Assembly: GCF_002831645.1 (NCBI RefSeq)
Contig: NZ_CP025117.1
Location: 1,867,514 to 1,931,513, forward strand
Length of the DNA: 64,000 nucleotides
From: Olleya sp. Bg11-27
Lineage (GTDB): Bacteria > Bacteroidota > Bacteroidia > Flavobacteriales > Flavobacteriaceae
Direction: 5' to 3'
Made by a program: the position numbers and the translations under genes. The notes beneath the pieces were generated by a model that saw only the letters and a list, made by a program, of their open reading frames with translations, did no database searches and was not told where the DNA came from. Shown in pieces: positions 1 to 64,000 of the stretch (position 1 is the stretch's first letter; each line of letters opens with the position of its first letter).

Positions 1-37
1 GGGTGGGTTTGTTAGACATTGGGTAACACGCTAGATT

Positions 38-436
38 TTAAACCTTGTCTTTAGTCACTAAATCTTCAATTTTATAGAATAGGATTGCATTAAACAGAAT
101 GTAAATAATTGCTGTCCAGAATCCATACAACATAGATAGCCAACTTGATGCTCCAAAACTGTGTGCAATTAAAACAAACAATAAGAAAACACGAGAATAT
201 TTTTTAGGGCTATAATAGCCTAATAGTCCAATTATAATTAGCCAAAGTCCGCAAAGTATAAAAATTCCGGACACATGTTGATTCATCACAAAATGACCTA
301 TATCATTTGCTTCGTTTGCGATAGTTAGATCTCCATTCCAATAGGCTTTAGGTTGATGCACAATAGTAATTACAGCATCAAAAAGGCTTGCCCATAAAGC
401 AGGGATTAGAACAAGTAGTTTGTTTTTTTTGGTCAT
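38..436 (-). CDS. small multi-spanning membrane protein, unknown function
   Basis: The product has 132 residues and about four hydrophobic segments (residues 7-25, 55-75, 82-100, 104-122), so an inner-membrane protein is expected. I recognise no family or catalytic motif. It starts at ATG 436 with a short charged N-terminus (MTKKNK) and ends in a charged tail. It is the first of the minus-strand cassette genes: the attC-like element at 545-676 lies upstream of it, leaving a leader of about 110 nt. Its downstream boundary is near the window edge and cannot be judged. Confidence 0.75.
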   Translation of the reverse strand: MTKKNKLLVLIPALWASLFDAVITIVHQPKAYWNGDLTIANEANDIGHFVMNQHVSGIFILCGLWLIIIGLLGYYSPKKYSRVFLLFVLIAHSFGASSWLSMLYGFWTAIIYILFNAILFYKIEDLVTKDKV

Positions 437-544
437 TTGGTTGGTTTTCTTTTTGGTAGTGTGTTTGGGAGTGAAATTAGTGATTTTAAATCAAATAGCA
501 ATTCTGCTATATTATTGGTGTTATGCTTGTTTTTTTCATATGTG

Positions 545-676
545 GCATAACGTCTTTGTTTATGATTATTGAGTTTTGTGTGCGCGGATTTTCCGAAGGA
601 AAATCAGAAGTTAGCAAAAGCGCACGGACTCTTGATTAAGCTCTAAGCTAAGCATTGTTTTTATTCGGTGTTAGCA
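545..676 (-). repeat. attC-like site, type A
   Basis: Imperfect palindrome of 132 bp. On the minus strand it starts TGCTAAC (670-676) and ends GTTATGC (545-551). A perfect central hairpin, GATTTTCC/GGAAAATC with a 3-nt loop, lies at 587-605. The arms repeat the type A consensus seen in more than ten other intergenic positions here. Confidence 0.75.
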
Positions 677-715
677 ACCGTTTTTTAATTCAGATTATTA
701 ATTTAAATTTACATT

Positions 716-1222
716 ATGGAACAGATTAAAACAAAAAAACATACAAAATTCACATTAGAGCTTATATTTTCAGAAGCTAATAAAATGGCTACTCATATTT
801 TAGATTCAATTTCTGAAAATAGAAACAAATCATTTGTCTTATTTGCGTTTATAACATCAATATTATCGTATTCATTTATTAAAATTACAGAATGCGAATA
901 TTTGTATTCCGTTTTATTAATCGGATGCATTATAAGTCTTTGGTTTTTACGAAATAATTTATTCCCACAAACCATAACTTTTAATGGTGCTTTGCCTGAA
1001 AACATGATGAATTCTTATTTCGACGATTTTAAAAAGGAAAAACTTGAAAAAGAATATTTAGCAACTCAAATAGAAACGTATAATTCTGCTATGAATAACA
1101 ACAGAGTGCAAATGTATAAAATGGTTTCTCGGTTTAAAATTTCCGTTATAATAACTTTAGTCTCCTTTTTTCTTTTTGGGCTCGTTTTTCTTTTCGGTCT
1201 TGTTGAAAGTTTGCCAGCTTGA
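716..1222 (+). CDS. three-TM membrane protein, cassette gene in reverse orientation
   Basis: The product has 168 residues. Hydrophobic segments lie at about residues 38-56, 62-79 and 141-163, and a charged cytosolic-looking stretch with a predicted helical region (about 100-138) lies between the second and third. The architecture (short cytosolic N-terminus, TM hairpin, helical linker, C-terminal TM) loosely recalls small TM effectors such as Pycsar/SLATT-type proteins, but I see no diagnostic motif and this is only a shape resemblance. It is the only sizeable plus-strand gene in the first 23 kb, lying between attC-like sites at 545-676 and 1318-1450, so it is inverted relative to all other cassettes. 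Its 3' end overlaps a possible 41-aa gene on the other strand. Confidence 0.7.
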   Translation: MEQIKTKKHTKFTLELIFSEANKMATHILDSISENRNKSFVLFAFITSILSYSFIKITECEYLYSVLLIGCIISLWFLRNNLFPQTITFNGALPENMMNSYFDDFKKEKLEKEYLATQIETYNSAMNNNRVQMYKMVSRFKISVIITLVSFFLFGLVFLFGLVESLPA

Positions 1223-1282
1223 TGACGTATTCGGTCTTTGAGTAACTTTCGGGTCTTTTGGTTTATCTTCTTTATCGCTCAT
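1157..1282 (-). CDS. possible 41-aa Lys/Pro-rich small protein
   Basis: A minus-strand reading frame runs from ATG at 1282 to TAA at 1157. The peptide starts MSDKEDKPKDPKVTQRPNTS, contains SSSWQTFNKTE, and ends in a lysine-rich tail with KKKKGD. Its composition is not that of random AT-rich sequence, and its orientation matches the other cassettes. It overlaps the last 66 nt of the plus-strand gene 716-1222, so the cassette would hold two convergent genes. The upstream GTTGACA core of the next site lies about 35 nt away, a normal cassette leader length. It is too short to judge from one sequence. Confidence 0.35.
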   Translation of the reverse strand: MSDKEDKPKDPKVTQRPNTSSSWQTFNKTEKKNEPKKKKGD

Positions 1283-1317
1283 ATTTTTTATTTTTCATAG
1301 TGTGATTCGTAAATGAT

Positions 1318-1450
1318 TGTCAACGGTTACGTATAAGAATAGTTGCAGGTTTACGTGTGAGGATTTTCCGCAGGAAAATCAGGCGTAGTAAACTTGCAAC
1401 GACCTTTGGTTAAGCCCAATATTGAGCAATTATTTTATACATTGTTGGCA
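1318..1450 (-). repeat. attC-like site, type A
   Basis: 133 bp. On the minus strand it begins TGCCAAC directly after the stop codon of the next gene (1451) and ends GTTGACA. The central hairpin GATTTTCC-TGC-GGAAAATC is perfect. Outer arms TTATAC / GTATAA pair. Confidence 0.8.
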
Positions 1451-2023
1451 TTAGTACTTTTTTGACCAGATTGTTTCAAACCATTCACGCACTACTAACA
1501 CTTCATCTGTCACTTTTTGTCCGTTTTCGTCCAATGTGTTCTCAAAAAATTCCCAATGTGCTTTTTTCCATTTTTCGAGTGGTTTAATGTCGGTTCCCAT
1601 ATCTAATTCAGCATAATCTTTGGTAATTTGATTGAAAGGAATTGTGTCTACTTTTTTAATCTCAATTATTGCTCGAGCCTCTCCGTTTAAATTCGTTACA
1701 ATACGTTTCGTACCGATTTTTGGTAAGTCAATATTTGCTTCTTTATACCAAATATATAAACCAGAACTAGTTTGCTTTTTTTTGTTAATTATTAATTCAG
1801 CAAATCGTTCAGCTTCTTTTTCATCATCGTCATAAAATTCAGTATCAGGTAGTTCGTCTTTTTTAAATTCGGGATTTGATTCCGTAAAATTATTCCACAT
1901 TGCATGAACAGATTTGTGAATTCCGTTTTCTGTATCTATTTTCGTCTGTATTTCTGTCTTCGTTTTGGGTTCGTTTTTACAACTCATAAAAATCAAAAAC
2001 AGGACGATTGCTAAATGTTTCAT
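1451..2023 (-). CDS. lipoprotein, unknown function
   Basis: I chose ATG 2023 rather than the upstream ATG at 2047 because it gives a clean SPII signal peptide (MKHLAIVLFLIFMSC, lipid-modified Cys15), followed by a charged Asn/Lys/Thr-rich linker. The mature part of about 175 residues is soluble and rich in Glu/Asp/Trp, and no domain is recognised. A central YIWYKEANIDLPKIGTKR stretch and a C-terminal VVREWFETIWSKKY helix are the most distinctive parts. It fills one cassette: the stop codon abuts the attC-like site 1318-1450, and the start lies 20 nt after a GTTGGTA core. Confidence 0.75.
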   Translation of the reverse strand: MKHLAIVLFLIFMSCKNEPKTKTEIQTKIDTENGIHKSVHAMWNNFTESNPEFKKDELPDTEFYDDDEKEAERFAELIINKKKQTSSGLYIWYKEANIDLPKIGTKRIVTNLNGEARAIIEIKKVDTIPFNQITKDYAELDMGTDIKPLEKWKKAHWEFFENTLDENGQKVTDEVLVVREWFETIWSKKY

Positions 2024-2041
2024 AGTTTCTTTTAGTATTAA

Positions 2042-2334
2042 TACCAACTTGTTATATAATCACTTTTATTACTCATATCCCGTAAATACAAAAGGATATA
2101 GTGCTTTTTTAGTACTGATATATTGTAAAGTTTTGTTACACAAACCTACAACTATTCTTATACGTGTGAAATACGTAGAACTACGTATATTTATGTAATA
2201 TCAGCAAGTTACAGCAGCTTGATCAGTAGTGGTTACGGGTTTCCGTAAAGGCATAAAAAAAACACGAGATTGGGTGTTTTTTAGATGTTTCGCTTTGCTC
2301 TGAATGATAGCTGAGGTTTGAATGTTAAGTTTGG
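2042..2334 (-). repeat. type C element, left (head) part
   Basis: First of the long repeats. From its left end it holds a TACCAAC end (GTTGGTA on minus), AT-rich sequence with a conserved cat-atcccgtaaatac motif, a perfect ATACGTAG-AA-CTACGTAT palindrome, a CGG-rich hairpin around gggtttccgtaaagg, and an AAAAAACAC...GTGTTTTTT hairpin. It stops at GTTAAGT, where full-length copies such as 5446-5925 continue. The missing right part is found 740 bp away at 3073-3254. Confidence 0.75.
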
Positions 2335-3057
2335 TTAATTATCCAGGTTGTTAGCGTCATTGTTTTTATTTATTATAATTTTTAAATAGCTTTCAAGTTT
2401 AAACGCATCTAAATTTGTAATCGGAATAGATTGAGATGAAAGTTTTTTATTTTCAAATAACTCAACTTTGAAATCACTTTTTTCAATTAAGACGCCGTCA
2501 ACAAAGCTGACATCATAATATTCTTCTTTCTTATTATTAAGAAAATCTGTATAATTGATTCTTATGATAAATAACGGGTTAATAAGCAGTGGAGTATATC
2601 CGTTTTTTATTAATTCTGTACTCATTACTCTTGTAAATTCATCAAATTTTATATTGTTATCAAAACCTTTTAGTAATCTAATATCTCCCTTGTTTTCTCC
2701 AGTTCTATAGCTCTCATTAAAACATCCAGTTAAGTGAATATATTTATTCAGTTTATTATTCTGTTGATCAATAATTTCGAAGTGAGCATAACTTTTAATC
2801 CTTGTGGAAATATTTTTTGCTTTACCTCCAAACTTAGATATTTTAACTGCGATTTCTCTAATGTAACCTGTGGCATCTCTTTTGACTTCTTGTGATAAAT
2901 TAAAATCTGGCGTGTTCTCATAATAGCTCATCTGTTTTTGTTCATTGGCTATTACATTTGAATTATACGAAACAATTATTGCCATCAAGCCTAACAATAG
3001 CGTTGTTAATACATTAAAATAAATTTTATTTTTCTTTAAAAACTTCTTAATCTTCAT
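2335..3057 (-). CDS. membrane-anchored protein, unknown function
   Basis: The product has 240 residues. A basic N-terminus (MKIKKFLKKNK) is followed by one TM helix (about residues 14-34), so it is probably anchored with the bulk outside the cytoplasm. The soluble part has alternating beta-like segments and no motif I recognise. The gene lies between the head (2042-2334) and tail (3073-3254) of a single type C repeat, as if it had been inserted inside that element. This differs from the other genes, which lie between whole repeats. Confidence 0.7.
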   Translation of the reverse strand: MKIKKFLKKNKIYFNVLTTLLLGLMAIIVSYNSNVIANEQKQMSYYENTPDFNLSQEVKRDATGYIREIAVKISKFGGKAKNISTRIKSYAHFEIIDQQNNKLNKYIHLTGCFNESYRTGENKGDIRLLKGFDNNIKFDEFTRVMSTELIKNGYTPLLINPLFIIRINYTDFLNNKKEEYYDVSFVDGVLIEKSDFKVELFENKKLSSQSIPITNLDAFKLESYLKIIINKNNDANNLDN

Positions 3058-3072
3058 TTGTAAATAATTACG

Positions 3073-3254
3073 AACGTTATGTTTAAAAATAGTTTCGGGA
3101 TTGTATTTGAGGATTTACGAACTGCTGTATACGTTCATGAGTGCTATTGCTAGTAGTAATAGTGACGAAAAGATCAACGTAGTTGCTTACGTACGTTGGT
3201 GTGAGAGGCGCATTTCTACTATTTTAGTTGGAGCCATCTACTCGATTGTAGTAC
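3073..3254 (-). repeat. type C element, right (tail) part
   Basis: It carries the tail module shared with 5446-5925, 7933-8405, 13094-13567 and 44899-45541: a ccgtatacgt...acgtacg imperfect palindrome, the CTATTGCTAGTAGTAATAG hairpin, and a final module ending ctactcgattg next to the stop of the following minus-strand gene. It is separated from its head by the gene 2335-3057. Confidence 0.75.
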
Positions 3255-3268
3255 ATTTTATTTGTATT

Positions 3269-4501
3269 CTAAGTATCTGAATTATTCCCTTTACTGATAA
3301 TTGATTGGTATATTTTTTCTCTTAAAAATTCAGTTGCTTTTATATCCTCATCTTTGATAAGCCCCTCAAGTTTATCTATTTTTTCAAGTAATTCAACCAG
3401 CGATTTTATCCTACCTTTAAGAGTTTTTTGAAATTCGGTATTATATTTTTTAATATCTGGATTGTTTGATTTTTGCAATCTGATTGATAAATAATTTTGG
3501 ATATCATTAAATTTTTTGAGTTTTCCAATACTCATATAATTTTCTATAGATTCAGCTATATATTCATTTATATTTTCAGGTAATAACTTAATATATTCTT
3601 TTGCTTTTTTAATTGTATTACCGTGACCTATACTCAAAATTGTTGTTTTGATATCGTTTTTAGTATATACAGAGTAATCTTTTGTTTGTATGATGAAACT
3701 TCCATTAAGCTTTACTGCTTTACTTTTAATTTCACTATTTGTTAATTCAATTGCAAAAGAAAGAAATACTTCGTCGCTAATCTTTCTATCATTATCAATC
3801 TCTCTGAAAATAACTGATATTTCAGATTCATCGAAACTAAAATGTTCAACTTCAAAGTTATATCCATAGCTTTTCAAAGCGTTTAATTGATAAAGTGTTA
3901 TAAAAACAGAAAAGGCTATATTGTAATCTTTGTATACGTTTGTAGAAGTTATTGCTCTAAGATATAGTTTTTCATCTTCTCCCTCAACATATCTTAATTT
4001 TCTAGCTTCAGAACTGTTTTTATTTAATTCTTCTAATTTTTCAATATTTAGTTGAATTAAATCATCAAACTCAATTCTGTTTAAATTATTAAAAAATTTA
4101 TCTGCTTTATAAAGTCCATCAAGTAAATCATTTCTTACTGAATATGCTGAAATTGCAGAAATTCTATCAGATTTATAATTTTGTAATATTTCGGGATCCG
4201 TTATGTTAAAAACTTCAATTTCAATTTGATTTTTTTCGCTAAATTTACTTATATGAATATTTTTAACGTCGGAATCAATATCGAATTTATCAATTCTGTT
4301 TTCTAAATTTAAGATTGCCTCAACCAAAGTTTTAGCACCTTTAATATTTAGTGAAATATCTTTACTTAAGTCAATATTCAATTGATTAATTAATTCATCT
4401 TTAAGTTCAAAATCCTCAACTAATTTGAAAGCTTCACTTAGTAAAATTCCATTATCAAATTTGTCATATTCGTTTACTCTAATTCTTTTTACAATGCTCA
4501 T
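3269..4501 (-). CDS. 410-aa cytosolic protein, unknown function
   Basis: This is one of the longest cassette genes (410 residues). There is no signal peptide or TM segment. The N-terminal half is acidic and rich in Asp/Asn/Ile. The centre (about 165-290) looks like an alternating alpha/beta domain with LRYVEGEDEKLYLRAITS and NIAFSVFITLYQLNALK stretches, and the last 100 residues are highly helical (KSLVELLEKIDKLEGLIKDE) and could form a coiled coil. The LYLRAITS region faintly recalls phage DUF932-like proteins, too weakly to name it. The start MSIVKRIRVNEYDK is preceded by a 46-nt leader to the repeat core at 4547. Confidence 0.75.
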   Translation of the reverse strand: MSIVKRIRVNEYDKFDNGILLSEAFKLVEDFELKDELINQLNIDLSKDISLNIKGAKTLVEAILNLENRIDKFDIDSDVKNIHISKFSEKNQIEIEVFNITDPEILQNYKSDRISAISAYSVRNDLLDGLYKADKFFNNLNRIEFDDLIQLNIEKLEELNKNSSEARKLRYVEGEDEKLYLRAITSTNVYKDYNIAFSVFITLYQLNALKSYGYNFEVEHFSFDESEISVIFREIDNDRKISDEVFLSFAIELTNSEIKSKAVKLNGSFIIQTKDYSVYTKNDIKTTILSIGHGNTIKKAKEYIKLLPENINEYIAESIENYMSIGKLKKFNDIQNYLSIRLQKSNNPDIKKYNTEFQKTLKGRIKSLVELLEKIDKLEGLIKDEDIKATEFLREKIYQSIISKGNNSDT

Positions 4502-4546
4502 TTTTTTCTTGTTTTATTTATATAGAAATTTTTCATTTTAAATGTT

Positions 4547-4970
4547 CTACAACTCGTTATATAATCACTTTTATTACTCATATCCCGTAAATACAAAAGA
4601 ATATAGCGCCTTTTTAGTACTGATAACCCGTAAAGCTCTGTTACACAAACCTACAACTATTCCTATACGTGTGAAATACGTAGAACTACGTGTATTTATG
4701 TAATATCAGCAAGTTACAACAGCTTGATTAGTAATGGTTACGGTTTTCCGTAAAGGCATAAAAAAAAACACGAGATTGGGTGTTTTTAGATGTTTTGCTG
4801 CACTTTGAATGACAGCTGAGGTTTGAATGTTAAGTTTGGTTGGATGGTTAGGGCTATGGAAAGTTGTGGTTTTGTTTATGAGGGTTTACGAAGGAAAATT
4901 AGAAGCTAGCAAACGAGCAACTGACTTTGGTTACCCTTAAACTAGCAATTTTTTATAGGTGTTTTGCTTA
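4547..4970 (-). repeat. chimeric element: type C head joined to type A right arm
   Basis: The left 290 bp are the standard type C head, including the ACGTAG/CTACGT palindrome and the AACAC...GTGTT hairpin. From about 4870 it continues with a type A right arm (gagggtttacgaaggaaaattag, then ctttggtt, then aattttttataggtgtt). This hybrid shows how the two families relate. Confidence 0.7.
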
Positions 4971-5025
4971 GTGCTTTTTTACTTCAGTTTTTTATTCAGT
5001 AACTAGATCTAAAGATTAAATTATT

Positions 5026-5403
5026 TTATTCAATTTTAATATCAATTAGAGAAACATCTCCATTCGGTTTTTGTTTTAGTTCAACAGTATAATTACTTCT
5101 AATCATTGCACCGAAACCATTTTGAGAGTCAACATAAGATGTTATTATGAATGAACCATTCTTTTTTTTAACTTTTGCTTTAAAAAGAGCAGGAAATTTA
5201 GCTGTACTAGGAGCTTTTAATTGTCTTTCAACAAATTTTTGGGAAGCAATTACAGCTTCATTGTCACTTAAGTTATTGTTTTTTTTATATTCCGATGAAG
5301 AGTTTGGGATTCCGAAATCTCTTTCCATTTTGTAATCTATGTATTTGTTATACAGAAACATACCTGCGGTCAATACAATAAGTATAATTAATGTTTTTTT
5401 CAT
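5026..5403 (-). CDS. membrane-anchored protein with APSTAKFP / SQNGFGA motifs
   Basis: I chose ATG 5403 because the peptide then begins MKKTLIILIVLTAGMFLYNK, a single N-terminal TM/signal anchor. The longer ORF only adds a charged extension inside the repeat-side leader. The mature 100 residues contain KAPSTAKFP (about 67-75) and DSQNGFGAMIRSNYTVEL, a motif pair I know from many small exported bacterial and phage-associated proteins whose function is not established. It is probably exposed outside the cytoplasm. It fills a cassette between repeats at 4547-4970 and 5446-5925. Confidence 0.7.
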   Translation of the reverse strand: MKKTLIILIVLTAGMFLYNKYIDYKMERDFGIPNSSSEYKKNNNLSDNEAVIASQKFVERQLKAPSTAKFPALFKAKVKKKNGSFIITSYVDSQNGFGAMIRSNYTVELKQKPNGDVSLIDIKIE

Positions 5404-5445
5404 TTTTTTTAGTTTTATGTTCGTTTTGTGAGTTTTCGGTATTGA

Positions 5446-5925
5446 GCACAACTCGTTATATAATTACCTTTATTACTCATATCGCGTAAATATATTAGGA
5501 TATAGCGCATTTTTAGTACTGATAACTCGTATAGCCATTTTACATAAAATTACAGCTATTATTCTGCGTGTGAGATGCTTAGAGCTACGTGTGTTTATGT
5601 AATACCAGCAAGTTACAACAGCTTGATTAGTAATGGTTACGGTTTTCCGTAATGGCATAAAAAAAAACACGAGATTGGGTGTTTTTAGATGTTTTGCTTT
5701 GCTTTGAATGACAGTTTAGGTTGGAGTGTTAGGTTTGGTTGGATGGTTAGGGCTATGGAAAGTTGTGGTTTTGTATGCGAGGATTTACGAACCGCCGTAA
5801 TTACGTTCCTGAGTGCTATTGCTAGTAGTAATAGTGACGAAAAGATCAACGTAGTTGCTTACGTACGGTGGCGTGAGAGACGCACTTGGATTATATTAGT
5901 CGGAGTTGTCTATTCGATTGTATGC
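5446..5925 (-). repeat. type C element, full length
   Basis: 480 bp, one of the most complete copies. Core GTTGTGC on minus (5446-5452), head palindromes, TTTACGG..CCGTAAA-type hairpin, AACAC/GTGTT hairpin, then ggttggatggttagggctatgg, the gcgaggatttacg join, and the tail module ending attcgattgtatgc next to the stop codon at 5931. Confidence 0.75.
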
Positions 5926-5930
5926 TGGCT

Positions 5931-6191
5931 TTATTTCCATTTATTTTCAAATTCGTCTTTGTCGATTGAATAATTTTCAAACTCACTCAAATCAAGATTT
6001 TGGTCGGATAGTCCTCCAAATTCATCTTCAAGATTTTGATTGTCATACTTTAAAATTTTTCCATTCTCATAAACCTCAATTTGTCTTAAAACTTCTCCAT
6101 TATTACCTGTCTCGAAAAACCAGACTGATTTTCCCCAAATTTCATATTGGTCGCCACGATTTTCGTCCCAATGTCGTTTAAAATATTTCAT
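5931..6191 (-). CDS. 86-aa cytosolic protein, second gene of a two-gene cassette
   Basis: The acidic soluble product begins MKYFKRHWDENRGDQYEIWG, has a WFFETGNNGEVLRQIEVYENG beta-rich centre, and ends FGGLSDQNLDLSEF...EFENKWK. I know similar short proteins in diverse bacteria, often next to TA- or immunity-like genes, but no function is established. Its ATG overlaps the stop of the upstream gene 6188-6592 (ATGA), so the pair is translationally coupled and moved as one unit. Confidence 0.75.
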   Translation of the reverse strand: MKYFKRHWDENRGDQYEIWGKSVWFFETGNNGEVLRQIEVYENGKILKYDNQNLEDEFGGLSDQNLDLSEFENYSIDKDEFENKWK

Positions 6192-6592
6192 TCTGTTATT
6201 TCTACCAGTTTTAAGTCTAATTCCTTTATTACTTTGTCAATATCAAATTCAAAACCTTTTGGAATGTTAATAGTCGCAAGACTACCAATATCAACTTGCC
6301 AAAATCCACCTCTTTTTGTCAGTTCTTCTCCGAGTATTCGATAGTCCGATTCTTTATGTTTTGGAGTTAATCTAAATCTGCGAGTAATAAATTCAGATTC
6401 CTTTGTTATTCTTTCAACCTCGTATATTCCTTTTTCGTTAACCGTAGTTTCAAATTCAGTTCCCAAAGTCAATTTTGGATTACAAAAGTCATTATCAATC
6501 ATCCGAAATTTATTTTCAGATAGCTGTTCAACATAAAGATTAGTCGTTACTTTCTCTTCTTTGTAATAAACTTTAATCTCGACTTCGTTCAT
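6188..6592 (-). CDS. 134-aa cytosolic protein, first gene of a two-gene cassette
   Basis: A soluble, charged protein with mostly beta-like segments (VEIKVYYKEEKVTTNLYVEQL; FRMIDNDFCNPKLTLGTEF; YEVERITKESEFITRRFRLT). No domain is recognised. The start at 6592 lies 13 nt after the GTTGTAC core of the attC-like site at 6606. It overlaps the next gene by four bases (ATGA), which suggests co-expression and perhaps a complex of the two proteins; partnership is an inference from coupling only. Confidence 0.75.
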   Translation of the reverse strand: MNEVEIKVYYKEEKVTTNLYVEQLSENKFRMIDNDFCNPKLTLGTEFETTVNEKGIYEVERITKESEFITRRFRLTPKHKESDYRILGEELTKRGGFWQVDIGSLATINIPKGFEFDIDKVIKELDLKLVEITE

Positions 6593-6605
6593 TTTATTTG
6601 CTTGC

Positions 6606-6738
6606 GTACAACGGTTTTGTATAAGATTAGTTGCTGGTTTGTGTGCGTGGATTTTCCGCAGTAAAATCAGATGTAATAAAAGAGCACGAACTCTTGATTA
6701 AGTACTAAACTACGCATTGTTTTTATACGGTGTTACAA
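6606..6738 (-). repeat. attC-like site, type A
   Basis: 133 bp. Minus strand starts TTGTAAC after the stop of 6749-7300 and ends GTTGTAC. The central hairpin has one mismatch (ggattttccgcagtaaaatc). Confidence 0.75.
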
Positions 6739-6748
6739 GCCGGCTTTT

Positions 6749-7300
6749 TTAAATTCCGATTATTTTTTTAATTTTTTTCGGATATCTATGTCTTAAAAAT
6801 ATACTTGTGGAAAATAATCCAAGTATTATCATAAAAGGAAAAAGGAAATACAACTCAGATTTCGCATCATTCATATCGTAAATAATTGTTCCATCATCGT
6901 TTTCTAATTGAAATATTACTGGGTTCCATTTTTCCGATTGCGTTTTTTTTATCCAAACTTTAACCATCTTCGAGTTAAGTAAAGCTGTTTTTATATTTTC
7001 ATACTTTTCATTTCGGTAATCATATCCAATGTTTTTTGTTAATGAGTAGATATGTGTTTGTCCAATTATTTGCAACTGTAATTCTGATTTAGTGCTTTTT
7101 ACTTTATGAAATCGGTTGTCTGTGATTATTTGGGTATAGTAGGTTTCTACTTTTTTTATTTGTCCAGTTATAGAAATTAAAGAACTTTTAGAAGTGAATA
7201 AAGTTGGTGCAAAGAAGTAAAAAGCACAAAAAATCAAAGTGATTCCAACAGTCAAATTCAATTCAGCGTAATAATTTTTCCACCATTTTTTGTTATTCAT
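6749..7300 (-). CDS. two-TM membrane protein, unknown function
   Basis: The product has 183 residues. TM helices lie at about residues 13-33 and 150-168, enclosing an extracytoplasmic-type domain of about 110 residues with alternating beta segments (SLISITGQIKKVETYY, SELQLQIIGQTHIYSL, KVWIKKTQSEKWNPVIFQLE). This layout resembles small DUF3592-like membrane proteins, but I cannot assign it. A short basic C-terminus follows. It lies between type A sites at 6606-6738 and 7331-7464. Confidence 0.75.
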   Translation of the reverse strand: MNNKKWWKNYYAELNLTVGITLIFCAFYFFAPTLFTSKSSLISITGQIKKVETYYTQIITDNRFHKVKSTKSELQLQIIGQTHIYSLTKNIGYDYRNEKYENIKTALLNSKMVKVWIKKTQSEKWNPVIFQLENDDGTIIYDMNDAKSELYFLFPFMIILGLFSTSIFLRHRYPKKIKKIIGI

Positions 7301-7330
7301 ATTTTCGAAGTAAGGCTGCTATCAGCTTGT

Positions 7331-7464
7331 TTGTAACGGTCTCGTATAAGAATAGTTGCGGGTTTACGTGCGAGGATTTTCCGTAGGAAAATCAGACGTA
7401 GTAAACTTGCAACTACCTTTGGTTAAGCCCAAAATTGAGCAATTATTTTTATACATTGTTGGCA
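7331..7464 (-). repeat. attC-like site, type A
   Basis: 134 bp, nearly identical to 1318-1450. Minus strand begins TGCCAAC and ends GTTACAA. Central hairpin GATTTTCC-TAC-GGAAAATC is perfect. Confidence 0.8.
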
Positions 7465-7479
7465 AATCGTTTTTTATTT

Positions 7480-7890
7480 TCATATCGTTTGTATTCCGAT
7501 TAATAGAGTTCCAACAATTATTATTAAAAGTCCGAAAGAAAACAGTTTGTCAGAATTTTTCACGTGTGGATTTTCAGCACCAAATCCGTTATTTATTTCG
7601 TCTGAATTTCTCAAAAAGAGAATAAAATCTCTTTTGTGCATATTTTCACTAATTTGTTTAAAAATTCGATCAAAAATCCAATAGATTATTGGGACGCAAA
7701 ATCCGAAATACATAATTCGGTCATTCCTTAATTCCGTTTTAGAGTATAAAAACCCGAACAATCCGATTGTCAAAAGCCCGACACAAATCAGCCACACAAT
7801 TTTCGGTTTCATCCATTTCGTTTTTCTTGTATAAAGAATAAAGAAACTAATTCCGAGTGCTATTCCAATTCCGATTATACTATTATCCAA
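7480..7890 (-). CDS. multi-spanning membrane protein, unknown function
   Basis: The product has 136 residues and hydrophobic segments at about 4-19, 28-48, 58-77 and 116-134; the segment around 75-110 is charged and soluble. No family is recognised. Start MDNSIIGIGIALG at 7890, 42 nt after a GTTGGCA core at 7933-7939, a normal cassette leader. Confidence 0.7.
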   Translation of the reverse strand: MDNSIIGIGIALGISFFILYTRKTKWMKPKIVWLICVGLLTIGLFGFLYSKTELRNDRIMYFGFCVPIIYWIFDRIFKQISENMHKRDFILFLRNSDEINNGFGAENPHVKNSDKLFSFGLLIIIVGTLLIGIQTI

Positions 7891-7932
7891 TTCAGTTTAT
7901 TTTTCTTTTCCGTTAAGTTGCTCTCAAATGTT

Positions 7933-8405
7933 TGCCAACTCGTACTATAATCACTTTTATTACTCATATCCCGAAAATACAAAAGGATATAACGTCTTTT
8001 TATTACTGATATATTGTAAAGTTATGTTACACAAACTTACAACTATTTTTATACGTGTGAAATACGTAGAACTACTTGTGTTTAGATACTACCAGCAAGT
8101 TACAACAGCTTGATCAGTAATGGTTACAGGTTTCCGTAAAGGGATAAAAAAAACATGGGATTGGGTGTTTTTAGATGTTTCGCTTTTAATGATAGCTGAG
8201 GTTGGAGTGCTAGGTTTGGTTGGATGGTTAGGACTATGTAAAGTTGTGGTTTTGTGTGTGAGGATTTACGAACCGCCGTATATGTTCCTGAGCGCTATTG
8301 CTAGTAGTAATAGTGACGAAAAGATCAACGTAGTTGCTTACGTACGGTGGCGTGAGAGGCGCATTCCTACTATTTTAGTTGGAGCCGTCTACTCGATTGT
8401 GCACA
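7933..8405 (-). repeat. type C element, full length
   Basis: 473 bp. GTTGGCA core on minus at the gene-start side. Contains the head, the AACATGGGATTGGGTGTT hairpin, and the tail with gctattgctagtagtaatag and ctactcgattgtgcac. Confidence 0.75.
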
Positions 8406-8414
8406 GTGTTTTTG

Positions 8415-8963
8415 TTATTTTAAAGTAATCTGTTTTTTTAGTTTGTTTTTAGAAGAGTACAGTTTTAATTCTATAATATCTCCGTTTGAGTTGTACTTAA
8501 ATTCAAATTTCTGTTTTTCAGATGTTGTATTTTTTAGTTTAATTACACGTTTATTTTCATCATAAGTCACTTTGTAATTATAAGGCATATTCGAACAAAT
8601 CATACAACCAGAATATGAGTATTCAACAATTTTTGATTCATAATCATATTTATAAGTATGTGTCCAATTATTATTCTTGAAATTCTCTAAAAATTCATCT
8701 GCTTTTTCATCTTCATTTCTCCAAGTAGTTATTGTTTGGTTTTTATATTTTGAGTCAATAAATTTTTCTGGAAAATAATAAGGAACATTAAAATGCGCTC
8801 TCATTAATTTAAAATCTATATTTATAAAGTCTATATCTATCTTTTGAATAGTGTTTTCATATTCTTTACCATCAAAATCATAATCAGTTACGATAAATTC
8901 TTTTTCAGATGTTTGACAAGATAGAAAACTAAAAAAAAGAATAAATATTAAAGTAAGTTTCAT
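8415..8963 (-). CDS. lipoprotein, unknown function
   Basis: ATG 8963 gives a clean SPII signal (MKLTLIFILFFSFLSC, Cys16); an in-frame ATG at 8975 (MNEP before it) is the alternative. The mature part is about 165 residues. A CMIC pair lies in the YSYSGCMICSNMPYNYKV region, and the C-terminal third is a repeating YD-like beta pattern (YDENKRVIKLKN, YNSNGDIIELKLYSSKNKL), as in RHS/YD-repeat-like Bacteroidota lipoproteins. Its target in the periplasm or outer membrane is unknown. It is a cassette between type C 7933-8405 and type A 8981-9124. Confidence 0.75.
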   Translation of the reverse strand: MKLTLIFILFFSFLSCQTSEKEFIVTDYDFDGKEYENTIQKIDIDFINIDFKLMRAHFNVPYYFPEKFIDSKYKNQTITTWRNEDEKADEFLENFKNNNWTHTYKYDYESKIVEYSYSGCMICSNMPYNYKVTYDENKRVIKLKNTTSEKQKFEFKYNSNGDIIELKLYSSKNKLKKQITLK

Positions 8964-8980
8964 CGGTTCATTCATATTGT

Positions 8981-9124
8981 GTATAACGGTCTTGTATATG
9001 GCTCGTAGCGTGCAAAATATCGATTTTTTTGGAATGAAACACAAGCCGATTTTTTAAATTTCAAAAATGCCAAAACCTTTGTATTAGCAATGACTTGCGC
9101 TATTTTTTATACACCGTGTTGGCA
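8981..9124 (-). repeat. attC-like site, type A variant B
   Basis: 144 bp. Minus ends: TGCCAAC and GTTATAC. The outer arms match type A, but the centre is a different sequence (cgtagcgtgcaaaa, acacaagccgatttttta, gcaatgacttgcgctatttttt) shared with 17050-17204 and 47394-47589. Confidence 0.75.
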
Positions 9125-9140
9125 TCTGGATTTTCCGCAA

Positions 9141-9683
9141 TCATTCCGTCCAAACTTTAATAATTCCGTTTTCTGCATTAATTCCGTAGACTTCTTTTGG
9201 TACTGGACTTGGCGAAATTGAAATATCATAAATTCTAGAAACATCGAGTTCAGACAATAATTTTGAAAATGTAATATCAGTCCGCTTTTTATTGTTTAGA
9301 ACAATAATCATTGGTTCTTCATTATCATAAATTTCAGTTCCAATTTCGATAAGTTCTTTAATTTTCGCTTGAGTTTTTTCTGATTTCGTTAGAACATAAA
9401 TTTCGCCTTTTCCAGAACTGTAACCACAACTATTTACAGAAGAATAAGTGATAGAATTTATATCAACAATATTTATTTTTTCCAGCATTTGATTAAATTC
9501 AGAAACATTATCTAATTCATAATACTCTCCGTTAATAAAAAAATCTCTCACCAATTCGGGCGTGTATTCGGCATTACTTTCATTCAACCAATTCTTTACG
9601 TAATTTAAATCAAGATTTTGTCCGATTGATTTTGAGAATCCAAAGACTATAAATAGTATTAATATGCTTATCTTTTTATTCAT
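9141..9683 (-). CDS. secreted protein with TonB-plug-like C-terminal motif
   Basis: The product has 180 residues with an SPI signal peptide (MNKKISILILFIVFGFSKSIG, cleavage near residue 21). The middle contains NSCGYSSGKGEIYVLTK and the C-terminus reads VYGINAENGIIKVWTE. That last string resembles the YGxxGxNGxIxIxT plug-domain motif of TonB-dependent receptors, as also found in small Bacteroidota proteins that carry only a plug-like fold. No barrel is present, so it is not a receptor itself. Unknown role, probably periplasmic. Confidence 0.7.
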   Translation of the reverse strand: MNKKISILILFIVFGFSKSIGQNLDLNYVKNWLNESNAEYTPELVRDFFINGEYYELDNVSEFNQMLEKINIVDINSITYSSVNSCGYSSGKGEIYVLTKSEKTQAKIKELIEIGTEIYDNEEPMIIVLNNKKRTDITFSKLLSELDVSRIYDISISPSPVPKEVYGINAENGIIKVWTE

Positions 9684-9703
9684 TCTGTTTTTTTTAAGCT
9701 TGA

Positions 9704-9926
9704 TGGCAACGTTAAATATATTACAAGTTGAGCAGTAAATAAGCGAATACTTTCGGATTAGTCACAAGCCAAATCTTTTGTATTTTTATTTAATTTTTAT
9801 CTTTTAACACCACATCTATTTCATATTTCCCTAACGGGTAATCTAAAAGGTTTACCGACTTTGCAAATAGTGTAGTACCTTTAGATTAAACACTAACCAC
9901 CCAATTTACTACATATAGTGTTATCA
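9704..9926 (-). repeat. attC-like site, long divergent type A
   Basis: 223 bp. Minus ends: TGATAAC and GTTGCCA. The interior (gcgaatactttcggattagtcacaagccaaatc) is partly shared with the repeats at 22839 and 47394. The outer arms pair weakly. The whole interval between two genes, with no ORF. Confidence 0.55.
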
Positions 9927-9933
9927 CACGTTT

Positions 9934-10548
9934 TTAAGCTAATTCCTCTGAGACTATTTCTGTTTTATTTCCATTTTCATTAATAGTCCAGATTTGTAAA
10001 GTGTTAAATCCGTTCCGTTTTACTTTTTCAAAGTCAACTTTTTGTCCGTTAATTAATTCTATTTCTCCATTTGAGTCAACTTCGTCTCTATAGTCATCTT
10101 CATAATCAATTCCGTTATAAGTTGAAATAATCAATTCGAATTTGCTATTTCCTTTTTCGTCATGGTATATTTTGTCGGGAATTCTATTATTTATTTGTTC
10201 ATCAGAATATTTGTCACAAAACATAGCATTATATCCGTGTTTGCATCCGTCAAATAATAAGTATTCACTTTTGTCACTTATATTAACCGCAATAATTTTA
10301 GAAGGAGCAAAGTCAGTACCTACGATTAAGTTTTTATAGTCAGAGTGAAGTTGTCCATAATACTTGATTTCGAAAAATGTCTCACCATTTTTTGATTTAA
10401 GTTTACGTCTCCACTCGTGAGAATGTAATTCCTTTGGGTTAGAAATATGTTCAACACTTTCTTCAAGAAAAGTCGGTCCTAAAATTCCATTTTCAGTTGT
10501 AGAGGTTGAGTTTGATTTCTCTTTTTTGAAGATGTCAAATATTCCCAT
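9934..10548 (-). CDS. 204-aa cytosolic protein, unknown function
   Basis: Soluble protein starting MGIFDIFKKEKSNSTST, a short amphipathic N-terminus often seen on small cytosolic or membrane-associated proteins, followed by a linker and a domain of mixed beta segments (ETFFEIKYYGQLHSDYKNLIVG, YLLFDGCKHGYNAMFCDKYS, FELIISTYNGIDYEDDYRDEVD). It contains a Cys in DGCKHGYNAMFC but no clear metal site. No family recognised. It is flanked by two long divergent attC-like repeats (9704-9926, 10570-10783). Confidence 0.75.
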   Translation of the reverse strand: MGIFDIFKKEKSNSTSTTENGILGPTFLEESVEHISNPKELHSHEWRRKLKSKNGETFFEIKYYGQLHSDYKNLIVGTDFAPSKIIAVNISDKSEYLLFDGCKHGYNAMFCDKYSDEQINNRIPDKIYHDEKGNSKFELIISTYNGIDYEDDYRDEVDSNGEIELINGQKVDFEKVKRNGFNTLQIWTINENGNKTEIVSEELA

Positions 10549-10569
10549 TTTTTTCTTTTTTGTAATGTG

Positions 10570-10783
10570 TGGTAACGTGTTTCTTTAGTTTGTAATAAAT
10601 ATCTTTATATAGAGAAAGAGGAGAATTATAACGTGTTTTAGAATTATAGATCCATTACACGTACGTATAAGATTTTTTGCGTGTATAAGCGACTAATTTA
10701 GCAACTAAAAAACCAACTAGAAAATCCGCGAGAACTTTTGTAAGTATGCTAAAACTAACCATTAATTTTATACGGTGTTAGGT
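10570..10783 (-). repeat. attC-like site, long, possibly two fused sites
   Basis: 214 bp. The minus-strand left core is ACCTAAC (10777-10783), a perfect RYYYAAC match, followed by ACCGTATAAAA. The right core is GTTACCA. An extra internal ataacgtgtttt near 10628 and cgtacgtataag near 10665 suggest remnants of a second site. Confidence 0.6.
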
Positions 10784-10791
10784 ATCTGGCT

Positions 10792-11484
10792 TTATTTCTT
10801 TTCTAACTTTTCCATTCTCTTTTGTAATTCAATAAACTTTGTGTTCAAAGATTCCAATTCCTTTATTTTCTTTTCCTGAGCAATAGTATAAAGAGTTAAT
10901 TCCTCAATTTTTTGTAATAATTTAGCATTCATTTCTCCAAGATAAATGCCGTTTTTTTCAACTTCTTTAGCACTTGGTATATCTTTTAAGTATCCTTTTT
11001 CTTTGATATGTTTCTCTACTTCTTTCAAGGTTGGTAAATCATAGCTTTTCTCAAAAACAAAGTCAGACCAACCGTTAGCCTCTACTTTAATTTCTCTTGC
11101 TCCAATCGAACCTCCAACAGCTAATCTGTGATTTCCCATAGTTTTAGTTCCAATTCCAACTTTTCCTTTATCGGTTAACATCATCACATCAATATAGTTA
11201 AGAGGTATATTTAAAGATGGATCAGGTGTTATTCTAAAAAATAGTCCTCCTCCATAATGTTTATTAGAACTGTTATCAGCAAATAACCTATCATTTGTAT
11301 CATGTCCGATTTGAAGATTTGTATGATTATAGGTTGAATGGTTAAACTTAACGGAACCGTTCACGTCTAATTTAGCATCTGGGTCTGTTGTTCCAATTCC
11401 TACATTACTACCTGTATCTATTATTTGAGCGTTTATCTTAAAACTCACTCCAATCAATGCAATTAATAAAATTCTTTTTTTCAT
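10792..11484 (-). CDS. secreted tail-fibre-like protein with VGIGT repeats
   Basis: I chose ATG 11484 since it gives a proper signal peptide (MKKRILLIALIGVSFKINA). The mature 210 residues contain NVGIGTTDPDAKLDVNGS and KVGIGTKTMGNHRLAVGGS, the GIGT..P..KL.V.G repeat common in Bacteroidota surface and fibre proteins, then a C-terminal helical region (SYDLPTLKEVEKHIKEKGYL, IPSAKEVEKNGIYLGEMN) leading into a coiled coil (last 50 residues). This is the usual end of S74/fibre-like proteins without the full peptidase S74 domain. It is likely a trimeric extracellular fibre or secreted scaffold. Confidence 0.8.
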   Translation of the reverse strand: MKKRILLIALIGVSFKINAQIIDTGSNVGIGTTDPDAKLDVNGSVKFNHSTYNHTNLQIGHDTNDRLFADNSSNKHYGGGLFFRITPDPSLNIPLNYIDVMMLTDKGKVGIGTKTMGNHRLAVGGSIGAREIKVEANGWSDFVFEKSYDLPTLKEVEKHIKEKGYLKDIPSAKEVEKNGIYLGEMNAKLLQKIEELTLYTIAQEKKIKELESLNTKFIELQKRMEKLEKK

Positions 11485-11530
11485 AATAATTTTTGTTTTA
11501 TAGCTATTTATGTTCATTTTTTGTGCTTGT

Positions 11531-11934
11531 GCCTAATTCGTTATATAATCACTTTTATTACTCATATCCCGAAAATACAAAAGGATATAACGTCTTTTTA
11601 TTACTGATATATTTTACACAAACTTACAACTATTTTTATACGTGTGAAATACTTAGAACTACTTGTGTTTAGATACTACCAGCAAGTTGCAACAGCTTGA
11701 TCAGTAATGGTTACAGGTTTCCGTAAAGGGATAAAAAAAAACATGGGATTGGGTGTTTTTAGATGTTTCGCTTTGCTTTTAATGATAGCTGAGGTTGGAG
11801 TGCTAGGTTTGGTTGGATGGTTAGGACTATGTAAAGTTGTGGTTTTGTGTGTGAGGATTTACTAACCGCCGTAATTACGTTGGTGTGAGAGATGCACTTG
11901 GATTATTTTAGTCGGAGTTGTCTACTTCATTGTA
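11531..11934 (-). repeat. type C element with tail deletion
   Basis: The left core is GCCTAAT on plus (ATTAGGC on minus, one base from GTTAGGC). The head is 95% like 7933-8405. The tail lacks the ctattgctagtagtaatag hairpin: ccgccgtaattacg joins directly to ttggtgtgagagatg, so about 70 bp are missing. Confidence 0.75.
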
Positions 11935-11935
11935 C

Positions 11936-13008
11936 TTAGTGCTTTTTTAATATTTCTATTAATTTTGTATTTACGTAAACGCTTTCTCTTCCATTTTTTT
12001 GAGAAGTTAATATTCCAATATCTTCCATTTTTTTTAAATATCGTGAAGCCGCTTTTCTTTCTACGTTTAATTTTTCTACAACAAATTCTATTTTAGAATA
12101 AGGTTGTTCAAAGAGTAATTCAATTAATTCTTTTCTATAAATTTTAGGTTCTTTTTCTTGTGCAAATATTATAGTTTTATCCAATAATACTTTAATTGAA
12201 TTTATTTTCTTAATAGTTCTGTTTGATGTTACTTCAACAGCTTTTAGCATATAAATTATATATTCAGACCATTCGTCTTTATTGTTAACGGTATTTAATA
12301 AACGGTAATAATCTGCTTTATTTTCGTTGATATATGAGCTTAAATATAAAATAGGAATATCTAAAAGGTCGTTTATAATTAAGTATAAAATATTTAGTAT
12401 TCTTCCTGCTCTTCCGTTTCCATCATAAAAAGGGTGAATACTTTCAAATTGATAATGTAAAATAGCTAAATTAATTAGCGGATTTAAATCGTTATGTCTG
12501 ACATTAAAATGTTCTAAGAAGTTTCCTAATAAATCTAAAATTTCATCTTTTTATTGTGGAGGTGTATAGACAATTTCTCCAGTTTTATCGTTTTTTAGCA
12601 CAGTTCCAGCTATTGAGCGAATTCCAGCATTATTTTCGATAATGGTTTTTTGAATAGTTTCGATATCTTTTAGCTTTAAAAATCCTGGTTTCTGAATTGA
12701 TTCAAAACCAGAAAAAATAGCACTTCTGTAATTTATAACTTCTTTAACTTGAGTTGGTTGTTTTATGTTTGTAGCTAAAGCTTTATATAATTCATCTTGT
12801 GTTGTAATAATATTTCTATTTCCGAACTATCCTTAGCTTCTTGTAAGACAACAGCATTTATCAATATTTCTTGATTAGGAATAGTTTTAGCAATTCCTTT
12901 TAATTGTCCTAATGAATTTGAGGATTTGCTCAATTGCCGAAGAATTTCAATAGTTTCTACTTTTTCTCTTTTTGGTGGAAGTTTTGCAAGTTTATTGATT
13001 TGGGACAT
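11936..13008 (-). pseudogene. Fic/DOC family protein gene, frameshift plus nonsense
   Basis: Three reading-frame pieces together encode one Fic protein of about 357 residues: N-terminal Fic_N-like part (MSQINKLAKLPPKREKVET... to SEIE, 13008 to about 12815), Fic core, and a C-terminal winged-helix part (to 11936). The catalytic motif HPFYDGNGRAGR is intact at about 12401-12440. Two lesions break it: a one-base deletion near 12811-12820 (EIE then N-II-TTQDELYKAL in the shifted frame) and an in-frame TAA at 12551-12553 (YTPPQ-stop-KDEI). Intact Fic proteins AMPylate (or otherwise modify) target proteins; here the gene is probably dead unless both lesions are sequencing errors. It sits in a cassette position. 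Confidence 0.85.
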
Positions 13009-13093
13009 TTTATCTCTTGTAAATTATATATGTACCAAAAACAGAAAAAATGGTTCAATTAAATTCGATGTGCGACTTTTTGTCTCGCATTAA

Positions 13094-13567
13094 GTACAAC
13101 TCGGTATATAATTACTTTTATTATTCATATCCCGTAAATATAGCAGGATATAACGCTTTTTTAATGCTGATATATTGTAAAGCTCGGTTACACAAATTTA
13201 CAGCTATTCTTTTACGTGTGAAAGTTGTAGAACTACGTGTATTTGTATAATACCAGTAAGTTACAACAGCTTGATTAGTAATGGTTATGGTTTTCCGTAA
13301 AGGCAGACAAAAAAACACGAGATTGGGTGTTTTTAGATGTTTTGCTTTGCTCTGAATGATAGCTGAAGTTGGCGTGTTACGTTTGGTCGGATGGTTAGGG
13401 CTATGGGAAGTAGTGGATTTGTGTGCGAGAATTTACTAACCGCCGTATACGTTCCTGAGTGCTAATTAGTAGTACTATAGTCGAAAGGACTAACGTAGTT
13501 GCTTATATACGTTGACTTAAGAGATGCATTTTGATTATTTTAGTCGGAGTTGACTACTCGATTGGGC
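13094..13567 (-). repeat. type C element, full length, diverged tail
   Basis: Left core GTTGTAC on minus (13094-13100). The right end reads ctactcgattgggc, so the minus strand begins GCCCAAT, one base from RYYYAAC. The tail hairpin is decayed (gctaattagtagtactatag). Confidence 0.75.
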
Positions 13568-13571
13568 AATG

Positions 13572-14090
13572 TTAACTTTTAAATTTAGTTAAATATTCTT
13601 GCATAGATTTACAAGGTAATTTACTCCCTTTCTTAAGTACTTTTAAAATAAAATCATCACATTCTACAGTGTTCATTTTTCCATTTAAAAAGGCAATATA
13701 AATGAAATCCATTGTTGTTAAATACTGTATTTTATGTTCTGCACAATAAGATTTAATATCTTTTAAATTACTGCTCGCAAGTACATCATTATTAAATCGA
13801 CAATACGCCATGCAAGCACTTTCTCCTGGACCATATGTTTTTTTTAGTCTAGCAAATTCTCTAAATACATTCATATCTGCTTTAATGGATAATTCTTCTA
13901 GTTGATTGAATGTAATCATATTTTCAATTTGTGTTCGAGTACGACCTTTGAAGACTTCGTCAAATACTTCTTTAAAGATGTATAGTTTATTCTCTAAAAC
14001 ACTGCATAAAAGGCCTAATTGATCTCCTTTGATAAAGTGAATTATAATATCAGCATCAATGATTATTTTCTTTTTTTTATCAATAGTCAT
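13572..14090 (-). CDS. PIN-like nuclease-fold protein, third gene of XRE/ImmA/PIN cassette
   Basis: The product has 172 residues. The N-terminus KKKIIIDADIIIHFI matches the first beta strand and catalytic Asp of PIN domains, and GPGESACMAYCR (about 92-103) matches the GEs/GEA acidic motif. The third position, where PIN nucleases have an ATDD-like strand, reads VLASSNLKDIKSYC, so one acidic residue is replaced or shifted. A PIN-like fold is therefore likely but activity uncertain. It follows the ImmA/IrrE gene by three bases and belongs to its operon. By analogy with TA and phage-regulatory modules it may be the effector; that role is an inference. Confidence 0.65.
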   Translation of the reverse strand: MTIDKKKKIIIDADIIIHFIKGDQLGLLCSVLENKLYIFKEVFDEVFKGRTRTQIENMITFNQLEELSIKADMNVFREFARLKKTYGPGESACMAYCRFNNDVLASSNLKDIKSYCAEHKIQYLTTMDFIYIAFLNGKMNTVECDDFILKVLKKGSKLPCKSMQEYLTKFKS

Positions 14091-14093
14091 AAG

Positions 14094-14795
14094 TTAATCA
14101 TTGAATAAATCTATACCAATAGAATTTAAAAGCGTTAAGTAATGACTTTCTGATATTTTTTCATTTTCAAAAAGATATCTACTTTTTGAACCAAAATCTC
14201 CAATTACTAGGTTTTCATTGCCTTGTTCATAAAGTTTAGTAGAGTAACCGTTTTGTTTTGCTTTTAATTTAATATCCTGTCTATATTCCTCAAATTTATA
14301 ATCCGTAATAACATTTAATTCTTTTAAACGAAATAATAAAGCAGTTCTTGAACATTTGAAATAATGTTCTGTCTTTAGGATAGTTTTTAAGTTTATCTTA
14401 TTTTTTTTTAATTCTTCATCAGGAATGAAATTTAAAATAGCATCATCTGGCATTAATAAGTAAGAAGCGAAAATATCAGCTAAATATTCATTCGTTCTTT
14501 TGTCGAATTTTCCTGAAATTGAATTATGTGGGGTGAAATTTGGATCGAAGTATAAGTGATATAATTCATGACAAATAGAGAAATTTTGTCTACCTATTGA
14601 ATGGTTAGAATTTATAAGCATAAAGTTTTTGTCTTTAGATTTAATAGCCATTCCGGAAAAATCCTGAGACAAAGGCTTAAATATAGTAATTACATTTAGT
14701 TTAATGAGAAAGCTTTCTAAATCAATAGGTTCTAAATTACTATACCCATTTTGATTTCTAAACTCTGTAGCTTTTTTTCGTGTTTTATAAATCAT
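14094..14795 (-). CDS. ImmA/IrrE family metallopeptidase
   Basis: The product has 233 residues with the zinc-peptidase motif HELYH in NFSICHELYHLYFDP (about residues 77-91) and the downstream ADIFASYLLMPDDAI segment (third ligand region, ExxA-type) typical of ImmA/IrrE peptidases. Family members cleave cognate XRE-type repressors to derepress phage, ICE or toxin genes. The adjacent XRE gene (14785-15126) overlaps by 11 bases and is the obvious substrate candidate. The C-terminal 70 residues are unassigned. Confidence 0.85.
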   Translation of the reverse strand: MIYKTRKKATEFRNQNGYSNLEPIDLESFLIKLNVITIFKPLSQDFSGMAIKSKDKNFMLINSNHSIGRQNFSICHELYHLYFDPNFTPHNSISGKFDKRTNEYLADIFASYLLMPDDAILNFIPDEELKKNKINLKTILKTEHYFKCSRTALLFRLKELNVITDYKFEEYRQDIKLKAKQNGYSTKLYEQGNENLVIGDFGSKSRYLFENEKISESHYLTLLNSIGIDLFND

Positions 14796-15126
14796 TAATT
14801 AATGTATCGATTTTGATGTAATTTAAAACTATTTTTTTAAAATCGGCAATTGCTTTTATGTCAGAATCTGTGCCATTACTTCTGAAAGCAAATGAAAGAT
14901 TAGCTTTCTTAATATCTATATTTTCTTCTAAAAGCTCTTCTAGTTCTATACCGAAAAGACTGCATAGTTTTTCCATGTTTTCATATGGAACATCTCTTTT
15001 TCCAAGTTCATAATTAGAAATTTGCTCTCTAGAGATTGATAGGTAATTCGCTAAATGGTCTTGGTTATATCCTAAAGCTTTTCTATACTCTTTGATATTA
15101 GTTCCGATTATTTCAGTAGTGTCCAT
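14785..15126 (-). CDS. XRE-family helix-turn-helix regulator
   Basis: The product has 113 residues. HTH_3 domain at about 8-62 (IKEYRKALGYNQDHLANYLS ISREQISNYELGKRDVPYEN), then a C-terminal linker with FAFRSNG, a segment often present in XRE partners of ImmA peptidases. First gene of the three-gene cassette. It probably binds the inverted repeats just upstream (15144-15187) and represses the operon until cut by the ImmA protein; this is known for the family and inferred here. Confidence 0.85.
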   Translation of the reverse strand: MDTTEIIGTNIKEYRKALGYNQDHLANYLSISREQISNYELGKRDVPYENMEKLCSLFGIELEELLEENIDIKKANLSFAFRSNGTDSDIKAIADFKKIVLNYIKIDTLINDL

Positions 15127-15143
15127 TTTAATATTAGTTTTAT

Positions 15144-15187
15144 GTTACAAAATAACGATAAATTTAGTTACTAACAAAATATGTAAC
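15144..15187 (-). promoter_or_regulatory. candidate operator of the XRE gene
   Basis: Two inverted repeats of the same half-site, 18-61 bp upstream of the XRE start: GTTACAAAATAAC (15144-15156) and GTTAC-N11-GTAAC (15167-15187). They are absent from the other cassette leaders. Autoregulation is inferred from position. Confidence 0.5.
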
Positions 15188-15234
15188 AATAATTTGATTC
15201 TTGAAAATGAAATTTAGTAGTTTCCTATAATATT

Positions 15235-15656
15235 GCCCAACTCGCTATATAATCACTTCTATTATTCATATCCCGAAAATACAAAAGGATATAGCGCCTT
15301 TTTAGTACTGATATATTGTAAAGCTATGTTACACAAACTTACAACTATTCTAATACGTGTGAAATACGTAGAACTACGTATATTTATGTAATACCAGCAA
15401 GTTGCAACAGCTTGATTATTAATATTTACGGGTTTCCGTAAAGGTCTAATAAAAACACTAGATTGGGTGTTTTTAGATGTTTTGCTGCGCTCTGAATAAT
15501 AGCTGAAGTTGGCGTGTTAAGGTTTGGATTGCCGTTTAGGGCACTGGAAAGTACGGTTTTGTATGCGAGGGTTTTCCGAAGGTAAATCAGACGTTACAAA
15601 ATCGGATTGACCTTTGATTAAACCTAAAATAGTTATTGTTTTAGACTGTGTTGTTT
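15235..15656 (-). repeat. chimeric element: type C head joined to type A right arm
   Basis: The minus-strand core at 15235-15241 is GTTGGGC, a perfect GTTRRRY. The head is type C. After ggtttggattgccgtttaggg the sequence switches to the type A centre (gcgagggttttccgaaggtaaatc) and ends gactgtgttgttt next to the stop codon at 15658. Confidence 0.75.
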
Positions 15657-15657
15657 A

Positions 15658-16278
15658 CTAGTTTTTATTTTTTTGTAACAAATAACAATTGTCTTTTAAT
15701 TGAATGTCTTTTCCGTCATAAAAAGCAATTTCCATTTTTAAATCATCAATAAGCTTAGGTTGATCAATGGGACATATTTTAAAAAACTTATTTTTAATTA
15801 ATAAGTTTCCTGATTTACCATAAATCGAAATCATCGCATTGTTTTTATGGCTATTGATCCAATCTAAATTAAACCAGTGTCCTTTTTGTTTGTTTGGTAC
15901 CCAAAATGCTGTTTTAGGAATTTTACTTAATGTAATAACAGAATCAATGTCTTTTTGATATTTCAATTTCCAATCGGAGCCATTTTTTTTGTTCAGATAT
16001 TTATCGATTTCAGTGTTGTAGCTTTCAATTCCGTTTAGCTCAGTTCCGCTGACTACGCATCCAAATCCAACATTTTTAAATCCGTATTTCTGACTTACTT
16101 TATTCATTTCTATAGGTGAAATGATTGATTCGCCTACTAATACTTTGTGAGGTGTACTGTTTTTAATATCAGATTTTGCAGTTAAGTAATTAAATCGGTT
16201 AAAAAAGCCGTAGTGCCACAATCCAATGGCGATTAGAAATACTATTATTCCACTAAATATTATCTTTTTTTGATTCAT
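15658..16278 (-). CDS. signal-anchored protein, unknown function
   Basis: The product has 206 residues. An N-terminal hydrophobic helix (about 5-21, KKIIFSGIIVFLIAIGLWHY) acts as signal anchor. The rest is a soluble extracytoplasmic domain with VGFGCVVSGTELNGIESYNT, KTAFWVPNKQKGHWFNLDW and CPIDQPKLIDDL; the two or three Cys (in GFGCVV, KICPID, DNCYLL) could form a disulphide. No family recognised. The start at 16278 lies 8 nt from the diverged attC-like site. Confidence 0.75.
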   Translation of the reverse strand: MNQKKIIFSGIIVFLIAIGLWHYGFFNRFNYLTAKSDIKNSTPHKVLVGESIISPIEMNKVSQKYGFKNVGFGCVVSGTELNGIESYNTEIDKYLNKKNGSDWKLKYQKDIDSVITLSKIPKTAFWVPNKQKGHWFNLDWINSHKNNAMISIYGKSGNLLIKNKFFKICPIDQPKLIDDLKMEIAFYDGKDIQLKDNCYLLQKNKN

Positions 16279-16285
16279 TTTTTTA

Positions 16286-16427
16286 ATGACGTTTAGCGAT
16301 TAGTATAAGACAGGTAGGGGAGTTGGTAAGTGCTTTTGTTTTATTACTTAGCTAAATATAAATATTTTGCTTTTATCTTTACTATTGTAAACGCCCTATG
16401 TTTTTTATACCATGTTTTAGGTTGGCT
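16286..16427 (-). repeat. degenerate attC-like site
   Basis: About 142 bp between two genes. The right part keeps ttttttataccatgttttaggttggc (minus AGCCAAC, then CATGGTATAAA) and the left part keeps cgatta-gtataag. The central hairpin is lost. Confidence 0.45.
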
Positions 16428-16528
16428 TTCTAATTGTAAATTTGATAGGTATGTTATTCCTAATTAATGGTTAAAAAAGTTTTTGCTTTTTTTAATAATC
16501 TTCCCAAAACAGTAGTCAATAGGTTAGG

Positions 16529-16972
16529 TTATTTTTTTAAAATTGTGACCAGATCAAGTTGACCAAAATGATGAAAGTAAAACCTTTCAATATGATTAAA
16601 TAGGTTTGTGTTTTTATCTATTATTTCTTTTAAAATCGAAATTATTATAGCATCATTATCATCTATATTATTCGGCCAATCTGGAAAATATATTAAGTCT
16701 AGGGCAATTTCTTCCTCAATATACTCATCATCCTCAAAACCATAAAGGTCACTTATATACTCAAATTCATCTTGGTCAATTGCTGTCTTTAATGCAATAT
16801 CAAATTCATTTCCATTTTTTATAATTGTAGAAATGTCAAGATGTGGTACATTATTATATTTTTCACTAGCTAAATCGGTATACGTGTTAATATCACATAC
16901 AATAATCTTAATGGTTTTATTACTTACTATTTTTAAAATATGTTCTGTTATTTTTTTCTTTAACGTTTCCAT
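16529..16972 (-). CDS. acidic 147-aa cytosolic protein, unknown function
   Basis: Soluble and strongly acidic (cluster SDLYGFEDDEYIEEEIALDL at about 81-100). The N-terminus is METLKKKITEHILKIVSNKT and the C-terminus FNHIERFYFHHFGQLDLVTILKK. It could be an immunity-type or structural small protein, but nothing diagnostic is visible. Its upstream leader of about 75 nt separates it from the repeat 17050-17204. Downstream, about 100 bp of non-coding DNA precede the degenerate site 16286-16427. Confidence 0.7.
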   Translation of the reverse strand: METLKKKITEHILKIVSNKTIKIIVCDINTYTDLASEKYNNVPHLDISTIIKNGNEFDIALKTAIDQDEFEYISDLYGFEDDEYIEEEIALDLIYFPDWPNNIDDNDAIIISILKEIIDKNTNLFNHIERFYFHHFGQLDLVTILKK

Positions 16973-17049
16973 TGTTTTGTGTAAAGGTCTAATTAAGTTC
17001 TTAATTTTGGAAGAATAAAAATGGTCTTATGTAAAATTATCGTGTTTAC

Positions 17050-17204
17050 CTACAATGGTTTTGTATATGTTAAGTAATGCTGAAAATAAGTGATAATTTT
17101 TGGATGAAAAACAAGCCGGATTTATAAATTTGGCGACCTTCCAAAAGTTACCAAGCCTTTGTGTTAGCGATGACTCGCGCTATTTTTTATACACCGTGTT
17201 GGCG
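17050..17204 (-). repeat. attC-like site, type A variant B
   Basis: 155 bp with the same interior as 8981-9124 (aaaacaagccggatttataaatt, gcgatgactcgcgctattttttatacaccgtgttgg). Minus strand starts CGCCAAC. The right core is mutated (aatgg in place of aacgg). Confidence 0.65.
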
Positions 17205-17214
17205 GTCGTTTTTC

Positions 17215-17544
17215 TCAGAATATATTCCGCCATTTTTTCTTTTTTTCATAATTTTTAATGAAATGGTCTTCTCCTTTTAAATGGATCCAATACTTTTTAA
17301 ATGCAATTTTTAATATAGGATTATCCTCAATTTTTATATTCGATTTAGGATAGGGATTACCAGAACTCATTATTGATGCTCTGAAACCACCTGTGTTCAT
17401 CATTTCAATTGCCCAATAAAAATCATCTTCATTGCCGTCAAATTTGGTCATCAGTTCGTCAACAATCAATTTATCATCTTTGATTCCTTTTTCTCTGCAT
17501 TCAATAATACATTCTACAATACTTTCAGCTACTTGTTCAGTCAT
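17215..17544 (-). CDS. 109-aa cytosolic protein, second gene of a two-gene cassette
   Basis: Soluble protein (MTEQVAESIVECIIECREKG) with a helical N-terminus and an MMNTGGFRASIMSSGNPYPKSN loop, ending in a basic helix. Unknown family. The gene begins at the base following the upstream gene's stop codon (17545), so the two are almost certainly co-translated. Confidence 0.7.
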   Translation of the reverse strand: MTEQVAESIVECIIECREKGIKDDKLIVDELMTKFDGNEDDFYWAIEMMNTGGFRASIMSSGNPYPKSNIKIEDNPILKIAFKKYWIHLKGEDHFIKNYEKKKKWRNIF

Positions 17545-17877
17545 TTAAATTATGTCTTTCATTGGTGGTGCAGCATGTAATTCCGTTTCCCAATCTTCAT
17601 AAGGCGGTTCTACTTGAAATTTGGAATCACAATATGAACGGATATAATCAATAGCTCTCTTTTCAGCATACTTTGCATTCAAAACAGTTCCATTTTCATC
17701 AAGTTCAATAACGTTTGTAAATATTGCAAAAGCTTGTTCTATTGCGCTTGGTTCTTCTCCCAAAAAGGCCAAGTATTCAATGCCTTCAAGTTGGTAGTGT
17801 GTTCCACTTGCAATGAAATAAGCAAATGTTCTTAATGCGCCGCTAAATGAATTACTTAATTTCATATGGTTTTTCAA
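17545..17877 (-). CDS. 110-aa cytosolic protein, first gene of a two-gene cassette
   Basis: Soluble protein with a strikingly well-formed conserved-looking core (LSNSFSGALRTFAYFIASGT, LEGIEYLAFLGEEPSAIEQA, YAEKRAIDYIRSYCDS). I know similar short proteins in bacteria as a conserved family of unknown function. ATG 17877 is used; an internal Met5 is the alternative. It directly abuts 17215-17544, forming a coupled pair. The upstream core of the type C element (17883-17889) lies only 5 nt away, leaving an extremely short leader. Confidence 0.7.
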   Translation of the reverse strand: MKNHMKLSNSFSGALRTFAYFIASGTHYQLEGIEYLAFLGEEPSAIEQAFAIFTNVIELDENGTVLNAKYAEKRAIDYIRSYCDSKFQVEPPYEDWETELHAAPPMKDII

Positions 17878-17882
17878 ATTGC

Positions 17883-18130
17883 TTACAACCCTTTATATAA
17901 TTACTTTTATTACGTATATCTCAAAAATAGAGCAGCATTTAATGCTTTTGTTGTTCTGATATATTGTAAAGTTATGTTACACAAACTTACAACTATTCTT
18001 GTACGTGTGAAAGTTGTATAACTACGTGTATTTATGTAATACTAGTAACTTACAACAGCTTGATGAGTAATGGTTGCGGTTTTTCGTAAAGGCAAAAAAA
18101 ACATCTGATTGGGTGTTTATAGCTGTTTTG
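17883..18130 (-). repeat. type C element, head only, diverged
   Basis: Core GTTGTAA on minus (17883-17889). Contains the tacgtgtgaaag...aactacgtg palindrome, decayed, and the aaacatctgattgggtgtttatagctg hairpin. No tail; the next gene stops at 18166. Confidence 0.65.
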
Positions 18131-18165
18131 CTTATATAAATATTAATACAATTATCTGGAGTTAT

Positions 18166-18507
18166 CTAAAAATCCATAATTTGAAGCATATAAAGCAACC
18201 TAACTAAATAAAATGTTACAAAACAATAGGCTAGAGTCCCAATTAAAAAGAATAATTTTCTATAATTATGGAATTTGCATTTTCCTTTATGGTAATATGA
18301 GTCTAATAGTTCTATCAACATTCCTAAAGAGTAAAAAATGTTAGCAATAATTCCGTATAAGATAATTGCTATAAACCTGTCATAAAATAGATATGGCCAT
18401 ATAAACAAAATACTAATTACTCCGGTAAGTCCAACAGCAACATTAAACCATAGTCTTTTCTTTTCCCACCATACGATGGAGTTGTTAATCTTATGAGATT
18501 CTATCAT
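18166..18507 (-). CDS. three-TM membrane protein, unknown function
   Basis: The product has 113 residues with TM segments at about 20-38, 44-66 and 86-106 and a basic loop between the second and third (YYHKGKCKFHNYRK). The N-terminus MIESHKINNSIVWWEKKRLW is amphipathic and cytosolic. No family recognised. It is a cassette gene on the same strand as its neighbours. Confidence 0.7.
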   Translation of the reverse strand: MIESHKINNSIVWWEKKRLWFNVAVGLTGVISILFIWPYLFYDRFIAIILYGIIANIFYSLGMLIELLDSYYHKGKCKFHNYRKLFFLIGTLAYCFVTFYLVRLLYMLQIMDF

Positions 18508-18873
18508 TTACAAGGATCGCTTTTATTAGCTTATTGAGTTAAAAAGGTTATATTTTTAATAGTTGGAATATGGTTTAAAGTTGCACTAATAGATTGCTAT
18601 ATCTATTTTTATTAAGGCTCTGTATTTCATTTTTAACCCATCTTTGTATAATGCTTCATGATTTTATTCATTCTAGATTATGTGTTATTAGGCTTTTCTA
18701 TATGGTTAGTTTCGTGGTCAAGTATCTAATTTAGGAAATAATTCTCAGATAGGATATTCCGCAAGAATGTTCGTAAGTAGGCAGTGCAACAAGCAATTAA
18801 TTAGAAACGACTTAAGTTTACAATTTATTAAATTTTACATGTTTTTTAGCACAATACTTTTGTTGTAAAACGT
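18508..18873. other. intergenic region with possible decayed attC-like sequence
   Basis: 366 bp with no ORF I can support. Around 18740-18780, caggatattccgcaagaatgttcgtaag-like sequence recalls the type A hairpin region, and acaatacttttgttgtaaaac near 18850 recalls a right end. It is too diverged to call a site. Confidence 0.35.
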
Positions 18874-19308
18874 TTATTGATTCGGATAAGGTTTTTCTAG
18901 TGTTGCTTTTCTCCAAATACTATTTTGCGTTCTTTTTAGTGAATCATTAATATTAAAATTCACAATTTTATTTTTTAATTCACTCAATTCAATAATACTC
19001 TCGAAATTATTGTCAAGTGAGATTTCTGCATTGGTTTCTTTTGCAAGAAAATAGGCTAAGAAATAACCAAATTCTGCTTTTGAAGATTGGATTTCATAAA
19101 TTTCAGAGTTTTCCTTTGTTTGTTCAATTTCGGCATACTCATTTTTAGTTTTTCTATTTGATAAGTATAACCAAGTCCATTCTTTACTTGCAGGATTATG
19201 AGAGTCTCCTTCAGTATCTACATCATCAACATTTTCAGAAATCCATTCGCAAACCAAGCGGAAATCAGGTCTAAATTGAGTAGTCTTAAAATAAATGTAA
19301 TGTTCCAT
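18874..19308 (-). CDS. 144-aa cytosolic protein, unknown function
   Basis: Acidic soluble protein. The N-terminus is MEHYIYFKTTQFRPDFRLVC and the middle has ENVDDVDTEGDSHNPASKEWTW followed by a YEIQSSKAEFGYFLAYFLAK helix. The fold looks like a small alpha/beta domain. No family recognised. The leader is only 8 nt to the type C core at 19317, close to that of 17545-17877. Confidence 0.7.
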   Translation of the reverse strand: MEHYIYFKTTQFRPDFRLVCEWISENVDDVDTEGDSHNPASKEWTWLYLSNRKTKNEYAEIEQTKENSEIYEIQSSKAEFGYFLAYFLAKETNAEISLDNNFESIIELSELKNKIVNFNINDSLKRTQNSIWRKATLEKPYPNQ

Positions 19309-19316
19309 CTAATGTT

Positions 19317-19545
19317 TTACAACGCGTTATATCATTACTTTTATTATTCATATCCAAAAAATAAAACAGGATAGAGTGCTTTTTTTGTACTGCTATCTTG
19401 TAACGCTATATTTTACAAACCTACAACTATTCTAAAACTTTTAAAATAGATAGACTGCCATGTATTGATCCAATCTTAAGAGGTATGATCTTTAGGTTAA
19501 TTCGTTAAAGGCATAAACTTTGAGGATGTTTTAGTTATATTTAGT
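19317..19545 (-). repeat. type C subfamily element (short head form)
   Basis: About 229 bp, nearly identical to 21647-21860 (aacgcgttatatcattac, catatccaaaaaata, ttttaaaatagatagactgc, ccaatcttaagagg). Ends before the stop of 19552-19896. No tail. Confidence 0.75.
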
Positions 19546-19551
19546 TCATTA

Positions 19552-19896
19552 TTATCCAAAAAAGCATCCGTGTTTATCTTCCTTAATTATTTCAATCATT
19601 TTGTCTAAATAGGTTGCTTCTGGAAATGGGGCATAAAGTTCCCACTTTCCGCTTGCACGCATCCAATATAGATTCCATTCTCGTCTTGACTTATAAAATC
19701 TAATTTTGGCAAACTCAATATTCTGAATTTCGCTTGGATTGTCCCAAAAAGGTCTTATTTCGAATAGTATTATTATTTTTCCGTCATAAGAATAACCAAT
19801 ATCAAGTTGTTTTCTTATTTCTATATCTTCTGGACGTAATGATTCAACAAACTTTTTTATTGTTAATTCATTTATGTCAATCGTGGTATTTTTCAT
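19552..19896 (-). CDS. DUF3024 family protein
   Basis: The 114-aa product matches the DUF3024 pattern along its whole length: IRKQLDIGYSYDGKIIILFE, then RPFWDNP, then IEFAKIRFYKSRREWNLYWM, then KWELYAPFPEA, ending with EDKHGCFFG (the family's D..GCFwG end). The function of DUF3024 is unknown. The Trp-rich beta sheet could bind a ligand. It is a one-gene cassette between 19317-19545 and 19923-20059. Confidence 0.8.
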   Translation of the reverse strand: MKNTTIDINELTIKKFVESLRPEDIEIRKQLDIGYSYDGKIIILFEIRPFWDNPSEIQNIEFAKIRFYKSRREWNLYWMRASGKWELYAPFPEATYLDKMIEIIKEDKHGCFFG

Positions 19897-19922
19897 TCAG
19901 TCACAATGTTTTTTTAGCTTGC

Positions 19923-20059
19923 GCACAACGTTCTTGTGCATGACCTAGTATGCGTTGTTAAGTTAACTAAATTAGTAAATAAAAACCAGATAAAAAATCT
20001 GGGAAGATTTGCGTAAACGAGCTGCAATTAGCCATTAATTATAAACGTCTTTGTTGGCA
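19923..20059 (-). repeat. attC-like site, type A variant
   Basis: 137 bp. Minus ends TGCCAAC and GTTGTGC. The central hairpin is replaced by ccagataaaaaatctgg (CCAGAT-AAAAA-ATCTGG), a different perfect palindrome in the same place. Confidence 0.7.
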
Positions 20060-20067
20060 GTCATTTT

Positions 20068-20730
20068 TTAATTAAAATCCGAATTTTCAATATTAATACT
20101 AAAATTTATAGATTCTATGGTGTTTGATGCAGGCACTATGACAGAATAATTCTCAAAAACATTTGGAGTAGTTTCTCTTCTGAAATTAATTTGTGTATCA
20201 GTGTTTTTATCTGTATAAAGTGTTCTAATTATCTCACTATTAGTAATCTCTATTGATTCTAAATGTGGATAAATATAAGAATTTATATGGACAGGAGTAT
20301 ATTCGATGTTATTCAATGTAATCAATAAATTCACAGGATATAAGTGTAAAAAATCAAAGTCCCATTTGTTATCTAATCCTATCTCAATAGGTACAGCGTC
20401 ATAAAGGTAAGTCCATATATCAATATCTTCTTCGACAAATAATCGATAGTAATTTCCTGCACCTGAAGTTTCAAATGTAAAATCATAGTTTCCATTTGAA
20501 TCTGTGTAAGTGGAATCTAGAAACTGAACAAAATCGTAAGAAACAAAAAGACCATCTGGATCGGTTTTATATTCTGCAATTTTAAGTTTTAAATTTTCAA
20601 ATGGAATGTCATTTGGAGTGTCATAAATCCTTCCAAAAACTTTAGTTTCGATTCCTTCGTCTAAAGCATCATCTTTGTTACAAGATAATAGCAAACATGC
20701 AATAGTCAATAATAAAACAATTCGTCTCAT
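20068..20730 (-). CDS. lipoprotein with carboxypeptidase-regulatory-like domain
   Basis: The product has 220 residues with an SPII signal (MRRIVLLLTIACLLLSC, Cys17) and an acidic DDALDEG linker. TKVFGRIYDTPNDIPFENLK followed by TYTDSNGNYDFTFETSGAG matches the beta-sandwich carrier fold seen in carboxypeptidase-regulatory-like and SusC-type N-domains. The C-terminal half is beta-rich without further motifs. Probably on the outer membrane or periplasm. A one-gene cassette. Confidence 0.75.
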   Translation of the reverse strand: MRRIVLLLTIACLLLSCNKDDALDEGIETKVFGRIYDTPNDIPFENLKLKIAEYKTDPDGLFVSYDFVQFLDSTYTDSNGNYDFTFETSGAGNYYRLFVEEDIDIWTYLYDAVPIEIGLDNKWDFDFLHLYPVNLLITLNNIEYTPVHINSYIYPHLESIEITNSEIIRTLYTDKNTDTQINFRRETTPNVFENYSVIVPASNTIESINFSINIENSDFN

Positions 20731-20782
20731 ATAGTTTTTTTATAGAAGATGTAAATGTCCTCATTTGGTTGCGTCAAATTAC

Positions 20783-20914
20783 TGCCAACGTTTATGTATA
20801 AGAATAGTGCGGTTTTGTGTGCGAGGATTTTCCGCAGGAAAATCAGACGTAACAAAAGTGCACGAACTCTTGATTTAGCGCTAAACTAATCATTATTTTT
20901 ATACTGTGTTGCAG
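20783..20914 (-). repeat. attC-like site, type A
   Basis: 132 bp. Minus begins CTGCAAC and ends GTTGGCA. Perfect GATTTTCC/GGAAAATC central hairpin. Confidence 0.8.
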
Positions 20915-20922
20915 TAGTTTAT

Positions 20923-21618
20923 TTATTTGTAATACCTGTGTTTATATCCTAGCATAGCAATGGCGTTGCCAACTTTTTCTAAATTTTCTGTAAAATGAAT
21001 AACCAAAACATATTCATCTCCACCTGTTTCTAATAAACTTATCTGTAAATTATGTTTTTTAATAGCCTCATTATATACTTTAAAAGCGTCCCAATCAGTA
21101 TTAATTAAATAATTAGCTTCAAAACGTTTATAATTTGGTAATTCTATTTCTTTTTCGAGTAATGATTTTACTACAGTATCTATCCAATAATGTAACTCAC
21201 TTACCGATTCTTTCCAATCTAGATGTATGAATAAATCAATTTTATTTTCCATTGCATATTCATTCAATTCATACCAAGGTAGCTCAATGAATTTATTTGT
21301 ATCAATAAAAGATAATAATTTGTTTTGTGTTTTTAGAGGTGAGCAGAGTTTTACGATACCTTTAAGCCCTTCTTTTTCATTCTTGCTTACATCTATTTCT
21401 TCTTCGATATATTGAGGGATAAAGGGGTTTACTTCTTTTAAAGTGTTATCTTTTTTTTCAAACCATTTTTTTCCAGTGACAACCTCTTTTATAATAAGCC
21501 ACCAAAAAAAAGGAATAAACCACCAAAGGTAAACTTTGAACTCAAAATTTAACCAAACATAACTGGCAAGCACTAAAAATACAAATAGAGTTATAAAATA
21601 GAATCTTGTTTTGTTCAT
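20923..21618 (-). CDS. membrane-anchored protein, unknown function
   Basis: The product has 231 residues. Two hydrophobic helices near the N-terminus (about 5-23 and 28-45, the second Trp-rich: WWFIPFFWWLI) are followed by a soluble domain with helical and beta parts (FIELPWYELNEYAMENKIDL, DTVVKSLLEKEIELPN, ISLLETGGDEYVLVIHFTEN). The C-terminal domain may be cytosolic. No family recognised. A one-gene cassette. Confidence 0.7.
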   Translation of the reverse strand: MNKTRFYFITLFVFLVLASYVWLNFEFKVYLWWFIPFFWWLIIKEVVTGKKWFEKKDNTLKEVNPFIPQYIEEEIDVSKNEKEGLKGIVKLCSPLKTQNKLLSFIDTNKFIELPWYELNEYAMENKIDLFIHLDWKESVSELHYWIDTVVKSLLEKEIELPNYKRFEANYLINTDWDAFKVYNEAIKKHNLQISLLETGGDEYVLVIHFTENLEKVGNAIAMLGYKHRYYK

Positions 21619-21646
21619 AGTTGGTTGGGTGCATTTTGTATATTAC

Positions 21647-21860
21647 TGACAACGCGTTATATCATTACTTTTATTGTTCATATCCAAAAAATAGAGCAGG
21701 ATAGAGTGCTTTTTTTGTACTGCTATCTTGTAACGCTATATTTTACAAACCTACAACTATTCTAATACTTTTAAAATAGATAGACTGCCGTGCATTGATC
21801 CAATCTTAAGAGGTTTTATCTTTAGGTTAATTCCTTAAATGGTTAAATTTTGAAGATGTT
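21647..21860 (-). repeat. type C subfamily element (short head form)
   Basis: About 214 bp, second copy of 19317-19545 with roughly 95% identity by eye. Minus core GTTGTCA. Lies between genes 20923-21618 and the terpene synthase. Confidence 0.75.
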
Positions 21861-22811
21861 TTAGTTATAGATTTTCATGTCTTCAAAGACATTTTCTGGA
21901 TGATAATAGCGGCTGGTTCTTTTTTGCCAATGATATGAGGAGGCTACAATAACTTCTAGTGCATTAAAGTATTTTTCTAACGTTAACTTGTCTTGTAAAG
22001 GAAAAGGCGTCTGTTTAGCTTTTAGTATTGTTAATTTGAAATCGGAGTGAATTTGATTTACTCTGTCTATAGATTTAATTACAGCCTGATTATAATTAGA
22101 CGCTTCCTTAGTTTTTAAAAAGGCATTTATTAGGTTATAATCACTGTGTTTTTCTTTAGCATAGGAGAAAAGATCATTAGATAAAGCACCGATTAGCGCA
22201 CATTGTCTGCATAAGTTTTTAATTTGAAGCTGTTTATTATCAATTAAGGCTTTGTTTAGGTAAATAGAATGCACATACTCGATTAAATCAATAAGAAGGT
22301 ACATGCCTCCTGTGATTAATCTTATAGAGATATACTCATTTACAGTGGTATATGCTTTTTTTGTCAACGAAGCCGATAAATGTTCTACTACAGAAGCCGT
22401 GTATTTATTAAAAAAATCTTCAGGGCTATCGGCTCTTAGAGTCGTGCTAATATAATTAATAGACGTATATAATTTGTTGATTTGACTAGTTTCAGAATGA
22501 TGTGTTTTTTTACCTTTCCATATTTCTAAAATTTTAACTATTTCTGGCAGTTGCCCAGTATTGGTGTCTTCACCAAAAAAGTCGTCCATAAAGTACAAAA
22601 CGTCATAGGTAACAAGAACATTGACCATTTTATCTATGGGGCTATCAATGTAGATATAATTTGTCATTGTAGAATGGCCAGAATATAGATTATCATCAAT
22701 TATACCCAGTGTTTTAGATGTTGTTTTTGCTTTTTTTGAAATAGTATCCGCGTCTTTGTGAATATGTAATTGGGTGTTAGATATTGTTAAAAGCGTTGAG
22801 TTGAAATTCAT
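21861..22811 (-). CDS. class I terpene synthase
   Basis: The product has 316 residues, the usual length of bacterial class I terpene synthases. The metal-binding motifs are present: FMDDFFGED (Asp76, Asp77) as the Asp-rich motif, NDLFSYAKE (Asn212, Ser216, Glu220) as the NSE motif, an upstream Arg (Arg164, in SIRLITGG) as pyrophosphate sensor, and the C-terminal RY pair (Arg301-Tyr302). Such enzymes ionise an isoprenyl diphosphate, here most likely farnesyl or geranyl diphosphate, and cyclise it to a hydrocarbon or alcohol; product unpredictable. No other terpene genes are adjacent. The gene lies between cassette repeats and is read in the same direction as its neighbours, so it appears to be mobile cargo. 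Confidence 0.9.
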   Translation of the reverse strand: MNFNSTLLTISNTQLHIHKDADTISKKAKTTSKTLGIIDDNLYSGHSTMTNYIYIDSPIDKMVNVLVTYDVLYFMDDFFGEDTNTGQLPEIVKILEIWKGKKTHHSETSQINKLYTSINYISTTLRADSPEDFFNKYTASVVEHLSASLTKKAYTTVNEYISIRLITGGMYLLIDLIEYVHSIYLNKALIDNKQLQIKNLCRQCALIGALSNDLFSYAKEKHSDYNLINAFLKTKEASNYNQAVIKSIDRVNQIHSDFKLTILKAKQTPFPLQDKLTLEKYFNALEVIVASSYHWQKRTSRYYHPENVFEDMKIYN

Positions 22812-22838
22812 TATTTTTTATTTTTAATTTAAACTTGT

Positions 22839-22945
22839 GTCTAACGGTTTTTTACTTAGGAAATAGCTTGTGAAAACAATTGCTTTTCGGATTAATGCAT
22901 CCTTCCACTTTTATTTTCTAACACTATATTTTGTATTTTTAAGTG
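22839..22945 (-). repeat. attC-like site, incomplete, upstream of terpene synthase
   Basis: On minus the core at 22839-22845 is GTTAGAC, a perfect GTTRRRY. The interior (attgcttttcggattaatgc, ttttattttctaacac) matches parts of 9704-9926. The left half is missing and a decayed type C element follows. Confidence 0.6.
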
Positions 22946-22962
22946 CGTCGCGTAGTGTAGAA

Positions 22963-23210
22963 TAACTTGTTATATAATTACTGTTAGTATCGAAATCCTA
23001 TAAAACTATGTTACGCAAACCTACAATTATTACTATACTTATGAAATACGTAGAACTACGTATATTTATTGGATAGCAACAAGTTACAATAGTCTTTTAA
23101 GTAGAGGGACTGTTTTTTACAAAGGCATTATTAACCCCAGATTAGTTGGTTTTAAGAGTCTTCGCTTCGTTCTTAATAAATAGCTACAGTCTAAATAACA
23201 AGTGTGATTT
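22963..23210 (-). repeat. degenerate type C element
   Basis: Keeps aacttgttatataattac, the gaaatacgtagaactacgtat palindrome, caagttacaa, and the decayed tagttggttttaagag hairpin. Last well-recognised array repeat before the 23-37 kb block. Confidence 0.65.
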
Positions 23211-23521
23211 GACAAGAGGAGTCTGTACTGTTTCAAGTTTAACCGTTGGGAAGGCTTGAGGATGCAGAGCGAGTAAACAAATGGTTTATAATCTTAAACG
23301 TATGTACTGTTTGTACAAAAGTAAAAAAAAGTAAAGCTGAAATACTTGGGGTTATTTCTAAAAATTATAACGCTTCAAAAAAGTATAACCGTCCATTTAA
23401 ACATGTCAAAATAGCATTCAATCTTAATAAATAATAAAATGAAGTGTTAATTAGCTTAATCTATTGGTGTAATATCAGGTTGCGCATCGTTTGTAGGTGT
23501 TTTATGTTGTTTTTCTATGTT
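23211..23521. other. intergenic, no supported gene
   Basis: A 62-codon plus-strand frame (23246-23434) is present but has no signal, motif or family resemblance, and lies beside decayed repeats. I consider this non-coding or remnant sequence. Confidence 0.4.
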
Positions 23522-23785
23522 TTACTTAAACTGTAATACTCTTAAAGTCCACAACGTTAAAGTCTGTATTGCTGTTATTTTTTCATTTTCAGAACTGACA
23601 ATCAGCTGATCTTTAAATGACATAATAAATTTAGTCCATAAATTACCTTTAGAGTCTTTTAATAGAAAGTAAAACCCACTATCACCAATTTTTCTTCCAG
23701 ACGAATTTAAAATGAGTGCTCCATTTGGACCTACTGTAGGCTCTAAGATAACCGTTGCGCTTCCGTTTTGTAAAGGGAAATTTGC
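23522..23785 (-). pseudogene. fragment of a secreted-type repeat protein, no start
   Basis: A minus-strand frame of about 87 codons ends at TAA 23522 and is open back to TGA at 23786-23788, without a usable ATG. It reads like real protein: GSATVILEPTVGPNGALILN, then GRKIGDSGFYFLLKDSKGNL, then KITAIQTLTLWTLRVLQFK. The rest of the gene is not found upstream. It is probably the 3' remnant of a deleted gene; the codon use looks native. Confidence 0.5.
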
Positions 23786-23938
23786 TCAAAATCACTAAAA
23801 AGGGTTATGTTAATGGGTAAGTTATTAATGTAACGAGTAGTGTGCAGATAGCGAATTGCTTTTCTAATATTTGATAGGCTTTGTTTGTATCACTTATTGC
23901 TATCTTGTTTTAAAAAAATAGTTGAAGCAGTATAACGT

Positions 23939-25342
23939 TTAGTAGTATTCTAATGCTTGCTTGTACACTTGATATAATTTACCATCTCTAAAAATATTTT
24001 TTACCGTCCAATTACCATTGTTGTCAAAAACGTAAACATATTCTTTTGTAGATCCTATTGTTTTTAAATCGTCTCTATATTCAACATGCTTTATTAGTCT
24101 ACCGTTGTAGTCGTAGTAATATTCATTTCTATAGCTTTCCTTAAAATCACTATAATAGCTATAGTACAGCTCATTAGAATAGTTTTGTTTGTAATTGATA
24201 GCCTCTATTAATACTTCTTGGTCTTTTTGGTTATAATAAAGTTCTCTATAGTTTTTAGTAGACGTAAGTGCTCCGTTTTGATAACGTTTAACAGTTCTTT
24301 CATTATAATTTCCACCAGTACCAGAAAATCCAATATTTGGAAACTGACTTTCAGCCGCCTCGTAGGTTGTTGTTTCTATTAATTGCTGTTGTTTATCATA
24401 CACCTTTTGGTTGTAGGTGTATAATTTACCTTTGTTATACTGGGTTTCTTTTGGAAAGTATTCTACATATTTTTCGGTTATAAAACCTAAAGAATCATTT
24501 ACTCGTCTTTCTGCGACTACTCTTTTGATGTTTTCAGAATCAATTTTATATTTTTTCACTAAAATAGTATCCTTTAAATAGTCGTATAAATAGGTGCTGT
24601 TTAATTTTCCATCCGCATTATAGTGAGTTGCTTTAGTCTTTTTATTAGCATGGTTATAGGTGTAAATTGACTTCGTACTACTCTCTTTTTTATATTCATA
24701 ATACTCAGAAGACATCGTATTACCTTGATTATCATAAGTGGTTAAAAACTTAGTGTCAGGCACTTTGTTTTTGTCAGAATTAATACTTTCTATTTCATTA
24801 CCTTTCTTGTCATATTTAGTTTCGTAGAAGCGGTTGTATTGATATCTTAAAACTAATTGATTTTTATTGTTGTACGTGTATTCCTCATCCAGTGTCCATG
24901 CATCATCATCATAATCGTAGACTTGCGTTTTTTTACCCAATTTATTAAATTTGATATGCTTATCATATTTAATTTTTTCTTTATTATTTTCATAATAAGA
25001 ATAGCGTTTTAAAGACTTAACAGGACCATATAAGTTATAATATTCTGTGTCATAAGCTCTTTTCATAAAACCATCAAAGACATAACCTTTTAGGGTGTCG
25101 TTTTCTACCATAACCCAATGTCCAACGAGGGTACTAATTGTATCTAATCTATTGACTTTTTTTTCGTCAACTTCAAAATGATAGTCGTAAGGTAGCTTAC
25201 CAAGTCGTTCACTATTAATTGTTGGACGTTCTCTTATAATTAGCCCACTTTTTGCTTTGACAGTATAACTGCGTTGGGCAAAACATAACGTGCAAAATAG
25301 TGTTGCGCAAATGATGATTAGTGTTTTTAAAGGTGTAGTCAT
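23939..25342 (-). CDS. secreted SH3b-domain protein with YD/RHS-like repeats
   Basis: The product has 467 residues. SPI signal peptide (MTTPLKTLIIICATLFCTLCFA), then a bacterial SH3 domain (about 25-95: YTVKAKSGLIIRERPTINSE, then WVMVENDTLKGYVFDGFM). The remainder is a long beta-repeat region with some 12 repeats of the type YDYDxxxW..xxEYTYNNKNQLVLRYQY, as in YD/RHS-like toxin or wall proteins, but without an RHS core or toxin domain. Likely exported and possibly surface-attached. The gene's 5' region belongs to a duplicated block whose second copy is at 26645-26955. Confidence 0.8.
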   Translation of the reverse strand: MTTPLKTLIIICATLFCTLCFAQRSYTVKAKSGLIIRERPTINSERLGKLPYDYHFEVDEKKVNRLDTISTLVGHWVMVENDTLKGYVFDGFMKRAYDTEYYNLYGPVKSLKRYSYYENNKEKIKYDKHIKFNKLGKKTQVYDYDDDAWTLDEEYTYNNKNQLVLRYQYNRFYETKYDKKGNEIESINSDKNKVPDTKFLTTYDNQGNTMSSEYYEYKKESSTKSIYTYNHANKKTKATHYNADGKLNSTYLYDYLKDTILVKKYKIDSENIKRVVAERRVNDSLGFITEKYVEYFPKETQYNKGKLYTYNQKVYDKQQQLIETTTYEAAESQFPNIGFSGTGGNYNERTVKRYQNGALTSTKNYRELYYNQKDQEVLIEAINYKQNYSNELYYSYYSDFKESYRNEYYYDYNGRLIKHVEYRDDLKTIGSTKEYVYVFDNNGNWTVKNIFRDGKLYQVYKQALEYY

Positions 25343-25640
25343 ACTGATATTTAGTCTGTAAAATTTCTTTTTTATTTACTCTAAGCTAATAATACATACT
25401 TAATCTTAGGCATCTAGCTTAGATATATTGTCATATTATGGTTGATTTAGAAATTAAAAGTAATACTTTTTGATTACATTTAGGTCTCAATACATTTGGG
25501 AAGATTATAATGTCGTGGAAGTGTTATTGGAATTGTGAGTATGTAGTATTAATGAAAGCTTTTTGTTCCGATTTTTAATACGGTTACTGAGTTGTCTTAG
25601 TTTTTTTAAACGAGCAATGTTTATTATTTCTTCTTTTGCG
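25320..25640. repeat. copy 1 of a 310-bp direct repeat
   Basis: Runs from within the first codons of the SH3b gene (ggtgtagtcat), through the intergenic region, into the 3' end of the TPR gene (ttatttcttctttt). The second copy, about 85% identical by eye, is at 26645-26955. Confidence 0.7.
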
Positions 25641-26556
25641 AGTCCTTTATTTTTTTTGCCTTACGATCTTTTCCCAAGCCGTTATAAATAGTTATTAAAG
25701 TTTTTGCGGCCTCTTTATTATTGCTATTTGCTTTTAATACTTTTTTTAAATAAGGTACTACTGATTTATGTATTTCTTTTCTTTTTTTTGTCAGAAGATC
25801 ATATTCTTTTTTATCTTTTTTTGAATATCCTAAATTGTTCATTTTATCAACTAGCTCCGTTTCTTTAGACAGTAATAATACCGCGAAATTTAAATTAGCA
25901 GCCTCGCTATTTTTGTTTATAGTTAGCGCCTTTTGGTAGTAATATTTTGCTTGTTTAAAATCCTTTTTTTCGAACGAAATAACGCCTAAATTATAATTTG
26001 CGTGAAAATTATTAGGAGCAATACTAAGCGCTTTTTTTAATTGTTTTTCAAAATTATTTTTATCATTGATTGAATAATAAGAATTTGCTTTAAGTAAAAT
26101 ATATTCACTATCAACTGGTTTTATTTTTTGTGCTAGAGTTATAGATTGTATTACTTCTTTGGGTTGATTTTGAAGATTAAAAATAACGGCTAAATTTTGG
26201 TGAATGATAAATTGCTTTTCTAGGTCTAATGAATCCATACCATTTTCTAAAAGTTCGTTATAACATAGGATTGTTTTGTCATTATTATTGGCCGTTTTAT
26301 ACGAAGCTAGCGCATTGAATACAAGCGTTTTGTCGTTTCCAGAGTTGTATTGAAAAGCTTTTATATAATATTTTCCTGCTAATTCAAATTGAGCATCATT
26401 GTAAGCCTTTGTGGCTTTATCTAAAAAGGCATCAGATTTTTTTTGGTCAAATTCAAAATAGGATATGTTTTTTATTGAATCTTGTTTGTTAGTAGTTTGT
26501 GAAGATACAACGTGACTTGTTGTAATATAAAATATGAGAATAATTAGATATTTCAT
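25624..26556 (-). CDS. secreted TPR-repeat protein
   Basis: The product has 310 residues. SPI signal peptide (MKYLIILIFYITTSHVVSSQ). TPR units can be read at about 43-76 (LDKATKAYNDAQFELAGKYY), 157-190 and 192-225 (FHANYNLGVISFEKKDFKQA, then YYQKALTINKNSEAANLNFA). The C-terminus is strongly basic with KKRKEIHKSVVPYLKKVLKA and KDRKAKKIKDSQKKK. A protein-protein scaffold in the periplasm or outer membrane is likely; partner unknown. It precedes the SH3b gene in the same direction, with about 280 bp between. Confidence 0.8.
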   Translation of the reverse strand: MKYLIILIFYITTSHVVSSQTTNKQDSIKNISYFEFDQKKSDAFLDKATKAYNDAQFELAGKYYIKAFQYNSGNDKTLVFNALASYKTANNNDKTILCYNELLENGMDSLDLEKQFIIHQNLAVIFNLQNQPKEVIQSITLAQKIKPVDSEYILLKANSYYSINDKNNFEKQLKKALSIAPNNFHANYNLGVISFEKKDFKQAKYYYQKALTINKNSEAANLNFAVLLLSKETELVDKMNNLGYSKKDKKEYDLLTKKRKEIHKSVVPYLKKVLKANSNNKEAAKTLITIYNGLGKDRKAKKIKDSQKKK

Positions 26557-26644
26557 TCTTTGATTTAGAGTTTTAGTTGGGTAATGTGTCCCTTAAATGG
26601 AGTGTTTACAGAGTTTTACTAAGTAGGCTAGGAGAAGTAATTTA

Positions 26645-26955
26645 TTAGTGTTTTTAAAGGTGTAGTCATATAGATATTTAGTCTATAAAATTTCTTTTTA
26701 ACTTATGCTAGTCTAATGATACATACTTAATCTTAAGCATCTAGCTTGGATGTGTTGTTAGATAATGTTTAATATAGGATTTAAAAGTAGTGCTTTTTGA
26801 TAACATTTAGACCTAATTACATTAGGGAAGATTATAATGTCATGGTAGGTTTGTGGCAATTGTGAGTATGCATTATTAATGCCATTACTGAGTTATCTTA
26901 GTTTTTTTTAATGAGCAATGTCTTTTATTTCTTCTGTTGTGAACTTTTTTTTTTT
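26645..26955. repeat. copy 2 of a 310-bp direct repeat
   Basis: Degenerate duplicate of 25320-25640: still contains aggtgtagtcat (start codon region of the SH3b gene) at one end and the tttcttctgttgtgaac end of the TPR gene at the other, but no gene attached. It is what remains of a tandem duplication. Confidence 0.7.
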
Positions 26956-27017
26956 GATTAGTCAGCCATTAGAATTAAAAATAATTCCCGTAATACACAT
27001 ATCCTTTTTTTAATAGC

Positions 27018-27060
27018 AAAAAGACCGTTTAGTGCAATACTAAAACGGCCTTTATTTTTT
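27018..27060 (-). terminator. hairpin downstream of the collagen-like gene
   Basis: Stem AAAGACCGTTTAGT / ACTAAAACGGCCTTT with a 5-nt loop, about 50 bp after the minus-strand stop at 27107, followed on minus by a T-rich run. Confidence 0.6.
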
Positions 27061-27106
27061 ACCTCGTTTAAAACGATTTTTTTTGCGATAAATACTACTA
27101 TTTTAT

Positions 27107-28326
27107 CTATAAAACATACCATTTTCCTGTGGCGCTAGCATAATAGATTCTAAGCGGTCCACCTGTTGCAGTTGTATTATTAAAGTCTGTTCCTGTAGTT
27201 CTAATAGCGTGTCCGTTTGGGTTAACAGATGTATTTGAACCGTCCGCGTAAATATATACTTGTTGGCCGTTACTAGGGTTAGGTGGCAGTGAAATGATAA
27301 CAGTTCCGGAAGTTATCACTAATTGATTAACATCACTTAAAGTAATACTTGAAGCGGTTACAATAGTTAATAAATTGGCAGCAGCTCCATCAACGCCCGC
27401 TGGTCCTTGCGGTCCATCAGCGCCAGTTAGACCAGTTGGTCCGACAGGCCCCATTGGTCCCATTGGTCCATCTAGGCCAGGTGCACCATCAGCACCCGTT
27501 GCGCCCGTTGGTCCAATAGGTCCTTGTAAACCAGTTGCACCATCAGCACCTGTTGCGCCCGTTGGTCCAATAGGTCCTTGTAAGCCAGTTGCACCATCAG
27601 CACCTGTTGCGCCCGTTGGTCCAATAGGTCCTTGTAAACCAGTTGCACCATCAGCACCTGTTGCGCCCGTTGGTCCAATAGGTCCTTGTAAACCAGTTGC
27701 ACCATCAGCACCTGTTGCGCCCGTTGGTCCAATAGGTCCTTGTAAGCCAGTTGCACCATCAGCACCTGTTGCGCCCGTTGGTCCAATAGGTCCTTGTAAG
27801 CCAGTTGCACCATCAGCACCTGTTGCGCCCGTTGCTCCAATAGGTCCTTGTAAACCAGTTGCACCATCAGCACCTGTTGCCCCTGTTGTACCTATAGGTC
27901 CTTGTGAGGTCCAGGTGTTGAGCTTCCGCTTGTTTTAGCATATAATGCATAAGGTACACTCATTAATTGGGTGGTACCTGTTATTGTGTAATTACTACCT
28001 CCTGTCGGATCTGTTTCAGTTTTGATAAAAAAAGTATCGTTGGCCCAATCTATAGTTGTAAAATCTCCAATTGCTACGGTTCCTGTACCGATTTCTAAAC
28101 TTACTAAACCATTGGCATTGGTCATTGGTGTTTGTGTTTCGACATAGACTGCTGTTCCAGAGATTCCGCCTTGTAAAATACTTATTTCCATTCCTACAGT
28201 TGTAGATGCGACTAGAGTATTACTAGCATCTCTTATTACAGCTTGGTAACTCATTTTTTCAGGACTTTGTGCCCATGCGCTTGCAGCTAGTATTAATGCT
28301 GCTGTTATTGTAACTATTTTTTTCAT
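27107..28326 (-). pseudogene. collagen-like surface protein gene, frameshifted
   Basis: 5' part (28326-27892): signal peptide (MKKIVTITAALILAASAWA) and the conserved Bacteroidota N-domain (PEKMSYQAVIRDASNTLVAS... to [20 protein letters not shown]). There the frame is lost: GGA CCT CAC AAG GAC CTA TAG. In the frame one base off, the product continues as a Gly-X-Y collagen repeat ([18 protein letters not shown] units) to a C-terminal beta domain ending [14 protein letters not shown] at 27107. The intact paralogue 30474-32024 has the same junction in frame (TPGPTGPQGIAG), so this copy lacks bases there (net minus one mod 3). Either a pseudogene, a phase-variable state or a sequencing error. Confidence 0.85.
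27480..27900 (-). repeat. 54-bp tandem repeats encoding Gly-X-Y units
   Basis: Nearly eight copies of a 54-bp unit, each coding 18 residues (six Gly-X-Y triplets). Units differ at only a few positions, for example ccagttgcacc with taaacc or taagcc before it, so copy number is likely to vary by slippage or recombination. Confidence 0.9.
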
Positions 28327-28336
28327 TGGTTTGGGG

Positions 28337-28816
28337 TTAGTTTTTTATAATTTTAAAAGTTTTTACTATCTGGTTGTTTTTTAAAACGTTTAGCAGGTAA
28401 GTCGCTGACTGCTGATTCTCTAAACTAATGTTTGTAGACGTGCTGTTTACAGTTTGATTAATAAGTACTTTACCTTGTAGATCATATAATTGTATTGTTA
28501 ATCCTTCTGTTTTTTTTGTTTTCAAGGTTAAAAAGTCCGAAGTAGGATTAGGGTAGACGTTTAATGCTAGATTAATTGTTGTTTCATTAACGCCTAAAGT
28601 TGTAAAGATTTCGAAGGGTTGTTGTAATCCTTGACTGACGCTTCCAGCTGCTTCCGTTAGTGTACTATAGACTATTTGTCCTACAGAATAACTTACTGTT
28701 CCACCTGGTCCTATTGCTTCACCGCCTGTGGTAAGTGTGTTGTCTTGTGCTTGTAATCCTCCTAAGGCTAAGAGTATAAAGACAGCACTTGTAATTGTTT
28801 TTTTGTGTTTTGTCAT
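28337..28816 (-). CDS. small T9SS-sorted secreted protein
   Basis: The product has 159 residues. Signal peptide (MTKHKKTITSAVFILLALGGLQA), a short GGEAIGPGGTVSYSVGQIVY domain found in many Bacteroidota secreted proteins, and a type A T9SS C-terminal sorting domain from about residue 87 (LNVYPNPTSDFLTLKTKK, then YLLNVLKNNQIVKTFKIIKN). The CTD is the secretion signal of the type IX system, removed on export. It lies 10 bp before the collagen-like gene, so the two form an operon. The start is preceded by an AT-rich TTAG repeat. Confidence 0.88.
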   Translation of the reverse strand: MTKHKKTITSAVFILLALGGLQAQDNTLTTGGEAIGPGGTVSYSVGQIVYSTLTEAAGSVSQGLQQPFEIFTTLGVNETTINLALNVYPNPTSDFLTLKTKKTEGLTIQLYDLQGKVLINQTVNSTSTNISLENQQSATYLLNVLKNNQIVKTFKIIKN

Positions 28817-28825
28817 TGTTGCTAA

Positions 28826-28875
<50 letters not shown>

Positions 28876-28879
28876 GTAT

Positions 28880-29953
28880 TAAGGTGTTATTGAATTGTTT
28901 TGTTTGTTGGGCACTAGTTTTTTTGTGGTTATAGTGTAATCTGTCTCTGCAAAAATCTGCTTGCAATAGGATATTGTTTGTTCTCTATGATTAACATCAT
29001 GTGTGTGTCTTTATTTTACTGTCGTAACTATTTAGTCATTCATTTCGGACATCTGATTTTTGAATTTAATACGCTTTAAAGAGGATTTCATAAACTCTCC
29101 AGAGTTAGTATTCAGTATTTTTTTACTTTTTGGACTTCTACAAAATCTGTAACTGTCACTTCTCTTTCACTTGTTGATAGTTAGTTGTATCAATATATTT
29201 ACTATTCACACCTGATAAGATTGTCCTATGCAAACTTACATTTATTTTTATATTTGAAAAACAGGTATAACTACGTGTTTTTGTATTATTATCAGTCGAT
29301 TATGGCGTAGTTGAGAGTCGTTGTTAAGAGGGGAGGCGGAAGGCAAAAAATAACTATCATAACACCAATTGGTTATATCTTTTGAGCTTGAACTCATGGG
29401 ACCTAAAGATGCTAAGTCATCAATGTTAGTAATTGGTATTTGGATAAGTGCATTGTCTACTATTGAATGTGGAGCGGCTGTATTTGATGCTTTTTTAAAT
29501 TGTTCTGAGAGCATCAATATTTGTGTCATATTATTCCATAAGTTGTGGAGCCTTTTCTTCCGCTCTCTTTATAAGTGAATTTAATAATAGAACCTTTGAG
29601 TGTTCCTTGAATAGCAATTGGATTGTCTTTTAAAAAAAACTATTGTGGGTTGCTATTCCTATTAATGAATCCTTTTTATCTTTAAAATAAAATATCATAT
29701 AAAAAGACTGTAAATTTTAATATATTCAATTCAAAACTATTGCGAACCTTAGCGGATAATAAAAATTAAGACTTTTAAAAAGTTTAATTTACTTAATCTA
29801 TAAAAATACTATAGGCTTGTGCTATGATTATTTCTGGTACTATTGGTTTTTTGTTTACAAGCAATTTCAATTAATAATATTATTTGATATGTTAATAAAT
29901 TTATGTTAGTTTTTTTTAAGTTAACTTTATAGAAATCTTAAAAAGTTAACGCA
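28880..29953. other. 1-kb intergenic region between the two T9SS/collagen pairs
   Basis: No gene I can support. A 93-codon minus-strand frame (29248-29529) reads partly like protein (SEQFKKASNTAAPHSIVDNA, IQIPITNIDDLASLGPMSSS), but its end runs into a decayed type C repeat at 29188-29330 and it has no stop-to-start logic, so it may be the remnant of a truncated gene. Just before the plus-strand gene, AAGTTAAC...AAAAGTTAACG at about 29919-29952 forms a loose inverted repeat. Confidence 0.5.
29188..29330. repeat. decayed type C element
   Basis: Keeps ctgataagattgtcctatgcaaacttac, ggtataactacgtg and tattatcag from the type C head, with many changes. It indicates that cassette-array sequence once reached this point. 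Confidence 0.5.
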
Positions 29954-30424
29954 ATGAAAAAAACGACACTGGTAGCAGGTCTATTACTTTGTTCACAATT
30001 AATTTATTCACAAGAAGCTATTCTAGGATCTGGGGGTGATGCTGCAGGTGCAGGAGGCTCGTCCAGTTATTCTGTAGGTCAGTTGGTATACACCACTATT
30101 ACAGGAGATGGTACAGTAGCTCAAGGTGTACAACAAAGTATCGAACTCTTTACCTTAAGTAATCCCGAACTTACAACAGTAAAATTATCAGCTGTTACTT
30201 ATCCTAATCCCACATCAGATTATGTCGTGTTAGCTATAAGAGATATCAATCTTTCTGATTTAAGCTATGCGCTTTATGATATACAAGGTAGAACCGTTTT
30301 AAAAGGACTTGTTTCGGAAGAGACAACTCAAATTACTATGCAAGACTTGGAAGTAGCGACCTACATTCTTAAACTAAATCAAAATAATAAAGAATTAAAG
30401 TCTTTTAAAATTATAAAAAAATAA
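29954..30424 (+). CDS. small T9SS-sorted secreted protein
   Basis: The product has 156 residues. Signal peptide (MKKTTLVAGLLLCSQLIYS), GGDAAGAGGSSSYSVGQLVY domain, and a T9SS type A CTD (AVTYPNPTSDYVVLAIRDIN, then YILKLNQNNKELKSFKIIKK). A paralogue of 28337-28816 in opposite orientation, again followed by a collagen-like gene. The gap to that gene is 49 bp, so an operon is likely. Confidence 0.88.
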   Translation: MKKTTLVAGLLLCSQLIYSQEAILGSGGDAAGAGGSSSYSVGQLVYTTITGDGTVAQGVQQSIELFTLSNPELTTVKLSAVTYPNPTSDYVVLAIRDINLSDLSYALYDIQGRTVLKGLVSEETTQITMQDLEVATYILKLNQNNKELKSFKIIKK

Positions 30425-30473
30425 CGATTTAAAACACACAGTTTTCACAAATCCCATAACACTAAGAAAAATC

Positions 30474-32024
30474 ATGATTAAAAAATTACACACCTTTTTA
30501 GTAGCATTATTAATTACTGTTACAACATTAGCACAGACACCAGAGAAGATGAGTTACCAAGCTTTGGTAAGAAATGCTACAGACGATTTAGTCAGTAACC
30601 AAGCGATAGGTATGCAAATAAGCATACTAGAAACTACAGCAACAGGAACAGCTGTTTATGTCGAAACCCAAAATCCAACGACTAATATTAATGGATTGGT
30701 AACGTTAGAAATAGGTTCAGGAAGTATTGTAAGTGGCGATTTTACGACTATAGATTGGTCTGCTGGCGCGTACTTTATAAAAACAGAAACAGATCCGACA
30801 GGAGGTAGTGCATACACAATAACAGGTACTAGCCAATTAATGAGTGTACCTTATGCATTATATGCAAAAACTTCTGGTAGTTCAACACCTGGCCCTACTG
30901 GTCCACAAGGTATTGCTGGAGCTGATGGCGTTGATGGCGCAACAGGAGCGCAAGGCCTGCAAGGTATTGCTGGTACTGATGGCATTGATGGCGCAACAGG
31001 AGCGCAAGGCCTGCAAGGTATTGCTGGTGCTGATGGTGCTGATGGTGCAATAGGAGCACAAGGCCCCCAAGGTATTGCTGGTACTGATGGCGTTGATGGT
31101 GCAACAGGAGCGCAAGGCCTGCAAGGTGTTGCCGGTAATGATGGAGCTGATGGCGCAACAGGCCCGCAAGGTCTAACAGGAAATGACGGAGCTGATGGTG
31201 TAGGTATCGCACAAACATTAAGTTTTACGTCACCTAATATATCGCTATCTGACGGTGGTGGAACTATTGATTTGACAGCACTTATAGATGATGCTGATTC
31301 TGATCCTGACAATGAAATTCAAAATATCACTTTAGCTGGAGATGTTCTTAGTATTTCTGGAGGTAATTCAGTTACTTTACCTACTAATGGTGGAATTTGG
31401 TCTACAGTTAGTACAGATTATAATCAAATAGACTTTGCAGGGACAGCGGATGCAGAAATAAGAGGTGACGGTGGTACGGATTTAAGCGGAAATGATTTTG
31501 GATTAGGAGATGGAGTTTTTTGGGGAAGTAACCCAGGAGAAGACACTGGAATGTTTACTGATGGAGATCAAATACTATTTATTTCTCCGGCAGATAGTGA
31601 ATTAGTACAATTTTGGGAAGAAGATGGACACCAATTAGTTGCTCAAATTTCTTCAGCTGGTGCTTATTCTCAAATCTCAGATGAAACCTTAAAGCAAAAT
31701 ATTGTGGTAATTGATAATGCTTTAGAAAAAACGTTAAATCTTTCAGGATATACGTATGAATTCAAGCAAAATAAAGAAGATATCAAGAAAGGGACTCCAG
31801 TTGAATTAGGAATTGGAATACTTGCTCAAGAATTGCAAAAAGTAGCTCCTAGATTAGTTACTAAAACTGACCAAGGACATTTTGTAGTTAATTATGATGG
31901 AATTATTCCAATTTTAATTGAAGCAACAAAAGAACAGCAAGGTTTAATTAATGCGCAACAAACTGAAATTGATAATTTAAAAGCTGAAATTGAAACTATT
32001 AAATTAATGTTATCCAAAAGATAA
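30474..32024 (+). CDS. collagen-like protein with C-terminal S74 chaperone domain
   Basis: The product has 516 residues. Signal peptide (MIKKLHTFLVALLITVTTLA), conserved N-domain (PEKMSYQALVRNATDDLVSN... to [12 protein letters not shown]), Gly-X-Y collagen tract (about residues 139-243, GIAGADGVDGATGAQGLQ-type units), a beta-rich middle, and a C-terminal peptidase S74 / chaperone-of-endosialidase domain (SDETLKQNIVVIDNALEKTL, then GIGILAQELQKVAPRLV) with a terminal coiled coil. S74 domains fold a trimeric fibre and then cut themselves off. The product is likely a trimeric surface fibre. It is the intact version of the frameshifted gene 27107-28326, though that one has a different C-terminus. 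Confidence 0.88.
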   Translation: MIKKLHTFLVALLITVTTLAQTPEKMSYQALVRNATDDLVSNQAIGMQISILETTATGTAVYVETQNPTTNINGLVTLEIGSGSIVSGDFTTIDWSAGAYFIKTETDPTGGSAYTITGTSQLMSVPYALYAKTSGSSTPGPTGPQGIAGADGVDGATGAQGLQGIAGTDGIDGATGAQGLQGIAGADGADGAIGAQGPQGIAGTDGVDGATGAQGLQGVAGNDGADGATGPQGLTGNDGADGVGIAQTLSFTSPNISLSDGGGTIDLTALIDDADSDPDNEIQNITLAGDVLSISGGNSVTLPTNGGIWSTVSTDYNQIDFAGTADAEIRGDGGTDLSGNDFGLGDGVFWGSNPGEDTGMFTDGDQILFISPADSELVQFWEEDGHQLVAQISSAGAYSQISDETLKQNIVVIDNALEKTLNLSGYTYEFKQNKEDIKKGTPVELGIGILAQELQKVAPRLVTKTDQGHFVVNYDGIIPILIEATKEQQGLINAQQTEIDNLKAEIETIKLMLSKR

Positions 32025-32043
32025 GCACTGTGTTTTAATGTGT

Positions 32044-32082
32044 AAAAGACCTTTTAATAATTATTAAAAGGTCTTTTTTTTT
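32044..32082 (+). terminator. Rho-independent-type terminator
   Basis: Perfect stem AAAAGACCTTTTAATAA / TTATTAAAAGGTCTTTT followed by T8, 20 bp after the stop of the collagen/S74 gene. Confidence 0.85.
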
Positions 32083-32343
32083 AATAATGGATATTGATTA
32101 CGTGAGCTTTATAATAACAAATTCCTGAATTTGCTTTATTATTTTAGTCACTTAAAGAAGTTGATGAATGGTTAAATTATATAAATATATACCTGATATT
32201 TAATTGATTACTTTTTTTTCTGTAAAAATAAACCATCGCAATAGCTGGCTTTTAAATTGTTATAATCTGGATTAACGCGTGGTAAGTAGGGCAGGAGCCT
32301 CCATCTTATTTACGTCCTGTTTTTAATACTGTTTTTAATTTAT

Positions 32344-32670
32344 TTAGTGCGAAACGACTTTCAGTCCAACAATCGAGATAATTAATGACATGATAAAAAA
32401 TAGTCGCCAGAATGTAGCTGGTTCTTTAAAAATAAAAATACCGACAAGAACAGTACCTACAGCACCAATACCTGTCCAAACAGCATAGGCAGTGCCTATT
32501 GGTAACTGCTGGGTTACTTTTAAAAGTAGACCCATACTTACAGCTAAACAAACTATAAATCCAATATACCAATAGGTAGATTCAATTCCTGTGGCTACTT
32601 TGGCTTTTCCTAAACAGGTGGCAAAAGCGACTTCAAAAAGTCCGGCAATTATTAATAATATCCAATTCAT
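32344..32670 (-). CDS. SMR family transporter, Gdx/SugE type
   Basis: The product has 108 residues and four TM helices with the SMR pattern, including the essential Glu13 (IIAGLFEVAFATCLG), the conserved YAVWTGIGAVG (about 62-72) and the GxxxFKEP motif. These features match the Gdx/SugE subgroup, which exports guanidinium or small quaternary amines as H+ antiporters; substrate specificity is inferred from subgroup only. Single-gene dual-topology dimers are known for Gdx. It is the last gene of a run LRR, Crp, ACT, SMR on the minus strand. Confidence 0.88.
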   Translation of the reverse strand: MNWILLIIAGLFEVAFATCLGKAKVATGIESTYWYIGFIVCLAVSMGLLLKVTQQLPIGTAYAVWTGIGAVGTVLVGIFIFKEPATFWRLFFIMSLIISIVGLKVVSH

Positions 32671-32721
32671 GTTTTTATAAAAAGTCCTGATTTAATGATT
32701 GTGTTACTAACAGTATAATCT

Positions 32722-33114
32722 TTATTTTGAAAAGGCATTTAAAACAGCCATCGCTTTATCGGTGTCTTTTTTGTCGACAAAAATATGGTCGTGATAATAA
32801 GCAGCAACAACATTACAGCTAATACCATTTTGCGATAAGGCATTAGAAAAAGCAGCAGTTAAGCCAACTGCTTCTAAAGAAGAGTGCACAGTAAGTGTAA
32901 TCCAAGAGGCTACAAAAGAATAATCTAGATTTAGTGTGTCTGCGACTGACTTTTTTGCAATTATAGTCATGCTCTCGTCTTCTTTAAAGCTCATTATAAT
33001 TTGGTTCAAATTTATATGTTCCAAATGGTCTGTTTTACAAAAAACAAATTCGCCTATATTGTGTTTAGGTTTCATTGATTTTAAAAGGACGTCTAACTTT
33101 TTTTCTCCAGTCAT
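32722..33114 (-). CDS. ACT domain protein
   Basis: The product has 130 residues with two ACT-like halves (about 18-55: GEFVFCKTDHLEHINLNQII; and 65-128: LDYSFVASWITLTVHSSLEA, VGLTAAFSNALSQNGISCNV, ending DTDKAMAVLNAFSK). Free-standing double-ACT proteins of this type are of unknown function and may bind amino acids. It lies 51 bp upstream of the SMR gene and 82 bp downstream of the Crp-like regulator, so a shared transcript is plausible. Confidence 0.85.
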   Translation of the reverse strand: MTGEKKLDVLLKSMKPKHNIGEFVFCKTDHLEHINLNQIIMSFKEDESMTIIAKKSVADTLNLDYSFVASWITLTVHSSLEAVGLTAAFSNALSQNGISCNVVAAYYHDHIFVDKKDTDKAMAVLNAFSK

Positions 33115-33196
33115 TTATTTAATGCTTTTATAATACTATGGGACAAAAGTCTTAAACATTAAAGAGAAACTATTTAACAAATGATAAAAACGTTAT

Positions 33197-33760
33197 TTAT
33201 TTTATGTTTGCTCTAATTCTGCTTAAGCTAACCTGAGTAATGCCTAAATAGGAAGCGACATGAGATAATTGTACACGTTGTATAATGCTAGGGTGATTTT
33301 TAAGCAATGCTAAATACCTTTGGGTAGCCGTATTAAATTGTAGGGCAATAAGTCGCTCTTCGGATTTAATAAGCTCAAACTCTGCAAATTTTCGGCCCCA
33401 ATTAGCAATTTGGATGTCTTCTAAAAATAGCTTTTGAAGTTGGTCTATTTTTAATTCGTAAAGCTCGCAATCTTCCAATAGTTCGACATCCTCGTACCCT
33501 TTTTGATTAGTAACATAACTTTGCATGGATACAATAGGATCGCCTTCTTTTCCTAACCAAAAAGTAATTTGATTCTCTTCTGAATAGGCATACGCTCTGG
33601 CTATTCCTTTTTTGATAAAATAAATACTGGTTTCAACAGTATTGGCTTTAAAGAGAAGGTGTCCTTTTGGTAATTTGGTTTCAGTTATATACTCTTTTAT
33701 TTTATGTTGTGATGTCGCTGATAGTGGATATATCGTATCAATAATTTGGTTTAGTTCCAT
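33197..33760 (-). CDS. Crp/Fnr-family transcriptional regulator
   Basis: The product has 187 residues. Cyclic-nucleotide-binding-like beta-roll at about 20-115 (LPKGHLLFKANTVETSIYFI, then GIARAYAYSEENQITFWLG) and a C-terminal winged helix (VQLSHVASYLGITQVSLSRI). This is the widespread Bacteroidota subtype that probably binds no cAMP (ligand unknown). It ends 5 bp after the LRR gene's stop and could regulate its neighbours, including the exporter; that is an inference. Confidence 0.87.
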   Translation of the reverse strand: MELNQIIDTIYPLSATSQHKIKEYITETKLPKGHLLFKANTVETSIYFIKKGIARAYAYSEENQITFWLGKEGDPIVSMQSYVTNQKGYEDVELLEDCELYELKIDQLQKLFLEDIQIANWGRKFAEFELIKSEERLIALQFNTATQRYLALLKNHPSIIQRVQLSHVASYLGITQVSLSRIRANIK

Positions 33761-33765
33761 AAGTA

Positions 33766-35541
33766 TTAGAAATCATTTTGTAAATATTGCGTTTCTAGTC
33801 TCAATGTTTTAATTGCGCCTGTGTTTTTGTTTAAATCGGCCTTTAAAAACATCGCTTTAAAATGGTCTATAGCTTCAATAAATTCTTGTTTTGTGATATT
33901 ATTATCGTGTGGCGAAAAATAAAAATGGTAGTCTTTATTGTCTAAATCAATGCTAGGCGCTAGGAGTTGTTTCATGCTTGTGCTTCTTTTTCTGTCGGCA
34001 AGCTCTGTACTAGTCAGTATTATTTTTTCAGAATTAAATACCGTGTCTCTATCTTGTTCCCTATAGTTTGAATATTTAGAGCGACGCTTTTTTTTGATTC
34101 TGAGTTCAGTAGCACTCATCTTGTAATCGACAAGCAGGCTATACTTTTTTAATGATTGTTTAGTAAATACAGAATCATATATTTTAGCTTGAAGTAGTCT
34201 TACACGGTTATTATCTAACACAATATTATAACCTAAACGCTTATCGTTTAAAAGGGTATTTAGCGCTTCTGTTTTTGATTGTGTATTGGAGTAATAAGGT
34301 GCATAAGGATTTACATAACTGTCTATGTTAGGTTTTAAAGTCCCTTTTAGTGCTGTCGTATCGTTGGTGTAAACATAAATAAAGGGATTGCTTTTAAGGA
34401 TGCTGTCATATTTTGCCTTAAAAATGGTAAACACCGCATTATAGTCGCTAGACGCCTTTTTATTGGCTTTTGTTATGGGATCATCACCGTTTAATACTAT
34501 TGCAAAAAAAGCAATTAAGAGCAGTATACAAATTATTAGGACTGTAGTTACTGGGAGCGTAGAATATTCTTTTTTTATTTTTTTTGAATGTGAATCTGTA
34601 GATTTTACATTGTCATTGTCATCAATTACAGCGTCTGAATAGGATGGTTTTGAGGGGGCTAAATCAGAATCGTTAATATGAGGATATAACCGTTTTATTT
34701 GTTGTTTTGTAGCGTCACTATAAGGGTTGCTGTCAAACCAAACCTCTAATTTTTTTGTGTTTAATCTTGAAAAGGAGGCTGGTAATGTTGTTATTTTATT
34801 ATAACTAATATCTAAGTTTGTTAATCTAGTAAGCTGACCAATATTGGTTGGTAATTTTTGGATTTCATTTTCACTAACATTAAGGTAGCTTAGCTTTTTT
34901 AGATTGCAAATCGATTCAGGGAGGTATTTAATTTTGTTAATTCCAAAATTGATTTTTTCTAAATTAATAAGATTACCAAAACTATCAGGAAAGTACTCAA
35001 AGCAATTGGCTTCGGCCCATAATTCTCTTAAATTTTTTAATTTGTCAATAGCGTCAGGTAGTGTTGTCAATTTATTTCCATCTAATGACAGTACTTTTAA
35101 AGCGCTTAACCGTGTTACCACATCTGGTAAGGTTTCTAATTTAAGATCGTAGATTCCAAGATCCTTTAAGGCATACAATTTATCAATCCATTGTGGAAAT
35201 TCAATTAAAGGGTTAGAGCCTATATCAAAATCTTCTAGATTTGAGAGCGTACTAAAGGATTTAGGGATACTTGTAATCTGATTTTCAGAAAGCGATATGG
35301 TTTTTAAATATCTAAATTTAAGAAGCTGTTCTGGCGCCACTTTAAACTTATTATTTCTAAGTGTAATGACCTCTAAGTATTTTAGTTCTGTAATAAAATC
35401 AGGTAACTCTGTAAGTTGATTATTACTTAAATCAAGTACTTTTAAATTCCCCTCTTTTAAAATGCTTTTAGGAACCGTTTGTAGTGATTGCCCTGATAGA
35501 TCTAAAATACTATTGTCTGTTGCTTGGTAAGCCATTGTCAT
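33766..35541 (-). CDS. leucine-rich-repeat membrane protein
   Basis: The product has 591 residues. Eleven LRRs from about residue 13 to 275 in the LxxLPxxIxxLxxLxxLxLxxN form (LKVLDLSNNQLTELPDFITE, LKVLSLDGNKLTTLPDAIDK, LTNLDISYNKITTLPASFSR). A Ser/Asp-rich linker with basic patch (KKIKKEYS) leads into one TM helix (about 328-349, TTVLIICILLLIAFFAIVLN) and a C-terminal extracytoplasmic domain of about 240 residues without match. There is no signal peptide, so the LRR part should be cytosolic. It forms the head of the run with the Crp-like gene 5 bp downstream. Confidence 0.85.
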   Translation of the reverse strand: MTMAYQATDNSILDLSGQSLQTVPKSILKEGNLKVLDLSNNQLTELPDFITELKYLEVITLRNNKFKVAPEQLLKFRYLKTISLSENQITSIPKSFSTLSNLEDFDIGSNPLIEFPQWIDKLYALKDLGIYDLKLETLPDVVTRLSALKVLSLDGNKLTTLPDAIDKLKNLRELWAEANCFEYFPDSFGNLINLEKINFGINKIKYLPESICNLKKLSYLNVSENEIQKLPTNIGQLTRLTNLDISYNKITTLPASFSRLNTKKLEVWFDSNPYSDATKQQIKRLYPHINDSDLAPSKPSYSDAVIDDNDNVKSTDSHSKKIKKEYSTLPVTTVLIICILLLIAFFAIVLNGDDPITKANKKASSDYNAVFTIFKAKYDSILKSNPFIYVYTNDTTALKGTLKPNIDSYVNPYAPYYSNTQSKTEALNTLLNDKRLGYNIVLDNNRVRLLQAKIYDSVFTKQSLKKYSLLVDYKMSATELRIKKKRRSKYSNYREQDRDTVFNSEKIILTSTELADRKRSTSMKQLLAPSIDLDNKDYHFYFSPHDNNITKQEFIEAIDHFKAMFLKADLNKNTGAIKTLRLETQYLQNDF

Positions 35542-35775
35542 TTGTTAAATCAGAACACAATTATAATCAAGATTGCATTAGTAAACTTCTGGAATGTCTT
35601 TTATTTTAAATTTCAATTTGAAAAAAAAAGACCTTTGTGTTAAAACTACTGCTTTTAAATAGGTCATGTAAATCGTAAAGTCTTTGGATGTTTGGTTAAA
35701 AAATGAGTAATGCCTTTTGAGGTTGACACATCGGATTGTCTTTAAAGCTACAGGTCAATACGTTGTTAACGATAC

Positions 35776-36840
35776 TTATGCATTCCATTTTTTGTAAAGC
35801 TTAGTAGCCGTTATCCACATGTTGGTATCCCATTCTGCGTGGTTGTTAGCAGTCTCTAATCGGATGTGTTCACGTAATTCTTGTTGTTTATTTAACAGAG
35901 GTAGATCTATTAAAGGTGGTCCTAAATCATGTTTTTTTAATGTCCACTGCCTTGCGTTTGAGCTAAAAGCAGTGTGGTCTATAATCGCTTGTATTTTATT
36001 AAAATCAGTTCTAAATTCAAGACCATCATTTTTATTTTGAAAGGTGTCACCTAGTCGTTCAAAAATAACAAACTCTAAAACTGGGCAGCGTTGTAATACT
36101 TCTGGTAATATGTCAAGTAGCACTTCTGGGATGCGACCATCGTGCGTATCTCTTCTAATGGGTTTGGTTAAGTTATGGTCATGGTCCCAACTACCTCCAG
36201 ACAAGTGAATTTCTTTTACCAAATGTAAAGGATAAGAGGTGATGATGGTTAACAGGTCTAAATCAAAATTTATGGATTGACAATAAATATTATGAAGATC
36301 TAGAATTACAAAGCCGTTAATCGGTGCTACTAGTTTTTCAATAAAAGCCCCTTGTTTTAGGATGTCAGAAACGTTGGAAGCTAAAGCTAAGTTTTCTATC
36401 CCAATATCTAGCTGAACGGTGTTTTGAAGGCGTTTTAAGCGATCTATACCAATATTAAGAATCGTATTAGATAAATCAAAAGGAAGCGGAAACCCATGGT
36501 GCGCATTCGCACTGCTCATTACTCCAAAATGTTCAGAAAGGTGATTGTAGTTATAGGCTAGTGTCTCTAGTTTTGCTTTTTGTAGCCAGTTGTCTTGATT
36601 AGCGCCCCAATTAGCATCCAAAGGCGCATAATAGACCCCATGACCAAGCAGTCGGTTATTATCTCCGTATTCTTTTAATAATAACGGAAGCCATTCTGGT
36701 TGGTACTTTTTATCCAATATAGTATCAAAAGACCACTCAATAACTTCTACCTGAGCGCTTTCAAATAAAGGGAGTGCGGCGGCTATAAATTCTGGATTAG
36801 GCATTATAGATAAGCCTAGTTTAGGTTTGTTTATTTTCAT
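35776..36840 (-). CDS. MNIO (DUF692-type) multinuclear iron enzyme, putative RiPP-modifying
   Basis: The product has 354 residues from ATG 36840 (MKINKPKLGLSIMPN); an 8-codon upstream extension exists but would overlap the precursor frame. The residues expected for the triple-iron site of the DUF692/MbnB fold are in order: GHGVY (His67), LSEHFG (Glu103, His104), IENLA (Glu149, Asn150), LDLHN (Asp181, His183, Asn184), VKEIHLSGG (Glu210, His212), DTHDG (Asp231, His233) and IFERLG (Glu261). MNIO enzymes oxidise Cys or C-terminal residues in ribosomal peptides (MbnB, TglH, ChrH, bufferin enzymes). The C-terminal 80 residues are an extension. It is a divergent subgroup: no MbnC/DUF2063 partner is present. 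Its start codon overlaps the precursor stop (TAATG), so they are coupled. Confidence 0.87.
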   Translation of the reverse strand: MKINKPKLGLSIMPNPEFIAAALPLFESAQVEVIEWSFDTILDKKYQPEWLPLLLKEYGDNNRLLGHGVYYAPLDANWGANQDNWLQKAKLETLAYNYNHLSEHFGVMSSANAHHGFPLPFDLSNTILNIGIDRLKRLQNTVQLDIGIENLALASNVSDILKQGAFIEKLVAPINGFVILDLHNIYCQSINFDLDLLTIITSYPLHLVKEIHLSGGSWDHDHNLTKPIRRDTHDGRIPEVLLDILPEVLQRCPVLEFVIFERLGDTFQNKNDGLEFRTDFNKIQAIIDHTAFSSNARQWTLKKHDLGPPLIDLPLLNKQQELREHIRLETANNHAEWDTNMWITATKLYKKWNA

Positions 36841-37085
36841 TATCCCATACCACATGCAGGACAATAGCCCATAGTATGTCTGGCATCATTTTGTTTTTTT
36901 AACTCGAGTAATTTTTTTTGCTCTAACGCTGTGGAGTCTGCTGCAACTACTGTTTGAGGTGTGCTAGGTTTGACCGGTTTGTGTTGTTTTATAATAACAC
37001 TTTTAGTTTGTGTGCTATCCACTTGTGCTGTAACACTAAGCGATGTGGTTATTATACTTGCTAATACGAGGTTTGAAAGTTTCAT
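36840..37085 (-). CDS. putative secreted RiPP precursor ending CPACGMG
   Basis: The product has 81 residues: SPI signal peptide (MKLSNLVLASIITTSLSVTA, about 1-20), a 50-residue Lys/Gln/Thr-rich linker, and a C-terminal Gly-Tyr-Cys75-Pro-Ala-Cys78-Gly-Met-Gly81 core. The only two Cys of the protein are in this core. Its stop TAA overlaps the ATG of the MNIO gene by one base. Gene order and signal peptide resemble exported MNIO substrates (bufferin type), but the core differs from any I know. Modification of the Cys residues is inferred. Alternatively it could be a small metal-binding periplasmic protein. Confidence 0.75.
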   Translation of the reverse strand: MKLSNLVLASIITTSLSVTAQVDSTQTKSVIIKQHKPVKPSTPQTVVAADSTALEQKKLLELKKQNDARHTMGYCPACGMG

Positions 37086-37135
37086 CTGTGATTTTTTTAT
37101 TACAAAATTATGATAAACGGGGTTTAGATTTTCGA

Positions 37136-37396
37136 CTATCCCCTACCACAAGCGGGGCAATTATCATGCCTTATTTTGGGTTCGAGAGGTATTGGTAACT
37201 GATCAACGGAATCTTTAGAGACCGCGACACGTTCTGTTTTAGGTTTTGTAGTTCAGTTATGTATTGGTGTCACCACATTACGTTTAGTCGAGTCTTGGTG
37301 GACGATAGGTTGCTCTGTTTTTGGTTTTGTATTTTCCATACAACCACTAACAGAAGACGCTATAAGACTGGCTACTACTATATTTGAAAGTTTCAT
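37136..37396 (-). pseudogene. second precursor paralogue with internal UGA
   Basis: On minus, an 86-codon frame begins MKLSNIVVASLIASSVSGC (lipoprotein signal, Cys19) and ends NCPACGRG at TAG (37138-37136). UGA lies at codon 48 between TPIHN and TTKPKTE. The first five residues (MKLSN) and the CPACG-basic/Met-G end match the 81-aa precursor. Probably a duplicated precursor inactivated by one nonsense mutation, lying 50 bp upstream of the intact one in the same direction. A sequencing error would restore an intact gene. Confidence 0.75.
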
Positions 37397-37744
37397 AGGT
37401 GATGTGCTTTAATTACAATATACTTAATTTAAGACTAATTTGTTTTTTGCGGTTATAAGTTAACTGTTTTTTTTGAAATAGGGTAGTGGTTGTTTGTTGT
37501 GGTGTTGTAATTTTATTGTTGAATCAAGCTTTGCAAATATCAATCTCAATGCTTGAACGACTCAGAGAGTCGTGCTGTGGAAAATATAAGAGCAAACTCA
37601 AGAATCAATGCATTAGGGAAAATACCTAATTATTAAAATGAGGGAATACCCTATGGGTAAAAGCAAGTTATGAAAGTACCTTATGAAACATAATCAAAAG
37701 AGAAGTATAAGATTGGATATCTACTATCATTTCTTTTAGTTAGA
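37397..37744. other. intergenic, no supported gene
   Basis: 348 bp separating the MNIO locus from the second cassette block. It contains a small perfect palindrome-like ctcagagag region (near 37560) but no ORF, repeat or promoter I can support. Confidence 0.4.
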
Positions 37745-37796
37745 AAGGAGCACTCCGGCTATTTTAGTCGGAGCCGTCTACTCGATTATATGCAGG
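37745..37796 (-). repeat. type C tail fragment
   Basis: Only the terminal module is left: gcactccggctattttagtcggagccg (hairpin CTCCGGCTA/TAGTCGGAG) and ctactcgattatatgcagg, directly next to the stop of 37797-40441. Confidence 0.65.
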
Positions 37797-40441
37797 CTAT
37801 TTTGTAAAATAATTAAAATATAATTTACCTAAATCTTCATTGTATTTTAGAGATAACTCTTCTTTTAATCTAACTTTTATATCTTCATTTTTGCCTAAGA
37901 TTTCTAAAACGACTTTTGATTGGTTTTCAAGTAACCAATAAATATTAAATTTTTCAGAAATTAAATGCTTATCTAAGTTTAATATAAAAAGATAGTAAGG
38001 ATTAAATTGTTTTATTTTTATGATTATATCGTTATTTAAAACTGCTTTGTCATTTAATTTATAAATTATTGTCACTAATTTATTTAGAGGCTCTCTGAAT
38101 TTCATAGGAATACCAGTGTTTGGACTTACGTTGTTGAAAAGAATAGTAGGTTTTCCATTGATTACTTTTTCATGAGATTCAATGTATTTCTTAACATATG
38201 AGTTTGTAATTTGTATTGAATCACTAATTATTGCTTGATAAAATAATTCGCTAATAAAATTGTTGTTTAAGGATTTCTCAATTGTCAATCCAAGTTTTTC
38301 CTTATGTTCATCAGAAAGAGTTTTTTTTAAAGCTTCTAAAACACCATATTCTGGACTTTCGGTTACTGTTTTAAAAATCGATAGAAGTAAGGCTTCACTA
38401 GATTTATTAAAGGTGTATTTTTTTTCATTTAATGAGTAAATCGCATTTGTAATAAGATATCCATTTGTTAGTTCTTTATCGATTAAAGTACTAATTAAAT
38501 CTAAAATTTGTTTTGTTTTAAAGATTTCTGGCTTTCTTAATAAAGGGTGTGCAAGAATTGATAATTTATGAATTGAAAAATCTAATTTCTTAATGTAAAT
38601 AATTATTTTATCGAGTATGTTTTTTTCAAATTCAGTTTCTAAGTAGGCTAGTAGAATACATAGGTTTCAAAAATATTTTCCGTAGTTCTTCTTAATTCTT
38701 TATTTTTAGTTCTGTTATCAATATAAATAATTTCTGATTCTAAAAAGTTTATATTTTCTATAGAAAAGAAATTTGATAAACATGTATTTAAATAATTAAT
38801 ATCTGATTGATAAGGAATTTTATTTATTTTATTTCTTTGAAAGTATTTTAATAGGTTTGAATGGTCGCAATTATGAATTATACTTTCTATCATAAAATCA
38901 TTAAATCTTTCAAAATGACTTGAAAACTCATTATTCATTGAATATGAAATAATAAAACTTTCAATTACTTTTTCAGTCAAGTTATTATGTTCTTTGTATG
39001 TGGTTAAATAGTTTCCTTCTATGAAATTCACATATTCTCCATATTTATAATATAATTTCCATATTAAATCAGATGTGTTATTTACACTTTTTCGTTGTTT
39101 ATAATCTTTTATTTTTGTGTAGATTTCATCTATTGAATTTGAGTAATCATTGGTCAGTTTACCATTGTTTATAGCTGTAAGAATAGAATAATGTTCAGAA
39201 GATATATTTAATTTATCTAATTCTATTTCAACATTCGGAATATTTTCCTCCCATTTTTTATAAGCTATATCTCGTAGGTTGTATTTTGATATAAAATATA
39301 TTACTGGTTCTTTGTTTTCTTTTGCTTTTTCAGAAATATCTTCAAGCAAAGTTTTAGCTTTGTCAAAATGTCCTATTTTAATTAATCCAAGCGAATATTG
39401 AAGTGATTTCCAGAGGTTATTTGAGTCAGCTTCTAGTTTGATTGTTTTGTTTAAGACTGACCCAAAATTTAATCTTTTATAAGAACAGCTAATACAATTA
39501 CATATTTCTTTTTTCTTAATTTTTATATCTAGTTTTTCGTTAGAAGATCCTTTATCTACTTGAATAATTAAATTATCATTTAAAATATTGACAATACTTT
39601 CAATTTTAAATTCTGCATCATCTACATTTAATAGGATTTTTTTATTTTTTATTTTTACTTTTTCATTAAACCCTAATGAAGAAAAAAAAGTCCAAATATC
39701 TTCATGGTTCGTGTGTAATGTAAAACCATTGTAGTAAGTTCTAGTATTATTTTTTTTTGAAAAAGAAATTTTATCAATTAATCTCCAAGATGTAATTCTT
39801 CTAAAGTTCTTAAATTCTTTCAAGCAGATATATAATTGGTCTATTATATTTTTGTCTTTGATAGTTTTGAAAAGTTCTACATTATTGTTTTCAAATAGTG
39901 ATTTTTTTGGGTTTTTATGTTTTTCTTCAACTTCTCGAATTAATTTTTGTCTAGAATACTCTTCAGTTGTTAAAATCCCGTTTTTAATAGTTCTTAAAAT
40001 AGTTTTCTCATCTAGATTTCTATAGTTTTTGAATAATCTAGATTTTGTCAAACTAAAAATAAAATATTCTTTTAAGGTTTTTTTATCTTTTCTTAATCTA
40101 AACTCTTTTTTTATTTGACTAGATGTAAAGAAATAATGAATTTTATCTCCATTTTCATCATTTGTGTGAAGAAATGCAAAAAAGTTTGTTCTTAAAGTAT
40201 CAATGTCTTCAACATAGTCTTTAGCAATTTTGACTTCGTTTTGTGCTTCAAAATATTTAGCCTGTACTATCCCTTGCTCTTTAAATTTTCTAAATTCTTT
40301 AATATCATTGAATGGGATTTCTACAATAAAATCAGTACCATCTATATCGACACTTCTCTCACTAACGAAAAAATATTCACTCAGGATAGCGTTTGTTCTA
40401 GACTCCCCAAGATTACCATTAAAATTTTGTTTGTCGAGCAT
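37797..40441 (-). pseudogene. large DUF4365-like protein gene with one frameshift
   Basis: Two frames (40441-38648 and about 38645-37797) join into one product of about 880 residues: the first ends ...ENIFETYVFY-TAG, while one frame over the sequence continues AYLETEFEKNILDKIIIYIK and runs into the last 163 codons (MTIEKSLNNN... to LYFNYFTK). The N-terminus has a PD-(D/E)XK-like signature as in DUF4365 (GESRTNAI, DIDGTDFIVE with Asp34/Asp37, GIVQAKYFE with Gln60-Lys62). The remainder is helical, TPR-like in places. DUF4365 proteins are often found in phage-defence contexts; the role here is inferred. It lies in the cassette array. Confidence 0.75.
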
Positions 40442-40476
40442 TTAAATTATAATTAGATGAGTTTGGTTCGGCTTGC

Positions 40477-40608
40477 ATATAACGGTCTTGTATAAGAATA
40501 GTTGCGTGTTTGCGTGCGAGGAATTTCCGCAGGAAATTCAGATGTAGCAAATACGCAACTACCTTTGTTTAAGCACAAAATAGCAATTATTTTTATACGT
40601 TGTTGCCA
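40477..40608 (-). repeat. attC-like site, type A
   Basis: 132 bp. Minus ends TGGCAAC and GTTATAT. Central hairpin GAATTTCC-TGC-GGAAATTC, a compensated variant of the usual stem (GATTTTCC/GGAAAATC), which points to selection on the fold. Confidence 0.85.
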
Positions 40609-40648
40609 TTTCGTTGTTTTTTCAGTTTGTTTAAATTCAGTCTTGATT

Positions 40649-41002
40649 TTAGTTTCTTAAATTCAAAAGTCCAATTATAATTATTGGAATACTAAAAGGT
40701 ATCATAAATGCTAAAAGCTTTTTGTCAGGAATAAATAGCCATAATAAAGTAGTCGAAATAACAAAAATTAATATTTCTCCATAAATTCTTTTTATGTCGT
40801 ATTTTTTTTTAAGAGAACCTATTGTTACAGGAATAATTGTACCTAAAGAAATTCCTGAAATCATAAGACCAGATATATATAATCCAGTTTTGATTCCTTT
40901 TGTATAACTCACAATTATAAACAATGGAGTAACCCAAAGAAACCAAGAGTTAGCTTTTAAAACAGACTTCAGTTTATTTCGATTTATTTCCACCTTATTC
41001 AT
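40649..41002 (-). CDS. four-TM membrane protein, unknown function
   Basis: The product has 117 residues with TM helices at about 20-37, 40-62, 74-91 and 96-113. The N-terminus MNKVEINRNKLKSVLK is basic and cytosolic. No family recognised. A single-gene cassette between the type A site 40477-40608 and the type C element 41174-41520, with about 170 nt of leader. Confidence 0.7.
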   Translation of the reverse strand: MNKVEINRNKLKSVLKANSWFLWVTPLFIIVSYTKGIKTGLYISGLMISGISLGTIIPVTIGSLKKKYDIKRIYGEILIFVISTTLLWLFIPDKKLLAFMIPFSIPIIIIGLLNLRN

Positions 41003-41173
41003 AGTTTTTTTAATTCCGTTTGAGTGAGCAATTTCGCAACTTGCTAAATTCTGTTTTCAGTTCTGTTTTTGGTTTTCAATTCAGATTCTGATTCCGTAAA
41101 TAAGCTAAAAAGTCAGACGTTATTTTTGAAATTCAGTAATACTTTTTTCGTTCAGAGTGCATTCTGCAATGAA

Positions 41174-41520
41174 TGGCAACTCGTTATATAATTACTTTTA
41201 TTCCTGATATCCCGTAAATAGGACAGGTTATGGTTACTTTTTATTCCTAATATCCCGTAATGCGGTATTACACAAACCTACAACTAATCTTGTTGTTGTG
41301 AAATACGTAGAACTACGTATGTTTTTTACAAAGCCAAGTTACAACAGTTGCTGTAATCTAGTTTACGGTTTCCCGTAAAGGTAAAAAAAAAAGGAGGTTT
41401 AGTTGTGAGATTATAGCGTGGGCTATTTAGACAATGCTATTTGCTGATTTTGGTTAGATGTTTAGTTTTGGGATGTTTTTGCATTGTTGGTAATGTGCGC
41501 GAATGGAAAGTTGACTTTGA
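41174..41520 (-). repeat. type C element, second subfamily
   Basis: Core GTTGCCA on minus. Subfamily marks: ttattcctgatatcccgtaaatagg, ttattcctaatatcccgtaatgcgg, aaatacgtagaactacgtatg palindrome and acagttgctgtaatc. Shared with 44899-45541 and 49054-49385. Confidence 0.75.
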
Positions 41521-41526
41521 TTCCGT

Positions 41527-41958
41527 TTAGATTTTTAGCCACCATTTTATCGTTTTCAATTTGTCTAATTCAATTACGGTCAGATTTTGAGTTTCTAAAT
41601 CAGTTAATTTATTTTTTACTGATTCAATCCCGTAATTTTCTATCATCCAAAAAGGAAATTCCTCAACACTTTTATTCCAATTGCCAATTGTTGATTTTAA
41701 AACAACAAGTAAATCTATATCAGATTTTGGTTTTAATTTCTCTAATATTTTTCGAGCGTATTTTTGGTCAGTATATTCCGCTTCAGGTCTCTTTTTATAT
41801 TCAAACACTTTAACAATTCCTTCTGTTATTATTTCATCAGAAACTGTGTTCAGTCTGTCCATGAATTGTCGAAGTCTTAAATCTCCAATTTTATCCATTG
41901 AGTCAATAGACGAATAAAATTCATTTCGAAAGTCATCTGATGTTTTAGGAATTTTCAT
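41527..41958 (-). CDS. 143-aa cytosolic protein, unknown function
   Basis: Soluble and charged: MKIPKTSDDFRNEFYSSIDS, then KYARKILEKLKPKSDIDLLV, ending in a TIKWWLKI helix. The KPKSDIDLLVVL string recalls a nucleotidyltransferase GS..DIDL strand, but the helix with the GS motif before it is not convincing. Starts 4 bp after the stop of the secreted protein gene 41963-42556, so they may form one cassette. Confidence 0.65.
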   Translation of the reverse strand: MKIPKTSDDFRNEFYSSIDSMDKIGDLRLRQFMDRLNTVSDEIITEGIVKVFEYKKRPEAEYTDQKYARKILEKLKPKSDIDLLVVLKSTIGNWNKSVEEFPFWMIENYGIESVKNKLTDLETQNLTVIELDKLKTIKWWLKI

Positions 41959-41962
41959 TGTT

Positions 41963-42556
41963 TTAAATTTTAACCATAAGATTAATATTAGAAGACCTAT
42001 TAAGATTTACTTGTCTTATAGTTATAGTCTTATTTTTAATTTCATTTTCATCAATTATAAATAACACCTTTTTAACGGATATTATATGTTCTAACATAGC
42101 TAACAAATAACTGACCTCTTTACTTCTATTCTTTTTAAAAAACTTACAAGTAAGAATATTTCTTTTGTTTTTTACGAGAAAACCTTTATGCGCTTTTTTT
42201 ATAATAGAGTTTTCACCATCTTCCATAGCATCAAAATCTTGATATCTCTTATAAATAAAACCAACCTTGGAACTATCTTTTAATTTAAAATTATAATTTA
42301 TAATAGTATCGATTTTCTTATTAGAATATTCTTGAGAGATCTTCCAAATGCTAGTTTCCTTAGCTTTGTTAAAATATATATAGAGAGTATCTCCTGTTGT
42401 AAATTGCTTAACAGATTTTTCTTTAAGAATTTTCTCCTTCAATACTAAATATTTTTCTTCCTGTAAATTCTCATCTTTTATTAAAGTTGTTTGAGAAAAA
42501 ACATTAAATGTCAAAATTGATGTTGTAAAAAAGAGGTATAATTTAAAGTTATTCAT
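41963..42556 (-). CDS. secreted protein, unknown function
   Basis: The product has 197 residues with an SPI signal peptide (MNNFKLYLFFTTSILTFNVFS). The mature part is Lys-rich and mixed alpha/beta (TTGDTLYIYFNKAKETSIWK, then LLAMLEHIISVKKVLFIIDE). No family recognised. It is followed after 4 bp by 41527-41958. Upstream it abuts the IS remnant at 42625-43154, so its original promoter or attC side has probably been replaced. Confidence 0.65.
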   Translation of the reverse strand: MNNFKLYLFFTTSILTFNVFSQTTLIKDENLQEEKYLVLKEKILKEKSVKQFTTGDTLYIYFNKAKETSIWKISQEYSNKKIDTIINYNFKLKDSSKVGFIYKRYQDFDAMEDGENSIIKKAHKGFLVKNKRNILTCKFFKKNRSKEVSYLLAMLEHIISVKKVLFIIDENEIKNKTITIRQVNLNRSSNINLMVKI

Positions 42557-42624
42557 TGCAATACGTTTTTGAAAAGCTATTAACAGTACCAGTTACATAG
42601 CCAACATATCTGGTAAAAAGATAA

Positions 42625-43154
42625 TGTCTAGTCCTGAAATATGGCTACAGGTTAAAATTGAATTTAGGCTGGTGATTTATATACCATATTAGGTGTTTTA
42701 TAATCTAAAGATAAATGTAATCTTACTTCGTTGTATAAATTAATTGCATTTTTTGCAGCTCTATGTGCTTGTACCACGTTGTCTAAGGTTTGATCTAGAT
42801 AGAATTCATATTTTAAGATGCCTTTTACATATTCTGACATGGCGTTTTCGTAACAGTGATTTTTTAGTAAAAGAGCGATCAAAAATTAGTAAAATGGGCA
42901 ATCAAAAACTTAGACATTTATTGTTTATGTGTCCTTTTAGCGCTTGTAAATACAACAATGCATGCCAAGCTATTTATGAGCGATTAGTCGCTAACGGAAA
43001 AAGCAAAAAATTAGCCTTAATAGCGGTTTGTAATAAGCTATTAAAACAGGCATTTGCTATTGCTAAATCAGGGTTAATATTTGATAAAGACTATAAAAGT
43101 ACGTTAGTGAAAAATTAATGACATTTTACTTGTTTTTTAACAGAGTACTTTGTT
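42625..43154. mobile_element. fused IS3/IS110 remnant, copy 1
   Basis: 530 bp starting tgtctagtcctgaaatatgg, an IS-end-like sequence. On minus (42882-42664) it codes the C-terminus of an IS3-type OrfB (ALLLKNHCYENAMSEYVKGI, then NLYNEVRLHLSLDYKTPNMV). On plus (about 42862-43118) it codes the C-terminus of an IS110 transposase (SKMGNQKLRHLLFMCPFSAC, then LIAVCNKLLKQAFAIAKSGL). The two are joined head to head. Both lack their catalytic parts and are dead. The other copy is at 46164-46694. Confidence 0.85.
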
Positions 43155-43167
43155 GTAACCAGTACTT

Positions 43168-43656
43168 TTAATTCCTAATCAATATTTCAGTCAATATTTC
43201 AGTCAATATTTTTTTCTGAAAACTATATTCAATTCTATTTGGTTTTTCAGAGTTTGTTTTTCCATTTTTGTCTCTATATTCCAGAAATAAAATGACTCTA
43301 ATTGAGTCCGATTTAATTTCCATAATCTTACACATAGAAATTCGGATTTTATAGTCATCAATGAATTCAGATGATTCCAGATATTGTTCCGAAAACCAGT
43401 TATTGTGTCCATTATCAACTCGATGCTCTGCAAATTCTATTTTTTTATTTTCAAGTTCGATTGTGACTTTATCAGTCAAATCTTTGTTATCAAACTTTAA
43501 TCCACCAAACGAGCGATTGTAGAAATCCAAATGAGCCATTTTTCCAACATAAGAATTGTCAAGTTCAGATATTGGTACATATTTAATATCAGAGCCATCT
43601 TGAGCAATCGCATTGATTGTAAAAGTCAGAATTAATAATAGGATTATTCTTTTCAT
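43168..43656 (-). CDS. secreted protein, unknown function
   Basis: The product has 162 residues with an SPI signal peptide (MKRIILLLILTFTINAIA). The mature part has YVPISELDNSYVGKMAHLDF, then HRVDNGHNNWFSEQYLESSE and a beta-rich DSIRVILFLEYRDKNGKTN. The C-terminus carries LTEILTEIL, from a short in-frame duplication (two cagtcaatattt units near 43191-43212). No family. Its start side carries the IS3 element. Confidence 0.7.
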   Translation of the reverse strand: MKRIILLLILTFTINAIAQDGSDIKYVPISELDNSYVGKMAHLDFYNRSFGGLKFDNKDLTDKVTIELENKKIEFAEHRVDNGHNNWFSEQYLESSEFIDDYKIRISMCKIMEIKSDSIRVILFLEYRDKNGKTNSEKPNRIEYSFQKKILTEILTEILIRN

Positions 43657-43705
43657 TCGTTCGTTTCTCGTATTGGTTATGTAGGCTTCCCCAAATTAGA
43701 ACTGC

Positions 43706-44494
43706 TTAGTTTTCTAAAACTTCTATAAAGTTATTATTTTTAATTCTTCTTGGGCTATCTCTATAAGAATTAATTTTCGCATATTTTACTGGCGGTATTT
43801 TTCCTAGTGAGTCGTGTGGTCTGTGATGATTATAATCCTCCATCCATATTTGCGTTTGCTCTCTTACTTGATCGATATCTTCAAAAATATATTTATTGAG
43901 AACACCTCTTCTATAGGAGCCATTAAATCTTTCTACAAAGGCATTTTGAGTGGGTTTTCCAGGTTGTATATATTTAAACTCTATATCGTGCATCTTACTC
44001 CAATCATTGGTAATGTGGGCGATGAATTCAGGTCCATTATCCATACGTATCTTCATTGGTTTACCTTTTCTATTGATAAGATGATTAAGCACCCATACAA
44101 TACGGTTACTGGTCAATGAAAAGTCTATTTCTATGTGTAATGCTTCTCTGTTATAATCATCTATAATATTAAATGCCCTAAAACGTCTTTTGTTTTCTAA
44201 AACATCAGTTACAAAATCCATACTCCAAGTATGGTTAAGCTCACTCGGTATCTCTAAAGGTTCTTTTACTCTTGCTGGTAATCGTTTTTTTACTTTTCGT
44301 CGTAGAGGAAGACCTAGTGCCACATAAACTCTGTGCATACGTTTATGGTTCCAAGGTTTTCCTTCGTTACGTAATCTATCATAAGCCTTCCAAAAACCTT
44401 CTTCTGAGTGTTCCTTAGCTTTTTGCTGTAAAGCCTGTTCTATGGCAGTATCATCTTTAGGTAATGGCTTGTAATAATAAACACTCTTACTCAT
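43706..44494 (-). CDS. IS3-family transposase OrfB
   Basis: The product has 262 residues from the ATG at 44494, but the natural product probably starts further up in the -1 frame and is a fusion with OrfA: at 44569-44585, TTGAAAAAAAGCTC offers an A-rich slippery site, and the -1 frame reads [20 protein letters not shown] before [13 protein letters not shown]. The DDE core is complete: [10 protein letters not shown] (first Asp), [10 protein letters not shown] (second Asp), [10 protein letters not shown] (Glu). It also has an HTH_21-type N-part. It catalyses the cut and paste / copy-out reactions of the IS. Confidence 0.92.
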
Positions 44495-44568
44495 ATTTAA
44501 AACTCGGCACGCCCTACTAATACCGTAATGAATAAGTTCCTTGGTGATAACTCGTTTACGGTAGGGCT

Positions 44569-44835
44569 TTAGAGCTTTTTTTCAATGATCTCCTTTGCCA
44601 TTTGATGGTCAAGAGCCAAAGTAGCATACATCTGCTTGAGCTTGCGATTCTCTTCTTCAAGCTCCTTGAGCCTTTTTAACTCCTTGGAATTCATTCCGGC
44701 GTACTTAGAACGCCATTTGTAAAAAGCAGCAGAACTAACCCCGTGTTCTCTACTGATTTGATCAACGCTCTTACCGTTGTCGAATTCCTTTAAAATTTTT
44801 GCAATCTGCTGGGGTGAAAATTTACTCTTTCTCAT
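44569..44835 (-). CDS. IS3-family transposase OrfA
   Basis: The product has 88 residues: a helix-turn-helix ([20 protein letters not shown], then [20 protein letters not shown]) and a C-terminal leucine-zipper-like coiled coil ([20 protein letters not shown]). Binds the terminal repeats. Ends in the A7 slippery run, allowing -1 frameshift into orfB. Confidence 0.93.
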
Positions 44836-44898
44836 ACTGTTTAAATTTAAGATAATTATTCTACTTTTAAACAGTTCGATTTTAAGGGAAGCTTACAG

Positions 44899-45541
44899 TT
44901 ACAACTCGTTATATAATTACTTTTATTCCTGATATCCCGTAAATAGGATAGGTTATGGTTACTTTTTATTCCTAATATCCAGTAATGCAGTATTACACAA
45001 ACCTACAACTAATCTTGTTGTTGTGAAATACGTTGAACTACGTATATTTTTTCCAAAGCCAAGTTACAACAGTTGTTGTAATCTAGTTTACGGTTTACCG
45101 TAAAGCTCTGAAAAAAAGTTGGGTTTTAGTTGTGAGATTATAGCATGGGTTGTTAGGGTAATGCTATTTGTTGATTTTGATTAGATGTTTGGTGTTTTGA
45201 TGCTTTTGCTTGGTAGGTCATGTGATTGGGTATGGTTAGTTGTGTATTTAGGTAATTAATTTAGCAAATAAATTATAGATGGAGTATTACGAAGGAATGC
45301 TTGTAAGTTTTAGTAAACAGGTTGTTAATGAGGCACAACTTCAAGGCTTAAACGAAAAGGGTGTAAATCTTTGTTAGATTATATTAATAATAAGCAAACT
45401 TCAATTTGGTGAACCGCCGTATACGTTCCTGAGTGCTATTGTTAATAACAATAGAGACGAAAGGACCAACCTAGATGGTTACATACGGTGGTGTGAGCGG
45501 GGCATTCCTACTATTTTAATTGGAGCCATCTACTCGATTAT
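44899..45541 (-). repeat. type C element, second subfamily, long
   Basis: About 640 bp including an extra segment (45230-45400) between head and tail with a decayed type A-like part (aattaatttagcaaataa, ggagtattacgaaggaatgc). Tail ccgccgtatacgttcc...acatacggtgg and ctactcgattataatt near the stop at 45544. Minus core GTTGTAA. Confidence 0.7.
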
Positions 45542-45543
45542 AA

Positions 45544-46161
45544 TTAGTTACTTAATTTTAATAAAATATTCTGCAATTCAATAATGTCTTCTCTAACAGC
45601 AGGCTCTTTTACAATTTTCAGTGCTTTATTAGAGAATTCAGAGGATACTTTATAATCTTCTTTTTTATAATATGAGTTTGCTAAATTGTAATAAAAATAT
45701 CCCTTTCTTTCTTGTATGTCTTCAAAATTGAGTCCCTTTTTTAAAACTTCAATTGACTTGTCAAATTTTAAAAGTTTATTGTACGCAGTTCCGAAGTTCA
45801 TATAGGTCGAAGTATTTGTGCTATCAATTTTTAATGATTTTTCGAAATACATAATACATTCATTTAAATTTTTTAAATCTGCTGAAATAATACCTAAAGC
45901 ATTAAGAATAATATTATTATTTGGTTCAATCTTATTTGCTTTTTGATACAGTTTTTTCGCTTTTTCAAAGTTTCCTTTCACGTATTGGTCAGAAGCTAGG
46001 TCAAAAGTGACTGAAGCAATTGAGTCTTTCATCCAACCTTTGTCATATTGATTTTTATAAAATATCGTTGTGTCTTTCGATTGTTTTGAAATAGTCTTTT
46101 CAGAATCTGATTTACAATTTAGAAAAGATAAGGTTATCAATGTTATTAGTATGTTCCTCAT
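45544..46161 (-). CDS. TPR lipoprotein
   Basis: The product has 205 residues. SPII signal (MRNILITLITLSFLNC, Cys16). Three to four TPRs from about residue 50 to 190 (ASDQYVKGNFEKAKKLYQKA, LNALGIISADLKNLNECIMY, NSYYKKEDYKVSSEFSNKAL). Periplasm-facing scaffold of unknown partner. The start side is cut by IS remnant copy 2 (from 46164), so its leader is gone or supplied by the remnant. Confidence 0.8.
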   Translation of the reverse strand: MRNILITLITLSFLNCKSDSEKTISKQSKDTTIFYKNQYDKGWMKDSIASVTFDLASDQYVKGNFEKAKKLYQKANKIEPNNNIILNALGIISADLKNLNECIMYFEKSLKIDSTNTSTYMNFGTAYNKLLKFDKSIEVLKKGLNFEDIQERKGYFYYNLANSYYKKEDYKVSSEFSNKALKIVKEPAVREDIIELQNILLKLSN

Positions 46162-46163
46162 AA

Positions 46164-46694
46164 TGTCTAGTCCTGAAATATGGCTACAGGTTAAAATTGA
46201 ATTTAGGCTGGTAATTTATATTCCATATTAGGTGTTTTATAATCTAAAGATAAATGTAATCTTACTTCGTTGTATAAATTAATTGCATTTTTTGCAGCTC
46301 TATGTGCTTGTATTACATTGTCTAAGGTTTGATCTAGATAGAATTCATCTTTTAAGATGCCTTTTACACATTCTGACATGGCGTTTTCGTAACAGTGATT
46401 TTTTTAGTAAAAGGGCGACCACGAATTAGTGAAATGGGCAATCAAAAACTTAGAAATTTATTGTTTATGTGTCCTTTTAGCGCTTGTAAATACAACAAAG
46501 CATGTAAAGCAATTTATGAGCGACTAGTCGCTAAAGGAAAAAGCGAAAAATTAGCCTTAATAGCGGTTTGTAATAAGCTATTAAAACAGGCATTTGCTAT
46601 TGCTAAATCAGGGTTAATATTTGATAAAGACTATAAAAGTACGTTAGTGAAAAATTAATTACATTTTACTTGTTTTTTAACACAGTACTTTGTT
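46164..46694. mobile_element. fused IS3/IS110 remnant, copy 2
   Basis: 531 bp, more than 95% identical to 42625-43154 by eye. Minus-strand IS3 OrfB end (stop at 46203-46205) and plus-strand IS110 end (about 46402-46658, SEMGNQKLRNLLFMCPFSAC). One extra T after gtgat changes the frame at the fusion. It ends at cacagtactttgttggcc next to 46703-47302. Confidence 0.85.
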
Positions 46695-46702
46695 GGCCAC
46701 TG

Positions 46703-47302
46703 TTATTTAATTCTCTTTATACTTTTTATAAAACTTCCAATGCCAATTAAAAACATTAAACTTGTTAGAAATTGCCAGAATGTAATCCCATCAGATTTCC
46801 AAATTAAAACAGGTGTAAGGATTCCCATTACAAATATCAACATAACAGAAAATGTAAAATTCTGTTTGTCATAAAACCCAATAGCATAAAATTGTTCCTT
46901 ATGTTTTATATTATCCTTTCCATCAAAAGTTAATAGCAATCCAATAGCCGAAATAAACAATGTTAGAATAATCCAACCATTGAAGTCAGATGAACTTTGA
47001 AATATTTCAACAGACCATAATCCAAATCCAATAAAAACAATAATACCAAGAATAAAATTGGTTAAGTTTTCAGTGTTGTAATCGAAAGATTTCAACATTT
47101 TTTCTTTAATCTTTTCCTCAATGCTTTTATCATATAAATTTTTATTCAATTGAAGCTTTTCTAATATTTCTAAATCTAATTTTAACTCTTGTTTTCTTTT
47201 TACTGCTGAGAAAGCTTCTCTTAATTTATTGAAAGTTGCAAGTGCACCAATTAGTGCTATTATAATTTTTGCTACATTTTCGATATTATTTATACTATCC
47301 AT
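46703..47302 (-). CDS. multi-TM membrane protein, unknown function
   Basis: The product has 199 residues. The N-terminus (MDSINNIENVAKIIIALIGA) is one hydrophobic helix, then a helical cytosolic segment (KRKQELKLDLEILEKLQLNK, about 34-72), then four further TM helices (about 82-98, 110-128, 148-164, 172-190). No family recognised. A cassette between the IS remnant and the type A-B site 47394-47589. Confidence 0.7.
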   Translation of the reverse strand: MDSINNIENVAKIIIALIGALATFNKLREAFSAVKRKQELKLDLEILEKLQLNKNLYDKSIEEKIKEKMLKSFDYNTENLTNFILGIIVFIGFGLWSVEIFQSSSDFNGWIILTLFISAIGLLLTFDGKDNIKHKEQFYAIGFYDKQNFTFSVMLIFVMGILTPVLIWKSDGITFWQFLTSLMFLIGIGSFIKSIKRIK

Positions 47303-47393
47303 TTAGTGTTGTTTTTGTCTTTCATTCAGTATATTGATAAAAGGTTTAATTTTTAGTCAACCTATTTTAGGACGAACGGTTTTCATTAATTGT

Positions 47394-47589
47394 GGCTAAC
47401 GGTTAGTGTATGAAACGTAGCGTACAAAAAGACACTAACTTTTCGGATAAACACAGAGCCGAATTTTTATATTTTGTTTTTAATTTTTGTCTTTTAAAAA
47501 GCCAAATTAAAAATTTGGCGGACTTCCTAAATATACACAAACCTTTCGGTTTAGCACTTATTAGCTATGTTTTATACACCGTGTTGTAA
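47394..47589 (-). repeat. attC-like site, type A variant B, long
   Basis: 196 bp. Minus ends TTACAAC and GTTAGCC (a GTTRRRY-type core). Interior shared with 8981-9124 (cgtagcgtacaaaa, acacagagccgaattttta, tatacaccgtgttg) plus a 45-bp insert with an aaagccaaattaaaaatttggcgg palindrome. Confidence 0.7.
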
Positions 47590-47601
47590 CCAGTACTTTT
47601 T

Positions 47602-49026
47602 TCAGAACAAACTGTCAGGATATTTCTTAATTTCACTTTCCGCTTGTTCGTCTTTTGCTTGTTGTAATTGTTTTATAATTGATTTTGTTTCTCTGAATTG
47701 TTGAGCTTCTATAGTTTTTATAAAATCGACTTCTTTGTCATATTTGTTAATGATAACTTGTTCGATTTCGTCTAATGTTACTCTAAAATATTCTTTTCTA
47801 TAATTTACTTTATTGATACGTCTATCATCAAATTCTTTATGCAACAGGTTTTCTAATTCTGGTGCGTTTTCCGAAAAAATCATTGCGTGTAAATCAAAGG
47901 TGAATGGTACAGAAGCATCTCCTAATTCTTTTACTCTGTCCATTGGTTCAAGTCTACGTGTCATCCCTATTTTATATACGTTTTCTCCAAATGAACCAAG
48001 ATTTGAGATTATATAAACGTGTCCAGATTTTGTCTCTTGTGCTCTTGAAATCGCTCTTTCTTTTGCTTCGTGAGCATCTTTTAAATTTTGTTCCAATTCA
48101 GCTATTTGAGAATTTAACTCTTCTAACTTTTCTCCGCTAACTAAACCTAAATCCTTTTTAGCACGTTCTAACGCTTTTTGGAAACGTTTTTCTTCCATTT
48201 CCGCATCTTTTCTTGCTTTTTCAAATTCTCTTTGCGCTCTTTCTTCTTCTCTTTGCTCTTCTCTAATAGCTCGTGCTTCTTCTTTTTCTTGGTATTTTTT
48301 ATGGGCTAATTCATAAACTAAATGAAGTTCGTCCAATTTTAGTTTTAGGTATTTATCAGTTATAAAAGTGTTGTTAGATTTACCAAGCTTGTTAATTGCA
48401 ATAAAAGCTTTTGTAATTCGCTCTTCAAAGCGCTTTACATTATTCCAGCGCACTTTTGAAATTAATGAGTCACATTCTCCATTAAATGCTCTTAAAGTCA
48501 AATTAATATACCTTCTTGTCATTATTTCGCCTTGTTTTCGGCTATTTCCAACAGTCCATTCAGTATTACATACACAAGCATTTCCGTCTTTTATAAGTTG
48601 TTTTTGTTTTGTAACAATTTGTGTAATTATTTCTTTATATTTTTCTGAAGATTCTAAATCAAAAATCGGCTCATAAATTCCGAGTTCAACAAATTCTAAA
48701 TCATTTTGGTAAAGTTTAATATCTTTCTCTAATTCTTTAAATATTGATTTTGCATTAACATATTTGTCATTTAATTCAATTGCATTTGCTTGGATTTCGG
48801 AAAATTCTTTATTCTTTGCTTCAATTTCCTTTTCAATTGATACGATTCCGCTAAACCTTTCTAAATCAGAATTCAGTTTGTTGTTTTCGTCAATCTTTAT
48901 AGAGATTTCTGAATTCTTATTTTCGATTTCTGAGTTTAATTTGGCTTTCGTCTTTTTGCATTGATTTAGGACAATAAATAGTGCAATTCCTAAAGCTAAA
49001 ATTGTGATTATCAATCCTAATGTCAT
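47602..49026 (-). CDS. DUF4041 / GIY-YIG (T5orf172-like) protein
   Basis: The product has 474 residues. One N-terminal TM helix (MTLGLIITILALGIALFIVL), a long coiled coil (about 25-100), a DUF4041-like central domain (IKLYQNDLEFVELGIYEPIF, then LTLRAFNGECDSLISKVRWN), another highly charged coiled coil (about 245-340, EEARAIREEQREEERAQREF), and a C-terminal GIY-YIG-type domain of the T5orf172/MUG113 group (GHVYIISNLGSFGENVYKIG, then LHKEFDDRRINKVNYRKEYF). Proteins of this make-up occur in phages and mobile DNA; nuclease activity is probable from the fold, target unknown. The largest intact cassette gene here. Confidence 0.82.
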   Translation of the reverse strand: MTLGLIITILALGIALFIVLNQCKKTKAKLNSEIENKNSEISIKIDENNKLNSDLERFSGIVSIEKEIEAKNKEFSEIQANAIELNDKYVNAKSIFKELEKDIKLYQNDLEFVELGIYEPIFDLESSEKYKEIITQIVTKQKQLIKDGNACVCNTEWTVGNSRKQGEIMTRRYINLTLRAFNGECDSLISKVRWNNVKRFEERITKAFIAINKLGKSNNTFITDKYLKLKLDELHLVYELAHKKYQEKEEARAIREEQREEERAQREFEKARKDAEMEEKRFQKALERAKKDLGLVSGEKLEELNSQIAELEQNLKDAHEAKERAISRAQETKSGHVYIISNLGSFGENVYKIGMTRRLEPMDRVKELGDASVPFTFDLHAMIFSENAPELENLLHKEFDDRRINKVNYRKEYFRVTLDEIEQVIINKYDKEVDFIKTIEAQQFRETKSIIKQLQQAKDEQAESEIKKYPDSLF

Positions 49027-49053
49027 TTTCAGTTCGATTTTTTTTCGTATTGG

Positions 49054-49385
49054 TTACAACTCGTTATATAATTACTTTTATTCCTGATATCCCGTAAATA
49101 GGACAGGTTATGATTACTTTTTATTCCTAATATCCCGCAATGCGGTATTACACAAACCTACAATTATTCTTATTGTTGTGAAATACGTAGAACTACGTAT
49201 ATTTTTTACAAAGCCAAGTTACAACAGTTGCTATAATCTTGTTTACGGTTTTCCGTAAAGGCAAAAAAAAATGAGGTTTAGTTGTGAGATTATACCGTGG
49301 GTTGTTAGGACAATGTTGTTTATGTGTAGTGTTTTGAGAGGCGCACTCCGACTATATTAGTCGGAGTCGTTTACTCGATTGCACT
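49054..49385 (-). repeat. type C element, second subfamily
   Basis: Minus core GTTGTAA. Head as at 41174-41520. The tail is only the last module, with perfect hairpin CTCCGACTA/TAGTCGGAG and ttactcgattgcac, next to the stop at 49390. Confidence 0.75.
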
Positions 49386-49389
49386 GTGT

Positions 49390-50292
49390 TTATTTCATTT
49401 TTGATGTAAATATATTCCTAATTGTATCTAATTCCTTTTTGTATTTCAAATCTGTTCTTGATGCAAAATATAAGGTGTTTTCCGTTTTTACTTTTCCTTC
49501 CCAAACTAAATTTATTTCGTTTCTTAAAATTTGTTCTTGACATAAAAAATCTGGAACTAATGCAAGTCCGTTTCCATTGTTTAAACATCTAATAATAGAA
49601 GTAATATTTGGTAAAATATAGTTGGGTTTAAAAGCAGGTTTCTTATTAAAATTCTCAAACCAAAAACGTCTAAAATGTTCCATTTCGTTTGATGAACTAT
49701 ACCAAACATTTTGAAGCAGTTCGTCCTCTAAATTACTTAAATTATTCGATTTAATGTGGTTTTGTATTTTAGTTGTATCTGTTTTGTTTCCTGCTATTAA
49801 AACGATTCTTTCTTTTGAAAACTTAATATACTCAACTAATGATTTTTTTTCATTCTGTTTTTTAGGTGTTATTACTAAATCTAAAATACCATTGTTTAGG
49901 TCTTTTATTAAATCTGTATGAGCTCCAAATCTAGCTACTAGGTCAAAGTCTAATTTGGGGATTTCAGGCTCAATAATTAGTTGGAACATTTCTGAACACA
50001 TTCCAATGTTTAGAGATGGATTTTTTTCTTGAGTTGTTTTTTTAAAATGCTGTTCTGCAACTTCAAGTTTTTTTAAAGATTCAATAATATATTCGTATAA
50101 AAATTTCCCATCCTCTGTTGGAATCATTTTTCTCGAAGTACGTTCAAATAGTTTTTTACCAACATAAGATTCTAAGGCATTTAAGTGTACACTAACTCCA
50201 GGCTGTGACGCATATAAAGCAATAGAAGCTTTAGTTAAAGTTCCGTTTTCATATATTTCTTTAAATGTTCTGTACCATTCTAAATTCACCAT
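49390..50292 (-). CDS. LysR-family transcriptional regulator
   Basis: The product has 300 residues. N-terminal winged HTH (about 3-62: WYRTFKEIYENGTLTKASIA, LYASQPGVSVHLNALESYVG) and a periplasmic-binding-protein-like effector domain (about 90-300). Divergent from the MdaB-like gene 50386-50982 with a 93-bp shared promoter region, so it very likely controls that gene in response to a quinone or electrophile; the inducer is an inference. A good promoter (TTG-N18-TACCTTTG) lies just upstream of its start. Confidence 0.9.
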   Translation of the reverse strand: MVNLEWYRTFKEIYENGTLTKASIALYASQPGVSVHLNALESYVGKKLFERTSRKMIPTEDGKFLYEYIIESLKKLEVAEQHFKKTTQEKNPSLNIGMCSEMFQLIIEPEIPKLDFDLVARFGAHTDLIKDLNNGILDLVITPKKQNEKKSLVEYIKFSKERIVLIAGNKTDTTKIQNHIKSNNLSNLEDELLQNVWYSSSNEMEHFRRFWFENFNKKPAFKPNYILPNITSIIRCLNNGNGLALVPDFLCQEQILRNEINLVWEGKVKTENTLYFASRTDLKYKKELDTIRNIFTSKMK

Positions 50293-50311
50293 AACTATTA
50301 AAATATTGATA

Positions 50312-50340
50312 CAAAGGTATGATTTGTATTATTTTTACAA
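50312..50340 (-). promoter_or_regulatory. Bacteroidota-type promoter of the LysR gene
   Basis: On minus, TTG (50340-50338), 18-bp spacer, TACCTTTG (50319-50312): a TTG/TAnnTTTG promoter about 20 bp before the start codon at 50292. Confidence 0.65.
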
Positions 50341-50355
50341 TAATAAATATTGCTT

Positions 50356-50363
50356 TAATTTTG
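50356..50363 (+). promoter_or_regulatory. -7 element of the MdaB-like gene
   Basis: TAATTTTG (TAnnTTTG), 23 bp before the ATG at 50386. No clear -33 element at the right distance. Confidence 0.45.
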
Positions 50364-50385
50364 CCTCAAATAAAATAAGATACAA

Positions 50386-50982
50386 ATGAAAAATATATTT
50401 ATAATTAATGGAAGTCATCCATTTGCGCATTCTGGTGGAAAATTTAACGAAACACTTTTCAATAATACTATTTCCTATTTTGATACGCTTGAAGAATTTG
50501 AAGTGAAGTTTACTCAAGTAGGTGAAAATTATAACGTAAAAGAAGAAGTTGAAAAATTTAAGTGGGCAGATATAGTGATTTATCATACTCCAATTTGGTG
50601 GTTCCAAATCCCTTTTGGATTTAAAAAATATATAGATGAAGTTTTTACGGAAGGTCATCAAAATGGAATTTATGCAAGTGATGGAAGAAGTAGAAAAAAT
50701 CCAAACATCAATTATGGGACTGGTGGTTTAATGCACGGAAAAAAATATATATTGACTACAAGTTGGAATGCACCTAAAACCGCATTTACTTTAGAAAATG
50801 AATTTTTTAATCAAAAAAGTGTAGATGAAGGTGTTATGTTTGGGTTTCACAGAATGAATGCTTTTACAGGAATGGAATTATTAGCAACACACCATTTTCA
50901 CGATATGGAAAAAAATGCTGATGTTCCTTTTGAGTTGAATAATTACAGTACTTTTTTAAATGATTTAATAATTAATTTGTAA
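50386..50982 (+). CDS. mdaB: NAD(P)H:quinone oxidoreductase, MdaB-like
   Basis: The product has 198 residues with the flavodoxin-like fold of the NQO/MdaB group: N-terminal INGSHPFAHSGGKFNETL (phosphate loop), VIYHTPIWWFQIPFGFKKYI (about 65-84), and YGTGGLMHGKKYILTTSWNA (about 112-131). MdaB reduces quinones by two electrons with FAD, avoiding semiquinone radicals. Divergent LysR neighbour. Cytosolic. The gene symbol is by homology of the family only. Confidence 0.85.
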   Translation: MKNIFIINGSHPFAHSGGKFNETLFNNTISYFDTLEEFEVKFTQVGENYNVKEEVEKFKWADIVIYHTPIWWFQIPFGFKKYIDEVFTEGHQNGIYASDGRSRKNPNINYGTGGLMHGKKYILTTSWNAPKTAFTLENEFFNQKSVDEGVMFGFHRMNAFTGMELLATHHFHDMEKNADVPFELNNYSTFLNDLIINL

Positions 50983-51007
50983 TTATCTGGTTTTGTTGCG
51001 TAATGCA

Positions 51008-51071
51008 GTACAACGGAATTGTATAAGATTAGTCAATACAAGAGTTTAAAATTTTATTTTATACTGTTGTG
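51008..51071 (-). repeat. short attC-like remnant
   Basis: 64 bp: gtacaacgg..ttgtataagattagt on one side and ttttatactgttgtgt on the other, lacking the centre. The last array-type repeat in the window. Confidence 0.55.
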
Positions 51072-51259
51072 TGTTCCTATGTCCTTGCAAGGAGCTTTGC
51101 TATTGCTATCTCATTTTTAAGTATTTGTTGTTCCATTTGAATAGAATTTTGAAGGACTTGTTTTATGGAAAGGAACGCTGTAGTATAGTATAAATAATAG
51201 ACCTTCCAAATATAAAATAGAATTTGAAAGGTATTATGTTGTGTCTGATGTAATGATTG

Positions 51260-51658
51260 TTATAGACGCTCATATTTTTCTACGCAAGCCTCGATACATG
51301 GAAAGTAAACAATAAGGGTGTTTTGTTCCAACTGAAAATCCAAAGTAATATTTTGACATTGGTCGACGTTAATTTCACCATCTGTGGTGTAGGTTCCTGT
51401 AGTTGGACTTGTTGTTTGACTTGCTACTGTACACATATCTGTGTTACTGCTAACGGTTCCGTCTGCATCAAAAGTTAACGTTTTACTGCTTGTTACGGAT
51501 GTAAAGTCACCACTACCATCTCCTGGATCCATATAAACATGTGTTAATTGCCATGTTCCGATAATGGTCGTTTCTGATGTTGGCGTGTTGGAGTCATCGT
51601 CGTTATCACAACTGACCAAGGTCAATGCTGCAATTAATAATAAGGTTATCGTTTTCAT
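51260..51658 (-). CDS. lipocalin-like lipoprotein
   Basis: The product has 132 residues. SPII signal (MKTITLLLIAALTLVSC, Cys17) with DNDDDSN linker, then IIGTWQLTHVYMDPGDGSGD and TLTFDADGTVSSNTDMC..., ending LIVYFPCIEACVEKYERL: the lipocalin-like (GTWxLxxxY...LTFxxDGT) pattern common in Flavobacteriaceae. Four Cys in the mature part could form disulphides. Ligand unknown. Confidence 0.82.
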   Translation of the reverse strand: MKTITLLLIAALTLVSCDNDDDSNTPTSETTIIGTWQLTHVYMDPGDGSGDFTSVTSSKTLTFDADGTVSSNTDMCTVASQTTSPTTGTYTTDGEINVDQCQNITLDFQLEQNTLIVYFPCIEACVEKYERL

Positions 51659-51942
51659 AATGATGGTTTATTATGAAGATACATATGACTGTAAAAGGTT
51701 GCGTATTTTTATTGATATTTATTAGGTTACGGTTGTTTTTTTGTAACCAAGCTTATTTTTTTTTACTCGTAATTTGATTGTTTTTTTAAGGATAATTACT
51801 TCAAAAAAACATCTAAAATTGATGGTTTTTTAATTTCCGCGTAAGCGATATAATTATTACGATTGTTTAGGTTTTTAGTGACCTCCTAAAATGATGAAAG
51901 ACATTTTAAATTACATGGTGTTTTAGATACTATTTGTAGCAG

Positions 51943-53178
51943 TTATTGCGCTTTTAGTTTTTTACTAACAGCGTTATACATTTCATTATAACGTGTATAC
52001 AGAAAAGGGATACTTTCAATAGTTGCATATTTATTAAGAATTGCCATTAGTGTCTCTGCTTTTTTATTTTCTTTATCAATTATAAGGGTATTGATTTTAT
52101 ATAATATATTAAATCGGTAGAGCTCTAAATAACTATGTTGATCGACGCTATTTAGATTAATATATTGGGTTAGCTCTAGTACGTTTGATATTTGCGTTAG
52201 ATAGTCGTTAAAATCTTGAGTTTGGTTATTTGTTGCTTCTAGTTTGTCTACTAAAGCATTTTCTGTACTATGATTTTCTAGGCCTAATCTGCTTGAGTTA
52301 TCAAACCCTTTAGAAAAGTAAACCGCTTTATTAAAATTGTTTTGTTTTAAAATGCTTAATAATAAACGTTCTCCTCTTAGTAAGTATCCCTTGTAAGTCG
52401 TTTTAGGTGTCCAAGTTAAACGGTTAATTTTTATTGGCTCTTCTTCTCGTTTTATAAAGTCTAAACTGTCTAATTGATTATCAGGTATGTCAAATACTAC
52501 ATTCTGATTTTTTTTTAAGAACAAAGGATACCATGCTGTGTTTAATAAACTACTGTCTATTATGGAGATGTCCTTTCTGAAATTTTCTACTGTTTGAAGA
52601 TAGTATATAGGAAAGAATGTCATGTCTCCAGAGACAAACAGGATAGCGTCCGTATTGCAAGCCATTAAGGTTTGTTTAAGGACTTCTAATCTATAATTAC
52701 TAAAACCACCTCTCTTTTTACCTTCTTTAAAAGCCCAAACTGCTGAGTCTTTTTTTTGTTCGTACAAATATTTTAACCCCATTGATCCCCATTCTGCAGT
52801 TATTTTAGAATAGGGATCTAACACTATTACTTCTCCTTTGTATTGGGGAGATAATTGGTTGACTTTTTCAAATTGAGCACTTGTTTTAATTAGTAAGTCT
52901 AAATCCATTCCTGTAATACCTCTGCCATCTTTGGCATTAATACGACTGTAAGTGTATCCTAAAAAGTAATTGGCTTCCGGATGGTTTGGCTCAATCAATA
53001 AGGCTTTTTCTAGCAAGTTAACGACTTGGTTAAAGTTTGCTTTGTCATACGCTTCTCTGTCTAAACTGTTTATGTTATTAAATTCTTTTTTAGAGTCATC
53101 TAAAAGGGTTTGAAAATTGGTTTGGCTTTGTGCGACCGTTATTGAAAAGTATAAAATAATTAAGGCTATTTTTTTCAT
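51943..53178 (-). CDS. TPR protein with DUF2723-like soluble domain
   Basis: The product has 411 residues. SPI signal (MKKIALIILYFSITVAQS), a TPR at about 46-90 (LLEKALLIEPNHPEANYFLG), then ACNTDAILFVSGDMTFFPIY YLQTVENFRKDISIIDSSLL NTAWYP, which closely resembles the extracytoplasmic part of Bacteroidota DUF2723 proteins (gDnDtyPlwylQev..R.DV.v.N.SLlntdWY). The C-terminal 90 residues are helical. There are no TM helices, so it is a soluble relative. Role unknown, possibly envelope. Confidence 0.78.
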   Translation of the reverse strand: MKKIALIILYFSITVAQSQTNFQTLLDDSKKEFNNINSLDREAYDKANFNQVVNLLEKALLIEPNHPEANYFLGYTYSRINAKDGRGITGMDLDLLIKTSAQFEKVNQLSPQYKGEVIVLDPYSKITAEWGSMGLKYLYEQKKDSAVWAFKEGKKRGGFSNYRLEVLKQTLMACNTDAILFVSGDMTFFPIYYLQTVENFRKDISIIDSSLLNTAWYPLFLKKNQNVVFDIPDNQLDSLDFIKREEEPIKINRLTWTPKTTYKGYLLRGERLLLSILKQNNFNKAVYFSKGFDNSSRLGLENHSTENALVDKLEATNNQTQDFNDYLTQISNVLELTQYINLNSVDQHSYLELYRFNILYKINTLIIDKENKKAETLMAILNKYATIESIPFLYTRYNEMYNAVSKKLKAQ

Positions 53179-53397
53179 ATTAATTAGCTGTGATGTAAAA
53201 TATTAAGTTATAATTATAAAATATGAGCCTCTAAGGTCGGTTAATTTTGGTTAAGGTTAGAACCTAAAAGCCCTTTTATTAGGTTGCTTTATTATGTTTT
53301 TAAAGATGTGTTTATATTTATGAAGTGATACCCTTTTTAATAATTATTTATTTTTATTAAGAACAGTCTTATAGGCTCTTATTTAAGTGACGAAACT

Positions 53398-53430
53398 AAA
53401 AAAACCACCCAGAATTGGATGGTTTTTAAA
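53398..53430 (-). terminator. terminator of pyc
   Basis: AAAAACCACCC-agaatt-GGATGGTTTTT hairpin 23 bp after the stop of pyc (53453), with T-run on minus. Confidence 0.7.
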
Positions 53431-53452
53431 TGAAGTGGATATTAAAATGCTA

Positions 53453-56400
53453 TTACGCTATGGTAACAATCAAATCGTTTTGTTTTACCATTTGACCTTC
53501 TTTTAGTGTTACTGATTTTATTTTTCCAGATTTAAAGGCAACAACAGTCGTCTCCATTTTCATAGCTTCAATTATAAATAAAGGATCGTTTTCTTGTACT
53601 TCTTGTCCTTTTTTAACTAAAACCTTATATAAGGAGCCTTGTAAAGGGGCACCGATTTGGTTATCATCAGCGGTATCTACTTTGCTGTTTTTTTCAATTT
53701 TAATGTTTAAAGATTTGTCTAATACGTCTACAAATCGATTTTCTCCATTAACCTTAAAAAAGATAGTTCGCATCCCTTCTTCATTAGGGATTCCGATGGA
53801 TAATAACTTAATAATTACTGTTTTTCCTGGTTCTAACTCGATTAGCGTTTCTTCACGCAGTGTCATCCCGTAAAAAAAGTTTTTAGTAGGCACTAAAGCT
53901 AAATTACCATAGGTTTTATAGTTTTCATGTGCTTGTTCAAATACTTTAGGGTATAAGGTGTACGATAAAAAGTCTTCCATCTCAATAGCACGCGTAAAGC
54001 CTTTTTGGAATTTCTTTTTGAAGGCGTTGTATTCTAGATCAAAATCTATTGGCTCTAGATGTGCGTTTGGCCTATTGGTATAGGGTTTGCGGTTTTTAAG
54101 AATAATTTTTTGAAGCTTTTTAGGGAAACCGCCTACGGGTTGTCCTAAATCTCCAACAAAGAAGCTTATTACAGAGTCAGGGAACGAAATCTCCTCGCCA
54201 CGTTCCATAACATCTTCTGTGGTTAGGTTATTGGTTACCATAAAAATAGCCATATCTCCGACCACTTTAGAGCTTGGTGTTACTTTAATTAAATTCCCAA
54301 ATAGTTTATTGACTTCGGCATACATTTTTTTAACCTCATCAAAACGATCTGCTAATCCTAAAGCGGTGGCTTGGGGACGTAAGTTACTGTATTGTCCACC
54401 TGGGATTTCATGTTCAAAAACCTCAGCCGTTCCTGCTTTTAAGCCTGACTCAAACGGATAATACAATTCGCGAGTGTCTTCCCAAAAGTTAGAAAACTGA
54501 TTTAGTTTAGGCATATCAAAAGCGTGTGCTCTTGGTTGGCCTTTCATCATCTCTACAGTGGCATTAAAGTTTGGTTGAGACGTTAATCCGGATAAACCAC
54601 TTAATGCAACATCAACCACATCAACGCCAGCTTCAATAGCTTTTAAATAGGTTGCAGTTTGCAATGATGAGGTATCGTGTGTATGTAAATGTATAGGCAC
54701 ATTTACGGTGTCTTTTAATGCAGCCACCAGTTCTGTTGCGGCGTATGGTTTTAATAAACCTGCCATGTCTTTTATAGCAATCATATGTGCTCCAGCATTT
54801 TCTAAGTCTTTAGCTAGCTGTGTATAATATTTTAGATTGTATTTTGTTTCGTTTACATCTAATATATCCCCTGTATAACTTAAGGCGGCTTCTGCAATTC
54901 CACCTGTTTTGTTACGCACATAACTAATACTTGGTTCCATTGCTTTTACCCAGTTTAAAGAATCGAATATTCTGAAAATATCAACACCATTCTCCCACGA
55001 TTTTTCAACAAATTTCTCGATCAAATTATCTGGATACGCCTTATATCCCACACCGTTAGAACCACGTAGTAACATTTGGAATAATATGTTTGGTACTGCT
55101 TTACGCAATTCTCTTAAACGGGTCCAAGGACTTTCGTGCAAGAAACGTAAGCAAACATCAAAGGTAGCACCACCCCAAACTTCCATACTAAAGGTGTTTG
55201 GATGGTTTTTTGCAAAACTTTCTGCAACTTTAAGCATGTCAAACGTTCGCATTCTTGTCGCTAATAACGATTGATGCGCATCACGCATAGTGGTGTCCGT
55301 AAAATGAATCTTTTTCTCGTCTTTTAACCAGGCGCAAAATTGTTCTGGCCCTAGCTCTGTCAGTAAATCTTTTGTTCCTTTTGGATAGGGATCTGCTAAA
55401 CTAAACTTTGGTACTTTAGGGGTTCTGAAGACTTTATTGTCGTCAATATTTTTGACATCAGAATTTCCGTTAACGATAACTTCTGCTAAAAACTTAACCA
55501 CCTTAGAGGTTCGATCCTGTGGTAATTTTATTTTGAATAGTGCAGGGGTGTTCTGAATAAAATTAACCGTGACCTTCCCATTTTTAAAAGTGGGATGTTG
55601 AATAACATTTTGTAAAAAATGAATGTTTGTTTTAACGCCTCTAATCCTAAATTCTTTTAAAGCACGTACCATTTTACGTGTGGCGCCATCTAATGTTCTT
55701 CCATGAGACGATACTTTGACTAACATCGAGTCAAAAAACGGACTGACTTGATACCCTTGGTAAATACTTCCAGCATCTAAACGAATCCCCATTCCTGAGG
55801 CACTTCTATAGGTCGTTACATTACCATAGTCTGGTGTGAAGTTGTTTTCTGGGTCTTCTGTGGTTAGTCTGCATTGTAAAGCAAACCCGTAGGTTGCTAA
55901 TGTCTCTTGGCCATATATTTTAATTTGCTCACTAGATAATTTATAACCTCCAGCAATAAATATTTGTGTTTTTACAAGGTCTATACCTGTCACCATTTCG
56001 GTAACCGTATGTTCTACTTGTATTCTTGGGTTGACCTCAATAAAGTAAATATTGTCTTCTTGATCTACTAAAAACTCTACAGTACCAATATTGTTATAGC
56101 TTACTTTGGTTGCTATTGCGACTGCATATTTGTAAAGGGCTTCTTTTACTTTGGTAGATACATTAAAAGAGGGCGCAATTTCTACTACTTTTTGATGACG
56201 ACGTTGTACGGAGCAATCTCTTTCAAATAAATGGCGAATGTTACCATGTCTGTCGGCTACAATTTGAACTTCAATATGTTTTGGGTTTTCGACATATTTT
56301 TCTAAAAACATGGTGTCATCGCCAAAGGCGTTTAATGACTCATTACGAGCCGAGTCAAAGTTGGTTTCTAAATCCTCGGCAGATCTAATAATACGCATGC

Positions 56401-56905
56401 CGCGTCCACCACCACCAGAAGCCGCTTTTAACATTAAAGGATACCCAATACTTTCGGCTTGAGATATCGCCACTTTTAAAGAGGTGAGTGCTTTTGTGTT
56501 ACTTTCGATAATAGGTACTTGACATTGTGCTGCTATTTTTTTAGCAGTGATTTTATCGCCTAAAGCATCCATTACTTCTGGATCTGGTCCAATAAAAATA
56601 ATGCCTTTTTTAGCACATCGTCTAGCAAACTCTGAGTTTTCTGATAAAAATCCGTAACCTGGATGTATTGCATCGACCTGTTTAGATTTTGCCAAATCTA
56701 TAATGCCATCCATATCTAAATATGGTTTTAAAGGTTGATTGTCGTCTCCAATTTGATAGGACTCATCAGCTTTATTTCTGTGTTGGGAGTAGCGGTCTTC
56801 GTATGTGTAAATGGCGACTGTAGCAATGTTTAACTCCGTACAAGCCCGTAAGACTCTAATAGCAATTTCACCTCTATTAGCAACAAGGATTTTTTTGATT
56901 TTCAT
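53453..56905 (-). CDS. pyc: pyruvate carboxylase
   Basis: The product has 1150 residues, full length. Biotin carboxylase domain at the N-terminus (MKIKKILVANRGEIAIRVLR, ATP-grasp with MLKAASGGGGRGMRIIRS, EVNPRIQVEHTVTE), carboxyltransferase domain in the middle (FTDTTMRDAHQSLLATRMRT; HLHTHDTSS metal site), and C-terminal biotinyl domain with Lys1116 in EAMKMET. It converts pyruvate, bicarbonate and ATP into oxaloacetate, the main anaplerotic step. Stand-alone, with a promoter-like element upstream and terminator downstream. Confidence 0.97.
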   Translation of the reverse strand: MKIKKILVANRGEIAIRVLRACTELNIATVAIYTYEDRYSQHRNKADESYQIGDDNQPLKPYLDMDGIIDLAKSKQVDAIHPGYGFLSENSEFARRCAKKGIIFIGPDPEVMDALGDKITAKKIAAQCQVPIIESNTKALTSLKVAISQAESIGYPLMLKAASGGGGRGMRIIRSAEDLETNFDSARNESLNAFGDDTMFLEKYVENPKHIEVQIVADRHGNIRHLFERDCSVQRRHQKVVEIAPSFNVSTKVKEALYKYAVAIATKVSYNNIGTVEFLVDQEDNIYFIEVNPRIQVEHTVTEMVTGIDLVKTQIFIAGGYKLSSEQIKIYGQETLATYGFALQCRLTTEDPENNFTPDYGNVTTYRSASGMGIRLDAGSIYQGYQVSPFFDSMLVKVSSHGRTLDGATRKMVRALKEFRIRGVKTNIHFLQNVIQHPTFKNGKVTVNFIQNTPALFKIKLPQDRTSKVVKFLAEVIVNGNSDVKNIDDNKVFRTPKVPKFSLADPYPKGTKDLLTELGPEQFCAWLKDEKKIHFTDTTMRDAHQSLLATRMRTFDMLKVAESFAKNHPNTFSMEVWGGATFDVCLRFLHESPWTRLRELRKAVPNILFQMLLRGSNGVGYKAYPDNLIEKFVEKSWENGVDIFRIFDSLNWVKAMEPSISYVRNKTGGIAEAALSYTGDILDVNETKYNLKYYTQLAKDLENAGAHMIAIKDMAGLLKPYAATELVAALKDTVNVPIHLHTHDTSSLQTATYLKAIEAGVDVVDVALSGLSGLTSQPNFNATVEMMKGQPRAHAFDMPKLNQFSNFWEDTRELYYPFESGLKAGTAEVFEHEIPGGQYSNLRPQATALGLADRFDEVKKMYAEVNKLFGNLIKVTPSSKVVGDMAIFMVTNNLTTEDVMERGEEISFPDSVISFFVGDLGQPVGGFPKKLQKIILKNRKPYTNRPNAHLEPIDFDLEYNAFKKKFQKGFTRAIEMEDFLSYTLYPKVFEQAHENYKTYGNLALVPTKNFFYGMTLREETLIELEPGKTVIIKLLSIGIPNEEGMRTIFFKVNGENRFVDVLDKSLNIKIEKNSKVDTADDNQIGAPLQGSLYKVLVKKGQEVQENDPLFIIEAMKMETTVVAFKSGKIKSVTLKEGQMVKQNDLIVTIA

Positions 56906-56940
56906 TTTATAGTGTGTGTTAGTGTGTGTTGTTTTTATGT

Positions 56941-56948
56941 CAAAGCTA
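56941..56948 (-). promoter_or_regulatory. -7 element of pyc
   Basis: TAGCTTTG on minus (TAnnTTTG), about 36 bp before the start at 56905. A -33 TTG is not clear. Confidence 0.4.
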
Positions 56949-57352
56949 TTTTACGATTTTGGCAGACTTTTGTAAAAACTATTTAAAAGGATAGTGCTAC
57001 GGAGTCTAAATTGTAAAGGTCATTAAAGTTAAAAAGGGTTGGTATCACTTTTTAATGCGTACTTGATACGCTTTAAAATTAATGAAAGGCTTGCTTTTTT
57101 AGCCTACAGGCTATAAGATAATTTTTATTTGTGAAAAATACAATGCATGCATAGTATTTTTTGTTTAAAGATTATAAACGGCAACTATTGGGGGTAAGGT
57201 GCATTTTTTATTCAGGATGTGCATTTGTCCTCTTAATGGTGTCAGTCTTTTTACAAAATAATATTGTTTTGTTTTTACTAAAAGCCTTATTAAAGATGCT
57301 ATTGGAAGGGTGTTGTAACCAAATTAGGTTGCATTGATTGACAAAATACTGA
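56949..57352. other. intergenic, nothing supported
   Basis: About 400 bp between the histidine kinase stop and pyc's promoter. AT-rich, no ORF over 40 codons that looks coding, no repeat of the array families. Contains atgcatgcat near 57143, a small palindrome. Confidence 0.4.
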
Positions 57353-59572
57353 TTATAACCTCGTCTGGTCTGCATTGGATAAAGCTAGGTATAACTTCTC
57401 AAATTCGATAGGTTTCCAAAGGACATCTGCAAATAAATCAGAATGTGTTTTATTATTTTTAGTAGTCATAACATCTGCTGTAATCGCAAATATTGGCGTG
57501 GTACTATTTAAATTGTCTTTTTTGACAATTAACTTGGTGGCGTCAATACCATTCATTTCCGGCATATGTAAGTCCATCAAAATAAAGTCATACTTTGTCT
57601 TTTTTGAATAGTCTACCGCAACTTTACCATTAATAGCATGGTCTGTTTTGACACCCCATTTAGATAATACCTTTGTAATAAGAATGGCATTCATCATGGT
57701 GTCTTCGACTAATAGTATCACTTTGTCTTTTAATAAATGTAATTCAGGTTTGATTTTACTAATAATTGGCGCTGCTTTTTCTAACTTTATGTAGAAGAAA
57801 AACTCAGAGCCTTCTTGTAATTTGCTTTTTACTTGTATTTCGCTATTATGTAATTTGACTAATTTTTTAACAATAGCTAATCCTAATCCAGTGCCACCTT
57901 GTTTTCTGGTCATTACTGGTTTTATTTGCGCAAAACTATTAAATATTTCGGCTAAATCTTTTTTAGAAATTCCTTCTCCAGTGTCTACAATACTAATTAA
58001 AATGGTATCGTGTTTTGGGGTTTGCTTCTCTAATGTTAGATTAAAGGAGATGCTTCCTTTTTGAGTGAATTTAATAGCGTTTCCAATAAGATTACTAATT
58101 ATCTGAGTAAACTTAGTTTGGTCTACAAGGTAATTTTGGGGTATTGGTATGTTGTTATTTAAGGTCAATTTTAAGCCTTTAGAGTGTGCTAAATTGATGT
58201 GTAAGTTTGTAATGTTATTACAAAAGGTATTAAAAGGGGTGTTGTCAAGCTCTAATGCCGTTTTTTTAGAGTCTAATTTAGAGAAATCTAAAACGTCATT
58301 GACAATACTAATTAAGTTATTAGAGGCAAATTCCAGACTGTTTAATAGCTTTTTGTTTTCGCCGAAGACTTGGTCTTCCAAAATGGAAATAATAGTGGTC
58401 ATGGCATTTAATGGCGTCCGTATCTCATGACTCATAACCGATAAAAATTCTTGCTTTAATTTGACAGCTTTTAAGTCGTCTTGATTTTTTTTATCAATGC
58501 TTTTTTGTTTCTCCTTTTGAAGTAAAGCGTCGTTTTCTAATTCGTTAGTTTTATTTATCAAGTTATAGTTTTCCATAACTTGTTGTGTTTGGGTATTCAT
58601 CATGACTTCCTTTTCTCCTAGGTATAACTCTAGATATTTAAAGGCTTTAATGATTTGATTTCCTTTTTTGTAAATAAGATATAATTGATGGTATCCTTTT
58701 ATTTTTGTTATCGAAATATTGTAAGAAGTAGAGAGGTTTAAACCCTTAATTATTGTTAGTTCTGCTTTTTTTAGGTCGTCTGCTTTATAGTGTAGTTTAC
58801 CTAATTTATTGTAGGCCATACAGGCGCCTGTTATTTCGACGACTTTATTGTAAGTCGCAATGGCTGCTAAAAAATCTGCTTCAGCGTTTTTATTATCACC
58901 CAAAGCAAAATGTATTTTACCTCGTCCATATAGTGCAAATCCATACCCTCTAGTATCTCCAGATTGTTTTTTTAATGCAATAGAGTGCTCTATCATACGT
59001 AGGGCACATCTGGTTTTATTCTTTTTTAGTAATAAACCAGATAGATTATTGTAGACATTAGATTCTAGATTTATACAACCTACTTTTCTAGCATTTTTTA
59101 TAGCGTCTTTGTAAGATTTAAACGCATTGGACTGATCGCCAATATACTCGTAAGCAGTACCAATTGCTTTTCCTACTTTGGATTGATTTCTATAATCGCC
59201 ACGCTTTTTGTAAATACGCATGGCTTCAATCAAATAAATTAAACCTTGGTGATAGTTATCGGTTTTGTAATGTATACTACCAATGGTGTATTTGGAATCT
59301 GCAACACCATTTTGGTCGCCAATGGACTTAAAAATAGACAGTGCTTCTTTGGCATACTTACTAGCGTCGTTATAATCGCTAATAATCATGGAATACAGAC
59401 CTAGTTGATTTAAGCTACGCGCTATTACGTATTTGTTGTCAAGGTCTCTACTAATTTGTAAGGCGGCTTTGGCAAGTAAGATACTCTCTTGTAAATCTAA
59501 TGAGCGCTGCGCATAAGCTTTTGTAAGTAACACATTAGCTTTTTCTATGTTTTGAGGAGGCGTATCAGGCAT
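57353..59572 (-). CDS. soluble TPR hybrid histidine kinase
   Basis: The product has 739 residues without signal or TM. Seven or so TPRs (about 1-320, ARSLNQLGLYSMIISDYNDA, YNKLGKLHYKADDLKKAELT), a coiled-coil linker (about 330-375), HisKA with H-box FLSVMSHEIRTPLNAM (His382), HATPase with NLIGNAIKFT, VDTGEGIS and GGTGLGLAIVKKL, and a C-terminal receiver (LLVEDTMMNAILITK, phospho-Asp667 in FILMDLHMPEMNG, DVLWKP Lys). Cytosolic hybrid kinase; signal probably sensed through the TPR part. No output regulator next to it. MPDTPP start fits the reading frame. Confidence 0.9.
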   Translation of the reverse strand: MPDTPPQNIEKANVLLTKAYAQRSLDLQESILLAKAALQISRDLDNKYVIARSLNQLGLYSMIISDYNDASKYAKEALSIFKSIGDQNGVADSKYTIGSIHYKTDNYHQGLIYLIEAMRIYKKRGDYRNQSKVGKAIGTAYEYIGDQSNAFKSYKDAIKNARKVGCINLESNVYNNLSGLLLKKNKTRCALRMIEHSIALKKQSGDTRGYGFALYGRGKIHFALGDNKNAEADFLAAIATYNKVVEITGACMAYNKLGKLHYKADDLKKAELTIIKGLNLSTSYNISITKIKGYHQLYLIYKKGNQIIKAFKYLELYLGEKEVMMNTQTQQVMENYNLINKTNELENDALLQKEKQKSIDKKNQDDLKAVKLKQEFLSVMSHEIRTPLNAMTTIISILEDQVFGENKKLLNSLEFASNNLISIVNDVLDFSKLDSKKTALELDNTPFNTFCNNITNLHINLAHSKGLKLTLNNNIPIPQNYLVDQTKFTQIISNLIGNAIKFTQKGSISFNLTLEKQTPKHDTILISIVDTGEGISKKDLAEIFNSFAQIKPVMTRKQGGTGLGLAIVKKLVKLHNSEIQVKSKLQEGSEFFFYIKLEKAAPIISKIKPELHLLKDKVILLVEDTMMNAILITKVLSKWGVKTDHAINGKVAVDYSKKTKYDFILMDLHMPEMNGIDATKLIVKKDNLNSTTPIFAITADVMTTKNNKTHSDLFADVLWKPIEFEKLYLALSNADQTRL

Positions 59573-59673
59573 TTACTAAAAGTAGGTTTATTATGTGAAT
59601 TTAACAAAAATAATAAAAGCTTTTAATAATTAGGACGCTATGATTTTTTTAAATCTATTGACTTGTATTAAAC

Positions 59674-59702
59674 AAAAAAACCACCTCTAGAGGTGGTTTT
59701 TT
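59674..59702 (-). terminator. terminator, likely of htpG
   Basis: Perfect CCACCTCTAGAGGTGG palindrome with A7 and T6 flanks, so it can work on both strands. Lies 89 bp after the stop of htpG. Confidence 0.85.
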
Positions 59703-59790
59703 AATTTCCGCGAAAGCGGTATAGTACTGTTTAAAGCGGTTATTTTTATATTCTTCGCTGTGCTTAGACTACTAACCCTTTAATTATAAA

Positions 59791-61707
59791 TTACTTTAAT
59801 AAAGCATAACTACGTTTGATAAAGTCTGATAATTCTTTTCCTTTTAAAAGACCTTGAGATAAACGTGCTAAATCTAAACTTTGCGTAATTAAATCCGCTT
59901 GTTTGTCCTTAGCTTCAGTATTTAAAATCTCGTTAACAAGCTCTGAGTTTGTATTAACCACAAGGTTATACATTTCTGGCATGTTACCAAACATTTGCAT
60001 ACCACCGCCACCGCCAGACGCTTGCATCTCTTTCATACGACGCATAAATTCTGGTTGTGTAATCATAAATGGTGTAGCGTTACTGTCCATAGCCTCTAAT
60101 TGTACCATGAATTTATCAGAAGGCACCACTTCTTTCAATAACTCGTCTAACGTTTTTGTTTGCGCATCGTCTAATTTAGAAATTGTAGTTTCGTCCTTAG
60201 CAATTAACTTGTCAATAGAATCTGCATCTACACGAGAAAAAGTAATGTTTTCTTTAGTCGATTCTAATTTTTGCATTAAATGCGAAATAATAGGACTATC
60301 TAACAATAACACTTCATAACCTTTGTCTTTTGCAGCTTCCACATAACTGTGTTGCGCTTCTTGGTTACTAGTATAAAGGATAACTAATTTACCATCCTTA
60401 TCTGTTTGTTTTGCTTTGATAGCGTTTAATAACTCCTCATAAGTGTAGTATTTGTTATCTACCGTTGGGTATAATGCAAACGCATCTGCTTTATCGAAGA
60501 ATTTGTCTTCAGATAACATACCATATTCGATAACAATTTTAATGTCATTCCACTTCGCTTCAAACTCTTCACGATTGTTGTTGAATAACGATTTTAATTT
60601 GTCTGCGACTTTACGAGAGATGTAAGATGATATTTTTTTAACAGCACCATCTGCTTGTAAATAACTACGAGATACGTTTAATGGGATGTCTGGACTGTCA
60701 ATCACACCACGTAACATCGTTAAAAATTCTGGTACAATCCCTTCTACATTATCTGTAACGTATACTTGGTTTTGGTACAATTGGATTTTATCCTTTTGCA
60801 TCGCCATATCCTGAGACATCTTAGGGAAGTATAAAATACCTGTAAGATTAAATGGATAATCTACATTTAAGTGAATGTGGAATAATGGATCTTCGTGTTG
60901 TGCAGGGTATAACTCTCTGTAAAAGTTAGTATAATCTTCATCCGTTAAATCTGCTGGTTGTTTAGTCCAAGCTGGTGTAGGATTATTAATAATATTATCT
61001 ACAGTGATTTTTTTCTGAGGCTCAGTTGTTTCTTTACCTTCAGCATCTTTTGTCGTTGCAGGAGTATGCTCAGGATCGTTTATTTCTTTAGTTCCAAATT
61101 TGATTGGAATAGGCATAAACTTGTTGTACTTATACAATAAACTACTGATACGTGCTTCTTCTAAAAACTCAAGAGAATCTTCTGCGATGTGCAAGATAAT
61201 CTCCGTTCCTCTATCTGTTTTGTCAGCGTCTTCTAAAGTAAATTCTGGAGAGCCATCACAGGTCCAATGTGCTCCTTTTGTTCCTTCTTTATGAGATTTA
61301 GTAATAATTTCTACTTTTTCTGCAACCATAAAGGCAGAGTAAAACCCTAAACCAAAGTGTCCGATAATTCCAGAATCTTTAGCACTGTCCTTATACTTGT
61401 CTAAAAACTCTTCAGCTCCAGAAAATGCAACTTGATTGATATACTTTTCAACCTCGTCTGCCGTCATCCCTAAACCTTGATCGATAATATGAAGTTTTTT
61501 ACCTTCTTTATCAATTTTAACCTCGATTACTGGGTTTCCGTATTCGGCTTTAGATTCGCCAATAGTCGTTAAATGCTTTAATTTTAATGTTGCATCTGTA
61601 CCATTACTTATCAGCTCACGTAAAAATATTTCGTGATCACTGTACAAGAATTTTTTAATTAATGGGAAAATGTTTTCTACTGAAACATTAATACTTCCTT
61701 TTGCCAT
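59791..61707 (-). CDS. htpG: molecular chaperone HtpG (bacterial Hsp90)
   Basis: The product has 638 residues. N-terminal GHKL ATPase domain (SDHEIFLRELISNGTDATLK, IDQGLGMT, GHFGLGFYSAFMVA, DRGTEIILHI), the middle domain with the NVSRSYLQ and LYPTVDNKYYTYEEL segments, and the C-terminal dimerisation domain (ATPFMITQPEFMRRMKEMQA). The ELISNGTDA string differs slightly from the usual ELISNASDA. Gly-rich SGGGGGMQMFG linker near 565. A single gene with its own terminator. Confidence 0.97.
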   Translation of the reverse strand: MAKGSINVSVENIFPLIKKFLYSDHEIFLRELISNGTDATLKLKHLTTIGESKAEYGNPVIEVKIDKEGKKLHIIDQGLGMTADEVEKYINQVAFSGAEEFLDKYKDSAKDSGIIGHFGLGFYSAFMVAEKVEIITKSHKEGTKGAHWTCDGSPEFTLEDADKTDRGTEIILHIAEDSLEFLEEARISSLLYKYNKFMPIPIKFGTKEINDPEHTPATTKDAEGKETTEPQKKITVDNIINNPTPAWTKQPADLTDEDYTNFYRELYPAQHEDPLFHIHLNVDYPFNLTGILYFPKMSQDMAMQKDKIQLYQNQVYVTDNVEGIVPEFLTMLRGVIDSPDIPLNVSRSYLQADGAVKKISSYISRKVADKLKSLFNNNREEFEAKWNDIKIVIEYGMLSEDKFFDKADAFALYPTVDNKYYTYEELLNAIKAKQTDKDGKLVILYTSNQEAQHSYVEAAKDKGYEVLLLDSPIISHLMQKLESTKENITFSRVDADSIDKLIAKDETTISKLDDAQTKTLDELLKEVVPSDKFMVQLEAMDSNATPFMITQPEFMRRMKEMQASGGGGGMQMFGNMPEMYNLVVNTNSELVNEILNTEAKDKQADLITQSLDLARLSQGLLKGKELSDFIKRSYALLK

Positions 61708-61901
61708 GATGTTATTTATTTTTTAAATTCCGCTTAAGCGAAAATCTTTTATTAATTTCTGAATAGTTAATAGACAACAAAAATGCCAATTGCTTAAATA
61801 TGACAAGATGACACTTGTAAATTAGTTTAAAGTATTATGCACGCATAACGAATAAAATATAATTGTGAAATGATTATTGATGAAAGCATTAAATTGCCCT
61901 A

Positions 61902-61928
61902 CTATTCTTTTTTAATTGAAAAGAATAG
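61902..61928. promoter_or_regulatory. perfect inverted repeat upstream of fabH
   Basis: CTATTCTTTT-TTAATTG-AAAAGAATAG, ten-bp arms, ending 26 bp before the fabH start. Could be an operator or leader hairpin; no known factor fits. Confidence 0.45.
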
Positions 61929-61953
61929 ATAGATCTAATAAAAATATAATTTA

Positions 61954-62964
61954 ATGTACAATTCGAAAATTATTGGTTTAGGTAAATATCTACCTGACAA
62001 CGTGGTCACAAATGAGGATTTATCTAAAATGATGGATACTAATGATGAGTGGATTACAGAACGTACGGGGATAAAAGAAAGACGTTGGGTAGAGAAAGAC
62101 TCTGGTGATACAACCGCTACAATGGGTGTTAAAGCTGCTAAACAAGCGATAGAACGTTCTGGAATAGATAAAGATGATATAGACTTTATCATTTTTGCAA
62201 CCTTAAGTCCTGATATGTATTTTCCTGGTCCAGGTGTGCAAGTGCAACATGCTTTAGATATTAAAACAGTGGGTGCTTTGGATGTACGTAACCAATGTTC
62301 TGGTTTTGTATATGCGTTATCTGTTGCCGATAATTTTATAAAAACGGGTATGTATAAAAACATATTGGTTATTGGTAGTGAGCTGCATTCAGGAGGTTTA
62401 GATAAAACGACAAGAGGGCGTGGTGTAACTGTTATTTTTGGAGATGGTGCAGGAGCAGCAGTATTAACACGTGAAGAAGATAATAGTAAAGGTATTTTAT
62501 CAACGCATTTGCATAGTCAAGGTGAACATGCTGAAGAGTTAGTTTTAGTAGCACCAGGAATGGGGAAACGTTGGGTGAGTGATATCCTTGCAGATAACGA
62601 TCCAAATGACGAAAGTTACTTCCCGCACATGAATGGTCAATTTGTATTTAAAAATGCAGTCGTCCGTTTTAGTGAAGTGATTATGGAAGGTTTAGCAAAA
62701 AACAATTTAGAAAAGGAAAACATTGATATGTTGATTCCGCATCAAGCTAATTTACGTATTGCACAATTTATACAAAAGCGTTTTGGATTAAGTGATGACC
62801 AAGTGTTTAATAATATTATGAAATATGGTAATACAACTGCGGCCTCTATTCCAATAGCTTTATGTGAAGCCTGGGAAGAAGGTAAAATCAAAACAGGTGA
62901 TAATGTTGTATTAGCTGCGTTTGGGAGTGGATTTACTTGGGGAAGTGTCATTATTAAATGGTAA
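61954..62964 (+). CDS. fabH: 3-oxoacyl-ACP synthase III
   Basis: The product has 336 residues with the KAS III catalytic triad: Cys115 (RNQCSGFVYAL), His263 (IPHQANLRI) and Asn293 (YGNTTAASIP). Starts fatty acid synthesis by condensing acetyl- or branched acyl-CoA with malonyl-ACP. The start MYNSKIIGLGKYLP is the family's usual one. Its last 160 codon positions' 3' part (from about 62808) is duplicated downstream. Confidence 0.96.
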   Translation: MYNSKIIGLGKYLPDNVVTNEDLSKMMDTNDEWITERTGIKERRWVEKDSGDTTATMGVKAAKQAIERSGIDKDDIDFIIFATLSPDMYFPGPGVQVQHALDIKTVGALDVRNQCSGFVYALSVADNFIKTGMYKNILVIGSELHSGGLDKTTRGRGVTVIFGDGAGAAVLTREEDNSKGILSTHLHSQGEHAEELVLVAPGMGKRWVSDILADNDPNDESYFPHMNGQFVFKNAVVRFSEVIMEGLAKNNLEKENIDMLIPHQANLRIAQFIQKRFGLSDDQVFNNIMKYGNTTAASIPIALCEAWEEGKIKTGDNVVLAAFGSGFTWGSVIIKW

Positions 62965-63380
62965 TTTAATACCTGCGCAGACAAAGAGTCTTAAAAAACA
63001 AAACAACTATATCTAAAGATTACTAGGTCCTAGGGCCTTGTAATGACATAAAAAAAAAGCCAGAAACATATATTATGTTTCTGGCTTTTTCAATTAACTA
63101 ACTACTTAAACTTAACTATATAAATCTCTTTCTTGTTTTTTGTTGTGAAGACTAATTCAAATAAAAATAATAAAACTGATTTACTGTCTTGTTACTATTA
63201 AGACGCATAAAAGTGTTTTTTATTACGCTGATAATCAATATTTAACGTCTTTTTAACAGTATTAAGGCCTTAAACAAAAAATGGTGTTAAAAAAACAAAA
63301 TCCCTAAGCTGATCAGGCTTTTTTTTTATTTAGTAACTAACTTAAATACTAACTATTAACTGTTTGTTAGCTACTAAATA
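62808..63380. repeat. tandem duplication, unit 1 (fabH 3' end and following)
   Basis: About 570 bp, repeated at 63429-64000. Includes the last about 52 codons of fabH, aatacctgcgcagac, the tactaggtcctagggcc palindrome, a terminator and the taacttaaatactaactattaactg end. Confidence 0.85.
63054..63090 (+). terminator. fabH terminator
   Basis: AAAAAGCCAGAAACATA / TATGTTTCTGGCTTTTT stem, perfect, with T5 end, about 90 bp after the stop. Confidence 0.9.
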
Positions 63381-63426
63381 ACCGATAGATGGTCGTATTT
63401 ATACTATTATATAAATCCTCGACTGG

Positions 63427-63586
63427 ATTTAATACTATTATGAAATATGGTAATATAAGCGCTGCTTTTGTATCAATAGCATTATGTGAAGCCTGGTAAG
63501 AAGGTGAAATAAAAACAGATGATAATGTTGTATTAGCTGCGTTTGGGAGTGGATTTACTTGGGGTAGTGTAATTATTAAAAGGTAA
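63427..63586 (+). pseudogene. duplicated fabH 3' fragment
   Basis: Codes NTIMKYGNISAAFVSIALCE-like sequence in fabH frame, an in-frame TAA after AlaTrp, then EGEIKTDDNVVLAAFGSGFT up to KR-stop at 63586. Missing all the rest of the gene. Unable to encode an enzyme. Confidence 0.9.
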
Positions 63587-63672
63587 TTTAATACCTGCGC
63601 AGACAAGGAGTCTTAAAAAATAAAACAACTATTTCTAAAGATTACTAGGTCCTAGGGCCTTGTAATGGCATA

Positions 63673-63711
63673 AAAAAAAGCCAGAAACATATATTATGTT
63701 TCTGGCTTTTT
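63673..63711 (+). terminator. duplicated fabH terminator
   Basis: Same stem as 63054-63090 (AAAAAGCCAGAAACATA / TATGTTTCTGGCTTTTT), exactly conserved, while the gene fragment before it is decayed. Confidence 0.85.
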
Positions 63712-63912
63712 AACTAACTACTTAAACTTAACTATATAAATCTCTCTCTTGTTTTTTGTTGTGAAGACTAATTCAAATAAAAATAATAAAACTGATTTAC
63801 TGTCTTGTTATTATTAAGACGCATAAAAGTGTTTTTTATTACGCTGACTATTAGTGTTTAACGTGTATTTAACAGTGTTAAGGCCTTAAACAAAAAATGG
63901 TGTTAAAAAAAC

Positions 63913-63945
63913 AAAACCCCAAAGCTGATCAGGCTTTGGGGTTTT
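63913..63945. terminator. second hairpin in unit 2
   Basis: AAAACCCCAAAGC / GCTTTGGGGTTTT, 13-bp perfect stem with TGATCAG loop. The copy in unit 1 (around 63299-63330) has lost pairing (aaatccctaagctgatcaggcttttt). Confidence 0.8.
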
Positions 63946-64000
63946 TATCTAGCAACTAACTTAAACACTAACCATTAACTGTTTGTTAGCTACTAAATAA

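Follow-up and report, generated by a model that had tools for sequence, protein, structure and literature searches.

The window analysed here, a stretch of 64,000 nucleotides from the genome of Olleya sp. Bg11-27, codes for a DUF692-type enzyme next to a short, apparently exported peptide that ends in CPACGMG. The question is whether this gene pair is an MNIO system of a new kind or belongs to a known one. The original prediction set the pair apart from the MNIO systems already known, among them chryseobasin, by its core and its partner set-up. Neither distinction could be kept: CPACGMG is the chryseobasin core (PMC10214503), and a partner-free two-gene type, DybA/DybH, has been published (PMC12636315). 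A categorically new MNIO class was rejected, as the core, the layout, the extension and the export have all been described (PMC10214503, PMC12636315). We assign the locus, with high confidence for membership and outline mechanism taken together, to the ChrH/DybH subfamily of MNIOs (CPxCGxG RiPPs), of which it is a new member. Its features are listed in Table 1.

Table 1. Features of the locus, with positions in the window; G005 is a second genome of the same genus.
Feature	Position	Strand	Description
MNIO (DUF692) maturase, ChrH/DybH subfamily	35776..36840	-	354 aa; barrel and C-terminal helices (~residues 270-353)
Precursor 1	36840..37085	-	81 aa; predicted Sec-type signal; C-terminal core CPACGMG
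Precursor 2 remnant	37136..37396	-	Predicted lipoprotein-type signal, lipobox SVSGC; in-frame TGA at 37253-37255; C-terminus NCPACGRG
Dispersed intergenic element AATCGAGTAGA..CTCCGACTAAAATAGCCGGAG	37732..37790	.	Repeat family D12, 66% to reference; upstream edge of the operon
Block common to the window and G005	35782..37788	-	Element, precursor 2, precursor 1 and enzyme; 80% identity over 2064 columns

The enzyme gene starts with the ATG at 36840 on the minus strand, and its frame runs down to 35776. A TTG-started ORF of 362 aa is a longer version of this frame, and some searches used an enzyme version with two additional residues at the N-terminus. The TAA of precursor 1 overlaps the enzyme start as TAATG, which confirms the predicted coupling of a DUF692-type enzyme to an 81-aa peptide. 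In Pfam, the enzyme matches PF05114 (MbnB_TglH_ChrH) with 80.5 bits (cut-off 25). Among the NCBIfam profiles, MNIO_ChrH scores 403.7 bits, 336 bits above the next-best profile, and is aligned over positions 1-361 of 363, including the extension; the score is below the equivalog cut-off of 600. The other matches are BufB (68 bits, cut-off 310), HvfB (55 bits, cut-off 360) and ApyH (35.5 bits), and the MbnB family gave no match at E<=1. Precursor 1 matches the ChrA profile with 28.6 bits (positions 1-71 of 71, cut-off 50) and ChrA_rel with 21.7 bits (cut-off 40), both below cut-off. Neither enzyme nor peptide reaches the equivalog cut-offs of the strict chryseobasin models (NF050165, NF050124, NF050162). 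For scale, the ChrH profile scores 686 bits for a Chryseobacterium enzyme (L082), 434 for one from Aquimarina (L046) and 395 for one from Dyadobacter (L119), and only the first of these exceeds 600; the peptide of the Dyadobacter locus is above the ChrA_rel cut-off (64.3 vs 40). The Chryseobacterium locus (Chryseobacterium sp. JM1) is, from its gene order, likely the published chr cluster. The enzyme is 46% identical to the ChrH of this ChrI-carrying locus and 39% identical to the Dyadobacter homologue.

Two specific identities were rejected. For methanobactin, there is no MbnB match, and no partner-type domain was detected in a Pfam scan of the four neighbouring ORFs, which agrees with the expected lack of an MbnC/DUF2063-type partner. 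For bufferin, BufB reaches 68 of 310 bits, and precursor 1 has no match in a Pfam search. BufB, HvfB, MbnB and TglH (the bufferin, oxazolin, methanobactin and pearlin MNIOs) share with the enzyme the barrel and a large part of its metal-ligand pattern, but their systems differ from that in the window by other precursors and by separate partner proteins. BufB and HvfB are not known to have a C-terminal helical domain. MbnB and TglH are described as lacking it (PMC12636315).

The structure predicted for the enzyme from 31 sequences (pLDDT 93.1, pTM 0.92) has TglH, MbnB and 3bww as top PDB matches in Foldseek. Its helices at residues 270-289, 313-328 and 339-353 make the final 85 residues a series of helices and linkers in the model, and with the profile alignment to position 361 they indicate that a C-terminal helical part follows the barrel. 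Nine residues, presumably the iron ligands (H67, H104, E149, D181, H183, H212, D231, H233 and E261), are invariant in the 31 aligned sequences. A full iron-ligand set had been claimed; this invariance speaks for it, but in a phmmer alignment with TglH an identical residue is found for only eight of the nine, H104 being the exception. For HvfB, N175, D242 and H244 are named as site-3 residues (PMC13419390). The enzyme is under purifying selection, with a dN/dS of 0.155 against its G005 copy (354 codons, simple Nei-Gojobori count).

Precursor 1 has just two cysteines, Cys75 and Cys78, both within the C-terminal CPACGMG, as had been stated. By eye and by hydropathy, it has a Sec-type signal with a likely signal peptidase I site between SVTA and Q, and it has no lipobox, Cys75 being its first cysteine. 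This is consistent with the proposed export, which has been published for the subfamily (PMC12636315). The DNA pattern TGYCCNGCNTGYGG, which codes for CPACG, occurs twice in the window (shuffle mean 0.00), and both copies are at the 35776-37396 locus; its presence there is not due to chance. In the 4.31-Mb genome, the pattern TGYCCNGSNTGYGGNNNNGGNTRR (a C-terminal CP-A/G-CGxG followed by a stop) is likewise found twice, both times at this locus, and the reversed control gave 0. The dN/dS of precursor 1 against G005 is 0.33 (79 codons, simple Nei-Gojobori), a rough value from a short sequence.

The published subfamily provides the frame for this assignment. The logo of ChrA from 115 clusters ends in CPACGMG, and ChrH orthologues exceed MbnB by about 80-100 aa (PMC10214503). 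The chr cluster is also given in PMC11002830, and the chryseobasin enzymes correspond to MNIO cluster 4 (PMC12452194). PMC12636315 defines the subfamily motif as CPxCGxG and describes the C-terminal domain, a helical bundle, for all members. Among the precursors of the subfamily, ChrA and MelA1 carry a signal for signal peptidase I, whereas DybA has a type II signal and is lipidated (PMC12636315). With chryseobasin (ChrA/ChrH/ChrI, PMC10214503), the locus shares the core CPACGMG, the secretion-type signal and the C-terminal extension of the enzyme. Unlike chryseobasin, it scores below the equivalog cut-offs, has an added lipoprotein-type second precursor and lies in a genome devoid of ChrI, and no chr-type gene was found among the four neighbours scanned. 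With DybA/DybH and the other DAG-RiPPs (Dyadobacter, Chitinophaga, Hymenobacter; PMC12636315), it shares the minimal cluster of precursor and MNIO without a partner, and precursor 2 matches their lipobox type. Unlike in DAG-RiPPs, the open precursor in the window has no lipobox, and comparison of the enzyme with three lipobox-type enzymes gave identities of 37-39%. A DAG-RiPP would need an intact lipobox precursor; in the window this copy is interrupted by the TGA, and in G005 it is open.

Co-occurrence of enzyme and peptide in relatives was the check named beforehand. Relatives were taken from an aligned-query scan of genome contigs, and the best 80 of 361 were analysed. Chryseobacterium accounts for 57 of these 80, which hence are not independent cases. 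A same-strand ORF ending in C..CG.G lies within 2.5 kb upstream of the enzyme gene at 78 of the 80 loci, so that the pair does recur. A single such ORF was counted at 69 loci, two at 4 loci, three at 2 loci, four at 3 loci and none at 2 loci; the count for L086, which is among the nine loci with more than one, includes a fragment some 13 residues long. In one of the misses (L085), the Chryseobacterium precursor upstream of position 6001 ends in CPAYGMG, with Tyr for the second core Cys, and in the other (L114), the contig begins inside the enzyme gene. In the control, none of the 2839 ORFs outside -2500 to +1300 of the enzyme start at the same loci ends in C..CG.G; control ORFs were from both strands, began with ATG and had at least 30 aa, while the upstream count made no demand for ATG, so that the two were not counted quite alike. 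A single-sequence scan of genome contigs (11 stretches matched) and a scan of viral contigs (69 stretches matched) gave no relative.

Motif position 2 varies in two loci with only one precursor (CIACGMG in L046, CVACGMG in L056). Seven loci (L052, L058, L063, L088, L101, L102 and L112) have two to four tandem secreted-type precursors upstream of a single ChrH-type enzyme, with the cores CPPCGMG, CPGCGMG, CEACGRG, CGKCGKG, CNKCGLG and others. The two single precursors and the array cores CEACGRG, CGKCGKG and CNKCGLG suggest that the enzymes may accept more cores than CPxCGxG. The operons of L046 (Aquimarina) and L047 (Pedobacter) are near histidine-biosynthesis genes, as judged by eye from the ORFs.

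In a quick tree of 85 enzymes, those from the window and from G005 group with enzymes from Aquimarina and Pedobacter (90 SH-aLRT). This clade is outside the Chryseobacterium clade and also outside the lipobox clade, in a tree with long branches and a weak order among groups. When the loci are labelled as secreted, lipobox or both (79 of the 85 rows, set by eye, 6 left out), at least 4 changes are needed on this tree. With this locus, a recently described RiPP subfamily gains a lineage that belongs neither to the secreted chryseobasins nor to the lipidated DybA type. ChrI was found by tblastn beside 50 of the 57 Chryseobacterium loci and beside none of the 23 others (best 80 of 361; some loci are short). 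It was detected neither in the window nor in the G005 stretch by tblastn, and a profile search found it in the genome of L082 but neither in the window's own genome nor in G005.

Both precursor types are present at this one locus. Precursor 2 sits upstream of precursor 1, and its frame starts with MKLSNIVVASLIASSVSGC. Its counterpart in G005 is an open frame (P0008, L003:912-1181). The gene order in G005 is identical to that in the window (lipobox precursor, secreted precursor, enzyme), with both precursor frames open and an enzyme that is 78% identical. The G005 lipobox precursor has 89 aa, ends in CPACGMG and scores 27.2 bits with ChrA. The secreted one has 94 aa, the signal SVSAQ and the terminus CRACGMG, and it matches neither ChrA nor ChrA_rel at E 0.01. 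In G005, the initial 82 nt of one precursor gene recur at the start of the other as a direct repeat (71% identical), which points to a local duplication. The dN/dS of precursor 2 against G005 is 0.39 (85 codons, stop column skipped), again rough because of the short sequence. A further mixed pair of a secreted and a lipobox precursor was found in another lineage (L066), and none was found in the main text of PMC12636315, to which the search was confined. The signal of a precursor at L070:5628-5987 can be read by eye either as a lipobox (LASC) or as a signal peptidase I type (VTMAQ), and this precursor is possibly an intermediate between the signal types.

Before the TGA broke its frame, the lipobox copy probably served the enzyme as another substrate, and this one enzyme probably served both an anchored and a free product. 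A more extended scenario is tentative, and we rate its chances as slightly less than even. In it, a single ChrH-type enzyme would install an identical ring on both members of a tandem precursor pair, one destined to be a lipoprotein with a lipid anchor and the other to be secreted as a free peptide. The pair itself would stem from a local duplication together with a switch of signal peptide. Opposite drift in the two species would have followed, leading to the TGA in the lipoprotein copy here and to CRACGMG in the secreted copy of G005, and the operon would have stayed together as a block during the exchange of its immediate neighbours. Such a natural pair of a free and an anchored product would offer a handle on the question of whether these rings act at the membrane or extracellularly.

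The same TGA and the same CRACGMG, together with the presence of the enzyme in just 2 of 10 genomes of the genus, might also be signs of a decaying operon, in which the pathway is disappearing, the lipoprotein precursor having been its main product and the secreted copy being a relic. We consider decay improbable, as the frame of the enzyme is open with a dN/dS of 0.155, the start of the enzyme gene overlaps with precursor 1, whose core is perfect, and position-2 variants of the core (CIACGMG in L046, CVACGMG in L056) stand as the only precursor elsewhere.

Returning to one enzyme with two precursors, we propose the following outline, in which chemistry, order of events and export are modelled on published relatives. 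In the cytoplasm, the iron enzyme would bind the C-terminal CPACGMG of the precursor. A four-electron oxidation would then yield a macrocycle between the two former cysteines and a hydantoin, with a mass shift of -4 Da, or of +10 Da if a thiol is S-methylated as well. The C-terminal helical domain of the enzyme may fill the role that a separate partner has in other MNIOs, as already suggested in the original prediction; this idea gains from the published helical bundle and from MelH, which gave no product without the separately encoded MelHc (PMC12636315). The modified peptide would be exported by Sec and cut by signal peptidase I after about A20, so that some 61 aa would be set free. The lipobox copy upstream of it would have undergone lipidation and anchoring, but in the window a stop interrupts it. 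As precedents, the chryseobasin product has a macrocycle, an imidazolidinedione, thioaminals and a thiomethyl group (PMC10214503). The two-gene, partner-free DybAH gives a product of -4 Da, the product at the CPxCGxG motif is described as containing a macrocycle and a hydantoin and as showing no UV-vis feature, and the seven-residue motif alone was enough for modification when placed on GFP (PMC12636315). We lean towards an unmethylated product because the enzyme is outside the Chryseobacterium clade. The absence of ChrI from the genome says less about methylation, as ChrI was later found to be dispensable for the methylated product (PMC12636315).

Binding of copper or another metal by the modified CxxC had been proposed for the peptide. 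In a rival reading along this line, the enzyme would convert the C-terminal Cys residues into a thiooxazole or an oxazolone-thioamide, and the exported peptide would chelate copper. The MNIO family of the enzyme, the CxxC at the C-terminus of the precursor and the weak BufB and HvfB matches (68 and 55 bits, with cut-offs of 310 and 360) fit this reading, but it is very unlikely given the lead of the ChrH profile by 336 bits, a precursor without a Pfam match, four neighbouring ORFs without a partner-type domain and a published same-motif product described as lacking the absorbance feature of such heterocycles (PMC12636315). The family comparison gave nothing in favour of copper chelation, which was dropped as the leading idea.

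The operon has a patchy distribution, because few ChrH matches were found in the genus, family and phylum samples. Near-full-length matches occur in 2 of 10 genomes of the genus and in 1 of 397 in the family sample (the window's own genome; any match in 8 of 397). In the phylum sample, 6 of 395 genomes have a ChrH match at E<1e-90, the window's own included, and 26 have any match; among the six, the match in G467 is limited to profile positions 1-289. The block common to the window and G005 ends at the enzyme stop on one side and at the dispersed element on the other, and the immediate flanks are not common. The AATCGAGTAGA..CTCCGACTAAAATAGCCGGAG element is also present at the upstream edge of the G005 operon (L126:9405-9478). 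Further downstream, two stretches recur in conserved order (29530-29702 and 23939-25361 in the window, 15824-15994 and 16776-18195 in L126), so the operon is at the corresponding place in G005, with its close neighbours exchanged.

A scan for regulatory sites gave 12 promoter-like sites (8.0 expected) and 1 terminator-like site (1.7 expected). A Bacteroidota-type promoter pattern occurs 12 times (7.2 expected; reached in 6 of 100 shuffles), with no occurrence in 35500-37800.

Positions 2037-49404 of the window form a cassette-like array, mostly of single minus-strand ORFs, which is also seen near 2.34-2.35 Mb of the genome and near 386-424 kb in G005. Between the ORFs lie intergenic repeat elements some 75-300 nt long, one family of which has 15 copies in one orientation in the window. 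With one element copy as query, there are at least 48 matches in the genome and at least 43 in G005, many of them short and partial. The fold of one repeat copy has a z of -0.44. The integron integrase model TIGR02249 matches both genomes only below cut-off, as it does in 14 of 14 control genomes. Within the array, about 535 nt with a transposase-like fragment (by eye) are duplicated at 42621-43155 and 46160-46695 (95-97% identical). At 27342-27989 and 30846-31200, 54-bp tandem repeats appear by eye to code for collagen-like Gly-rich stretches, which are clearest in the exported protein at 30474-32024.
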